Of a stretch of 64,000 nt of DNA, positions 1 through 64,000 are shown one piece after another. Position numbers and translations under genes: made by a program. The stretch lies in contig JAIXMP010000011.1 of NCBI GenBank assembly GCA_025677815.1, positions 744,001-808,000 on the forward strand, read 5' to 3'. Below the pieces are notes generated by a model. It had not been told where the DNA came from and ran no database searches. It saw only the letters and a program-made list of their open reading frames with translations. Numbering within the stretch: position 1 is the stretch's first letter; each line of letters begins with the position of its first letter. Source of the stretch: Phascolomyces articulosus (lineage: Eukaryota; Mucoromycota; Mucoromycetes; Mucorales; Lichtheimiaceae).

Positions 1-1549
1 GCAGCAACATCAGCAGGAGAACCTGGTTTGGCACCAGGGACAGGTTTGGCACGGTAAAAAGAAGCACGGAAAGGTAACATTTGTGTACGAATACAATAAT
101 AAGTGACGGCTGCACTCCAAATATCAAAAGCACGACCATCGTACCCATCTTGTTCGTTTTTCAATTGCCACATTTCGGGGGACCAGAAAGGTTCAGAACC
201 ACACCATTTATGACAAAGACGAGCACAACAATCTTCGTTATCTTTACTTGTTGAAAAAGAATGGGAAGAAGTGTTGTTGTTGGTTTCTTCTTGTACGACC
301 ATATCGGCCGTACCAAAATCGGCAATCTTGAGTGTTCCACCTTCAGATAACACTAAATTCTCAGGCTTGATATCACGATGGGCAATTCCAAGTTGATGAA
401 TATGTTGTAATCCTAACAAGAGTTGTTTGAATAAACAACCTTGTTCATTCAAAGACATGGTAGGACGTTCTTGTAATAAATTGAATAAATCACCACCAGT
501 ACACTATTAATAAATTTAAAGTTAATTCCAATGTTAAGTACAAAAGGGGGGGTAAGGGATCGTGTGAAAAATAATGAAAAAAAAAATCATACATATTCCA
601 TTACAGCACACCAACGATCGCGTTCATCTTTGACTAAATCTAAAGTATCAATGACATTGATATGACCGGACACTTTTTTGCTAATGAAATATTCATTTTG
701 CATGCGTTGATTATAATCATATTCGGATTCCGTTGTTTTTTCACGTTTCTTGAATTCTTTTACAGCGAGTACACGACCCTTGGCTCTTACTAATCGGATC
801 ACCGCTGTAGCACCGCTAGCGACATTTTTTTTCGAAGTAGCGCCCATGCCTTTGCAATTTTGTTCGGGTTTCACATAAGGACCATATTTTTCTGCCAATC
901 GTTCATATCGTTTTTTAGAAGAAGAAGAAGTAGCACTGGTTGTCGATGATAAAGAGGAAGATAATTGACGAGTGGATGAAGGAGGTGAAGCAGTGGAAGG
1001 AGAAAGGGAGGTTGGAGAGATATTTCCACTTTGACTTGATCGTGGTTTCCATGACAAGGAGAGTTTGTTCCATTTACTGCTGACAGAACTACCATAACTA
1101 TGTAAACTACTGGATCCACTACTACGACGACTTTTACTAGAAACTTGACTTCCTCGTCGTTTACGTTCTTTGTCACAATGGTCATGATCGTCCTGATGTT
1201 GACTGCCACCCATAGGTGTCATGCGTAAACCGGCTCGGATATGACCACCGGCATGTTGCAACATGTTCTGAAATCGACCACCGCTTGATGATTTTTTGAT
1301 AGGTTCAGGAGCGACAGGTGGTAATTGTTGATGTTTAGGTGGAGAAGTAGAAGTGGGTACTTGATGATGTGTAGTAGATACAGAAGAACAACTGCTACTT
1401 CTTGTATCTCCCGTAGAAATAGAAGATGATAATCCTGGTGGACGATTTTCATCTTGTTGTAAAGGATCAATAGCTTCAGGTGAACTGGAACGAGGGATCA
1501 TTAACCAATCCCCATCATGAGCGTGATACTTTTGTGAGAGAACAGACAT
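1..1549 (-). CDS. Ser/Thr protein kinase, NPR/HAL5 (Hal4/Hrk1-like) family, 3' truncated
   Basis: Fungal NPR/HAL5-type kinases regulate plasma-membrane transporters (K+ uptake, H+-ATPase). Exon 1 (1549-593) encodes a Ser-rich low-complexity N-terminus of about 210 residues, then the kinase N-lobe with a glycine-rich stretch ([11 protein letters not shown]) and VAIK-type lysine (LAVKEF). The intron 592-504 (GTATGA...TAG) joins MEY to CTGGDLF. Exon 2 (503-1) reads [11 protein letters not shown], the IADFG Mg-binding loop and SEPFWSPEM, which stands where APE usually is; this SPE form and the long Ser-rich head are typical of the Hal4/Hrk1/Npr1 group. The C-lobe continues past the left edge, so the stop codon is not seen. 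The ATG at 1549 is preferred; an upstream TTG is in frame but is not a fungal start. Kinase call is firm; subfamily is inferred from motifs. Confidence 0.86.
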
Positions 1550-4500
1550 ATTCAATACATGTAATGAGGGGGGGTATAAATATATAAAAGTATATATATA
1601 TATATATATATATAAGAAAGTAATGAAATAAAAAAAAAATAAAAATAAAAAAATAAAAAAAAGGGGAATGAAAATTAAAGAGAAAAGGAAAGGGAAATAA
1701 AATCAAAAATCAAAAAAAGGTTGCTATTTAAATAAAAAAAAAAAAAAAAGCTATGTGGCGAATAATAGCTTTAAAAATACGCAAAAGGGTGGGGGGAGAG
1801 AGGAAAAGGACAACCAAGTGGCAACACACAAAAAAAAAAAAAAAAAAAAAAAGATGGGTTTTTTCTTTTCCAATTGGATTGGTGAGTCTCTCTGAGTTTT
1901 AAAAAAGATTTTTTTTCTATTCTACCAGCCAAAAACCATGCGGGGGAAAGCGGTTTCTTGGGGGGTTATTCTTCTATAAGGAGAAAAAAAGTGATCATTG
2001 GAGTAAGTTCAGCCCAAATTTCCATCCGAATAAGTTGTGTGAATGACGTTCATCACACACACACACACCCTTAACATGGGTTATTTTTATATACTACTAT
2101 TTTATATCAACTAGTCTTTATATGTATATATATATATAATCACACATACATATTATTTACTTACTAGAAGAGAATCCTTTTTATTTTTCCCTTTTTCAAA
2201 AGAAAGGAACCAAAGAATTGTTCAGAAGTGAATATTATTATAAACAGTCCCTCCCCCTTTCTCTCTCTTTATCTAAAAACAGTAGATTGAACTGGAAAAA
2301 AGAAGTAGTTTCACATTTTATGTTACAAAGGTCGAGCCAACCAAGTCCATTTTAGCCCACGTGTCCCCTTTCTTTGGTTTTGTTTCCGCTTTTTTTTTTA
2401 TTTTATTTTATATACCTTACTTTTTGCCTTCATATACATGAACCCTTTTTTTCATAAACAATTCATCCCCGATAAAAATGACCATCATTTTCATTTTCCA
2501 TATTGAAAAATAAAGAAGAGAAAGAGAACCAATAATAAGAACAAAGTATTTTCTATCTTTGTAATTTTGGGGGATGAATGGAAAAATTGGTTCAAGTAAA
2601 TAAAAAGTACATGAACGTTTCATCAATACTAATAAAATGTTGGGATGCATGCAAATGATTATGTAAAAATGAGTCTAGGTTAATATATCCCGCCTATTTC
2701 CAATATAACAACAAACGGTAAAGTTCTTTTTTTCCATGCATATTTTATGTATCATCATCTTCTATTGTTCAATGGGAAGGTGTAATGATGGATGGGGACA
2801 ATAACATCTGTTTAACCAAACAACAAGTATTATATAAGGTGGTTACCCCGAAACATTTTTGATTTCCAGCAACTATACCATCTTAAACTCGATAAGGCAG
2901 TTTTGTAACTTATAACCCTGCCTTTATTCCTGCCAATTGAATGATAGAAATAAATGCGGGGTTGCAGTATGAATAACATTCAATAATAATGAAAGAAGGA
3001 AGGATTCCATTGTTATTAAATATAACAATTAGATGATTACGCCATATCATCGTACAAATTGGATTATTTTATTTTAAACAAAAAGCACATACAAAGATCG
3101 TCGTTTTTTACAATGAGGTTTTTTTTTATTTTATTTTTCAGGGCCTCTTTTTTATCATATTAAGAATATTTTGATAAACAAAGTTATTTTTATTTGGGGG
3201 GGAGGAGGAGGTGGTGGTGGTTGGGAAACAGGAGAAAAGAGTTAAAGGGAGAAAAAGCAAAAGTTCCGCAAAGAGATGGAAAATCTTGGGTTTCTACAGA
3301 TGCAATTCGATGTAAAAAAAAAAATAAAGTAAATAAAAGGGGTTACCTGTGCGCAATCAACAACCATTATAAATTCAAGTAGTTGTTGTGATTATCTTTT
3401 TTTTTTGAAGAAGTGTCGCGTGCTTTTGGATGATTTCGACGTTATTTAGATAGAATTCTTGTCATGGTAGGAAAAATCTATCATGTTTAACGATGGTGAT
3501 ACAGTTTTTCCATATATAAAAACGACTTTAATTATATATTATACAAAACGTATCGGTAATTTATTTACATTATTATATATTGAAATGGATTATAATAATA
3601 ATAATAATAGTAAACCTTGTTTAATAAATGATAATTCTATAATAAATTACAGAATTTTATTCGGTTCATTCGGTTTCTATATTATACTTTATTTTTTTTT
3701 CTTAATGCAAAAAGAAATATACTTTTATACCTTGTCTAATTAGTTTTAGTTTTTACTTAACAAAGTTGATATTCGCATTGAAAGGTATTTATATATAACA
3801 ACGATAATTGTTGTTGGTTGATTATAATAAACATGCCAAGGAATGTTTTCTTTTTTTTTTGCTTTGTTCCTGGGATTATTCATCATTTTATATTGACACG
3901 ACCTTGTTTTATATATATATATATTGTTGTTGTTTTGTTGTCGTTGTTGGGGGAGGATGGGATGATAAAAAAATTATTTCGGCTCCTTTTGTTGAATGAT
4001 CGTCGTTGCATAACATAATCATCCATCATATAGTCTAAAGTGAAATACCGGGAAAAAAACCCCCATCATAATATATATATATATATATATTATTCTGTAC
4101 ATTAATCAATAATCATTCTACATATCTTATTATAATAATGAATATTATTATAAATTATAAATTAAATATAAATAAAAATTATTAAAAGTTCCACACATTC
4201 AAAAAGATCCTCCTTGTCAAATGGATAGTATATTTTTGCCAAGAAGAAGAAGAAGAAGATGTGTCTCCAAATAAATTCATAAGGTTTTTTCTTCTTTGTA
4301 TACCATCTGATCTATTTTTTTTATACCGAATCATGATGGTCTTGGCAAGGTACTGTGAACGGTGGAAAGGGTGGCGCAATACAAGCCGTCGTAGATCTTT
4401 GTCATTCCTATGATAAAAATGATGTATAACTCAAATTCAAGAATTGATCCGCCTTATAAAAAGTATTATTATCGGAAAAGGTTTTTCTTCTTGGTTATAC

Positions 4501-5444
4501 AACCGAGAAAATTCCCTTTTGGATTTGGATGTCCCTGTCTGTCAATTGCATAATTGTTATTCCTTGGCAAAATGAAAATTATATTCTTATTCAATGATCA
4601 TATGTATTTAATTATAGAACAGCCAGCTATATATATATATATACCTTTACTATTCCTATATGGTTTTATGATGGTCCTCCTTTTTTTTTTTCTTTCGCAT
4701 TAAGATTGACCTCCAGTGATGATTGTGCATAAAGGATTATCTCCTGGTCTTACTTCTCCTCTCATCAACCTCTTCATCCCTCCCCCAAATACATATCAAC
4801 CCACGCGTTTGACTTCTTTCTGCCATGTCGATCTTTTATGACTTTTAAACAACTAAAGATAACCCTCCTCCCCCATCTCCCCTGTCGATATATATATACA
4901 TCCCTTTCAAAAAAAATACTCCCCTCCCGCTTCCTCTTCCTCCCACTTCTGTATCAGGTGTTGTTATAAAGAGATCGTCGTCATTTGTTATATCTTGCTT
5001 AAATTCTGGGTGGAATTGAAACTTGTTATACATTTGTCTTGGCTAGTGGGTATTGAATTAAAGTAAAATTATGTTGGGAAATTATATTCAAAGAGGAAGA
5101 TAATAAACTTTTTTTTTTTTGGTATTTCCCCATGTCTATTATTACTCATTGTTGGTATCACAACAACATCATCATCGTCATCGTCTATGTAATAAAAAAA
5201 TCAAGGTCTCTTTTTTTTTTTTGTCTCCGCAAATATAATAGATGATATAATAGGTGAAAGGGGAAAACCGCGGTTAAAAAAAAAAAAAACTGACAAATTA
5301 CGTAGGAACAGGATAATAGTTAACAAGTTAACATCGATTTGTTCAAACTTTATCTTGATTAACGGTCAAACCTTTTCGCGAGACCAAGGAAGATTGTAAA
5401 CTTTACAACTTGGATCTTTATCAAATATAAATATTAGGATTTCG
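1550..5444. other. Gene-poor AT-rich intergenic region
   Basis: No convincing gene is seen over nearly 4 kb. The part next to 1549 is the kinase promoter/5' UTR and holds a (TA)n run (1591-1614), poly-A runs (for example 1830-1852) and a CACGTG E-box near 2358. A G-rich stretch at about 3197-3230 (GGGGGGGAGGAGG then GGTGG triplets) could form a quadruplex. Short ORFs here (for example 3483-3743) are Asn/Ile/Phe-rich translations of AT-rich DNA and are not supported. Confidence 0.6.
1591..1614. repeat. (TA)12 microsatellite
   Basis: Perfect TA dinucleotide run about 45 bp upstream of the kinase ATG, in the presumed 5' UTR/core promoter. Confidence 0.9.
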
Positions 5445-5914
5445 ATGAATTATCCAAAAAAAGAAATTATGACAAGGGTTTGTTATATATACATCCTATT
5501 TTTATTTTATTTTATTTTTTTGTTTTGTTTTACCTATTCTATATTTCAGGTCAAACAAAAAGGAAATCGTTATATAATCAAGACCCTAGGTAAACCTGAT
5601 ACATTTATTGATTCAAATGGTGTGTATGTACCTATTATTTGTTGTTTCGTAAATGGTTGGAAAAAAACGGATAAACGATGATGATGGTGGTTGATTTTGT
5701 GATTTATTTTTGACAGCAGAAAATGCTCAAATCTACCTTTGATCTATCATACTTTATTCCGTTTGAAAAGGAAAAATTTATCAATACCATGATAAAAACA
5801 GATGTTGTTCATCCATATTGGACACTTTTTTTTAAAAAAAATAAAAAGATGAACCCACTACCACTTGAATTCATTGATTTTCTTTGCATTAAGCAATTAG
5901 GCACCTCAGAATAA
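5445..5914 (+). CDS. Hypothetical three-exon small protein (weak)
   Basis: Not recognised. A consistent phase-0 model exists: exon 1 5445-5477 (MNYPKKEIMTR), intron with a GTTTGT donor and TATATTTCAG acceptor, exon 2 5550-5621 (VKQKGNRYIIKTLGKPDTFI..), intron GTGTAT...TGACAG, exon 3 5717-5914 ending TAA. It gives about 100 residues with charged, non-low-complexity sequence (for example FEKEKFINTMIKTDVVHPYW), unlike the Phe/Ile-rich translation of the surrounding DNA. No domain or signal peptide is visible. It sits in a gene-poor, repeat-bearing stretch, so it may equally be a relic of a longer gene or element. Splice sites are my inference. Confidence 0.28.
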
Positions 5915-6694
5915 ACTTGTTTCTATTATTCATATTTCTTTATACCTGTCGTTTCGATAAGTAGATTTTCTTATCAATTATTATATCACATCTTTTAATT
6001 ATATAAAGGTCACCTTGAACAGGTGCGGATCAGATATTCAGAATAAGGAGAATAGTTTTATTTTGTTAACATCATTAATATTACTGGTGTCATCTATGTA
6101 TTATATATATATTGCTATATACAATGAATGATAAAATGAGAGTAAAGTTACCTATCAATCATTCCTTCTAATTTCACTCTAAGTATCTCGTTCTCAAAAT
6201 CATCTTATGTTTGTTCACAACAGTAAATCGTAAAAAAAAAGAAAGCCTTATATATAGAGTGCCTTTTGCTTCAAATCATTCGATCAAAAATAGGATGCAT
6301 TGTATGCAACATTTCATAAAAATAGGATAGACTCTTGGCTTCCTTTCAGAAATCTCATCACTATTTTACTTTTTCACTCTTTCATTATACATAATTTTCT
6401 GTAATCAGTTTATTTGGCTTTCATATTTCCTTTTGAATTTGAAACCTACTTCTTTGATGGTAGTTCCGCCTGTTAATCCTCGTACACTGCCCTTCTCAAC
6501 AATTCTGTCATACTTATGAATGACACAAAAGAAAAATCAATACAATGTAATAAGAACTTTTCTTTTTATCTTCTTAAAGAGTCTTTTCCTAGGCCATTTA
6601 TTTCATGTATGACTAAATATACTTCAACTTTTGAAAATATTTCGAACGCATATCAAGTCTTAAATGTGATGTCAATAGAATATCAGTGGCAAAA
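5915..6694. other. Intergenic AT-rich DNA leading into the dispersed repeat
   Basis: Apart from an 83-codon ORF at 6516-6767 whose 3' third lies inside the dispersed repeat (and may be a coding relic of it), nothing recognisable is seen. Confidence 0.5.
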
Positions 6695-7062
6695 AAGGAT
6701 CATTGAGAGTGTGAAAAATATAAAAGGTAGTAAAATCGAAAAAATAAAGACGATAAGAATACGTTGAGACTGTTATATAGATTTATTTAATAAAAAATAG
6801 TGATGATCAAACTATCTAATAAAATTGAGGTCCTTTTATACTTTTCGATGAGGTGTTTATTTCTAATTATTTATCTATTGTCGGGTACGTGTTTATATGA
6901 GTCCATAGAGATGAGGATTGATATTTGTTATTGTTAATTTACGCCTTATGTTAAGAGGGCGTTTATTCATTTCTTATTTTCTTTATTGTTGAACATTATA
7001 CCTTATTTGGTATACCGTTCTAATTCACACCATTTCATAATAATGGCGTTATTCTATTTTAT
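6695..7062 (+). repeat. Dispersed repeat copy 1 (about 370 bp)
   Basis: Matches the reverse complement of 34725-35110 over about 370 bp, with long identical blocks such as GAGGTCCTTTTATACTTTTC and GTTGAACATTATACC and roughly 80% identity by eye. On the strand opposite to this copy both translate, with stops, to similar peptides (..KYKRTSILLDS..; GIMFNN), with partly conservative amino-acid differences. This suggests an ancestral coding element. No terminal repeats or transposase motifs were recognised. Confidence 0.75.
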
Positions 7063-7148
7063 TTATTATTTATTCTTTTTTTCCTCATTTAAATTTAGAT
7101 ACACCTATTTGGCGTATTCTTTTCCTACGGACACGACAGAGAGAGACG

Positions 7149-7940
7149 ATGACTTTTTTTCCCACTGGTGCTAAACATTCGCTTTCTGAACAACAACAAA
7201 TAAAAACACATGGTTACTGGTTATTGAATGCTCTCCTGTTGCATTACACTTTATCCAGGGATGATCAAAAGGGGATTTTAAAATTATTGCATTACTGTAT
7301 TTGATGCAATATTGATCTAATTATTACTTGAAAAAAATGCCTTTTAGCAAGGCAAGTAGATTTTTCGATTTCTATTGAACGTCATTGTGCAATTATTATG
7401 GAAAAGAAAGTACTGACCATTGTTACCGACCTCACAACAACAAGAAAATTATAGAAACAACCTTGGAATATATATAAAAGAGATTATTCAATCCTCTTAC
7501 TTACCTGGTATAGTAGACTTTGAGAGCTATACATACCACCAGACAATGAATTGATGTGTCTTTTTTTTTTAAAAAAAAAATTCTGACTTTTGAATTGCTC
7601 CAAACCTTATTCATGCAGATGTAAAACTAATTACATACCGGTTCTATCATTTAATAATTGAAGGATAAACTTGTATTCGTTCTCGTAGCAGAAGAATACA
7701 TACAATCAAATGGCATGAATGTTTCACGGAGAGATCATTGAAGTCCTTGCCCTCAAAGTCCAACATCGTTATTTATTGAAAGTGGATCCAGAGATGCACA
7801 AATTGAAGATTTTAATATGAACTTATTATCAGCCTTAACAAGCCCACCCGAAATGACACGTTATTCCATCAGAACTATTGGTGTAAAGGTGAGCGCTTTC
7901 ATAGACATCGATGGTTCGAACTTGATAACCCTACATGAAT
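7149..7940 (+). pseudogene. Degraded coding relic of unknown family
   Basis: Three coding-looking segments follow directly after the dispersed repeat. 7149-7304 is an ATG ORF of 51 residues (MTFFPTGAKHSLSEQQQIKT then a hydrophobic-basic tail). About 7345-7455 reads ARQVDFSISIERHCAIIMEK.. then a stop. About 7680-7940 reads VAEEYIQSNGMNVS, one TGA, then SPTSLFIESGSRDAQIEDFN and ALTSPPEMTRYSIRTIGVK, possibly followed by a GTGAGC donor. Composition is much less biased than flanking AT-rich DNA, but stops interrupt the frame and no single intron set repairs it. It may be the body of the element whose end is the 6695-7062 repeat. Family unknown. Confidence 0.3.
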
Positions 7941-8388
7941 AAAACATTGCCTTTGCAAATATAACCAGCTGATTGATCGGGTGCAGAGTAAATCATTTTT
8001 TTTTCTGTATCAGTATACGTTTTTTCAAAATGGGTTTACATGGCATACGCAGGGGCACAAATGTCATGTACATAGAATCAGGGGTTTTTGCTTATAAATC
8101 GTATCCATGGTAATAGACATGAACTTTTACGTAATTAGAACTATTGAGCATTTTTGTCCGAGTTACTTCATAAGACGTGTTGTAACATCTCTATACATCG
8201 AACATATTGAAAGAACATACATATCCATTCGTACTTGGAAGAATTTAAAGAGAAGGAGCCAAAAAAAATATATATATATTTACAGATTTAAATAATTTGT
8301 TGCATGATTTATTAGTTTCGATCCGTAAAGGAAACATGTATTCCATAAAGAATTATAATAAATGTTCTTTTTATTAATAATAGTTCTA
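7941..8388. other. Intergenic; possible further relic
   Basis: Nothing firm. A 62-codon ORF at 8107-8295 has a basic tail and could be part of the same relic. The 3' UTR of the F-box gene lies near 8389. Confidence 0.4.
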
Positions 8389-10594
8389 TCAAGTTATAAA
8401 GTTACAGTTTGTTTTTTGCTTTACATAATGGAGGCATTCATGAGATATTCTTGGACAATTTGTTAATTGTAATGTCCACGTCGATTTTAAATTCGACTTT
8501 TTATCGACAAGGTTACGTACACCATCATCTGTTATATAACATAAGTTTTGGAGAATGATGGTGTTTAACCCATTTACATCACCAAGACTCTCTATCTCTT
8601 CATCCATCACTGAATCCATTTCATCCAAAAATATTTTTTTGACTTGGTGGCCGAGATTGTTGATTAGTTTCTTGACACCTTGGGTTGAAGTATTACTTAG
8701 ATTTGCTAATTCAATGCAGTTCAATGTTTTTATATGGATCAATGCTTCCAATGTTTCATCCATGACACTTCTACAATAAACAAATGTAATCTTCTCCAGG
8801 GATAGTGGTGATTGAGATGAATCGACAGAAAGTTGCGCATATTTTTTTAATAGTTGGTTGAGAGCTGTTGTTGTAGTATGATCATGTACATTTACAATTT
8901 CAAGAATTCTGAGAGGTGGCATATCCAAGAGTGTTTTTACCATTAAATTCATATCATGTACTGAAGCTACATAAAATTCCTCCAGTTTTGAATATTGAAT
9001 GGCTTGCATCATAAATTCTTGTATTCCCAGAAGGGGTTGTGTCATGAGCATTTTCACTTTGGGTAATGTGAAGTATGAATATTTTGCATAAATTTGTCGA
9101 AGCTCATCCTCTGATACTGGTTGCATACTTAATGCAATGTCTTGTAGCGTAGATCGGTTTTTGTATACAATGGGTAATACGTTGGATGGAGGAATTTCAA
9201 CTCGAGGATCCAGGTATAGAACCTTTAGACCAGTTGTTGCTGCTGTTTGTTTGAGAAGCACTTTTTTCTCTGATAGTTTTGGGATAGGCATTTCCTCATC
9301 TTCAGGAAAATTACATGCCAATATTTCTAAATTTGGTGTGCTATTTTCGGCAATGATGCTATAGACTGTATCATCACAATAATGCATAACTAACCGTCGT
9401 AATTGTTGACAAACTTGAATGATGGGTTCAATATCTTGACCAGTAATTGTTGACACATTTAATTCAACATTGATCAAGGAAGGATGTTGTTGTAGTGATG
9501 TAAAGTCAACCATATGATTTGATAATGAACATTTTGTTCTGTATATCAAATCCGTCAAACTTTCACATGACGATAAGATCATTCTGATTGTGATGGAATT
9601 TTGATTATCAAAAACATTGATATCGAGTTTCGTCAGTGTCTGTCTTATCTGTCGCAATACACTGGGTGTTTGTCCTATATAACTTTCCATGTCTTGAATT
9701 CCAAGTTACCGAATAATGATCAATAGTATTTATCATTTTATATTAGCAACAAATCAATAGAATACTCATGTTCTATTATTCCATATAAACATATTTTAAG
9801 CCCTGATGTCTTTTTTTTAATGAAAGATATTTACCAGTCAGTCCAAGTGATTGGATTCGATCAAAGTGTCCATTTTGTAATAAATTCACGAACCGAGAAT
9901 GGATAGTTGCAGATGTGGTATTTATGGATAAATCCTTTACATGATGACATAGGTAAGATGTGAATCGTAGTAATGGTATATTCTTGCTTCCATTTTGAAT
10001 CGATAACTTCCTCCATGCTTCCTTACAATCCAATATGCGAGTTTGCCATGTTTTTGATACTTGCATACATGTCATTCGTACATCTTGTGATAATAGTATT
10101 ATTATGCTGGTTGCAATTTCTTCTGGTAAGGTGAGAATTGGATCGATTGTTTTTTCTGATAATTCTATGGCAATCTCCTTCCCCATATCCAAATCTTCTG
10201 TGTCTATATTTTGCCCAGCTTGCTGTTGTTCTTGTGCAACCTCAAGACCCTTGTCGTAACATTCGATTGCTTTGAGTTGGTGTCCATACATAGAGAGCAA
10301 GTGCCCTTTTCTTGTATATCCAGCAATAGATTTGGGCATCTCTTCAATCATTTTTTCTCCATCATAAAATGCATCATTGAATCGACCATTCATCAAATAA
10401 GCATGGGATCGTATTTCAAGCAGTGCAAGGAGAAGCTTTTTTTGTTGATATACGTAATCGATTGTGGCTGATACATATTCGATGATTTGTTGGTGATCGC
10501 TGCTTTGGATCGCTTTGTTGATTTTGTGGATTTGGTGCGGAAAAGACTCCAAGACATCAAGGAAATGAGGTGCTATAATAGATGTTGATAGCAT
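8389..10594 (-). CDS. TPR - F-box - LRR protein, Dia2/Pof3-like
   Basis: Predicted substrate receptor of an SCF ubiquitin ligase. Exon 1 is 10594-9835; the donor G|GTAAAT and acceptor TTCAAG remove 9834-9693, and exon 2 runs 9692-8389, giving 687 residues. Residues about 25-130 form TPR-like helices (RSHAYLMNGRFNDAFYDGE; GYTRKGHLLSMYGHQLKAIE). Residues 152-196 are an F-box (LTLPEEIATSIIILLSQ..VSKTW). The remainder is made of leucine-rich repeats of about 26 residues (for example LETLKCIELANLSNTS-like units). TPR + F-box + LRR is the architecture of S. cerevisiae Dia2 and S. pombe Pof3, which act at replication forks and heterochromatin. An ATG at the start of the second ORF is internal after splicing. 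Architecture is sure; orthology is inference. Confidence 0.8.
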
Positions 10595-11425
10595 ACAAAT
10601 AAGAAGAGCAGGAGAATACGTAATTTATATTTTATAAAAAAGAAAGAGATGAAAAATACCAACAAGATGAAACAATTCGTTTTTACACCGATTTTGGTGT
10701 AACAATGAATAAAAGAACTCCAGAAAAACTATTTGTGTTGCATGTTATTAACGTGTAACTCTTAATTCAAGTGGAAAAACATAAATATTGCATTGATGAT
10801 GATATCATTTTTAGTTTACTGTATTAATTGCTATGGGGTCTATTTTCCTTTTATCCCTTTCCCATCTTCTAATAAAATAAGGGTAATAAAGTAGTTTTAG
10901 TGTTTAATGCTCATATATACTAGCTATATGAGCCTGTTTTAGTTACCATCTTGTTTCCTCAGTATGAGTTTTGTAAATAGTACGTAGTGATTAATGATGT
11001 ATTAATTTTTAACAAAATACATATGTCATATATAGCTAAAAAAACGCGTCACATATATTATTTTTTACAAGCTTTATTCGCCGTCTTATCGTAATAGCCA
11101 TCATTTATATAAAGCAGTGTGTTAATACATCGCGCAAAAGAAAAAGTAATCCTTTATTTATGTAATCATGTGTAAAAACCAACACTACCAATTATTAGAA
11201 CAAGTCTACATTCTCTGTATCTGGGTTTTGGAAAAGATACTATTGCAATGATCGATGATTGGCAGTAATAGTAATTTTTCAATTACTAATGTTTATAACA
11301 GACATAGAGAAGTAATAATAAAATGGGATAAAAATGAAATAAGTACATATAGCGAAAGAAGTAGGAAACGGGTAAGAAATAACCTTCGCCAACAATGAGA
11401 TAGCAATACGATCACAATAGAATTA
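10595..11425. other. Intergenic
   Basis: Promoter side of the F-box gene on the right strand boundary (10595 onwards) and the 3' UTR side of the first Hsp70 gene. AT-rich, with no further ORF or RNA gene recognised. Confidence 0.5.
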
Positions 11426-13666
11426 TTATGAATCATACTTATCAATAGCATCGAAGTCACCTTGAATTTCATACTTTTCTCCATTAGGAAATTTTTCCTC
11501 TACTCGAATTTCTGTTTTACCGAAATACATTCTTTACAATAAAGAAACACAAATGTATTATGTTACAGTTAATATGAATTCTTGAGTAAGATTTTTTTTC
11601 ATGAGGAGAGAGGAAATATCATAAGCAATAATAATTACCTGATTTTAGTTGTCATTCTATCCATCCTCTTCATATTTGGTATTTTAGGAATGGGTATTTC
11701 TATAGATGCAATGCAGTGTACACCTGGACAATCAACATAGCGCGGAATATCATCATTTTCTGTTGCGTACAATTTGAGACTGAGATTTTTACTTTCCCCA
11801 ATTAATATACTAAATTTCTTTTGGATAGAATGTTCGAGTGGCAATTCATCATTCTTTTTGACAAAAAGAGCGAATCGATTTTTACATCTTACTGCACCGT
11901 CTATTGCTATAACACGCTTGGAAATTGGATCCAATTTTTCATCAAACGCTTCATTAACATTGATACCATAGGTTCGTCTTGATATTCGTGATATGACAGT
12001 TCGTGGATAAACACCAAAATAAGTAGCTCCGCGAACAACAGCTAAAGCAGCACGCTCTTCTGGACATATAATTTGAACTTTGGTATCTTGAAATAGATTT
12101 TGAACTTGTTGATACAAATACTTGGATGAACCAAACCCACCCACAAGGAAAAGATGGTGTAGTTGACCATCAGGAACTTGTCTATACTGATGTTCGATAA
12201 GTGACAACTAATAGTATAAATAAATCGAATAGATCAATATGGATGTTATTTCTGTTATTTTGTTCCAATTCCATCACCATTATTAGTACTACTTACAACT
12301 CTATTTACTACAGGATCAAATACTTCTTTTTTTAATTCCTTTCCAGAAAACTGCAATATGCCATCGTCCAAAAATCCGTCATAGTCGAGTTTACGCACAT
12401 CTGATGGTAGATCTTTTACCTTCACTGAACGTGGTAATTCCAAATAATAATCATCCGCCTCATCAAATTCAGGTTTAATTGTTTCAATAAAGTAATCCAT
12501 CATCGTATTCATTTCTCGTGGAGTAATCTTATCCATGACATGTATTCCCAATTTTGTTTTGAGTAGTTCATGAAAATTATTATCCAAAAAGACACTGCCA
12601 CAACTTTCGCCCATTCCTTTTGTCACTTCTTTTAATTCTCGTTTACTTCTTGCATTCGGTAGACCACTGTTTTCTGAATTTTTTATAAGGTTCACTTGAA
12701 AAACAATCAGATCAACAGTACCACCTCCTGCATCACAGATCATAATACGATTTTTATCATCCAATTGTACTTGATCTGCCATTGTTTCTTCACAATAGAG
12801 TGCAGCTGCTTCAGGTTCTAAAACAAGAATAAGCCGATCAGCTGGATCATAAGGTGATATGAGACCTGCTTGGATGGCAGCTTGTCGCATCAAACTTTTA
12901 GCTTTGTCTGACCATACTGCAGGGACCGTAAGACAATAACGAAATGTATCTGGATGATAATTTTTGGCAAATCCGTGCGATAGTTCTTGCAATGTATGCT
13001 GATGCAAAGCAGTCAAATAATCTGTTATTGCTTGAAGTGGTGTCCTATATTTAATATAATATTACTCAAATCGCTTAGTATGTGTGCATTTTTATGTATG
13101 TGTGTTTATTCTAGATAAACAACTTACAATCCATTTTCAAGAGGTGGACGGTTTAAAGATTCATCCAGATGAAGTTTAAACTGAGAAAGAATTACATTGT
13201 CCTTGCCAGCGTTTGGTTTCAACATGGCCATTTTTGCGTCATATCCCCATTCGGATAATGTCAGTCGTTGGGATAGATTGTTTTTTTGCTGCTTTCGATT
13301 CAGGCGTGGATAGAGTGATAGTGTTGGTACTTTTGGATAGAAATTGGAAAGTTTATGAGGTCCATGATCAGTAGTATCATTTACATCCAAACTTTCAGTG
13401 CTTTGAGGAAATAAATGGCCCCATGTTGTTCCTGAATATTGAAAAACTCTGTTTATTGTTCGTTTGAGAATTGAAGGTGGGGGTGGGGGTGGTGGCGCCT
13501 CTTTATGTTTTTCCCAATTTTTGATATCAAATACTTCAGTTACTGCTGATGGATTTGTAAAAGCATACGCAGCTCCTGAATAGGTTGTGCCGAAATCATA
13601 AGCAATAACGACTTTATATTTTGAAAGTTGTTGCTTTTGTTGTTCTTGTATATTTGACACGCCCAT
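11426..13666 (-). CDS. HSPA12-like Hsp70-family ATPase, copy A
   Basis: Four exons: 13666-13128, 13044-12297, 12207-11639, 11531-11426, all joined by GTAAGT/GTAATT donors and TAG/AAG acceptors in matching phase; 653 residues. Actin-fold ATPase motifs are present: phosphate-1 AYDFGTTYSG (residues about 20-30), phosphate-2 CDAGGGTVDL (about 283-292) and the adenosine motif LVGGFGSSKY (about 450-459). Length and the divergent C-terminus, with no canonical peptide-binding domain or EEVD tail, fit the HSPA12-type group, expanded in many fungi. Client and role are unknown. A Pro run (residues about 60-66) interrupts the N-lobe. Part of a tandem pair with 14619-16829: the ATPase core is nearly identical and the C-terminus divergent. 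A 23-25 bp poly-T tract lies about 140 bp upstream of the ATG. Confidence 0.88.
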
Positions 13667-14618
13667 ATTGTGAAATATTATGACAAAAATTAAACAAAAA
13701 TGACGAGAAAAAAATCAAATACATTTGCATTATATAACAATTGTAATTAATGTGGGCGTTGAACAATAAATTACTTTTTTTGATTGAATGTGAGTTTTCT
13801 TTTTCTTTTTTTTTTTTTTTTTTTTTTGCTGAGTCGTCTTCCGCTGCTGCGCATGTTGCAAAAAAAAAAAGCAACACTTTAATTCATGTCAGCGACAGTT
13901 TTCACCTGGTATCGTTTTTATTATTTTACAAGGTTTTAAATTACAAATGAATATAAAGCATTATTTCATCAAACCATTACTAGTACGTACTGATTTTAGT
14001 GGAAGGAGTACATATTTTGAGTTAACTGCTGCCCCAACAAATCTTTATTATCATGGAAAAGTAAAACTTGAGTTTGTCAAGTGATGTATAGTTCGCTGAG
14101 GCGTTTTCAAATTATAGCGTAGTTGTTGTTGCATTATGATAATACACTGTATCGCGTGAACAAACAAACAAGAAATAATGAATCCCGTTGCTAGGGAGCA
14201 TTTTACACACAATAAACTTTGATGTAATTTTAGAAACAGTTTCCTTTAAAAAAACCCTGTTTGTATTGTGTTCATGATATGATAATATCTGATTTTACTA
14301 TTTATATACTTTGGTATACTTATTATTAATCGTATTAGTTAGAACGTTGAACGTCTGATATTTTTTTTTCTGAGGAGTGTAGCAAGAACACAAATCATAT
14401 ATCTTTTTTATTCGTTTTATAAAAATATATAGGGCTATATGCTTGAAAGGTTATCATTCCCAACAATAACAACAATAAATAAATATTCGACTATGATACC
14501 AAAAAAAGAAGAGGGGGTTACAATATCATAGACATTGTTCATTGATAAATGGACGATGCTTGAAAATAAACTATAAAATTTATTTTGGCATTGCTACATG
14601 ACTGTAGTAGTAGAGTGC
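13667..14618. other. Spacer between tandem Hsp70 copies
   Basis: Promoter of copy A followed by the 3' flank of copy B. A poly-T run is near 13806-13827; the segment around 13745-13870 resembles the upstream region of copy B (about 16915-16990), so the duplication includes the promoter. No other gene seen. Confidence 0.55.
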
Positions 14619-16829
14619 TTATGAATCATACTTATCAATAGCATCAAAAATACCACGAATCTCATGTTTTTCTCCATTAGGAAGCTCAGCTTCTATATAA
14701 ACTTCCGTTTGACCAAAATGCATCCTTTACAATAAAGATAAGCATTGTTCATTATCGTATAATAATTAGTATGAGCTTTCGTGTAAGAAATATCTCACAA
14801 GATGCATGGCAGTAGAATACATACCTAGTTATAATTACGACAAGCTCTTTCTTTGGATTCGGTATGTTAGGAACAGGTATTCTTATCCATCCAATACACT
14901 GTACACCTGGACTATCAATATAGCGCGGAATTTCATCATTTTCTGTGGCATACAAACTGAAATTGATAAAGCTACCTTCCCCAAGAAAAATACCAAAATC
15001 CTTTCGAATAGAATGTTCGAGTGGCAATTCATCATTCTTTTTGACAAAAGGAACGAATCGATTTTTACATTTAACGCAACCATCCATTGCTATAACACGC
15101 TTGGAAATTGGATCCAGTTTTTCATCAAACGCTTTACGAATATTGATACCATAGGTTCGTCTTGATATTCGTGATATGACAGTTCGTGGGTAAACACCAA
15201 AATATGTAGCTCCGCGAACAACAGCTAAAGCAGCACGCTCTTCTGGACATATAATTTGGACTTTGGTTTCTTAAAATAGATTTTGAACTTGTTGATACAA
15301 ATACTTGGATGAACCAAATCCACCCACAAGAAACAGATAATGTAATTTACCATCAGGAATTTGCTTATATTGGCATTCAATAAGTGTTAGCTAATATGAA
15401 TGAATTAGTACAGATATCATCACTCTTTTTTACACTCCAATCCCACCACTAATGTTACTTACAACTTTATTCACCACAGGATCAAATACTTCTTTTTGTA
15501 ACTCCTTTCCAGAAAACTGCAATATGCCATCGTCCAAAAATCCGTCATAGTCGAGTTTACGCACATCTGATGGTAGATCTTTTACCTTCACTGAACGTGG
15601 TAATTCCAAATAATAATCATCCGCCTCATCAAATTCAGGTTTAATTGTTTCAATAAAGTAATCCATCATCGTATTCATTTCTCGTGGAGTAATCTTATCC
15701 ATGACATGTATTCCCAATTTTGTTTTGAGTAGTTCATGAAAATTATTATCCAAAAAGACACTGCCACAACTTTCGCCCATTCCTTTTGTCACTTCTTTTA
15801 ATTCTCGTTTACTTCTTGCATTCGGTAGACCACTGTTTTCTGAATTTTTGATAAGATTCACTTGAAAAACAATCAAATCAACAGTACCACCTCCTGCATC
15901 ACAGATCATAATACGATTTTCATTATCCAATTGTACTTGATCTGCCATTGTTTCTTCACAATAGAGTGCAGCTGCTTCAGGTTCTAAAACAAGAATAAGC
16001 CGATCAGCCGGATCATAAGGTGATATGAGACCTGCTTGGATAGCAGCTTGTCGCATCAAACTTTTAGCTTTGTCTGACCATACTGCAGGGACCGTAAGAC
16101 AATAACGAAATGTATCTGGATGATAATTGTTGGCAAATCCGTGCGATAGTTCTTGCAATGTATGCTGATGCAAAGCAGTCAAATAATCTGTTATTGCTTG
16201 AAGTGGTGTCCTACATTTAATATATTATTACTCAAGTCACTTAGTATATGTGTATTTTTATGTATGTGTGTTTATTCTAGAGAAAAAACTTACAATCCAT
16301 TTTCAAGAGGTGGACGGTTTAAAGATTCATCCAGATGAAGTTTAAACTGAGAAAGAATTACATTGTCCTTGCCAGCGTTTGGTTTCAACATGGCCATTTT
16401 TGCGTCATATCCCCATTCGGATAATGTTGGCCGTTTAGAATGACTATATTTTTGTTGCTTTCGATTCAGGCGTGGATAAAGTGATAGTGTTGGTACTTTT
16501 GGATAGAAACTAATAGATTTATTATGAACCTTATGGTCAATATCATTTATATCCAATATTTCAGTGCTTTGAGGAAATAAATGACCCCATGTTGTTCCTG
16601 AATATTGAAGAACTCTGTTTATTGTTCGTTTGAGAATTGAAGGTGGGGGTGGTGGCGCCTCTTTATGTTTTTCCCAATTTTTGATATCAAATACTTCAGT
16701 TGCTGCTGATGGATGTGTAAAAGCATACGCAGCTCCTGAATAGGTTGTGCCGAAATCATAAGCAATAACGACTTTATACTTTGAAAGTTGCCGTGCTTCC
16801 TGTTCTTCTTGTAGATTTGACACACCCAT
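14619..16829 (-). pseudogene. HSPA12-like Hsp70 copy B with a single in-frame nonsense codon
   Basis: Same four-exon structure as copy A: 16829-16294, 16210-15463, 15390-14825, 14724-14619; all splice sites are intact and the total is a multiple of three (652 codons). The motifs AYDFGTTYSG, CDAGGGTVDL and VGGFGSSKY are present. In exon 3, TAA at 15273-15271 replaces the CAA (Gln) of copy A, about ten residues after the adenosine motif. The frame then stays open to a normal stop. Exon 2 is about 98% identical to copy A at protein level, exon 1 about 84%, and the C-terminal part about 65%. Either a very recent pseudogene, a readthrough gene, a truncated about 467-residue ATPase, or a sequence error. 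The start is the ATG at 16829; an upstream in-frame TTG is ignored. Confidence 0.8.
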
Positions 16830-17686
16830 ATTTTTATATACAGTTAAAAGTAAAGAAAGATGATGGAGAGCTGGTCGGAATATGGTCAACTTAAATATTG
16901 GTTGAAGTAATCAATAAATCGTTGGGCGTTGAAAAAAAACTTTTTTTTTTTTTTTGGCTGAGCTAGCTCTTGTTCTGATAGACACATGTTGGAAAATAGG
17001 AAATATAATAGGAAAACATGTACTACGTTTACTCTATGCACATCTCCCTCACATGAAAAATACGGCATTTGGTAAAAAAAAATATTTTAACATGCCAATG
17101 GTAAAACGATAACTCTTCAAAGCATTTATAAACACTGGTTTTTTTGAACAGGTTACTCATGTTGACATGCTCTGAATACAGCTGTATTATGCAAGAAAGC
17201 AAAACCCACATTTTTTAAGCTTTATACTACCTGTTCATTTATTTCAAAAAAAAAAAAAAGAAATTTGCGTAGTTATGATGAGATATTCAGGTGACTAGGC
17301 TGATTAGATCAGAAGTTACTCTTTATGTTCAGCCATTACGCGTAGCATCGTCCACAGCAACAAAAGCACCTAGTCCTTTGGAGGGGTTATCACTGGAACA
17401 CAATGATAGATATGATTGTATCTGAAAAACAAGTATGTTTACAGTTGGTATATTCCATAAACGTAATAGAACGAAACTCACAAGAATAATAACATAAAAT
17501 CATTCTCGTATATTAATATCATTAATACTACATAAAGTATAAATAATAAAAGAGATGTAGAAATATATATTCTTTATATTTATAAGTATGTACAAAGTAT
17601 GAAGAGAACAGAAAAAGAAAAAAAAAAGCTTTTTTTAGTACAAAAAGAAAAAGAAAATAACAAAAGAGCAAATTGAAAGTTCATCG
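16830..17686. other. Intergenic with one orphan exon-like segment
   Basis: Left part is the Hsp70 copy B promoter (poly-T near 16937-16955). At 17421-17329 on the minus strand there is a segment preceded by a good acceptor (CTTGTTTTTCAG) and open for 30 codons to TGA (..CSSDNPSKGLGAFVAVDDA..). It could be an alternative last exon of the UNC80-like gene or an orphan. The rest is 3' UTR-like AT-rich DNA. Confidence 0.4.
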
Positions 17687-20600
17687 TTATGATGTGGTGG
17701 TTGGTGTGGTTGGTAACTTGTTACTTGACGATATCATAGAGGCATCCACTAGTTGAGAGTACAACTGCATAATTAATCGCCATTCATAAGATACTTTGCT
17801 AACTGCTGCACGATACGTCCAGGGTATTGATTGTTGTTGTGTGTGGTTTTGTAAATGATCTGTACCCCAAGGTAAAGTTGTCCTGTATCCCAAAGCATTT
17901 TGAATATTCATCAAAGCAGTGATCGTTTCAGCATGAATGACGTGTAACTCTGTAGATGCTGGGTTACCTCCAGAAGTAGGCCGCCTTTTCCGTTGACTGG
18001 ATGATCCTCGTTGATAGGATGGCGATCGTGGCGATCTTGGTGATCCTCCTGCTGCTTCATTTGCTAATGATGAATCAATACTTGGTGGGTGAACAGACAA
18101 TGATGGAGATGCAGGTGGTGGGTTATTGTTGGGTATATGCAAACCAAGACCACATGTAGGTGAGCTATCAGGCTGTTGCTGCTGTTGTTGTTGATGATCT
18201 TCTGACGATTCCCCTCCTGTATCATTATGACCCCAGCTCTTCCATCGATTGGATCGTCGACTTCCCATACTGGACGGTGAATTGAGCATAGAATTGGATC
18301 TACTACCAGAAGGTGAAACGCGGCTTCCCATCTCGTTCAGTTTTTCATCCAAAAAGCTTCGTAAAAACAATTTCAGTGGACTTTTGTAACAAATAACAAA
18401 TTCAAGGAAACACCATGTCGCATAGTCATAAAGGATCGCTGTTGACAGTGGAACGTTGCTATTGGTATTTGTACCATTCGCGGTACTATTGTTGTTCTGA
18501 AGAAAAGATGTATGATTTGAATCAGGTGTAATAGGACTTGGTGGTGGAAACGCACTAGGTGGACTTAGACCAGGAGATAAAGGCATACGTGGTGTAGATC
18601 GACCTGACCGTGGTTTCAGTGTTTTGAGTGTCTGGCCAAAGATCAACGCTCCCTTGAGAAAATAGGCAACTTGAACCCATGACCCTCTGACCTTATCTAA
18701 TGATTTGGCACCACGTAATAAAATAACTTTCATGGCAACAATACTGAGCGAAAACAAATGTGCAATGGCTGTTGGTGTTTGTTGTTTCTTATCTTTTGGA
18801 TCCGATAGGACTTCACCCATATCTGCAGCTGCTCCAGATGCTCCACCTACACCATCATGAGGTCCTGATCCACCACCACTACTACCGCTTGTTGTTTGAC
18901 CAATATTGGATGTCAATGCAGATAATGAAAATCCACTTGATTTGGACTTCAAAAGTGATGCCTGACTACAACATTTCGATATATAGGCCATCAATCGCAT
19001 CCAATTCGCCGTTGGCTCAGGTCGATATCTTCTTATCACCGAAATTGAACTATAATCCCAACGTAAGTCATACTGCAAACACATGGGTATAATGATCTTG
19101 CCAATCAACAAGACTGACGGCTGCAATTGCTCAATTTCTCGCAAGACATCTTGAGTCGAATTTTCCATAATAGCTACAATCAGTCGTACCAGAACATTAC
19201 AAAACTTGGTATGTGCTTCTTGACCTGATTCCCAATCCGATAGTCGTGTGGCAATGGATAAGCCAAATGAAACAAATTTATCCATCATTAAACCAGCAAT
19301 ATCATTCATATTGATCGCTTTGCCTTGTCCATTTTCAAGAATAATGGCAAATCCTTCATAAACATCCGCCAATTCAACAGTTTTCCATTGAGTACGAAGT
19401 TGTGCATAGATTTGAAGCAACATTGTTTTAAATGATTTTGTATAATTACGCATATCGACCATGGACTGCAAGGCATCAACCAAATAGCTCTTGATCCAAT
19501 CCGTCGGACATATGGCACCTCGAATCGATGCATAATCACGCATAATAATGCGAATGATATTGGCCATTTTTTCATGATTCGTTTCAGTTAATACGCCATG
19601 ACATTTGAGAAATTCGTTCACCAAAAGAACAAATTCTTTTTTAATCGTCAATCGGTCATTTTGTTGCCATTGTTTTCCATAAGCATGTTGTGTTGATTCT
19701 GGTCTACTGGTGTTATTACCAGTATTGTTGTTACTGCTATTGCCATGAGCGCCTGAGCCCATACCTGAAGTATCGTAACCTCCGCTGGCACCTTGGCCCG
19801 CATTAGTATTATTATTACGATCCTCAAAAAAGTGAGGAATGGTAATATTAATATGGGGTGCACCCGTATGACCACTTGTATTTGCTGTAGCAGCTGCTGG
19901 TTTGGCATTTTTGCTGAATTTGGCAAACACTTCAATCAATGCGGCAATACCTTCCGATACCAAACTCGTTAGATTGCCAAGGACACAAAAGCGTGGTAAC
20001 ATGTGACGCATCATTTTTACAAATTGTTCAGCACGTAAGGAACCAGGATCATAAGCAATGATAGTCAAGAACAATTTGACAAAGTTTTGCAATAAAAAGG
20101 GTCTGTTGTCATAATCACTAACAACAAGCGGAACAATGGGTGCTGTAACACTACGCGCCAACGGTTTCAAAATGGTCGTTGACAAGGGCATTGCCATTGG
20201 ATTACTGACAGCATCGATACGTTCTTGAACACTTCGTTCATGATCGTCCAATTCTACTTGAAGTTGCAAGCCTAGTACGTCTGAAGTGGCACCCAATCTT
20301 GGCGGATTATGCATGGATTGCATCAATGTAAACAAGTTGTCAGTCATCCAAGCACCAAGTGAGGTCGATTTATCGTAGGCATTTAAGATGACGGGGACCA
20401 ATGCACCCAACATTTGAAAAACAAATGTTTCTTCGTGGACAGCATAAAAGCGACACCAAGCAAATGTAATGGCAGATCTTACGTGTGAGAACCGTTCAAC
20501 TTCACAAAAGACCTTGAAAAGCGCAGGTAAAAAGATACCGTGACCACGACTACCCAAGAACAATCGTTTGAATTTGGTAACTACACGTGTATAGAGAATC

Positions 20601-23600
20601 AGAGCTTGACCAATGATTTCAAAATCCATATTATGTTCCATAATAATCATGTTGACACCCTTTAATATTCGTTCAAGTTCGTTACGATCGTTGTAGTTTT
20701 TGTTCAAACCAATTAGCAATGTATCAATAAATCGAAGCCATACACGTGCTCGCAAGGCAGATAACAAACCAACATCTTCCTCCTGTTGTGATATTCGAGG
20801 TACAGGCTTGAGGATGTCTAGTTTAGTGTTTGCTTGTTGTTCTTCTTCCTCAAATACAAATGTGGTATCTCGACGTTTGCGAAGATTGATATCTGGGAAA
20901 TAGGTATCGGGAGCGCCTGGTTGGAACGAAGATCGCTTTTTTTTTCTGCTCGTCGAACCATTGGGTCCTCCATAGGGTAAAAAGGCAATTAATGGTTCAT
21001 AATCTTGTAATGTCTTTTTCACGGCATACACTTCACGCGGATAACGTGCCAAAAAGTTAGTCAAAAACTGGATATGACTAATACGTAACATGGCTACACT
21101 GAAAATATCCCAAGGTACATCCAAAATACTGAACGGTGTTCTTGTATCCGTTAACCCACGAGGAAACATGCTGGCTGGTTGTTCATTGGTAAACCAGAAA
21201 CGACCTGTACTCGCCAATAAATGTTCAATTTTGCTCTTGCGTAAATCGCGCGTTGATAATTCATTGGTGGATAACGCCAATTCAGCCAAAATGGGATGGA
21301 TCAAGGTCATCAATACCAAGCCATCTTCTTTATTTTCACGTGTAAGCCATTTAAGCATACCAGCTAAATAGTTGAATAAGATATAACTGAATCCAGGTGG
21401 TAATTTCGATCGTAAATCAACAAGGTATCGTAATCGGGTAAGTAATTCACGTTGATGATTGATTTTGGATTTGCCCAAATCGCCAAGGAATGGTCGTAAG
21501 AATAATGCGGGGTCGTCTCGTAAGAACATTTCCAATAATTCTCTTAATGCACTGGATACACCACCAAAATCATCACCCAATAGATCTACCATACTGAGGT
21601 TGGCTGATGTTAAAGCATGAACTGTGGCGGCACGTTTACGACGTGCAATAATCTTGCTGACATTGACATGTCTCGTCTCATTTTCTCCACCACCACGACC
21701 TCCTCCTAGACCTGTTCCATCACCTCCTTCATTGGGTTCGTCCTCTTCTTCTAAATAAAATGATGGTAATAATGCTAGCGGTGTAAGAACTTTTTTCAAT
21801 GCTTCATGTTCTTCTCCTTGATCATCATCATCCCATCCAAGTTCTTGGATTTGTCGTTTCAGTTCAATAGGGAAATTGCTGGCATGTTTCAATTTGGCCA
21901 TCCATCGTGGCTCATCCATAGTAAATCGATTACTTCCAAGATCGGTTGGAACAAAAGGAGTTGAGAAAGCACCACCATCGCCTCGGAAAGGTCGTTTACG
22001 TGATGATGTTGGTATATATTCTTGAGCAAGAATGTTGAATCGGTATCCTGCAAGTGCAGCTTGTTTTTCGACAGCAGATAGTCGACGGAATGGATCGCTA
22101 CTATAGAATTTGTAAGTAAAAAAAAGAAAGAAAATACCATGTAATGTTGATGACTGTTCGATACTTTACCTATAGAAATCGTGTGTAAATGCTTCAACAA
22201 CATTCTTAGGTACTTTTTCAGCACATTGCATTAACAAAAATGCAGCTGGGACGAAAGCCCGTGGATTTCGATCATCGATGTATCGTTCCCACAATGGGTG
22301 TACCAGACGTCCAAATTCATGCGTTGTAAGCGATGTAAATACAGCTACCAAAAGTGAAAACACAGCACCAAATGGATCCTGGTGTACAGATGGCATATCT
22401 TCCAATCGTTTCTTGGCGAATTTGGATGCCAAGACAGTATTAGAAGGGCGAGGTGGATTTAAGTCAAGAGAGGCCGCAGCTGCTCGACTAATTGGGTACA
22501 TATCTGCCATACATTGTCGTCGTTTCGTATGAACAGGGAAACTGCTACTTTCATCTATTATTGCTGTCGTCACAAGGGTATCAATCAAATCTTCCATGGG
22601 TGAAGAAGAAGCAGTCGTTGTATTTGCGGTTGAGAGTGGTGTTGTATGTGATGCTGGAGAAGGACGAGGAAGTGTTGAAACAGGTCGATCACCATATTCA
22701 AGCACTTCATTGGTTTCATTTTCAAGTTGGTCAACAGTCATAGCATAGGTAATACGTATTCGCTGAAACATGAGAGTTACATCGTCTAAATAATGATGGT
22801 GTAGAATGGCTGATGTTCGAGCTGCCGCTGCTGCTGCCTTTCGATCATCGGGTGTAGATGAAGGCGAATTGGTCTCAACTTCGTCAATATCATCATCATT
22901 ATTATTGTTGTTGTTATGGTTCGTATCACGAAAGAATTCTGCTGTTGCCACAGGCTGTGTTGCCCAATCAATTGCCCTTGACAACCAACCTGGTCTGTGT
23001 GTCGTATTGCAAAAAAATCGTGCATCGAGAAAAATGTTACACAAAATCACCCGTAATGGAATGGGAATTAAAACGAGTTTTTCTTTTGCTGTCATAAAGA
23101 CTGCCAACCGTCGTTCCAAATCAATTAAGAATTTTTTCGCAATTTCGTCTTCTTCCATATTACGATTTGTGTCCGATTGCTTTTCACGTAATTCTTTAAT
23201 AGACCACATGAATTCCATGGCAATGACGCATTGTCCCAGTGTGGTGCTACCCCATTTCATCAATGCTATTTCTGCATCGAGGGCAGCTTTTTCTTTAGCT
23301 GCTTTTTTGCTTCCTAAATCACTTAATAGTACGACGTTAATCATTTCAGCATCTTGCATCCAGAATTGTACACCTGATAGATATTTTCGTAGACAGGTAA
23401 TCATAGTCAGTTGAGTTGCAATCTTATGCTCATCATCGGAAGCAGCACAGGTAATAACCGGTCGATAAAATACAGTACGATAAGTTTGAGATAGACGATA
23501 CAAGAGTTGAGACAAAGCAGGGGTTGGTGTTGGATACGTGGATACCAATCGGTCAAGAAATGTGGACAGTGTAGCATGAACAATTTTTTCACCAATGGTA

Positions 23601-26112
23601 TGATTTTCATCGTTTATCATGTTGAAGGCCAAGTTTTCGTACATTTGTGTCACCTGTTCCCATGTACCATCATTGATGATATCAGTGATCACCTGAATAA
23701 CAAGATCATTCAGGGGTGAATTCCAAAAGGTTTCGAAATAGGATTTAAATGTGCTGACTGTATGTCGCCATGCGAAAAAATCTGATTTGTTATCTGTACC
23801 ACTTTTTGTACTTAGTTGATCTCGAATAGAATCTTCAAAGGAAGGAGAAGGGGGTGGTGGCCATGTCGCTGAATCCATATTATAAGCGGACGATGGTCGT
23901 GGGCTGTGATTCGGTGATGATCGAAGGCTATTAGGTTGTGGATCTTTTAAGCTGGTAACGGAGAGGATCGAAAGTATCATGCTGATAGTATTGATATAGA
24001 CAGATCGTTGATTCATGTTATCATGCCAATCGGGTAAATATGTTTGTAAGCTGGATGCTGTTAATTTTTCTTGAACAAAATTCAATAATAACGATACGGA
24101 AGAGGATGGTTGTCGAAGTTCTTCATTTGTTGCATTGATAAACCAGTCTGTCGCTATATCACATATAATATGAACATGCAAATTAAATATTCGTTATATA
24201 TTACTTTCATCTTTTTTAACTAGAATATCAATTCCTTACCACATTCTGATAAAACATATAATACAATGGTATACGCTGGTTCTAATTGCGTATCTGGTTC
24301 TTGCCAATAACGCTGCCAATTGAATTTCAATGTCAATTACCGTTCAACATTTGTTTTGCTTGCTATTAATGTTGATTACTTACTGGAAGGAATTTTTCGA
24401 TAATCAATTTTCCAATTGCTGCTTTTGATGCTGAGTCCAATTTATTGGAATGTGTATTTGGCATTAATGATCTACATAATGCTTCTACAACACAATAGCG
24501 TGCGACAAGAACTGGAATCATATCATTGCTTTGATCAACCTTGTTGTTATCATCAGCATGCTCATCATTGACATCCTCGATAACATGATGTTGGGGTATA
24601 ATAAAATAGCGATCCCATTCCACCCCAACTAGTGGAATAATATTTCCACTGGCCAACTTATCCAATAAGTCGAATATACTGGATTGGATGTGATCAAATT
24701 CTTCTTCATGGCGTGAATAGGGTCGCTCCAATATTGTGTTGGCCAAAGAAGAAGACGCAGATGAAAAGGCATCCACAAGGGTATACACGAGGGCATGAAA
24801 TGCAGCAAAAGAAGAGGGTAAAAAGTTCGGATTGCCCATACAAGGTGCCAACATGAGCTTCAGTGTTGCAACAAGGCGCATTTTAAGTTTTAGTTGACCT
24901 AACTTTAAAAGCCTACAACAAAACATGATTTGTTCGAAATTATCCTATATAGAAATGGCGCGAATAGATGTATTACGATACATTAGCAAAATAATAAATA
25001 AAGTAATAGTGCCTTGATAGCTCCAGATCTATATATCATATAAAAGCAAATTGAGCATTTATCCGCCCTTCCGATAGCACATATACTTACGATAGGATCC
25101 AGTTGTTTGAAACGTTCCCGGATGTAATCGAAAATATCCAAGGCCTGCTGACAATCATTTACTATATACCAGAAAAAAAATAACAACTAATGAACCAACA
25201 GTATTTTGAAGAATGCCTTTTTTGACATCATATCACATGGCTTATATCGATGACACGCCATTTTCCATTCTTTCCTTTTTTGATTGTATTATTGTTTTTC
25301 TTACCGTTGACGGGTGATTGACTAAACGGAACGGATAAAACGCCCAAAATATCACCAGCAAAAGGTAACTGTGTAGCTAATTTATGTCGTTCCACAACTT
25401 CTAGGATCGAACCCATGATAGCGGCTATTCGGGTTTGATCGGTCCGAACATCTTCATTCAAAATATCATGATGACTCCCACCACCCATCAAGTCTGCTTT
25501 TGAATATCGCATAAATAAATTTCGTCGATTACCATTCTCTTGATGATGATCGTTGATATTGTTTCCATTACCATTGTGATTATTTTGGTGTGGATCCAAT
25601 GTATTATGAATACCAGTCGATAAACCCGCTTGACGATGTCTCCCATGAGGTCGTAATAAGAGTTTTTCAAGGTCACGTTCCAGTCGTACGATATCTTGCT
25701 GAGCTGTGGTTGTGGTAGCATAGATTCCACCTCTGGCACGTAAATGTTGTCGATGATAACCACCTCCTGATCCATTACTTGGTGTATGATAGCCATTGGT
25801 TGTTATACTAGGTGTAATACTCGTAGGTTGTGTGGTTGAATAACTATTCGTACTACTGCTATAGTTACTACTAGTACTCGGCTGGTTTCGTAAAAATAAA
25901 TTATGTCCACGACCTAAACGAACGGCTACAGCCGCTGCTGTGGCTGTTGCTGGCATAGAAGGCCGACTTGGATCAGAATCTTTCTTCGATTGCTGATTGT
26001 TTCTGTGATGAAGGGATGCATTACGTAATGGTGGCAATAATTTGGGTTGAGATACAAAGACGGATGGTGGTTGAGGTGGTGAAGCTCCATTGCCATTATG
26101 CTCGTTCGACAT
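17687..26112 (-). CDS. Giant helical-repeat protein, probable UNC80-family (NALCN/Cch1-type channel auxiliary subunit)
   Basis: Six exons: 26112-25305, 25161-25091, 24902-24384, 24312-24240, 24153-22170, 22100-17687; phases all match and give 2,622 residues. The N-terminal about 250 residues are low complexity (Asn/Ser/Gly). The rest is helical, HEAT/ARM-like, with conserved-looking blocks such as FAWCRFYAVHEETFVFQ and GDLGKSKINHQRELLTRLR. Ser/Gly/Asn-rich inserts lie near the C-terminus. No catalytic motif or clear membrane segment is seen. Length and the HEE(T/S)FVFQ-type block recall fungal proteins annotated with UNC80 domains, large scaffolds of the NALCN sodium-leak channel in animals; the fungal partner would be a Cch1-like channel. 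I considered Mediator Med12 and found no LCEWA-type region. The intron before exon 3 uses an AAAG acceptor to keep phase. Gene model firm, family tentative. Confidence 0.6.
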
Positions 26113-27143
26113 TTCAGGCTCGTCTCTCTATTTTATTTTTTACGTGATGCAAAAACTGGTATATAAAAATTGTTTTTAATAAAAAAGTATATTATTAGGT
26201 AATGCGAAAAAAGAAAAAAAAATGAACTAGGAATATTTACAAAACTTTTTACTTTTCTCACTTCTTGTCTGTCTCCAACAACAAAAAAAATATAACGAAT
26301 GGTGAAAAAAAAGAGATCAATATCAAGTAGCAGAGACAATCAAACTTCAGTAATTTTATTAACCAAATTAGTGGAAATTCCCTTTCTGTAAAGTGGCTCC
26401 GACTTTTGCAAATCTACCGATTATCCCGGAAAAGAATAACGCCAAAAACCAGAGATGGGGCGTTTTGTAACTTTTTTTTTTATTTTTGTTCTTTTGGGAA
26501 AAAAAGAAGTATCTTGATTTTAATTTATATTGATATATAAACATATATCTCGGTTGAACGGTTATACTTCATTTAATATGGTAAAAATAAGCATCACTAC
26601 CAGGGTATAATAATTCTTTGTTGTTTCTGTGCATTAAACATTTAATTTTACATATTGAGGTAAGTATCAATATAAATAAATAACATGCACTCCTTGAAAG
26701 GGAGAATAATATATAATATTACCATGAACAACTATTACTGCGTTTTGTTATATATACTAAAATAAAATGGATCTATTAGATAGATTGATTGGATCGGAAA
26801 GATTATTATTCGTTAATGGTCATCCTACATAAATGAACTCTAATAGTGAAGCTGATAGTTTACTTAAATGTAATATAATGTTATGGTATTAAATCATTAA
26901 ATTTGTATAGCGTTAAATATTGACTGTATTATGATAAACAGCTATTAGTTGAAAATATCAGTCATGCATTGACGTGGGAAGGGAACATGAGGTAATTCAT
27001 GGCAGATTGGGAAATAATAGCGAGGCCCTAAATTTGCCATGAACGTAATGAGTGAACGCAATCTTGTCCTGCTTGCGAACAAAGGTACAATACGCGACTT
27101 TTTTCTTTTTTTCACCAGCTTCTTTTTATTATTTTCTAAAACA
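26113..27143. other. Divergent promoter region
   Basis: About 1 kb between the UNC80-like gene (minus) and the proteasome gene (plus). AT-rich with T-tracts (about 26471). No TATA box or known element could be assigned with confidence; nothing else seen. Confidence 0.5.
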
Positions 27144-28240
27144 ATGGCTCGAAGATACGATTCACGGACAACCATCTTTTCGCCCGAAGGTATATAAAAA
27201 ATAAATTCACACAACACCATGATTGGAATTCTTGATTATTATTATTTTTCAAGAATTAATGTCTTTTTTTTTCTGAATATTAATATACACGTAATATCCA
27301 CGTAATATAAAAAACAGGGCGTTTATACCAAGTCGAGTATGCCATGGAAGCTATTTCGCATGCCGGTATTGCATTAGGTATTCTTGCTAAAGACGGTATT
27401 GTGATTGCTGCCGAAAAGAAAGTGACTTCAAAATTATTGGAACAATCCGCATCTGCTGAAAAGATCTACAAGCTGAACGAGTAAGCAAAAAATAAAGTTC
27501 ATTTCTTTTTATTACTGTATTCTTGCTCTTTCTGCATAAAATGTGTGAATGGCAAAAAAAAAACGAAAAAAAGCTCATATATATTCTATGATGGATAATA
27601 GTCGCATGATTTGTGGTGTAGCTGGTATGACAGCCGATGCAAATATTTTAATCAATTGGGCTCGATCAAACGCACAACGATACCTTTTTACCTATAACGA
27701 AGAAATGCCAGTGGAACAATTAGTTCAACGTTTGTGTGATTTAAAACAAGGCTACACACAATATGGTGGTTTGCGTCCATTTGGTGTATCCTTCATTTTT
27801 GCTGGTTATGATGACCATTATGGATTCCAATTGTATCATTCGGATCCCTCTGGAAACTATGGTGGATGGAAGGCAACATGTATCGGTGCCAACAATGCAA
27901 CTGCACAAAGTATCTTAAAGCAAGATCACAAGGATGATATGACAGTGGAAGAAGCTAAGGCTTTGGCTATTAAGGTCTTGAGCAAGACCATGGATAGTAC
28001 TACTCTTAATAGTGAAAAATGTAAGTTGTTTTCTTGGTTATTTATCTCAAGTGGAAAATAAGAGTAAGATTTGGTTTTGTTAACATTATGAAATTTTATT
28101 ATCAATCTTTTTTAGTGGAATTTGCTACTATTCGTATGGTCAATGACAAGGTGAAATATGATCTTTACAAACCAGAAGAAATTGATGCATTGTTGAAGGA
28201 ACAAAATGTAGGAAGTGACGCAATGGAGGAAGGCCAATAA
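27144..28240 (+). CDS. PRE9: 20S proteasome subunit alpha-3/alpha type-4 (PRE9/PSMA4)
   Basis: Structural alpha-ring subunit of the 20S proteasome. Exons 27144-27189, 27318-27480, 27602-28020, 28116-28240; 250 residues, the normal size. The N-terminus [20 protein letters not shown] then VEYAMEAI is the alpha-subunit signature that gates the core pore. [28 protein letters not shown] and [18 protein letters not shown] follow in the PSMA4/Pre9 order. The C-terminus is short and acidic, without the long Lys/Glu tail of metazoan PSMA4. The first intron falls inside the SPEG motif. Confidence 0.95.
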
Positions 28241-28399
28241 AATAATACATTACTCTTATTTTATATATATCTCAATTAAAAAAGTAATCCGCATGCACGT
28301 TTTTTTATATTTGTAACAAAGAAGAAAACATATGGAATTATGTTTGGAGTAGAATGAGAAATAAAGGAAGAAGGAAATGGAGAAAGAGAGCTTATTATC

Positions 28400-29658
28400 T
28401 TATTGAAGATAATAAGCAGCAGCACCACAAATAACGGTTGTAAGAATCGATGAAACAAAGTTTACCTAATCAATGGTTGTTACAAGTCAGTCAGTAGAGT
28501 GATACGATACCAGTGATTTGGGAGGAGTGCCAATTCATGTGTATCAAAATGAAATCGAATTTACCTGGTGGTTATCCAAAATATTCCATCCACTGATAAC
28601 AGTAGCATCTTTATCATCTTCTACCACCATTTTTCTTTTATCAGAATATAACGTTCTTTGAACTGTTGCACCAAGAATGGAATCAATCTAATTTACTTAA
28701 TATATCAGTATCATCAATAGGTTTTTTATACCGAACGCTATCGCTTCTTGGGATATATATTTACCAATGAACCGCCTAAACCAGCTAATCCACCTAAAAC
28801 AACAATCTCCCATGGAAGGCCATGACATGATTGTTGTATGGCCAAAGTAATTGCACCTGATAGGCCAACACATGCACCTCCAGCTATGGATGCTGCAAGA
28901 CCTAATGGTGATACACCACCATTTGTTCCTGGGGGAACTTTTTTAAACTTGATGATGGAGATTGGCCAAGATTTATTCAAAATACCTAATTCACTTGCCC
29001 ACTATACAGATAAACACGCGCTAATTAAAACATGTGGTGTTTTTTCATCCACTGCCATCAAAGATTCACTCAATAAAACAAACTTATATATTTACCGTAT
29101 CTCCTGCGCAACATGCATAATGTCTATTATGGAGAAAGAGAGGTGAGATGAAATATATTATCCAGCGTTCATTTTACACATTTATTCTCACTTACCCCAT
29201 ATAGGCCCAGAAAAGAATGACACTATTCCGAGTTTCATCAAAACAGGATACTTGTCCTTCATAATAAATTTGAAATAGAGTGACAATAATACCGCCTGTT
29301 AAGCCATTACACGCGACTTGAATCAATGTTCGTTCACTCGAATGATCATAATCTGCTTCTAACATTCGTTTTCGTTCTGCTTTGAACTATACATTCATAA
29401 ATAACGATGAGTTTTCCTCTAATATATAGACTTTCTTATTTTCTTATGTTAAACAAGTTGTTCACGTACCTTTGTCAACTTGGAACTTGCGAGGAAAAAC
29501 GTTAAAAGAATAACTGTAAAATAGGCATAAGATGAACTAAAGGTGACCATGCCAAGGGCAAATGCACCAGCAGCACCATTAGGAGATAATGACTTTTTAC
29601 GCCGAGAATGAATCACGAGTAGAACAGAGAGTGCTAAAGCAAACAGATAGTTTGGCAT
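28400..29658 (-). CDS. TMEM19: TMEM19 / DUF92 integral membrane protein
   Basis: Six exons: 29658-29470, 29386-29196, 29123-29096, 29001-28765, 28687-28565, 28465-28400; 277 residues. Several hydrophobic segments suggest about six membrane spans. Family-specific blocks are visible: FFLASSKLTK at the end of exon 1, GHYACCAGDT-WASELGIL across the exon 3/4 join, KKVPPGTNGGVS, GGLAGLGGSL, DSILGATVQ, and ILDNHQVNFVSS, where NN-A-VN is usual. Exon 3 is only 28 nt. Bacterial and plant DUF92 members include phytol/phytyl-phosphate kinases (VTE6), so a CTP-dependent lipid kinase role is possible but not shown here. The transcript runs in the same direction as its right-hand neighbours. Confidence 0.9.
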
Positions 29659-29747
29659 TCTTTTTAAATAAATATTTGTTAAATGAAAAGAAAAAAGAAA
29701 TACAAATCACAAAATTCAGTTATTCCGAAATAAGTAACAATGATGGA

Positions 29748-29951
29748 TTAATAATTATCATCGACATCCAGATGCATAGAATACCGATTCTACAGAACCA
29801 ATAACAGATAACCTTTATAATATTGGCAACAGTTATGTGATCACAACTTCCAACGATTTACCTGATCCTCTCTCCATGCTACTTCTAGTAAATAAATCCC
29901 GTCCGTATCTAACATATTCCTCAGTAACCATAATAAATATAATGAATCCAT
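29748..29951 (-). CDS. Possible 43-residue two-exon micro-gene
   Basis: Not recognised. It fits between the TMEM19-like promoter and the stop of the RS-rich gene. Exon 1 29951-29862 starts MDSLYLLWLLRNM and ends REDQ at a GTAAAT donor; a 72 bp intron ends TTCTGTAG; exon 2 29789-29748 reads NRYSMHLDVDDNY then stop. Intron length and donor match neighbouring genes, and both exons have balanced composition with an N-terminal hydrophobic stretch. It could instead be part of a 5' UTR or an upstream ORF of the TMEM19-like transcript. Confidence 0.35.
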
Positions 29952-29996
29952 GTTCAAACATATTTTATTTCATTATTTATATATAAATGTTTGTAA

Positions 29997-31131
29997 TTAA
30001 AATGCAGAATTCAGGAATTGTAATAAGTTGGAACGATTTTGATCACGTAGCTTGTCATCCGATGATTTATGCACCTTAAGCTTGATCTAAATAATGAATA
30101 TATTTTCTCCTGCTCAGTTCTATTGGAATGTTCATCCTTTTTCGCAGCTCAATGTTGTTCTTAGCAAATATTACCTTTTTACCAGTGATTGCACTTCGTC
30201 TTTTATCATCTTCACTATCATCCTCATCACTGGTACTTCTTCGACTCTTTCGATGTTTTTTCTAAAACGTATATATAAGTCAACGATTTCAGCATATACA
30301 TTATCAAACCCCAAATCTTCCGTCCAAACTAATGCATGTAGTGTATCTATAATCCATACTTACACTTTTCTTATGTTTTCTGCTACTACGATGTTGTTTC
30401 TTTGACTTTCGTTTTCGTCTCTTTTCATCTATGATACAATATGATTATTTAGCATTTGAAACGTAAAAAAAAAGTATATTATTGCCCATATACTCTTCAC
30501 ATTCACCCATATTAAAACAGTATTATACCTTCTGATTCTGATTCAGAACTACTTTCATCTTCTGAAGAAGAAGCAGAAGGACTCTGGGAACGATGACGGT
30601 TACTGTGGTGACGGCGACGATGCGATGGAGATCTTGAACGACGATCTATTTCATTTTTTCACATTCCACACAAAAGTATTATCATCGTCGTCATGATTGT
30701 TTTATCGCCATAGTAGTTTGATTGTTCATGTCATTTTTCCCGTACCGTAAAAACCCGTCATCCGATATTTGTATGGAATGATATGTAAAGGTCCAATGAA
30801 AAAGAAAAAAAGACAACGTATAAGGAAATGCCATTCTATTTTACTCACATATAGGAACAAATAAAAGTTCTTCAAAAAAGTTATAACATACCACTTTTTC
30901 TCTTGGAACTGTATCTATCCGGACTATCATGACGTCGATGAGAAGAAGAACGATCGGATCGTGGACGTGGTGAACGACTACGACTTCTCTTACGATGTTC
31001 GCTTTTTGAAGAACGTTCTAATTACATGTTTTATATTTTTTTGCCTCTTGTTCATTTAGCATATATTATTTTGGAGTAAACGTTTTAAAAGATTTCCTTT
31101 CAGGTTTTTTGGTACCTTTGCGATCGCCCAT
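29997..31131 (-). CDS. RS-rich small nuclear protein (splicing-factor-like)
   Basis: Six exons: 31131-31116, 31017-30892, 30645-30529, 30428-30364, 30261-30175, 30086-29997; 166 residues, phases consistent. Sequence is almost wholly basic/serine: MGDRK, then RS blocks (KRSRSRSPRPRS; DRRSRSPSHRRR), a Ser/Glu stretch, Lys/Arg-rich nuclear-localisation-like stretches, then a clearly non-repetitive tail ITGKKIKLKVHKSSDD and RDQNRSNLLQFLNSAF. RS domains are typical of pre-mRNA splicing proteins; no RRM is present. The ordered C-terminal 35 residues look like the functional module and are probably conserved. The tiny first exon (16 nt) and phase-by-phase agreement support the model. Confidence 0.72.
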
Positions 31132-31901
31132 TATTGCTTTATTATTATTTGTTGGAGTAGAAAAAAAAAAAAGGGACTCCAACGGAGTTGTTGGTAACTC
31201 CTGCTTGAAAAAGAAGGGCGCCACTGGATTGAGCTCTTGAAATAACTATTGGTTTTTTGACTTAGTATATATCTATTTATCGTGAAACACTTGCACACCT
31301 CTTCTTCAATAGTACGTAAAACATGAATAAGCAAAAAAAAACCATCACAAGCTGACGATCGTCGGATTTCTTTCCTTTCGATAGCAATAGCTCCGGAAAT
31401 TATTATCAAACAAACTAGCATCACCCTCCAACTTTATGTTAATAAAAGGCAGGGTTTACGGTTGTTAAAATATAAATCCATATATCAATTACATATATAT
31501 ATATTAAATGATAAATTTTATAAAGTCGAATGAATACATATATATAATAATAGATTTATCAAAGCAGTAGAAATGATTATTTTTGTTTAAGTAGTAGTAG
31601 TTGTTGGTTGCTTGTTACATTCTTCGGGTCAACAAGAAGAATCAGCACAAGGATATAGGCATAAATATAAAAATATGCATGGCTTTCCTTCTTGTTGATG
31701 AATAGCCACTCTGATAAGCGCTTGACATAATAAAACTGGTCCAATTCAAGATTTAAGATGCCACATACTAATTGATATTCGATTATACACCTATCAAAAC
31801 TAAACCAAGCTCCGTTCCTGTACCTTTTGTGGTTCTTTTCGTTCCTATCTCTGTACAAATATATTTCCTACTCTCCTTGTCTCTTTTTATATTTAAAGCC
31901 A
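31132..31901. other. Divergent intergenic region
   Basis: Between the RS-rich gene (minus) and the GH5 gene (plus). AT-rich with TATATATA runs (about 31494-31506). ORFs here are upstream read-through of AT-rich DNA. No further gene seen. Confidence 0.5.
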
Positions 31902-34565
31902 ATGGTTACTACCCATCTTGAAGAGCAAACCAATGCTGGTATTATTACTTCCACGACAATAGCAAAAACAAAAGCAACCCGTACAGCACCAGCACCAGCA
32001 CCAGCAGCTCATGAATGGACGAGCAGTAATATAACTCATGATGCTGAATGGTTTACAGATGATCATGGTCGAAAACTTTTGTTACGAGGAGTCAATTTAT
32101 GTGGCTCATCCAAATTACCGACCAAACCATATGAAGGATCAACTCATTTATATGATGAAAAGCTATTTTGGGATCATCGTAATGTCAGTTTCGTTGGAAG
32201 ACCGTTTCCTCTCAGCGACGCGCCAATGCATTTTGCGCGTTTACGGGCTTGGGGTTTAACTTTGGTTCGCTTGTTGATTCCATGGGAAAGCATTGAACAC
32301 AAAGGACCTGGGGAATATGATGAAGAATATATTGAATACTTACGTCATTTGATTGGGATGATGCCTGCTTATGGTATCAAATGTTTTATTGACCCACATC
32401 AAGATACTGTAATATATTTATACATTTTGCATTAAATTTTTGACAAGTGACAGGTTCATCCTTGCTTACTGCTTTACACTGAAATAAACCTTGTTATTTT
32501 ATTTAGTGGTCTCGATTTTCAGGTGGTTCTGGTGCACCTGGTTGGACTTTTGAAGTTGCTGGTATGGATATAAAAGCATTTAAAGAAACAGGTGCTGCTT
32601 ATGTTCACAATACCAATGCTGTTCCTGGTGATCCATTACCTATGGTAAGTAATGATAAACAACTCTTTTTTTTTGGACATTGAAAAAATAAATTACTAAA
32701 TCATGCCATAATAAATATAGGTCTGGCCAACAAATTATACCAAATTAGCCAGTTGTACAATGTTTACCTTATTTTTTGCAGGCGATACGTTTGCACCTAA
32801 ACATACCTATGAGGGTCAATCCATTCAACAATTTTTATCCAATCATTTTATTCAAGCTTTCCAGCATTTGGCTACTCGATTGATTGATTTAGAAGCCGTC
32901 ATTGGATTTGAAGTATTGAACGAGCCACATCACGGATACATTGGTTTGGAGACACTGAAAGCGTTTGATCCTATTGTTAATCTCATCTTTGGAGATGCAC
33001 CAACTCCTTTGCAATGTTTTGCATTAGGGGATGGGTTTCCGCAAAAAGTCGGTGTTTATGCGAAATCATGGCCTATCCCCACAAGAAAATCACATACCCG
33101 TTGGATTAATGAAAACAGGCGAAAAGCATGGACTACAGGTGACGGATGTATCTGGCGCCAACATGGTGTCTGGGATACCAATGGAAAAGGAAAACCTGTT
33201 TTAAAGAACTCCTCCTATTTTTCAAAACATCCAGAGACAGGTGATAAAGTTGATTTTTATCAAGATTTCTATGTTCCCTTTGTCAATCGATATGCCCAAG
33301 CTATTCAAAAAGTGAGAAAAGAATGGTTTTGTTTTGTGGAACCAATGGCAAATGAACCATCCCCCGTTTATTCAGAATCGGATCATCACCATAATGTGGT
33401 GTTTGCACCTCATTGGTATGATTTGAACTGTGTGTTTTACAAGAAATTTGATGGCCGCGTTACTCATGATGTTCAATCTTTGCAAAATGTAAGATATTAT
33501 ACCGTGTGTGTGAAGAAAGAGGGGAGGGAAAGTTGGACGATCGATAAAGGGATACATCACTAAATTTCATAATTATAATATAATAGGGTGGCAATGTAAT
33601 TAGTGCTACTTATTTCGGTCGTAACGGTGCCAAAAAGAACTATAGAGGACAAATCAAAAATATTAAAAAAAGTGGCCTTGAAAATATGGGCCAAAAGCCG
33701 TGTATTTTCGGTGAAGTAGGTATTCCAATGGATTTAAATCAAAGAGCAGCATTTTCAACGGGTGATTATACAAACCATATCCATTTTATGGATGCCATGA
33801 TTCATGCATTAGAGACAAACCTTGTTAATTTCACGTAAGAAAGTTTTTTTATTTCATGTCAAACGCAAGTAAAATTGTATGTTAATCTTGTATTTTGCGT
33901 TAGATTATGGAATTATGATGTTTGTAATGATGACGAATATGGCGATCATTGGAACGGTGAAAACTTTTCCATCTTTTCTTCTAAACAAAGTGATCAAAGC
34001 GTAGAAGCAACAACAGAAGATTTAGCTTCTTTGAGTTCAGGTGAATCACCTACTAAAACTGCAACAGAGGATCCAAGTCGATTACATGACGGTGGGCGTG
34101 TACTTCAAGCTGCTATTGTAAGAGTAGAACATTGAGAATGGAAGAAACCTTTGGCTTTTTTTTATATTTGAATATGACTAACAACGCTATATAAAAAAAC
34201 ATTAGCGACCCTATGCCTCCAAAGTGGCCGGAACACCTGAAAAGGCCGAATTCGACATAGATTCCCTAGAATACATATTTGAGTTTAAACCATTTGACAA
34301 ACAAGACATTTCCTCCAAGACAGTAACAACAACTGAACTATATATACCCCACTACCATTATGGATCGAACAAGACAGGTGTACTGGTAGAAGTATCAGAG
34401 GGTACCTGGGAATACAATCCAGACTCACAAACATTATACCATCGATACGATCTTTCTCGTAATAATGATTCAAAATCGATTAGTATTCGAGTCAACAGTG
34501 CTAATGAAGCCAATAGAATGAAATCAATTAACAACTCCAAGATTAGTAATTGCACAGTCATGTAA
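31902..34565 (+). CDS. GH5 beta-glucosidase of the EGCrP/Sgl1 (steryl- or ceramide-glucoside hydrolase) type with C-terminal CaaX
   Basis: Likely hydrolyses steryl-glucosides or glucosylceramide on the cytosolic side. Exons 31902-32408, 32507-32644, 32721-33488, 33587-33834, 33904-34117, 34206-34565; 744 residues. GH5 barrel landmarks: LRGVNLCGSSK, RLLIPWE, IDPHQDTWSRFSGG, acid/base VLNEPHHG (Glu about 283), NVVFAPHWYD, nucleophile IFGEVGIP (Glu about 514), LWNYD. A Ser/Thr-rich linker and a beta-type C-terminal domain follow. There is no signal peptide: the ATG at 31902 begins MVTTHLEEQ, matching the intracellular fungal EGCrP2/Sgl1/Egh1 group. The last four residues are C-T-V-M, a farnesylation-type CaaX box, which could tether the enzyme to membranes. 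An in-frame upstream TTG is not used. Confidence 0.9.
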
Positions 34566-34724
34566 AAAGTTCTTTTTTTATTGTTATCTCACCAATACTA
34601 TTATTAATACTACTCTTTATCAATAAAGTAATAAATATAATGTTATTTGTTCTAAAGAATTATAGACCTATATGCTATGACCTTTCCGTATATATCATAT
34701 ATGCTATAGGTATGATATATTATT
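34566..34724. other. 3' flank of GH5 gene
   Basis: AT-rich, with imperfect palindromes around 34671-34720 (ATATGCTAT/ATAGCATAT-like). It abuts the dispersed repeat. Confidence 0.4.
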
Positions 34725-35110
34725 ATAGATAGAATAACGCCATTATTATGAAATGGGATAAATCAGAACGGTATACCAAATAAGGTATAATGTTCAACAA
34801 TATGAAAATTAAGAAACGAATAAACGCCCTCTTAGCAGAAGACGTAGATAAACAATCATAACGAATATTAACCCTCATCTCTACCAACTCACATAAACAT
34901 GTACCCAACACTAAGTAAATAATTAAAAATAAACACTTCTTCGAAAAGTATAAAAGGACCTCGATTTTATTAGATAGTTTTATCATCATTATTTTTTAAC
35001 GAAATAAGTCTTATAACAATCCCAACGTATTCTCATAACGTCTTTTATTTGCTATTATATTATCTTTTATATTTCACAGTAACGTAATAATCTTTATAAA
35101 ATTTAATCAA
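34725..35110 (-). repeat. Dispersed repeat copy 2 (inverted relative to copy 1)
   Basis: Reverse complement matches 6695-7062. Shared blocks include AACTATCTAATAAAAT, GAGGTCCTTTTATACTTTTC, AGAGGGCGTTTATTC and CATTTCATAATAATGGCGTT. Homology ends sharply near 34725 (after GGCGTTATTCTAT) and fades near 35110. Copies lie about 28 kb apart, pointing in opposite directions, in otherwise gene-free DNA. Confidence 0.75.
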
Positions 35111-35813
35111 ACCAACAGGTAAGCGACAGGCTAGGACTGCGTCATATTATTATAAATAAAGTATACACCAGTTTCCTTTTATACGTAACAATAATTTACT
35201 TCTAAATGCATGATGAGATGTAAGTGGGGAGTACAATTATAGCACTGGTCGACCTTGTACATGGAATCAATAGAAATGTTTTTTCTATCAGTGAGCAACC
35301 ATAAAACACAAATGTATCTTAGAATAAAATATCAGTTATACAACTATAATGTGAGCCATTTTTCCTTCGTAGATACGTATGTATATAATGGCGATATATA
35401 GCATCGTTATTATTGATATGCAAAACTCCTAATTTTTCTGATCTCCTTGCATGTTTGTGTACAAACTTAATAACAGCACTGTTGATATCGATTCTTGCCA
35501 TAATTTATTTTGACACATAATGTAAGAAACAATTCAACAGCTCTATTAAAACAACCAAATATTATAATTCGAGCAAGGTGTCCTATTGAATGTAATAATA
35601 TATCCTTTGTAAATAAATATATATATACAATAAAAAAGTTAGTATTTAAGAATCACTCCTTCTAAATGTTGAACTACACAAGCCATGGTGGCTTCCTTCT
35701 TGACTGCTATAATAACGCAACTGAATGAAAAAAAAATACTTAAAAACACTGTGTTCTCCCTACTATACCTGTTCGCATTCCTCCTTTAAGCTTAAATATG
35801 AAGAAAAACAGGG
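35111..35813. other. Intergenic
   Basis: No supported gene. A 60-codon minus-strand ORF (35319-35501, HKHARRSEKLGVLH..) has mixed composition and might be a relic; not called. The right end is the promoter of the small secreted protein. Confidence 0.4.
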
Positions 35814-35820
35814 TATAAAA
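35814..35820 (+). promoter_or_regulatory. TATA box
   Basis: TATAAAA about 113 bp upstream of the ATG of the small secreted protein. It is the clearest TATA element noticed in the window and hints at an inducible or strongly expressed gene. Confidence 0.55.
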
Positions 35821-35932
35821 GATTAACCCAGACTAGATATAAAGCTATCATTTTCTTTTTTTTCTTGATTTACTCACTAATAATACACAATCGTACTCCA
35901 TTTATCACATCTCTCAAGGAAACAGAATTATT

Positions 35933-36121
35933 ATGCAACGTTTTACTGTTCTTAGTCTTATCCTGTTTGTGACGCTGTTTTCTGTTGCTGTACATGGGAC
36001 TCCCAATGATAAGAAACAAGAAGATCAATCCAAAGGAAATCCAAATAATAACGATGGTCGTCAAAAGGGTGTCGAGTCTGAATTCCCACCAGACATCCCG
36101 GATATTCCTGATATTCCCTAA
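35933..36121 (+). CDS. Small secreted protein with PDI tail
   Basis: Single-exon ORF of 62 residues. Residues 1-22 (MQRFTVLSLILFVTLFSVAVHG) form a clear Sec signal peptide with a likely cleavage after VHG. The mature part of about 40 residues is hydrophilic (Asp/Lys/Gln/Asn-rich), has no cysteine and ends with a triple P-D-I repeat (DIPDIPDIP). A TATA box lies about 113 bp upstream and an AATAAA-like signal downstream (about 36148). Function unknown; could be an effector-like peptide, a processed peptide or a cell-wall-associated peptide. Confidence 0.65.
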   Translation: MQRFTVLSLILFVTLFSVAVHGTPNDKKQEDQSKGNPNNNDGRQKGVESEFPPDIPDIPDIP

Positions 36122-36575
36122 ACTCAATGGTTTTATAGGACGCTGTATAATAAAGAGCTAGAATACAATATTCATGTTCGTATTGTTACAGGAATAAGAC
36201 TATCAATGATAGAAATTGTTTGAAATAACATCAATAAATATATCTTTCTTTATTCAACTTTTTGATAATAATAATATCATTATTGCATATGGCAATGGTT
36301 CATCATTCAATGGTGTCTGGAAAATGTGATAATACTGTGTGGATGCTCATTTCATTTAGTAGCTTGACACTACTACACTTATGCTGGTCACCATAATATC
36401 TTCTCTTTGTATCTGAGTAACTGTTTCGATACTTCTACCAATGTGGAAATATCAATAACGATATGCCAAGAAACAAAGTTTAAAAATAAATAGTGGCTCT
36501 TTGCTTTATTTTTTCTTTTTTGCATATCTTTTTGCTTTACTCATAAAAAAACCAAAGACATTAGTATCTTCAAGT
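36122..36575. other. Intergenic
   Basis: 3' flank of the secreted peptide gene and promoter of the membrane-protein gene. No feature recognised. Confidence 0.5.
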
Positions 36576-38042
36576 ATGAACCATGATAATTATGAATTAC
36601 CATCTATATATAAGCAAAAGACAGAACAATATGAATCCATTGATCAGCAACAACGTGCCGATTCTTTTGATTTAAGAGTGGGCCCATCACTACAACAAGG
36701 ATTATTACCTGACAACACGACATTAGAACGACCACTTTATCAACATGAAAATAAAGATCGCCAATTGGCATGGTTATTATTGTTTGCTCCATTACTAGTA
36801 TTGATTTTTACAGTTGTACCTGCAACAGCCAATTTACCCAACGTTGATGCTATGACCTCAGGGGATGCCATTTGGCGTTTAATAGATCCAGTAAGTTCGA
36901 TAGTGTCAGTATGCAGTGTATGTGTCCTTAGGAAATTATATCTTAAATATATTATGGCATATTTATAGATCTTCACACTTCCTCCATTTTTATTCATAAT
37001 GTTCTGTGCAGATACCACGCGATATCACACTGGTAAGTTTTTTCTTCTTCCGATGATTTTTAAGCGTGTCGCTAAAGTGGTATAACATAACATTACACTA
37101 AAAAAATAGGGTCATCCACTGTGATTTGGTTAATATGGGCGATTGGAGCAGGTATTTATGTACAAGGCCATGGTGTTCATTTATCAGCAGCGTTGTTCAA
37201 GGTAAAAAGAAAATGATCATATTCGTTATTCTGAGAGAAAACAAAAAATATCACATTTTTATTGATAAGCATTCGTCATAATTGGGATATAGCACCCTGT
37301 CCAAGATTTTATAGAGGCACACAATCAAACAATAGCAGCAGCCAATCCGGTACTTGTAGAAGAATTGGAATCCATCTATTCATATATGCGAGATTTATGG
37401 GAGCATGATATTGGTCATTATATGTACGCTGCTGGTGCCGCTATCATGTCATGGGCTCAGATGGCTGCCTTTTGCGATCAAGTCCATGGGCCACTTACAA
37501 CTGGGTATAAAGTATTATTTTGCATTGCCTCACTTGTTTACGGATTACTTATTGGGGCTATTGCAATCGATTTCCCTGCTGGATGTATCGGTAAGTATAG
37601 AAGTAGTATTGGTTAATTACAAGAAGCATAATGAAATTATTCGTGATTGGCTCTCCAGCGGAAACGTGACATATCATTATGTAGGATTAATCTATCGCTA
37701 ATGGAAAATTTTTGTACTATTTTTATCACTGCAGTGGGGTTACCATATACAATAGTTCTTGGCACTGTGTCCGCATTGTTAATAGTTTCACAACGAAGAA
37801 AGGATATGAAGCAAGGTGGATTATTTACGTTGGGAAGACGAATGGTTCTTCAATATTATTTAGGTAAAGCAAAAGTGTATTTTTTATTAAATATGTAAAC
37901 GTTGATTCTCTACTTTCCATGAAAAGCAGATGTTCACTCGTTCATAATATCAATAATAGGCGCTTCAATCATTGGATTAATTATTATCATTGGGTGGGTT
38001 GGAAAATATGGTTTTGCAAATCGTTCAGCCGCTGGAATCTAA
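36576..38042 (+). CDS. Multi-pass membrane protein with conserved-looking His motifs, family unknown
   Basis: Exons 36576-36890, 36969-37032, 37110-37201, 37293-37590, 37735-37863, 37930-38042; 336 residues, all phases agree. After a polar N-terminus of about 65 residues come seven or so hydrophobic segments (LAWLLLFAPLLVLIF; VIWLIWAIGAGIYV; AAGAAIMSWAQMAAF; VLFCIASLVYGLLIGAIAI; TIVLGTVSALLIVS; IISIIGASIIGLIIIIGWVG). Polar residues inside or next to helices are suggestive of a metal or catalytic site: HGVH (exon 3) and HDIGHY (exon 4). Membrane proteins with paired HxxxH-like motifs include hydrolases and hydroxylases, but I do not recognise this family. The start is the ATG at 36576. Confidence 0.72.
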
Positions 38043-39596
38043 GCTTTGGATCATTCCTAAGCTCCTACATTTATATCATTTTTAATAGCATAATTGTAAT
38101 ATAGTACATTTATATAAATATAATATTATAAAATACATGATATGTGTATATTATTATTGGCAATATATTCAAATGGATGAGAGTGATACTGATTGTGTTA
38201 CGGGTATAGTGTATTCGCTAGTCTTTAGTTTACCAGGAGAGTTTTATATTATTAATAGATTTTCAGGTAGGCAAATTTAATTTGTTGATGCGGGAACTTA
38301 AAGATTTAATATTAATAAATATTTTACTTTGAGAAATAGTTTTTTTTTTGTTCATACTAGCTAGCTAGCTATTTTTTTTTTTTTTTGTTATTTTCTAGAT
38401 CTAGGCTAAGTAATAATGATAATTGAACGTACATATTTCCAATAGTGCCTTTTTTTAGCTTTGAATACACAACAAAATCCTACCACTAGTACAGGCCATA
38501 CTGAAGAAAAATTTGTAGATCTTCTCTTTTTCCTGTGATACATATTAATAACCAGCGATGAGCAAAACTTTAGAGATAGAAAAAGAATAATCTGAATTAC
38601 GTACATGGCCCTGGTAAATACAATATAATAATTATTTTACTGATGTACGAACATACAAATGTGACCATAAAAAGAAATAAACTGCCTGCGTGCGAAACGC
38701 TTATATTTTATATATACACAAAAAGCAATGTTGCCTTTCTGTTTGAAGTAAGTCTAAACTACGTATTATTTTATAAAAAAAAAAAAGTTTTTATCCCTTT
38801 GGAATTCTGAGATCTTGATTTATTATTATAGATCAAAATGTTCTGCTTGATGTTTTTTTTGTTGTCAGCAGATCATCAATAGAACCACTGCTATGGAATA
38901 TGCATATTATGAACAAGCCATGTGAAACATATATTATATATTACTAAATTAGGTGATCATTTATAAGCTTGATCTGTTTTCCTTCTTTACAGAAAACGGG
39001 CCGAATTTTTGGCTTACACAGCAAATATTTTGATATGTTTTATGTTTTTTTGACTTAGCATAACGTATCACACCTCCAAAATGTAAGATATGATGTGTTG
39101 CTATTATTACCGAAATAATTACTTAAAAGGATATGTACTTCTGGCTATATATACATACAATTGTGATCTATACCATATACAAATTTGAAACCGTTTTCAG
39201 TTATATCAATGAGCGAGCTATTATGTATTTTAAGCTTTTTTTTTAATAAAGTACGTAAATTGTACCAATGATTATTTTTAGGTGATAAAAGAGATTGTTC
39301 ATTTTATTTTGTACATTTTACACGGTACGTTAAAATATATACAAAGTTATATATAAAACTTAATATGTACGTTGTAGTAGATGATTTTGAATAAATATAA
39401 TAAAAAGGGAAAGATAAATATAGAACATAAAAATACAGGATGGATAAATCTACACAAAAAATTCCCTACTTTGTCTAATGATATATGATGTGTATAATAA
39501 TAATAAGAAAATGAAGCAAGAATAAAAAACATAGTATGTATATATATAGTAATGATAAGCAATAACAAAAAAAAAGTAAGAACAGTTCTATTCTTT
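38043..39596. other. Intergenic, convergent 3' ends
   Basis: Between the 3' end of the membrane-protein gene (plus) and the 3' end of the VTC4-like gene (minus). Very AT-rich, with T-runs and a CTAGCTAGCTAGC palindromic run near 38360. No gene or RNA recognised. Confidence 0.5.
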
Positions 39597-41950
39597 TTAA
39601 CGACCAAATTGAAGATAAAAGTTGACAATAAGGGCACCAACCAAAAGAACACATAACACGATAGGACCCCATAAATCATCATAGCGACCAGCAATGCGAC
39701 GGTTGATCATCCTATAATAATAATATATATATATATATAATTAGTCAAAGTCATTCTGTCGAGAAAGTCAAGGAGAAATAACAATAGAAAGAAAAAAAGA
39801 CAAAGCTTACCAAGCACGCTTTTCAAAGCGGTATAATGCATATAATGCAACAAGTGCAGCAATACAAATAAATATACTTCCAGCAATTCGAGCTGCACCA
39901 TCACCAAAGTTAAGTAAATTGAGTGCCACCATCAATAGCAAACCACAGAACTGAAGCCAACTGATAAAAGTACGTTCGTTTGCAAAGAACACTTTAGGTT
40001 CTACCTTGACATTACGTACAGGAATAATACCACTTGCTTTAGCAGACTTTTGTTGGTTCATTACTCGCTGTTGGAACTGCTGTTGCCATTTGGTAATAAA
40101 TCCTCCTCGTTTTTTACCAGTGGATCCGGAGGATGATGCTTCTTCTTGTTGATACCCTTTTTCATTGCGGAGAGTATTATTAGCATCATCAACATCCACA
40201 GGTTGGCCAAGTGTCACTTGATGATATTTCTTTTGGGGTAACCATGATGAAATAAGTGTTCTTTTACTTGAAGGAGAACTTGTGGAATCATCCTGCAGTT
40301 GTTGCTGATGTTGTGTCATGGAAACAACACGCATACGTTTATGTTCAGTAGCCATAGCACTTTTGAACAAGTATTGGCCATCCATTAAAGGCTTGAAAGA
40401 CGCAGATCGGGATAATCCAAAAGTAGTTTCTCTTGGTTTTAAAATATCAGCTGCAAGTTCAGAATGCCACCATGGAAGCAATGGAGTCTTTTCTTTATAT
40501 AACATGGAGGCTATAAATCACACACCATTAATACGAAAAAAAATAGAGGGATAAAATTAGCATTATATATTAAACTCAAACTACTGATCAATATGTAATA
40601 AAACATGATAAAAAAAAAAGGGAACCAACCTCCATGGAGATATTTCGAAAACCGGGGAACTTCATGTACCAAATGTGACTCCACCAGTCTGCTGAGCCAA
40701 TCAGGCATATCTTGGCCAAGGTGAGTTTGTACTTTGGTTTCCAATACTGCATATGGGAATCGAAGCACTTCATCATCTTCTAAGTATGGGAAAGGATAAT
40801 CCACACCCACATCTGGCCTACGCCAATGCGATCGATTATTTTCCTTGATAAATGTCAAATCGGTATCGAGACTTACTCGAACACGCTGATCCTTAGGGAT
40901 TTGAAATGCCGTTCGATTATAAAAGACGCGAAGGGTCGGTTTCAAATGCTTGTTTTTGATAGACTCTTGAATACCCTTGGCAACAAACATATTCTTTTCT
41001 TTACCATCATAAGGTTTACCAGCAAGATAACCAGGGACTTGATCGACATCCAATGGAAAACGTTCCTTGAGAGATCGTAAATCATCAGTCCAAGGAGCAT
41101 GATGTGTTTTACGTTCAATGAAGACTGGGTTGGCATCCATACCACCATACCAACGAAGACGAATAGCTTCAGCACCTTCATCACGTTGCAATCGACCAGT
41201 ATACAGTTCGAATTGATCATTATCAATATAAACACTTGAAATGGCGGAATCAGTTTCCTTGATATCCATCTTGGTGGTGGCATCTTTACCATAAATATAG
41301 ACAGGTAAATGAAGCATGAGAATTGCTTTGACTTCTGTTACATTGTCTGGATGAACCCAATACTTGGCTGTTGCGCGTTGGAATACACCGTCATCTTCAT
41401 TATCATCTTGAACATAAGGAGAAGGAGTACGTGTACCACGACAAATATCGTGAAGAGCCGAAATATAAACAATAGGAACATCAAATCGTTGCTTGTCCAA
41501 TGGTTTTTCACGCATCTTGGGAATAAATGTTTGATGTAAATGCAAGCCAGTCCATTTGTCATGTTTCTTGATAATCTTGAGGAAACCAGTGTAATTGAGA
41601 CGAGTGAATTTGGCCAGATCATTGATATCAAACAATGCCTCGGTCAAGGTATCATCTACCATTTGACGTTGTGATGTGGATGCATTGGTAGGCGAAGATG
41701 TGGAAATACGTAAAGTACGTTCACAATAAGTGATTCTTGCTTCGACTTCTGCTAACTTGGCTGTAACAAAATCATAGACCTTGTCCAATTCAGTTTCGAG
41801 AATATGAGTGAATTCTTGTTCATCTTCATCCGTCCACCCCTTGTCACTAAGTTGACGTTTTTTGAGCTCGTATTTCAGATAGTCATATTGAACATAATAG
41901 TGACGCCATGGAGCAAAAACATGTTCGTTAAGGTGATCGCCAAACTTCAT
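39597..41950 (-). CDS. VTC4: Vacuolar transporter chaperone, catalytic polyphosphate polymerase subunit (Vtc4-like)
   Basis: Synthesises inorganic polyphosphate from ATP and passes it into the vacuole as part of the VTC complex. Exons 41950-40630, 40510-39811, 39711-39597; 711 residues. SPX domain at residues 1-150, with the inositol-pyrophosphate lysine cluster FLKIIKKHDKWTG and Y/K of DYLKYELKK. Triphosphate-tunnel core at about 185-440: RLRWYGG (R264, R266) and ERKTHHAPW (K281) fall on yeast Vtc4 numbering; RVFYNRTAFQ, SLDTDL, AVLETK and the late lysine of FSKYLHG are all kept. The C-terminal DUF202-like domain has three membrane spans (EPKVFFANERTFISWLQF.., ..GRYDDLWGPIVLC). Adjacent to a second VTC gene in the same direction. 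Confidence 0.93.
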
Positions 41951-42976
41951 TTAAGTAAATTTATATATATATATTTAAAGATGATTGGGAAAAAGTATAA
42001 TAGATTGTAAGGAGAATTGAAGAGAGAAGAGTGAAAAAAAAAAAAAACAAACAGAAATTTTAAAAAAAGGGGGGTCAATAAATACAAATAATGTTGATAA
42101 TGAAGATGATGAGTTAATAATATGTTCTTGATTATAGAAACAGAAGAAAAGAAGGTTGTCTTTTTTCAATTACTCTTTTAATATTTATCAACTTCGCCAC
42201 ACGGTACTAGACAAAATTTGCCAAGGCCAACCAAATAAATCAAATCCAGGTTCAGTTTTAAAAAAATGCAATACAGAGCGGCATGAACCGGTATCTCGTT
42301 CATAAACCACGAAACCCTTCTTCATCTTTTTTTTTACACCGACCCGGTGGTGTATTACAAGAAAGTTAATAATAAGTCTAATATTAAAATAGGTTCTTTG
42401 TACGATTCATTTTCTTCAACTTTTTTTTTAAACTAATCCTCATGTGGTCAGGTGGTGACACGCGGGGGTAAGTTGTCATCCATTCTTCATTCCAACCTTT
42501 CATGCTCAGCATCAAATATTATCATGGATATACTTATAAAAAAAGTGGCATCAGGTAATGATACTTATATATCATGACATGTAAGTCTCAATATGGTGAT
42601 ACTTTATACCCATCATTACACACGAATCAACCTTTTTTATTTTAACTTTTTGTATTACACAACTCAAAATATGAACATGACAACAAGAAAATTCACCAAT
42701 CCACCGTCATCATCTTCATCAGTCATCAGTCAGCCAGTGTTACTAAAATTATATGGACGATCGCATTTATAAAAAAAAATTGTGGGATCTAAAATTATAT
42801 ATATATATATATGATTGTGAAACATCCTTTGTTTGTGACACATATAGAACAACTGGTTGCTAGAGAATGTTTCTAATGAAATAAATAATATACTTTTACA
42901 TACAAGGTAATGACTTAATCAATAACGAGTGGGATATGTGTGGTTCTGCTGGGTGGAGATGTCTATTTTCTATTTC
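41951..42976. other. Promoter of the VTC4-like gene
   Basis: About 1 kb between tandem VTC genes. T/A-rich; a CACGCGGG-like site lies near 42461. No perfect CACGTG (Pho4/NUC-1 type) site was seen. No ORF supported. Confidence 0.5.
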
Positions 42977-43163
42977 TTAATGATATGTTTGCGTTTGAGT
43001 CCCATTACTACTGATACCAAGCCATGAAGTTGTTGAACTTGGCGAATTGTAACGTAGAATAAAGTTCAGCTATTTTTAACGTAAAAAAAAAATACAAGTC
43101 AGAATCATGGAATACAACAAGTATATTTTTTTGGTTTCTTTTTGGTTCTATATCGTTGAAAAA

Positions 43164-43205
<42 letters not shown>

Positions 43206-45323
43206 TACAATCAGTGCACCAACAAGTAAGACACAGAGTCCAATTGGACCATATATATCGTCGTACCGCACTTGTGGCCGAGTCTTGATTTGATGAGCAC
43301 GATAACGATATCTTCCAAATGCATAAAGTGCAATTGCAAGTGATATGCCAAAGAACACACCACCTGCAATGGTGCTAACACGATCACCAAAATTAAGGAG
43401 TGTCAAAGCTGCTGTTAAGATCAATGCAGAAAATTGTAACCAATGGATAAATGTTCTTTCGTTTGCAAAGAATACTTTAGGTTCCAACCAAGGAGCTTTC
43501 TTGTCTTTTTTCTTCTTTTTCTTTTCTTCGTTGTCATCTTCAACTACTTCTTGAATTTCGGGATAGTCATCATTGTTATCATAGATAGTAAGACCTCCAT
43601 AATCAAGTAATGTTTGTCTTTCTTGATCTTCTGAATTTTGATCTTGTCTTCTTTGACCTGCTACACCTCGTTGTCGACTACCATAGTCATCTTCTTGATG
43701 GGCACGCGTTCCTGAAGGTGATTTGCTTCCCCAAACGGGATCATGGAAGAAGTCTTGATCAATGCTAATAGTCTCATGACGTGGTGCCGGGAATAGACCT
43801 TGTTTCATGGCGGGTCGTTCACTAGGTGGGATTTTTGGGTATTCAAGTTCATGATTGAGATAACCAAGGGGTTCGTCCAGCGGTCGAAGACTTCTTGATT
43901 GATTATAATGAGTAGAAGATTTAAAACCTCTAGGTTGTCGTGCATCTCGGATATCCACACCCAATTCTTTCATCCACCAAGGTAACAAAGGCACTTCATA
44001 ACGCCATAAACATGCCATGCCATGCAAGTACAAAGAAAAACAAGGCACTTCATAAATTAAACCATCATCTAACAATGTTCTCAGCCACGCTGCTTCTTGA
44101 TCTCTTGGACGACCAATCAATGTTGTTTGCAAAACGGCGTGTGATAATGTGTACTTGTCATTGCTTCCATCACCGCCACCGACGTACATAATATTTGTAT
44201 CAAGCAATGCTTGGTTCTGAAACGCGATTCTTTCACTTGTCATGCGCATCACCGGTCGTAGTTGTTTTTCATGAACTGACTTTTGAATGCCAGTGGCAAT
44301 AAATCCCATTGTATGTCGTTCCGCGTCTGTGGCACAAAGATCGTTGACCGCTTCCTCGGCCGTATATTGAGAAGATAAAAATTGGTCAGCCTTGTCAAGT
44401 GAATCAAGTCGGAATCCATCAGTGACAGATTGGCCATTCATCCATGCTGGGTGGTACGTTTCACGTTCCACAAATACATCTTTTGAGCCATTGGCGAAAT
44501 GTTTTAACCGAATTTCTTCTGCTCCTTCGTCACGTTCAAGACGTCCTTGATAAAGTTCGAATCGTGGACTATCGAGAAAAGTCACTGTGGGTTTACTGGA
44601 ACTCGATGATAAATGGAAACTTAAGATGGCGTGTACTTGTTTTATATTATCTTTATGCACCCAAAAATTCACAGCTGTTGGTTCATTTGGCCATGCCGGT
44701 TCACCCCCTTGTTGGTTTTTATCTTCTCCTTCTTCCTCCTCTTCTACTTCTTGCACTGGCACCAATGGTTGATTTTGTAATTGTTGGTGTGGATATTGCG
44801 GCTGTTGTGGGTGTCGCTGTTGGGGTGAAGGAGATTGAACTACCTTGTCCATCAATTTAGTCACCTCTACCAAAGTCACATCAAAACGCTGTCGATCCAA
44901 AGGTTTCTTTTGCAAAATTTCTACAAGCAAGTAACGTTGATTACGTCCGGTCAACTCATCATGCAAATCAATTAAACATTGAAGTGCCAATGCATTATGA
45001 CGTGCGAAGTCGCATAATCCTTGAAGTTCACAATAAATATCGTAAAGGGTTTCGGTGGTATGAAAATTACTATGATTGTTGCTAGGATGTTGCTCCAAAC
45101 TACGTCGACAGTGAGCCATAGTGGATTCAATTTCACGTTGCTTTTGTATAATAAAACGATCCACTTTTTCTGCTTCATGCCAAAGGGAGGCGACAAAACT
45201 GGATTCATCTCGTTCAAACCAGCCATGATTTTGTGCTTGATTGGTCATATTTTGTTTGATCAAATTATAAGATACGTATTCGAAACGCCATGGTTCGTAA
45301 ATATTGTTTGGTTGGAATGTCAT
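42977..45323 (-). CDS. VTC-family paralogue with degenerate catalytic core (Vtc2/3-like accessory subunit)
   Basis: Exons 45323-43209 and 43069-42977; 735 residues. SPX, core and DUF202-like membrane domains are in the same order as the neighbour and show clear homology (YQGRLERDEGAEEIRL; EPKVFFANERTFIHWLQF; GPIGLCVLLVGALI). Catalytic positions are lost: RLRWYG becomes RLKHFA, ERKTH becomes ERETY, SLDTDL becomes LLDTNI, VLETK becomes VLQTT, and FSKYLHG becomes FSLYLHG. The SPX lysine cluster KIIKKHDK is replaced by QCLIDLHDE, so inositol-pyrophosphate sensing is probably also weakened. An accessory/scaffold role is inferred. The intron begins GTAAGT followed directly by a 39-nt poly-T tract, which reads through as Phe if unspliced. 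Confidence 0.88.
43165..43203. repeat. 39-nt poly-A (poly-T on the coding strand) in VTC paralogue intron
   Basis: Uninterrupted run of A on the plus strand, starting two bases inside the 5' splice site of the minus-strand gene. Length is likely polymorphic and prone to sequencing error. Confidence 0.95.
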
Positions 45324-45617
45324 TAGAATAGCAATATGGTTTTTGTTTCGTGGTAAAGTTGAATATTAAAGAGTATATTTGTGTGAATGAGAAGAGAAGA
45401 TAGGTGAAAGAGAAAGGGAATATAGTACAAGTACTTGGAACTTCGGAGGGACAAAAAATATTTTATTTTAGAATAAGTTGTTAATTTTGTTACAATGCCA
45501 AGTTATATTAAGAACTTGTGCAACAGCCATGAAAAAATTAGGATCAGTCTGGAAAAATCCGATTACCAGGACTCTTTTATCATTTCCGAGACAAGAAATA
45601 TAATTATAAAAAAAAAA
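45324..45617. other. Intergenic
   Basis: Short spacer: promoter of the VTC paralogue and 3' end of the methylase-fusion gene. No feature. Confidence 0.5.
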
Positions 45618-48600
45618 TTAGAGTCTCTGAAACACGAGATAAGTAGCATGGACAATTTTTAAATGCTCATCGACTACATCTACGTCTATATCTTCCTCCT
45701 CTTCTTGATCACCCGCTGTTATTATAGTGGTATCGATATTAGCATTAAGATGAAGTTGTTGTAATTGTAATATATCTTGATGTCGATTTCTAGAATAACC
45801 ATCTGGTACAGCAATAATCATTTCCTTGAGCTTCAATGTACCAGGATCAACAGATCGTTCAATATCTTCCATCACAAGCATGCCTAATGGCCAAAGTTTT
45901 CCATCAGGTGAACGAACATCTTGTGTGCCAACAATAAGCATGCCTTGAGGTGCGAGCTTTTCTACTGCTTCCGCTGCCAGCTTAACCAATGTTTGTCGAT
46001 ATAATACAATATGATGGGCTAATAATCGAGGAATATGAGCAATCACCATCAGACGAAGTGGTGTATTCTCTTCTTTTTGAGGTGGTCTACACATCATGGT
46101 TTCATAATGCATAATATCGGTTGAATCTTCACTTAATTCTGATATCAACCCCTGTTATAAAAAGTAGATAAAACATTAATACAGGTATATACATATATTT
46201 TATACGTCCAAAAAGTAAAACTGAATGTGCTTTTTACCAATTGAACAAGAGTCCGTGTATTTTCTTCTATTCGTTTTAATCGTTGTTGCTCATATTCAGA
46301 AAGTAGATTCTCTTCCTCATTTTCATTCTCGTTTTGCTCTTGGTCACCTCCTCCTGATGTGGATCCTAGTGCATATATAACATATTGTTATTTTCTCAAG
46401 TCAGTTAACCCAAAGCATATTTCATAAACTCCTATCCCATTAATCTTACTTTCATTATCGCTTTCATCCAGTTGATTTTGTAATGAATTGTGGAACTATG
46501 ATATAATATGATTAGTTAGATATATAGCAGAACAATATAAATTAAGATCAAACGATCATTATATTTACCTCATACGACGATATAAAGTCCAATTCAATTT
46601 GGACCCAATTTGTATCATCACGACCAAATCGTTCAACCATTCGAGACATACAAAGTTGATCAAATCGATAATAATCTGTTGGCTTGAAAACCCATACCGT
46701 TCCCATGACAACGCTTTTACGAGCAATAGCCGAGGATGGAACACCTCTTAACGTTCTTGTTACTCGCACATGATCGATAGATTCCTCTATAATAATAAAA
46801 ACAACATGAGCTACGTTTTAAGAATAACTCACTGGGTTTTTGCCTTTCCTTTTTACTTACCTTCTAATGATATCATACGATCCATATTCTCTCGCGGAAT
46901 TTTTCGAAAGGTGGCAATAAATTCATGCGTAAAGACTAAAAAGTCGAATTGAACACACAAGTAGGTACCCAGACCGAAGGCTGAACAATAACGTTGTCTT
47001 TTAATAATCTATAAACAGAGTAAAAAAAAAAAAGTTGGGCATTAGTCTATTGATAGAACTGATCACTTCATTTTTCACGTCCCACTTTTTTTTTTTATTT
47101 GGTAATATCATTTTCTTGATGATTTCAAAAAAAAAAAGTGCTGACATCTTACCAATTCTTCTAATTCAAAGCCATTATCAATGTATTGTCGAATTAAATG
47201 GTAACCGACAGGAATATAAAAACAATGTTCTCGATTATCACCAATACCCAACGTTAATCGTCGTCCCATTTTTAATACCCTACATATATTGATGATTCAG
47301 AAAAGAATATATCCGAGGCCTATTATTCTTACTACCATGACAGAGCCTATTCTATTATTATTATTTTTTTGTTATCTGTACCTCCAACTTTCATGAACGA
47401 CCTTGATATATTCTTCCTTGAATTCTTCTATATTTGTAAATCGAGACAAATCACCATCTAAATGCGTTGAATAAGCAACACAGTCCTTGTAAGGAGGGTG
47501 AGACAAGACATGATGAAATGATTCATCAGCAAACAAAGGTCCTGTGAGATGACGTGAATCCGCTTGTGCCACGATAGGACGATATTCTGCAGATGTCAGA
47601 CCAGGTGGTATTTCAAAACAACAGTTTCGCTGTGACAATGCAACAGCAGCCTTAAAAAAAGGAATAGTTAAAAATAGATTAGTTGTGAAATAAAAATAGA
47701 CTTTGTTTTTTATGGAAGTAGAAGAAATTGACGTACTGGATTAATATCAACCCCACAACATCGTCGTTGTAATAGGAAACATTCAATGGCATCCGTTCCT
47801 AAAATAAACACATCCGTAAGTTAAATTAAAAAAACAGTGATCATTTTTTTTTGTTGTTATAATAATAGAATCAAGTTCAAGTAGTACCTCTTCCCAAGAA
47901 ATTGGATAACACGCGTTCATCTTTTTGAGTATGTTTCAGGATGGCTCTAAACTCGATTATTATTCATTATTTTTGTTTTAGTTTTAATTTTTAGCTTAGA
48001 TTGTTGAATGCTTATCTTTTCCCTCTTTTCTTTTCTTTTATCCCACAAACATATAATGACCAAAAACAAAAACAATAGAATTGCTAGATAGAAATCTTCC
48101 TGGTTTCTTTTTTTATAACTTTACCTCCGAACAGTCTGTGGTAACCAAGTGCCTACAGAATGATTTAAAGTTTAGTACTACGAGTAATTTCTTTTTTGAA
48201 ATATAGCATTTCACCAAAAGAAAAAAAAATTAACTATTCTCATGCCAAACTATAATATACCATGATAATCGGTCCCCGAATGTGTAGCCCATCGTGGCGC
48301 CCGCCCTGGAATATCATAATACGTAGAGTCAAACACAAGTGAGAATAATTGATGAGGCTGAGGTTCATACGTTGGTAAACGAATACTTGCGGTTGCACCA
48401 AATTTGGTGGATGATAATGCATCGCGGGTAAGATAGGGTTTATGTGTATATTCTTCTATCAACGTCACATATTTATCACTGGTGGTATTATTAACATTTT
48501 CTAGAGCTGCTACTTCCTCTTCTTGCTCCGCTTGTTGTTGCTGTAATTCTTCTTGATTGTTGCTACTACCATCATTATTATCCACAAGTAAAGCCACTTC

Positions 48601-51600
48601 AAAACAAGGTCGACACATTATCACGCCACCATCATATCCTTTCCGCCACTCTTCTGCGTCTTCTGTACCACAATAGCAACATGTAGTAACCGGTGCATCT
48701 CCCGCACGCTTTCGTCGTCTCCTTGGAAACAGTGGTTTTTTCCTTTTTGCTATAAGCAGTAACGGTTAGCATGCACGTGTTTAATGCAAGTTTGTGTGGT
48801 TTTTTTTTTAATTTGATTTACGTTAGTTTATTAGTATTACCTGCTGATAATTCTTTGGCCCGTGCTGCCTCTCTAGCTTTTTCAGCTTCCATTTCTTTAA
48901 TGATAGCAAAGGCTTTTATGTAGATCCTTGTTAGTAGATAAAATAGGGCAATATGCTATGTTCACTATAATGATAATAATAATAATTCATGATCTACTTA
49001 CAAGTTTCTTCAAAATCATCTTGATCATGAGGATGATCATATTCTGGTAGTTTTTCATAACACTGAATATAAAAATAAATTTTGATTCATTACGCTCTCC
49101 TTTGAAGGGGCTGGAATTTGTTGATATTTTAACGTAAAAAATAAAAATAAAAAAAAAAGAAATCAAGGATTACCTCTGTACATAAATCGAACGATGAGAA
49201 ATAGCCAGAGGCACAAGGTAGACATGTAAACCATGACTCATCTTCCATCTGTTTGTTACACCCATCACATTTAAAAATATTCACATATGTATCTAATTAA
49301 AAAAAAGGGTGCATTTTTATCGTTATTATTAAATAAATGAATGGATGAGTGGATTGATTTATCAATCAATTATCATCCTTGTCACGACCAGCGGTGTATA
49401 AAGGAATTCAGAGAAATCTCAGAGGCCCATCTCTTTCCCTTTATATCCACCTACAGTATTCCATCGAATATTCTTGCTGTCCTTACCTTTTTTGTTATAA
49501 TACGCTTCATGCGTAGGACACCAAAAGATGACACCATTACGAAAATAGCTGACAGGTTTTTGGGCGCAGGGTAAATGAAAACTTTTTGAACATCTTGAAT
49601 CAAAACATCCAATCGTTGCTCCTTTTTCTTTACAACTATAGCAACGCTATATTTGAAAAACAAAAAGAAATATGATTAGTAACCATCCAAGAACTGGGAA
49701 AACACATTTATTCTTACCATGCCACGACCACGACGAAGGGCTAATGTAACATTATACCATTTCCCTTCGGGTGTACAAAATACTTCAGGCGAATAACGAG
49801 CACATGCATCATGGGCCCAAAATTGTCGTTTCCGTTCTACGCCATTTTTATTATAGGTTGCAATCACAAAGGGTCCAATAAATTGACCCAATTCACTGGA
49901 TGTATCGTCGTCATCATTACAAAACGCACATACTTTACGTCGTTGCCATCGTTTGAGATATTTATATCCTTGTTCTGCAGTTTCTATAGGGGCTGCTCCC
50001 GTAAATACTTTACTTGCTTCCTCAATCTCATGCTGTGGTTCTTGCTGCTGAGTGCCATTTCTCTCTCCTTCTTGTCTATTTTCATCTTGTGGACCCTCCC
50101 CTTCTGCATTCGTACTATTATTAGTATTGTTCTTGTTGGTAATATCATCAAGAATATCTTCTTCCCAAACAGTCACTAGTTCTCCCTTGATAGGCATAGG
50201 TCCGATTTCTGAATTAATTACTGCTTGTACTGCAAAACTGGATCTAGGGTGATGATGCCAAAATGGAAAATTTTGATCAAAACATCTAGTATGATAATAA
50301 TAGTCCTTCTTGTTAATCTATTGCTAAGTGATCCCCTTCTTTTAAAAATATGCTTGCAAACCAAAAATAAACATCTCCTTTTACCTTAGACAAAGCTCAA
50401 AGCTTTCGTAATCATAACCCTCAGAAGGTGTTTCACAATAAGTACAGTAATATCGAAATTGTTTAATCACTACGTTACATTGGTTGCAATAGACTTTCCA
50501 GGCATCGATTTCTAATATATGGGTGATTAGTAAAAGATATTAATGTGGGGAAATTATTCTACAAAACAATAATATAGTATACTCACCTTCAACGTCTGAC
50601 CCAGGTTGTTCACCTTCTTTATAATATTCGATTTCTCCATTACGACCATCATAAGGTCCTTCTGATAATGTTCGTCGACGATTATTTCTTCTTATCAGCG
50701 CATTCCGTTGTTCCTCCAGTTGCTGTTTATTCGAACCTCTGTCCCCTTCTTCTTGTTCTTTTTGAGTTTCCAATAGCAGTGCTTCATACCGTTCCTTGAA
50801 ATGAGGCTCAGCACAAAGAACTTCATGAGGGTTTTCAATCATTTGTAATCGTCGACTTCCCAAAGGAATAAACTCATCAAATTTATCGACCCATCCACAA
50901 TAATGAATTTGGACTCGATTGCGATCCATACGCACCAATCTTGCTTCGTACCATTTTTTATCCAGATTCAATACCTGCACATGCTGCATATAATCGTAGC
51001 CATAGACATTGGCTACAAAACCATGATCATCAGCACTGGTCAATCCTCCACCACGACGTAATAAGGCAGATCCAGACATGATTTTTTGTTGTTGAAGTTC
51101 TTGCTTTTCAATCATGGCTTGAATCAAGGCAGCTTGTCTTTCTTGGTATTTTTTTCTTTTTTTACTTGCTGTCAACGGTTGGCGTCCTCGTTTACGTCGT
51201 CGCCCACTATGTTGAAGAGCTGTAGTGCGACTGTTTTCATAATCACTTGCGTTATCATTGTCTGAAGATGCTGGTGAACCGCTTGGTTGAAATGTCCCAT
51301 CCAGGTCTTCTTTGTCAAAAGGTATAGGATCCTTGTTTATAGTAGTGGTATCTGGAAAAAATGGTTGTTGTTGAATTGCTGTTATATATTCATTATTTGT
51401 TACTTCTGAAGAAGGCATTTTGGGTGGTCTTCCCCGTCGACGTGGTTGAGGTGGATCAGCAGGAGCCAAATACCCTAATTGTTCATAATCTTCAGGACGT
51501 ATAATACGGTGTGCATGTTTCTTTTTAGCCATATCTACCAACTCTGGATTCGTTTCTGTTGCCATTAAATCAGATGGGTGAGTACTTGCTGTTGCTACTG

Positions 51601-54600
51601 GTGGCGCCATCAAGGTGTATGATAAGGATGAGGATGCTAATGTTGAGCTTTCATTATTACCATTAGCCTCATTGCTGTTGGTCAAAGAGTCTGATGGTGT
51701 ATCGATTGTTGTTGTATCTTCTAAAGCAGGACGAATACGACGGCTTCCCACCATAAACCATTCATCATATATTTCAGCCCATCCATCATAACGTACTTTG
51801 ACTTGTCCTGGTCGCATAGCTACTAAATGTCCACGTTCCCAAAAATGTTTATTTTTTGCTGTTTTTGTGTTGAGTACCTCAATGGGCTGGTTATATGCAT
51901 AACCATACGGGTTTGGCACAAATCCATGTGCATCTTTGAGTTGACGCATGGCTCGTCGTGTGGCAAATGCACCTGTTGTCAAGAAATGATCTTCTTTTTC
52001 TTTCCTAGGAATGGGAGCAACCGGAGCTGATTCTTTATCGGATTCTTGAATTACTGGTAGTGATGTAGATAAAGATTTTGGAGTAATAGTTGCTGGCTGT
52101 TTATTCTTTTTAACTTTTGTATTTTTTTGGCCTTCCTTAGCAACAACTACTGATGAGTTTTCTTGAGGAAGAGGATATTTTCGTGGCCGACCACGTTTTC
52201 GTTTTGGCAGTGATGGTTGTGGCGGTATTTCTACTGCTGCCGATCCTGGTGCTGATCCATTCGTTATTGTTTGTGTAGTAGTATCTACAGCTTCAACCTC
52301 CTCGGTCGTAGATTTTGTAATAGTTGACTTTGCTAATGCCACCGTAACCTCTTGATCCTTCTTTTTTTCCTTCTGCTGTTTTCCCTCCTGTTGTTTATCA
52401 TTTTGCTGCTTGTCCTTTTTCTTTTTTCCCATTCGCTGATTCTTCTTTTGTTTTTCAGGTTTTTTTTGAACATCAGTGGATTGAATTTCAGGTACTTGTT
52501 GTTCTAGTGGTGCTGACACTGAGGGTGTGACTGATTCTGTCATTGGCACCGATTCTGTTACAAGTACTGGATCTATTACTGACACTATATCTGTTACAGG
52601 TACTGCCGGCTGCTGATCTTGGTGCTGATCTTGATGTTGATCTCGTCTTTTTTCTACCTGTTCTTGTTCTTGAACCAATGAAGGTAATTGAGCCATTTGT
52701 TCCTTCAACATCATTTCTTCTTCATCCGTCAATAAGCGTAAGCGACGACTACCCACCACTAGCCAATCCGATTGACGTAATGTAGGGTACCAAATACGAA
52801 TCTGATTTGCACGCATTTCACGTAAATAGCCCAAATACTCAATATTGTTCCTGTGTCCGGCAACTCTTTTGGATCCCTTTTTGAACGACACAGCCACGGC
52901 TCGATTGTGGTGATAACCAAACGCATTGGCAGGAAATCCATGTTCATCTGTCAACTGTTGTGCCATACGTCGGGTTAAAAGGATTTCATTATCATTGAAA
53001 ATTTGATTTGGGTCTTTATCCAGCGTTGCACTAACATAGTCATCATCTACTTTATTAGTATGATGATTGTTATTCCTATTGACACTGTGTGGCAGAAGAG
53101 GATCTTCATAAAGTTGTTGCAACAGTTGTTCATCATTCACTTTTTCTTTATCTAAAATATATTATCATACTATCAATGAGCCATAATCATCCTTCTCCAA
53201 TAAAATATAAGAACCAAATCAATAATCACCTTCATTTTGTACTGCATGTATATCAAAATCTTGTTCCTGTACTAGTGAAGTAGACGTTTTATCTTGTCCC
53301 ACTTGTTCTTCTTCATCATCCTCTTCTTCATCATCATCGTCATCATCAGCATGGTAAATTCGAATACGACGACTCCCCATATTAATCCACTCCTCTTGAT
53401 CTTGCCAATCTGCATATTTCACTTTGACTTTGGATGATTGCATCATGGTTAACACTCCACGATACCAATGCCCATTGATATTGAGTACTTCAACCTTTTG
53501 ATTTCGAATATAACCATGTGGATTTGGATGAAATCCATATTCAGGGTCAGCAAGCTGCTTGGCAGTATTCCGTGTCATAAAAGCACCAGTAGTTACATAT
53601 TTATCCATACCAGGACGTCGTGATGATTTTGTTGGAGGAGGTACATTGGTAGTTGCCTTTTTTTGTTTTTGTTTTTGCTTTTTTCGTTGTTTCTGTTTCT
53701 GTTTCTGTTTCTGTTGCTGTTGCTGTTGCTGTTGCTTTTGCTTTTGCTGTTTTGATTTTTTTATTGCTGTTATTATTGCAAGTGGTATACTACTATTACT
53801 ACTACTACTGCTATTCGTACTGTCGCTTCGACGCCGTTGCTTCTTATTAGGATATTGAGTTATCGCTGCTTTTAATGTCCTTGTTTTGGATGACATCATT
53901 GAGCTAGTGGATTTTAGCTTTCGTTGCTGTAATGGTTGTTTTTGTTGTTGTTTCTTTTTCCTGATAGTACCAGCATGATCTTTATTCTTATTACCACCAT
54001 CATGCTTCTTGCTTGTGTCAGCAATTCGTCCAATCCAACTAGTAAATTGGTCCCTCCATTTATTTTTGCATTGAGTACATATCCAATCTGTCTCAATTGG
54101 ACCAGTAAGTTCATTGCGTAAGTTTTCACAATCATTGCATAATTCTTCTACTGGATCATTGTCATCATCATTAATATCACACTGTTGCTCCTGTTGTTCA
54201 GTCCATGGACCTAAAACATCATCTTCACTTTGAAGAGAACTCAAAGAACTCAGGTCGTCATCATCGTGGACATCTTTGTTATTATTGTCGATTGAGAGAA
54301 AGTCTTCGTGGCTACAATAATCCTGTTGTTGCGAATGTGATTTGGGAGCAGTAGCAACTGCAGCAAGAGATGCGGAAGAGGAAGAAGCAACTGGTGGCTC
54401 GGTTTTGTTATCGTTAGTTTTGTTTTGTGAAACAGGTTTATTATGCTGTTCAATGACGGAAATTGAATTTGAAACACAAACTGATGGTTTGACACAGCTT
54501 GTTGTTGATGATATTTTTTGTGTGCGAAAATAACTATTGACTGATTTATTACGTGAAGTTGACGTGGTCGGTGTTGTTGAGCTGGTACTGTTAGTATCAG

Positions 54601-55414
54601 TAGATACTTTTTTATTTCCCTTGACAAGTAATAATTTGCCCATAAAACGACCGAACTTCTTTGATGAACCTTGTAGTGGTAATGGCGATGAAAACGGATG
54701 GTTCGGAGAAGATCTTCCGGGATTTTCGGTAACACAAGAACTATCAATCGTCGATTGAGATGATCGAGGCACTGCCATTGTTTCATTCTTCAGTGTTGCC
54801 AACGATGATCTATGGGGTGGTGGTGGTGGTGGTGGTGGTTGCTCTTTTGGTATGGTTTCAAGTGGTGGAGGTGGTGGTGGTATATCCTTTTGTTCTTGTG
54901 GTAATTGGTAAGATACGTGATTATACGATGGTGATGAATAATACCAGTTTTGTTGTTGTTGTTGTTGGTCATATGATTGCTTCTATATCAAATATTGGCG
55001 TATGCGTGGGGAGATGAGTTGTCAAAAAAAATTTCACTCTGATACAATATAATAACACTAATATTCCTTACATGATAATCATAATGATGATAATAAGTGG
55101 TTATATTTGCTGGGGGATAGTATGATGCATTTGTATAGTAATAAGGGTGGTGATGATGGTGATGATGGTATGGATGATAATGATGTTGATGCCATGGTGG
55201 AACTGTTGTGCCTTGATGGCTTGGTTCATTGGTTGGTACTAGTATTATATAACGTGTCAAAAATATGAATTATTTGTTCCGAGGAGTTTTTTTAATATTA
55301 TTACTTACACGTTAATAATGATGATGAATTTGTATTATTATATTGAGCTAACTGCCATGAAAACGCGTTTTTATCGTCCATCGTAAAAGGCGACGCCGAA
55401 GGAAACGGTGCCAT
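45618..55414 (-). CDS. Multi-reader chromatin protein fused to a bacterial-type DNA amino-methyltransferase
   Basis: 21 exons from ATG 55414 to TAA 45618, every junction phase-consistent; 2,601 residues. Exon ends: 55309; 55238-55072; 54982-53230; 53151-50587; 50511-50385; 50285-49718; 49646-49487; 49292-49174; 49062-49002; 48912-48841; 48749-48261; 48152-48125; 47946-47888; 47798-47737; 47650-47382; 47279-47153; 47008-46861; 46786-46569; 46495-46450; 46365-46238; 46151-45618. Order: His/Gln/Pro-rich N-terminus; four Tudor-like modules (about 555-635, 732-816, 1065-1154, 1369-1446; HGF..N..GY....VLN...W....V...GSRR); AT-hooks KRGRPRK (about 995) and RRGRPPK (about 1248); ZZ-like finger (1535-1590); extended PHD (1690-1812); second ZZ-like finger (1816-1865); GATA-like C-x2-C..C-x2-C (1924-1951); methyltransferase (about 2040-2330) with motif X/I NFLGRGTDA, GVDINP, motif IV LSHPPYKDC (about 2161-2169), RVLK, GIGD. 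Likely nuclear; target base unknown. A bacterial origin of the enzyme is inferred. Confidence 0.88.
53688..53750 (-). repeat. CTGTTT/CTGTTG minisatellite coding for Gln/Lys runs
   Basis: In-frame 6-bp/3-bp tandem repeat inside exon 3 of the methylase-fusion gene, encoding alternating QK and then poly-Q in a basic low-complexity linker ahead of Tudor-like module 1. Likely length-variable. Confidence 0.85.
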
Positions 55415-55730
55415 GGGAAAAAAATAGGTAAAGAAGGAAAAGAGAAAAGAAAAGAAAAGATGTTATATTTTCTCCTCTCAACAATATGATCAATAACAAC
55501 GTTCCACCAAACTTTAAAAAAATGATTAGACGCCCTCTCTTTTTTGCCTTGCTTCTTCTTGATCATCCCCTGTGTTCATCGCATCATGACGATGATTATT
55601 TATCACTTACTCTTATAATGAGACAAACCCTTTATCGGACTTTGAAGTCATATTTTTATAATCATTCATCCTCAGGTATGTGCATAAAAAACGGCTCTCT
55701 TTTCATTTTCCTTCTTTTATTTTTACCACC
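55415..55730. promoter_or_regulatory. Bidirectional promoter between methylase-fusion and Pol X genes
   Basis: 316 bp separate the two divergent ATGs, so both promoters and both 5' UTRs must lie here. The sequence has purine/pyrimidine-rich tracts (AAAGAAAAGAAAAGA near 55446) and no clear TATA box. Confidence 0.6.
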
Positions 55731-58396
55731 ATGAGTAAAAGTGATGATTTATCATCCATTAAAGCCTATTTTATACCATTAAAATTAGGATCGTATCAAA
55801 TAGAAACGTTAAAACATGGTCTAGAAAAAGCAGGTATATTACAAGAAGTAATCAAACTATTATGTTATTTATGAATACTAATCATTGCTCCTTTTTGTCA
55901 TACGACAGGGGGTGAAGCATGTTCAGATCAAGTGAATGCAAACGTTATATTAACAGCATTGACATCAGATACCCGTATAAAACGACACTTGAAAAACCAT
56001 AATGTATGTGTTATATTTATCATCTTCATATGCTATATATATATATATATCAATTAATTGCCTACTTTTATTAAAATATGCTTATGTAGATCCCTGTTGT
56101 AAAAGTTGATTGGCTAAAGGAATGGTAATAATATGCCATCAAGTTATATGATACTCATATATGATGATGTATACAATGATTGACCTTGTCGTTTTTATAG
56201 TTTAAAAAAACACGAGAAAATACCTATGGATTCATATCAAATTCAAAATTTTCATTCCGATACGACGACTCATTCTTCGTCAACTGTCCATCCGCAGCAA
56301 TCGCATCAACCGCAGCAGCCATCGATTCGACTTGTCCGAACGGGTGAAGTTTTAAACAGATGGTATGACACGATGCCACCCGATACGATGCCTTCCTTTG
56401 ATGAAGAGGATGAAGGGTAAGTGGAAGGCGTTTTAACCTTTTTATTGATAATGATAACTGTTTGAACAACATTGACCTACAACTTTGTTTTATACAGATC
56501 ACTCAAAAAAGGTAATGTTTTATTATATTGACAGAAAGGTCACATTTTGGTCCTTACACATACAACATCAATGATAGATGATACTCATAGGATTGCACCC
56601 GATTTTATCAATACAAAATATGAATGTTTGAGAAATACCCCATTGGAAGCACGACATAACAAAAAGTTAGTATTCTTATTACGATTAATGGAACGTCAAC
56701 GGTATATGGATATGCAGGACAAGAATGCATTGAGTTATAGGCATGCACTTGCAGCTATTAAGGTAAATAGTTAGGATGGAATTATGAACTTAGTATCATT
56801 GAATAGTAGAATGTACAATTTATATTGCTACATGGCGACAAATTTTAGGCGTATCCAAGAAAAATACGATCCGCAGATGAAGCGAAACAGATCGTAGGTA
56901 ATTTCATGGCCTAAATCAATGGTTTATTGCGCAAAAGAAAGATTATTAACACTTATGCTATATCTGAAGGCATAGGTAAAAAAATATCTGATCTGATTCG
57001 AATGTATTTGGAAACTGGAACTATACCAGATGCTGAAGATTTATTGGGTGATACGAAATTTCGAACATTGTCGCTTTTTAACAAAGTTTTTGGTATGGGA
57101 TGATGTTTTTATACAAACATCATTACATTATAGCGAGCCAATTTAAGAATATTATGATGACTTGAATATATATAATATTTTTATATATAGGTGTTGGACC
57201 CTCAACAGCCAGTTTATGGTATGCTCAAGGCTATCGTACTCTCCAGGATGTATTGGATCGAGCAAAATTAGCCAAGGCTGTTAAATTGGGAATCGAATTA
57301 CTCCCTGACTTGGAACAACCGTAAGTTCAAAGCCCAAAATTCTTTGTAAGATTTATATTCCATATAGCATATATGGCAATTGTTTATTGCTGATTATAAT
57401 GATGGTGTATATATAGAATGAGTCGACAAGATGCAAAGGAACTTATTGATATCATTGGCACAGAGATAAAGGATGTTGATTCGCAAGCATTTGCTACGCC
57501 TGTGGGTGGATATAGGTATGTAAATAAAATAATTGAGAGTAAAAAAAATATTGTATTAACACTGAAATTTCCATTCACTTCTTCATTCATAAACTGTTTT
57601 TCTTTTCTTTAGACGTGGCAAAAAAGAAAATGGGGATTTGGATATCATTATTTCAAGTCGTCGTTTACAACATGGCACTGATCTCTTTTTACAAAATATT
57701 TTACACCATTTAACTGGAAAAGGTACATATGTGAATTGATATTAGTATCAAGGAAATATATAGACAACCATGGGACAATATTTCATCCGTTGAATAGAAG
57801 GTCGACTCATACATTTTCCAATCAATAATAGGATATGTTAAACATGTTCTTCTTATTTCTGACAAAGGAACTACATCATATGGAAATCATTACAGCAGTA
57901 GTGGAGCCGATATGGAAAAATTGGATACGGTAATGTAGAAATGTTGCTTTCTTTATGTGATAAATAAATATTTCATAAAAAAAAAAGTTTCTCTAATGAT
58001 CAATATGTTTATAGTGTTTTACTGCATTTCTACAACCATCTACTCAAACTCTCAGACAAGTGGATTTCATTGTTACATCCTTGGATGAATATCCATATGC
58101 AGTCTTAGGATGGACAGGTTCACAACAATTTGTAAGATCCCACAGAGAATATGCTAAAAAGGTAATAAATTGAATCATACTTTATAGATCGTTTGCCCAA
58201 TACATCAAACAAAAATTCTAATATTCACATACATGATTTTTTCTGAAAAAAAAAGGAAAAAGGATTATCAGTCAAAAGTACTGGTATTTACAAAGAAGTT
58301 TTCTCAACAAAACAACGGATCAGGGTCGAATCGGAAGAAGAAGCATTTGAAGTTATTGGTATTCCTTGGGTAGATCCGACAATGCGTAATTGCTAA
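55731..58396 (+). CDS. BRCT-domain family X DNA polymerase (Pol4 / Pol mu-lambda type)
   Basis: Gap-filling polymerase for end joining or base-excision repair. Thirteen exons: 55731-55833, 55909-56003, 56090-56124, 56201-56416, 56591-56762, 56849-56897, 56970-57092, 57191-57320, 57417-57515, 57613-57722, 57832-57929, 58015-58161, 58256-58396; 505 residues. A BRCT-like domain at about 1-85 (..VVKVDWLKECLKKHEKIP) is followed by a linker. The 8-kDa domain has the lyase-type region (YECLRNTPLEARHNKKLV..) and HhH elements (IVGIGKKISDLI; FGVGPSTASLWYAQGYRTL). The palm carries GGYRRGKKENGDLDIII with two catalytic Asp (about 349, 351) and QVDFIV with the third (about 427); the C-terminus is SEEEAFEVIGIPWVDP. 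Exon 5 starts at the TAG at 56590; a nearer acceptor leads to a stop. Shares a promoter region with the methylase-fusion gene. Confidence 0.93.
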
Positions 58397-59049
58397 CTAC
58401 ACACTCCTTGCATTTTCCCTGTTGATCTTATTTTTAAAATCATTCTCTTCGATTGAATATTTATTGGTAATAAAATATGAGAAAGAGGGTTATAAATAAA
58501 TATATATCCAAGCTTTTCCTTTTCTTTGACTTGAAGATCATCATCTATTAAAAACGTAGTATTGATAGCGTTTCCGTACTTTATATATGAAAAATAGAAA
58601 AAAAAAGAGATGAGATGATCCCAATTCCCTCATACCATTTTTAGGAGCTTCCTTGATCTTCCATTGATAGGTATTATTAGAAATCCAGTCCTTCCAACTG
58701 CAAGTACCAATGATGTTGTACCTTGATTTTACAATCCATTACTTTTTACTTGAAATTTTGTCCCAATTTTGTTCATTTTTTTCCTATAATATTTGTAAAA
58801 TATGAACATGGTCTTATATAGTAACTAGAACTTAATCTTTGTTGTCAAATGGTGTTCATCATAAAAGTAGAGGTTATTAATATAATCAGGACCCGCATCC
58901 AAGCAAGTTTAACATTAGTGTAACTGTAGTATAAGCGACCAGCTGTTCTTGGAAAAACTTGAATATAAAATATAAAGTAGCATACATAATCCTTTCTTTT
59001 TATTCTTGTTACATATCTTATTATATACCAATAACAATATTTGATAGCA
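58397..59049. other. Intergenic
   Basis: 3' UTR of the polymerase and promoter of the chitinase. Possible poly-A signals (AATAAA-like) near 58469 and 58494. No gene recognised. Confidence 0.5.
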
Positions 59050-60696
59050 ATGGCGGATCGGCGTTCAGTGCTTTGCACTTGCATCTTTACTCCCATTGTA
59101 CTTATATTACTTATTCTCGGATGGCGACGAGGGGGTCTTAAAGACGACGAACAGCTTCCTTCTCCTCCACCATCTCTTTCTTCTCCTTCCACTTCGTTAC
59201 CTCCTTCTGAGGCTACACCAACATCCGCAATACCATTACCACCAATTCACGACCCAATCATTGCTGGTTACTTTGTTAATTGGTATATATAAATATTTGT
59301 CATTAACACACCCAAAACGAAAGATTTTATTTATACTTTTTTTCATAGGGGCATCTATGACCGAAACTATAATGTTGTCGATTTACAAGCCGAGAAGCTT
59401 TCTCATATACTATATGCATTTGCCAATGTTAATGACGATGGCACTATTGTGCTTGGGGTAAATACATACAACAAACAAAGAGATTTCTTTTTTAACCGAG
59501 AACAAAAGGAAGCTTATATTGTTTGCTAAAAAAATATAGGATGTTTGGGCAGATACGGATAAGCACTTTCCCTCAGGTATTCATTATTAAAAAAATCACA
59601 CCCTAATAAATAGCCAAGATATTAATTAACCTATGTGGACATCTTTAGATCAAACTGTGAACCATAAAGCTGATGACTGGAACGAGCCAGGAGATAATTT
59701 ATATGGGAATTTCAAACAATTGTTTCTTTTGAAACAAAAGTATCGACATTTAAAGGTATCTTTAAGTGTAGGTGGATGGTCTTGGTCTGGCAATTTTTCA
59801 ACTGTCGCAAGTTCCCAAATTAAGCGTGCTCGATTTACCGAATCCGCTATATCCTTTGTCAATGATTTAGGCCTTGATGGCATTGGTAATATATATATAA
59901 CATGATGGGTGATGAAAAAAAAAAGAAAAACTTACAGAGAACTAATCCGAATTTTATATTATTAGATATTGATTGGGAAATGCCAAAGAATGACGCTGAA
60001 GCCGTATCTTATGTTTCTCTTGTTCATGATCTTCGAGTTGCTCTTGGTCCTAACTATCTTATTTCAGTCGCTGTACCCTGTGGGCCTGAAGACTACAAAA
60101 AACTGCATCTTTCCGAAATGGCAGCTCAAGTGGATTTGTTTTATTTAATGGCCTACGATTTTGCTGGTGCTTGGGATAGTGTAACTGGTCATCAAGCTGC
60201 TCTTTATGGAGGAACTTTGAACGATAACAATGCTGTGGACTATTATATTGCATCTGGTGTTCCGCCTGAAAAAATTGTATTGGGTATCCCTGCCTATGGT
60301 CGTGGATTTTCCAACACAAATGAAAAGCCTGGATCCTCCTTCAAAGGAGTACCTGCTGGTACATGGGAAGAAGGAAGTTATGATTATAAAGTATTACCAC
60401 GACCTGGAGCCAAAGAATATTTTGATGCTGAATCAGTAGCCTCTTATTCCTATGATCCCAAAAGCCGTGAGTTTGTTACGTATGATAATCCTCAAGCTGT
60501 CAAAGCCAAATGTGAATATGCCCTTACCAAGGGATTGGCAGGAGTCATGTTTTGGGAATTGAGTTCTGATGCTAAATCTCAAGATCGCAGCTTATTACAT
60601 ACTGCTTATACCACTTTTGATAATCAAGTTCATTCTTTAAATAATCATCTTGATTTCAAATCAAGTCGATTCCATAATATCAAAACTGGCATGTAA
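59050..60696 (+). CDS. GH18 chitinase with N-terminal membrane anchor
   Basis: Hydrolyses chitin at the cell surface or during wall remodelling. Exons 59050-59282, 59349-59457, 59540-59576, 59649-59885, 59966-60696; 448 residues. Residues about 8-24 (VLCTCIFTPIVLILLIL) followed by WRRGG form an uncleaved signal-anchor, giving a type II topology, then a Pro/Ser-rich stalk (about 35-75). The GH18 barrel has AGYFVNWGIYDR, LSHILYAFANV, LKVSLSVGGWSWSGNFS, catalytic GLDGIDIDWEMP (split by intron 4, Glu about 209), LMAYDFAGAWD, LGIPAYGRGFS and GVMFWELSSD. No chitin-binding module. The enzyme is full length and all catalytic residues are present. An upstream in-frame TTG is not used. Confidence 0.93.
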
Positions 60697-60892
60697 AAGA
60701 ATAATTTATATATATAACAATAAAAAGAAGTTTTCTACGCATGAAAATTAAGCTTTTAGCCTGTGGCTTTTTATTCCTCCGCTTTAAATCAACAACACTT
60801 GCTTCCCGATCTTTTTTTTTTTTTTTTTTTGACAGCCAGTGTTTTCTTTTCATTTTTTTTAAATACCCCTCGCACACACGCATAAAGAAGTT
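60697..60892. other. Short intergenic spacer
   Basis: Chitinase 3' UTR and permease promoter; contains an 18-nt T run near 60812. Tandem genes are only about 200 bp apart. Confidence 0.5.
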
Positions 60893-61917
60893 ATGGAGTC
60901 CAGAAAAGAAGGACAGGACGATGTCGATAATACAATGTCGAGTAGCTCGAGTCGAACTGAATTCGAAGCTTATAAACCAGCGGCTGAACCTACTTTATGG
61001 CACTTGTTCAAAAGTCAAGTAGCCACCAAAGAAGGCTGGTGGGGCGACTTTGACTGGTTCCCCATGTGCATGCCAACAGTATTTGTCAAGAAGGAAAAAA
61101 GACATACGCCATTTTGGGGTCTGAATAGTCGATTGCCATTAGGGTTGGCTGCCATTATGGGATTTCAACACGCCCTTGCCATGATTTCAGGTACATACTC
61201 TATTTTCTTTACCCCACAATAAAAAAAGAAACAATAAGTTTTATATATGTATATAAATAGATTTAAACTTGCATATATTAATGTTATTTTGTTTTGATAG
61301 GTGTTGTCACACCCATTTTGATTATGACGGGTGAAGGCCCAACATCGCTCAATTTGGAAGCAAGCGATCAACAATATTTGATTTCGGCAGCATTGATTGC
61401 TTCTGGTTTGTTATCAATTGTTCAAATTACTCGATTTAGACTTTTCAAGACACGTACGTATTTTAAATTTGATAGCGATAAAAATGATAAGAAAATTAGA
61501 ATACTTCCATTTGACATCATCACTTATTGTATCATTTGTTGATAAATACTATAGCATATTATTTGGGTACTGGTTTACTTACTGTGGTGGGCCCTAATTT
61601 TGCTTCGATTGCAGCCGTCAGGTAAAAAAATGGAAATATGAAACGGAAAGGAACAAGACATAAATAAATACATAATTATACTAAACTGTTATTATTAACT
61701 TAGTGCTGTGGTTTCTAATATGTATACAACTGGATATTGTGAAACGGAAACACTTGAAGATGGTACACTTGTACATCTCCCGTGTCGACGTGCTTGGGGC
61801 GCAATTCTTGGAACATGTAAAGTATACTCTCTCTCTTTTTTTATAACTATCCAAAGCATATTTAATGGATGAATGGAAAGAGAATGAAGGTCAAAAACTT
61901 GATACTTATAAACAATC

Positions 61918-61948
<31 letters not shown>

Positions 61949-63469
61949 GCTATGGTATGTTCATTATTTGAAATTTTTATGAGCTTCTTACCACCCAAGA
62001 TCTTGAAGAAACTTTTTCCTCCCATGGTCAGTGGCACCACCATCTTTTTAATTGGTTGTTCCGTCATCAGCACAGCTCTCAAGGATTGGGCAGGTGGATC
62101 TGGTGCTTGTTCTAGTATGCCTGAATCTGGTCTTTATTCCATGTGTCCCGACACCAATGCTCCTCATCCATTACCTTGGGGTAGTGCTGAATTTATTGGT
62201 TTGGGATTCTCTGTCTTTGCTACAATTGTTTTGGTTGAAAACTTTGGATCACCCTTTATGAAGAGTGCACAAATCGTTATTGGTCTTATTGTAGGTATGA
62301 TTATTGCCGGTGCGTGTGGTTATGTGGATGGATCGGCTATTTCAAGTGCTCCTGCTGGTACGTTTACCTGGACAACCACATTCCCTATCAGTGTGTATGG
62401 TCCTGCAGTCATTCCATTCCTGATTGTGTATTTGGATAATATTCTCGAATCCATTGGTGATATCACGGCTAGTTCTGATGTGAGTGGTGTGGAAGTCGAT
62501 GGTCCCATGTTTTCGAGTCGTATTCAAGGTGGCTTGCTTGCTGATGGTGTCAACTCATTGATTGCCGCTTGTATGACAATTAGTCCTATGGTAAAGTAGC
62601 GAACAAAAAATTCAATTTTATAAAATTTGTTGTCAATGCGAATGGATTAGTCAATATATCTAACATGAGCCTATCTGTAACTTTTTTCCTTCTTCCGTTC
62701 ATTAGGTTACATTTGCTCAAAATAATGGTATTATTGCATTGGTAAGTTTTAATGACTTAGTAATATGAACAGTTTTCTATTCTATTTTTGATCCAGGTGA
62801 TACTTATATTCAAATTTCGCTGGTTATTTTTCTTCTAGACTCGATGTGCTAACCGTATTGCTGGTTATTTTTGCTGTTTCTACATTGTCTTATTTGGTAT
62901 ATTGGGCAAGGTTTCAGCCGTATTTTTGACAATTCCTAAAACGGTAAGAAAATTGATGAGGAAGGGTAGCATGGGTAGGGAAAATGAAAAAGAGTAATCA
63001 TTAGAAATGGAATGTAATGGTAATAATACTCATATACATTTTATAAACGTAGGTTTTGGGAGGTCTGAACGCCTACTTGTTTGCTTCAGTCACTGTCTCT
63101 GGTATTCGTATCTTAGCCTATTTACCATGGACACGTCGTGATCGATTTATTGCCACCACTTCTTTAGCATTAGGTCTTGGTGTCACCTTATGTCCCGGTT
63201 GGTTCTCTCATGTATTCACTTATAGTGGCGACAATGAAAACTTACTTGGATTCTTAAGTGCTGTTGAAACTGTGGTGGATACTGGTTATTGTATTGGTTC
63301 CTTGATGGCCATCTTTTTGAATTTGGTAGTACCTCAAGAATGGGGACCTGAGACCATGCAAGAAACGGAAGAAAAGCGAAAGAAAGAGTTGGAAGAAATC
63401 CGTGAAGGTTTTGTCCAAACCAATACAAAGGATGAACAAGAAATCAAATCAGAAACCACTCTTCCTTAG
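60893..63469 (+). CDS. Uric acid/xanthine permease, UapA/UapC type (NCS2/NAT family)
   Basis: H+-coupled purine transporter of the plasma membrane. Exons 60893-61190, 61301-61453, 61555-61621, 61704-61816, 61950-62590, 62706-62741, 62839-62943, 63053-63469; 609 residues. About 14 hydrophobic spans. Landmarks: LGLAAIMGFQHALAMISG (TM1 QH motif), TPYYLGTGLLTVVG, FPPMVSGTTIFLIG, VENFGSPFMKSAQ, and the NAT signature VTFAQNNGIIALTRCANR, spread over exons 5-7 and matching UapA-type Q-N-N-G-x-I-A-x-T-R. The N-terminal cytosolic segment has a di-acidic DFDW-type motif; the C-tail is charged (KRKKELEEIREG). Intron 4 ends in a (TA)n tract instead of a pyrimidine tract. Confidence 0.95.
61921..61947. repeat. 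(TA)n tract forming a 3' splice region
   Basis: About 13 TA units immediately before the AG (61948-61949) of permease intron 4. It replaces a polypyrimidine tract; length variation could affect splicing. Confidence 0.8.
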
Positions 63470-64000
63470 ATTTACAAAAGAAAGACAATCCAATCCTCCA
63501 TTTCCAATTTATTTTTCCCCTTCCTCTCCTTCCACCACTCCATTATTAGTGTTCAATTATTTTTAGTATTAATTTTCTTATCAAATGTATATAGTAGAAA
63601 GAAGTAGTAGTAGCATCATTAGGGCATCAAATTCATTTAATTTATTAAAGGCATATTTTTAGTAGCATAATAATTATGGATCCTTCTTCGCGATAACAGC
63701 GTCATGCACGGTTTTCTTTCTCCTTTCTCATATCACGGATCATGTGATGCTCACCCTTTGTTTATAATATACGTTGAAATTATAAATTTTATTAAAAACG
63801 AAATTAATTGAACACACGGTGATTGGAGTTTCTTGCTCTCGTCAGTTCACAAGACTGGCTCAATTCTGAAAAACCTGCAGGGCAGCAGGGAAAAGGTGTG
63901 GGTATATCGACCGAAAAAAAGGGGATTACAAATCAAGAAAACAGATATAGGAAGGGGAATTACTGAATTATAGAAAAAGAGCTGAGAGAACAGAGGGTAA
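63470..64000. other. 3' flank of permease gene, right edge
   Basis: 3' UTR-like AT-rich DNA. Nothing recognisable up to the edge; the last 150 bp are purine-rich and could belong to the promoter of the next gene. Confidence 0.5.

Follow-up and report, generated by a model that had tools for sequence, protein, structure and literature searches.

A predicted ancient fusion of chromatin-reader-like modules with an HPPY-type methyltransferase in several fungal phyla

For eukaryotic 6mA, a standing question is what places the mark between H3K4me3 nucleosomes on the downstream side of start sites. A gene of Phascolomyces articulosus, located in a 64,000-nucleotide stretch of contig JAIXMP010000011.1 (the window), encodes a member of a protein family that is a fungal candidate for the answer. 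The best explanation of the protein, to which we assign a probability of roughly 0.55, is an ancient fungal fusion likely to act as a chromatin-guided DNA amino-methyltransferase, most likely on adenine N6 at ApT or GATC-like sites. A restriction-type methyltransferase would then have taken on a chromatin-linked role in a lineage that long predates the bdelloid case considered below. New here are the multi-phylum architecture, the pseudo-domain, the prokaryotic HPPY family with DpnII partners, and the single fungal-type clade. The original prediction, made from this DNA, knew of no description of the architecture, and none was found in the open-access (PMC) literature; the same holds for HPPY as an N6A or N4C tetrad.

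Gene model and reader-like modules

The predicted gene of 21 exons, with all 20 junctions in phase, was rebuilt exactly. On the minus strand, from 55414 to 45618, 20 GT-AG introns with matching phases yield a splice model of 2,601 aa plus a stop (Table 1). Model residues 550 to 2601 are identical in every letter to the deposited P. articulosus protein P0001 (2,052 aa), and a split into two genes was rejected for this part because of that identity. The first 549 residues are absent from P0001. Among them, residues 154 to 411 matched a deposited Circinella protein (45%, E 4.6e-27), and residues 347 to 416 and 347 to 425 matched two further deposited proteins; residues 1 to 153 were without outside support among the deposited relatives compared.

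All five own-genome matches to the core fell inside this single gene. An exon-by-exon PF01555 search of the whole genome gave no match, presumably because introns cut the domain. MT-A70 and PF02384 matches were present in the genome on other contigs. The gene is flanked by VTC/DUF202 on one side and BRCT on the other, with no DpnII endonuclease gene adjoining. In relative P0039, VTC and methyltransferase Pfam entries lie within one annotated protein, whereas in the window VTC is a separate neighbouring gene. Bacterial contamination or recent transfer was rejected on the basis of the 20 introns, the placement as a single gene on a large contig, and the cross-phylum fungal clade.

Table 1. Features of the predicted gene in the window
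Feature	Coordinates	Strand	Evidence
Whole gene	45618..55414	-	21 exons, 2,601 aa; closed phases; residues 550-2601 = deposited P0001
N-terminal CxxC-x14-DWxCxxC finger, residues 373-396	54068..54139	-	Motif in model, P0002 and P0003
Tudor-like repeat 1, residues 575-636	53348..53533	-	Agenet E 1.5e-4, Tudor_4 E 3.5e-4, both under Pfam cut-off; repeat in relatives
Tudor-like repeat 2, residues 742-818	52724..52954	-	Ends in GSRRLR; family model
AT-hook-like KRGRPRK, within residues 991-1002	52172..52207	-	Motif
Tudor/MBT-like repeat 3, residues 1083-1152	51722..51931	-	MBT PF02820, 24.2 bits (cut-off 22)
AT-hook-like RRGRPPK, within residues 1244-1255	51413..51448	-	Motif
Tudor-like repeat 4, residues 1384-1446	50840..51028	-	Tudor_4 E 1.2; family model
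ZZ-like zinc finger 1, residues 1534-1592	50228..50503	-	Cys/His spacing; no Pfam ZZ match
Extended PHD-like zinc module, residues 1686-1815	49488..49948	-	PF13771 E 3.2e-10, PF13832 E 5e-9
ZZ-like zinc finger 2, residues 1817-1876	48911..49290	-	Cys/His spacing; no Pfam ZZ match
GATA-like CxxC..CxxC finger, residues 1918-1952	48592..48696	-	Sequence; PF00320 precomputed for relatives P0073, P0119
Putative catalytic methyltransferase core, residues 2045-2285	46886..48315	-	PF01555 E 1e-11; HHalign to prokaryotic core E 6e-118
Motif I NFLGRGTDA (SAM-binding loop), residues 2087-2095, intron-split	47788..47903	-	Sequence
Motif IV tetrad HPPY, residues 2163-2166	47489..47500	-	Sequence
Putative pseudo-methyltransferase tail, residues 2316-2601	45621..46721	-	HHalign of family profiles

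Support from Pfam differed among the modules named in the original prediction. Two AT-hook-like RGRP motifs and the extended PHD (PF13771, E 3e-10) were found as expected. Of the four Tudor-like repeats, one exceeded a Pfam cut-off, as MBT, while Agenet and Tudor_4 matched under cut-off only. The two ZZ-like fingers and the GATA-like finger stood by their Cys/His spacing, on which these labels rest because the Pfam scan of the protein reported no ZZ or GATA model; two relatives, P0073 and P0119, carry a precomputed GATA entry (PF00320), listed for the protein as a whole. The N-terminal CxxC..CxxC finger at residue 373, which gave a weak ADD_DNMT3 match (Pfam, E 0.21), had been overlooked. No chromodomain exceeded its Pfam cut-off in the protein. 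Module profiles, which were built from the same family and whose four Tudor-like members cross-match, matched 107 or 108 of the 108 proteins longer than 1,500 aa having core and tail.

From fold resemblance, we infer that the Tudor/MBT-, extended PHD- and ZZ-like modules are predicted histone readers. In the proposed mechanism, a restriction-type methyltransferase would have been captured anciently and joined to these modules. Histone binding by the modules and DNA binding by the AT-hooks would deliver the core to chosen chromatin, where it would flip a base and methylate its exocyclic amino group.

Methyltransferase core, tail and prokaryotic relatives

The predicted C-terminal amino-methyltransferase domain was confirmed as N6_N4_Mtase (PF01555), at 45.7 bits against a curated cut-off of 26.7. 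The FxGxG SAM motif is present as NFLGRGTDA, and NFLGRGTD was found in 129 of 155 fungal-type matches. The tetrad HPPY lies outside the rule [DNS]PP[YFW] on which the prediction had relied, yet it is conserved: it occurred in 143 of the 155 fungal-type matches (among the remaining 12, the site lies outside the match in 11 and falls in an alignment gap in 1) and in every one of the 120 prokaryotic-type long forms listed. The motif I glycines and HPPY were invariant over 66 aligned sequences, including the prokaryotic-type P0152. Judged by these motifs, the protein is better filed with the HPPY family than as a proven N6A or N4C DNA methylase.

Behind the catalytic domain sits a newly recognised, putative second methyltransferase domain of degenerate type, which the prediction had missed. 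When family profiles were compared by HHalign, the fungal tail matched the prokaryotic tail (E 3e-41) and the prokaryotic core matched its own tail (E 1.6e-14); neither the SAM loop nor HPPY was seen in the tail. A large prokaryotic family has the same core-plus-pseudo-domain layout and the same HPPY, its long forms sharing core and tail, and the P. articulosus protein fits this long-form family. The profile matches indicate that core and pseudo-domain together form a unit that prokaryotes already possess. In the METTL3-METTL14 and AMT1-AMT7 pairs, the inactive partner helps to hold the nucleic acid substrate; the pseudo-domain may help to hold DNA in cis, within one chain. The prokaryotic proteins differ in that no reader modules were seen in them. 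P0152 and the A3 consensus have instead an N-terminal CxxC/HxxxH finger with helices (the helices seen in P0152), and inspection by eye showed no such finger before the fungal core.

A further difference is that the prokaryotic enzymes belong to restriction-modification operons where DpnII is present. A gene for the GATC endonuclease DpnII (PF04556, E 9e-80 for a representative) was found in 19 of 79 GTDB loci, 5 long-form and 14 short-form, these labels being set by frame length, in some rows helped by a Dam-like gene, with 10 of the 79 loci fitting neither. It lay 0 to 18 bp before the methyltransferase gene in 14 of the 19. In five Aminicenantota, DpnII has no methyltransferase next to it other than the long form. 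No Dam-like gene was present in the locus in any of the five long-form DpnII cases, nor elsewhere in four of five whole genomes with long form and DpnII. Weak D12 matches in three of those genomes sit directly behind the DpnII gene and, because of this position, are taken to be the long form itself. As reported previously, DpnII cutting is blocked by 6mA (PMC11258239); thus, a lone guard of DpnII should make 6mA. No DpnII was found in 42 of 47 long-form loci or in any of six further long-form genomes searched in full. Two recurrent neighbour families of the long form, one of 163 aa (15 loci) and one of 450 aa (14 loci), look like candidate nucleases; Pfam gave neither an over-cut-off name.

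A viral-contig scan found no relative. The fungal core query retrieved 4 phage and 4 plasmid records, all weak except one Fusobacterium record (E 1e-33), which is a chromosome filed as a plasmid. The P0152 query retrieved 774 plasmid and 13 phage records, none covering 80% of P0152; the best coverage (57%) was again that of Fusobacterium.

Target base and alternative functions

Adenine N6 is the more likely target. The family profile matched the adenine enzymes MboIIA (E 6e-8) and CcrM (E 1e-7) better than the solved N4C enzyme 8s9n (E 2.6e-6), the tetrad is not SPPY, and the DpnII partners are blocked by 6mA (PMC11258239). These points weigh against a chromatin-guided cytosine-N4 methyltransferase and an overlooked fungal 4mC mark, which we consider unlikely. 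In its favor, PF01555 spans both bases, the family profile does match 8s9n, GATC includes a cytosine, and the bdelloid PF01555 enzyme makes 4mC (PMC8885841); in the available text of the Mucor study, "4mC" occurs in a reference title only (PMC11258239).

Alternatively, the protein might serve chiefly as a scaffold: by binding SAM and DNA, this reader hub would assist Mta1c while itself catalysing little. Such a role would suit the pseudo-methyltransferase domain and the need for Mta1 and P1 for all symmetric 6mA in Mucor (PMC11258239). It is made rather improbable by the SAM loop and HPPY of the core, which are constant from Paramicrosporidium to Mucorales and, as noted above, not seen in the tail.

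The original prediction had held that placement in an RNA or protein methylase family by structural searches would speak against it. The catalytic-domain fold matches that of Trm11, and the structure search of the core did rank tRNA m2G methyltransferases (Trm11) first by Z, as the closest solved fold. This is not taken as a refutation because Trm11 also came first for P0152, whose family includes DpnII partners. Many DNA methylases are circularly permuted, so a sequential structure aligner penalises them. Trm11 has a THUMP domain and differs further in its tRNA substrate and in having no R-M context. A Trm11-like RNA amino-methyltransferase recruited to transcribed chromatin is the least probable reading, given that Pfam reported no THUMP match in the four protein pieces scanned (those without exons 1 and 2), that the prokaryotic relatives lie in DpnII operons, and that the best sequence match to solved structures is 2zie, a "putative modification methylase" (E 4e-16; E 7e-6 in a separate search).

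Spread in fungi and relation to known systems

Homologues were found in Mucoromycotina, Glomeromycotina, Mortierellomycotina, zoopagomycetes, chytrids and Paramicrosporidium; no Dikarya name was among the matches listed (120 out of 155 database matches). The fusion thus extends over several fungal phyla and is no oddity of Mucoromycota, the group in which the prediction would have surveyed it; this distribution indicates that it is ancient. In the tree, the fungal-type sequences formed one clade with support of 99/99 (30 rows labelled fungal, including the metagenome proteins P0139, P0145 and P0151). Since the single outgroup was very distant (branch 5), and the programme warns of long branches meeting, the tree does not place the root or the donor lineage. 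Asgard archaeal copies fell among other prokaryotic copies, with no sign of vertical descent. Of the predicted independent domestication, the prokaryotic-type origin and the separateness from bdelloid N4CMT hold; the event appears ancient and multi-phylum.

Coupling of a reader domain to a DNA methyltransferase is known from DNMT3 and plant CMT, which are C5-cytosine enzymes and differ in that chemistry. According to Iyer et al. (2016), eukaryotes reportedly acquired adenine methyltransferases on at least 13 occasions. A close parallel in design is bdelloid N4CMT, in which a eukaryote took up an amino-methyltransferase from bacteria and fused it to a fold of the histone-reader type; the authors date this acquisition to more than 60 Mya (PMC8885841). 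N4CMT is permuted, with the catalytic part before the SAM part, and carries SPPY and a chromodomain, whereas the fungal protein has the SAM motif first, HPPY, a pseudo-domain tail, many modules, and a range of several phyla. MetB of Mucor (PF02384, asymmetric 6mA) is likewise a methyltransferase that early fungi acquired from bacteria long ago, but belongs to another Pfam family and has an MmeI-like target domain, with no reader modules described in the available text (PMC11258239). Mta1c/AMT1 resembles our protein in possible action near ApT and in pairing an active with an inactive methyltransferase; it differs in being of MT-A70 type, with DPPW and separate subunits rather than one chain with HPPY. 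Pfam reported no PF05063 (MT-A70) match for the protein, which lacks a DPPW tetrad, and no PF02384 match in the C-terminal 610 aa. Pfam family sets the protein apart from the enzymes tested so far in Mucor (MetA, MetB, MetC and Mta1), and identity with any of them was rejected on this basis.

In Mucor lusitanicus, deletion of mta1 or p1 removes every symmetric 6mA site, and deletion of metB removes 70 to 75% of 6mA (PMC11258239), which leaves little room there for a third adenine writer. The deletion survey, as far as its available text goes, did not include a PF01555-type methyltransferase. No PF01555 enzyme appeared in a term search of the accessible text of a 2026 review on DNA methylation in fungi, and neither PF01555 nor N6_N4 occurred in that of PMC8298701 and PMC7862722; the former cites Mondo et al. 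(2017) for 44 Pfam domains distinguishing early-diverging fungi from Dikarya. Robust 6mA within H3K4me3 regions has been described in a set of species, among them Spizellomyces punctatus; the same study finds robust 6mA only in the presence of AMT1, and in Acanthamoeba 6mA did not fall when H3K4me3 was blocked (PMC12695648). S. punctatus has the protein (P0116).

Under the preferred adenine reading, the protein may seed hemimethylation at ApT, to be copied by Mta1c. In a fuller and only tentative form, it would be a missing link: H3K4me3-type readers and a DpnII-type HPPY core with a built-in pseudo-methyltransferase partner would seed 6mA de novo at ApT/GATC, Mta1c would copy it, and Dikarya would have lost both, high 6mA going with the protein. 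The M. lusitanicus orthologue, P0030, keeps the motifs, and P0030 to P0033 may be paralogous to the remaining Mucorales copies.

Gene model and module composition

The gene was rebuilt with a splice-aware dynamic programme followed by manual exon placement. Twenty GT-AG introns and 21 exons yielded 2,601 residues without an internal stop, identical to the original prediction. The deposited Phascolomyces articulosus protein (2,052 residues) equals residues 550-2601 letter for letter and lacks residues 1-549. In this N-terminal part, residues 154-411 align with a deposited Circinella protein (45% identity, E 4.6e-27), and residues 347-416 and 347-425 with two further deposited proteins; for residues 1-153, no supporting outside protein was found among the deposits compared.

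Over the Pfam cut-off, the gene product matched N6_N4_Mtase (E 1e-11), one MBT repeat, and, at E 3e-10, a zinc module of the extended PHD-like type, the last bearing out the extended PHD finger proposed initially. A GSRR(I/L) ending is common to all four Tudor/MBT-like repeats, the MBT match among them, and Agenet/Tudor_4 matches stayed below the cut-off. For the proposed ZZ-like and GATA-like fingers, the Cys/His patterns are present, with no Pfam match reported for the gene product.

Module profiles were run on 108 homologues of >1,500 aa with both the methyltransferase core (residues 2045-2285) and the tail that follows it. Family-built profiles found each module in 107 or 108 of the 108; since the family itself supplied them and the Tudor-like profiles cross-match, this indicates consistency rather than independent identification. 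Merged Tudor-like segments numbered four in 65 homologues, three in 38, two in 3, and one in 2, and AT-hook-like RGRP/KGRP motifs occurred in 51. An extra N-terminal CxxC-x14-DWxCxxC finger of the gene product, present also in Circinella and Zychaea, weakly resembles ADD_DNMT3 (E 0.21).

HPPY core and pseudo-methyltransferase tail

The enzyme had been placed among [DNS]PP[YFW] methylases; its tetrad is actually HPPY. HPPY was present in 143 of 155 fungal-type matches (11 of the other 12 do not span the site, and P0114 is gapped there) and in each of the 120 proteins listed from the prokaryotic-type search, including the metagenome protein P0152; neither family alignment shows any variation at H, P, P, or Y. 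Given this conservation, HPPY does not look like decay of a standard tetrad. The SAM motif precedes HPPY in the core, whereas the order is permuted in the bdelloid 4mC enzyme N4CMT.

A domain missed by the original prediction, the tail (residues 2316-2601), lies C-terminal of the core and in sequence resembles the second half of another methyltransferase. HHalign linked prokaryotic core to prokaryotic tail (98.3% probability, E 1.6e-14), fungal tail to prokaryotic tail (100%, E 3e-41), and prokaryotic core to fungal tail (95.1%, E 2.9e-8); fungal core and fungal tail by themselves matched weakly (34%, E 4e-4). In AlphaFold models of the Phycomyces relative P0121 (mean pLDDT 77.7, pTM 0.63) and of P0152 (83.6, 0.81), the tail contains a predicted second unit of alternating strands and helices. 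No SAM loop and no PPY were seen in the tail. Thus, the enzyme part combines an active-looking unit and a pseudo-unit within one chain.

This picture of the gene product rests on sequence modules, motifs, conservation, and homology. The reader-like modules would bring the enzyme to marked nucleosomes, the AT-hooks and pseudo-domain would help grip DNA, and the core would methylate an exocyclic amino group, more likely adenine N6. In an attractive version, it would seed ApT sites de novo, which Mta1c (MT-A70) would then make symmetric.

Prokaryotic relatives and DpnII

P0152, which has the same core and tail as the fungal proteins, and one Fusobacterium relative were used to build a prokaryotic profile. 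With a threshold of E <= 1e-10, it recovered 7,449 of the 7,996 candidates scored (120 of them listed); in GTDB genomes, it matched 79 loci. A long form (~520-550 aa) occurs in Chloroflexota, Aminicenantota, WOR-3, Atribacterota, Archaeoglobus, Asgard archaea, and others; a short form (mostly ~245 aa, core only) occurs mainly in Clostridia and Fusobacteria.

Of the 79 loci, 19 (5 long-form, 14 short-form) carry a DpnII endonuclease gene; it lies 0-18 bp upstream of the methyltransferase in 14 of the 19 and 88-1,081 bp upstream in 5. A Dam-like methyltransferase was also present in 13 of the 14 short-form DpnII loci and absent from all five long-form ones, which are from Aminicenantota (the L047 locus spans just 3.1 kb). 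Whole-genome searches revealed no further D12 methyltransferase in four of these five genomes: one gave zero matches, and three gave weak matches alone, in 520-524 aa frames directly behind the DpnII gene and thus the long form itself. The fifth had an additional D12 match on another contig. The case for the long form as the lone methyltransferase partner of DpnII in Aminicenantota is strong but, with incomplete MAGs, not final. As DpnII is blocked by 6mA (PMC11258239), such a partner should make 6mA in GATC. No DpnII was in view in 42 of 47 long-form loci or found in six further long-form genomes searched whole; therefore, other specificities probably exist in the prokaryotic HPPY family, and that of the fungal enzyme may have moved.

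Near the prokaryotic HPPY methyltransferase, a ~163-aa family recurs in 15 loci and a ~450-aa family in 14. Pfam named neither over its cut-off, and both could be candidate unrecognised restriction nucleases. In L060 and L061, 883 and 1,081 bp separate DpnII from the methyltransferase, leaving room for another gene; in a Fusobacterium locus, a 272-aa frame between the two looks Mrr-like by eye.

Fungal distribution, novelty, and genomic neighbours

Search 1 (candidates of ~990-3,150 aa) returned 155 proteins, 120 of them listed, and search 2 (~337-1,071 aa) returned 37, all listed and P0152 among them. The survey proposed for Mucoromycota reached further: the matches listed include Mucorales, Umbelopsis, Endogone-type fungi, Mortierellomycotina, and Glomeromycotina, and also Coemansia and other Kickxellomycotina, Smittium, Dimargaris, Syncephalis, Basidiobolus, Massospora, chytrids (Spizellomyces [P0116], Geranomyces, Borealophlyctis), and Paramicrosporidium. 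No Dikarya name appears among those listed (120 of 155 and 37 of 37). Most of the deposits are annotated as hypothetical proteins and one, from Mucor ambiguus, as 'DNA methylase N-4'. The 30 fungal-type rows of a 67-row tree formed one clade (support 99/99) whose inner groups largely follow fungal groups. The copies of Mucor lusitanicus, M. bainieri, M. ambiguus, and Parasitella (P0030-P0033), at 58-59% identity, have diverged further than most of the other Mucorales copies (~62-86%; M. mucedo, 67%). They may be paralogues, or their divergence may be linked to the low 6mA of M. lusitanicus, the low-6mA species in the Lax study.

The original prediction knew of no description of the architecture, and the literature searched gave no description of a PF01555 protein with PHD/Tudor modules in early-diverging fungi. 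As 6mA writers or candidates, the consulted parts of a fungal DNA methylation review from 2026 give Mta1/Mta9/P1, MetB, METTL4, and DAMT, and they contain neither PF01555 nor N6_N4; those of the Rhizophagus methylome paper examine MT-A70 only, and those of a 2021 review are restricted to 5mC enzymes. According to PMC8298701, Mondo et al. 2017 set the Pfam domains of early-diverging fungi against those of Dikarya, and a table of that study may include the domain. Bdelloids already provide an example of a bacterial amino-methyltransferase captured and joined to chromatin-reader folds, and the fungal protein is of the same kind; what is new to us is its lineage, age, HPPY tetrad, pseudo-domain, and set of modules.

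Known adenine-methylation families co-occur with the new protein, since PF02384 (MetB-type) and MT-A70 matches lie in the same genome. The VTC/DUF202 neighbour is of the polyphosphate polymerase type. In Parasitella P0039, VTC, DUF202, and methyltransferase Pfam entries share one deposited protein, a possible sign of conserved gene order or of wrongly joined annotation. The divergent BRCT gene starts ~320 bp from the methyltransferase start, which suggests a common promoter region.

Coordinates of neighbouring and related features
Feature	Location	Strand	Basis
VTC/DUF202 protein gene, neighbour	window 43008-45365	-	
N-terminal CxxC-x14-DWxCxxC finger	window 54068-54139	-	
BRCT-domain protein gene, divergent neighbour	window 55731-56420	+	BRCT_2 E 1.6e-6, protein joined by eye
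PF02384 and MT-A70 matches, P. articulosus genome (G000)	C100:1189168-1189761; C43:346078-346548		PF02384 in 1,005-aa frame
~163-aa family	L019 6574-7062		
~450-aa family	L006 1717-3066		
272-aa frame, Fusobacterium	L001 3100-3918		by eye
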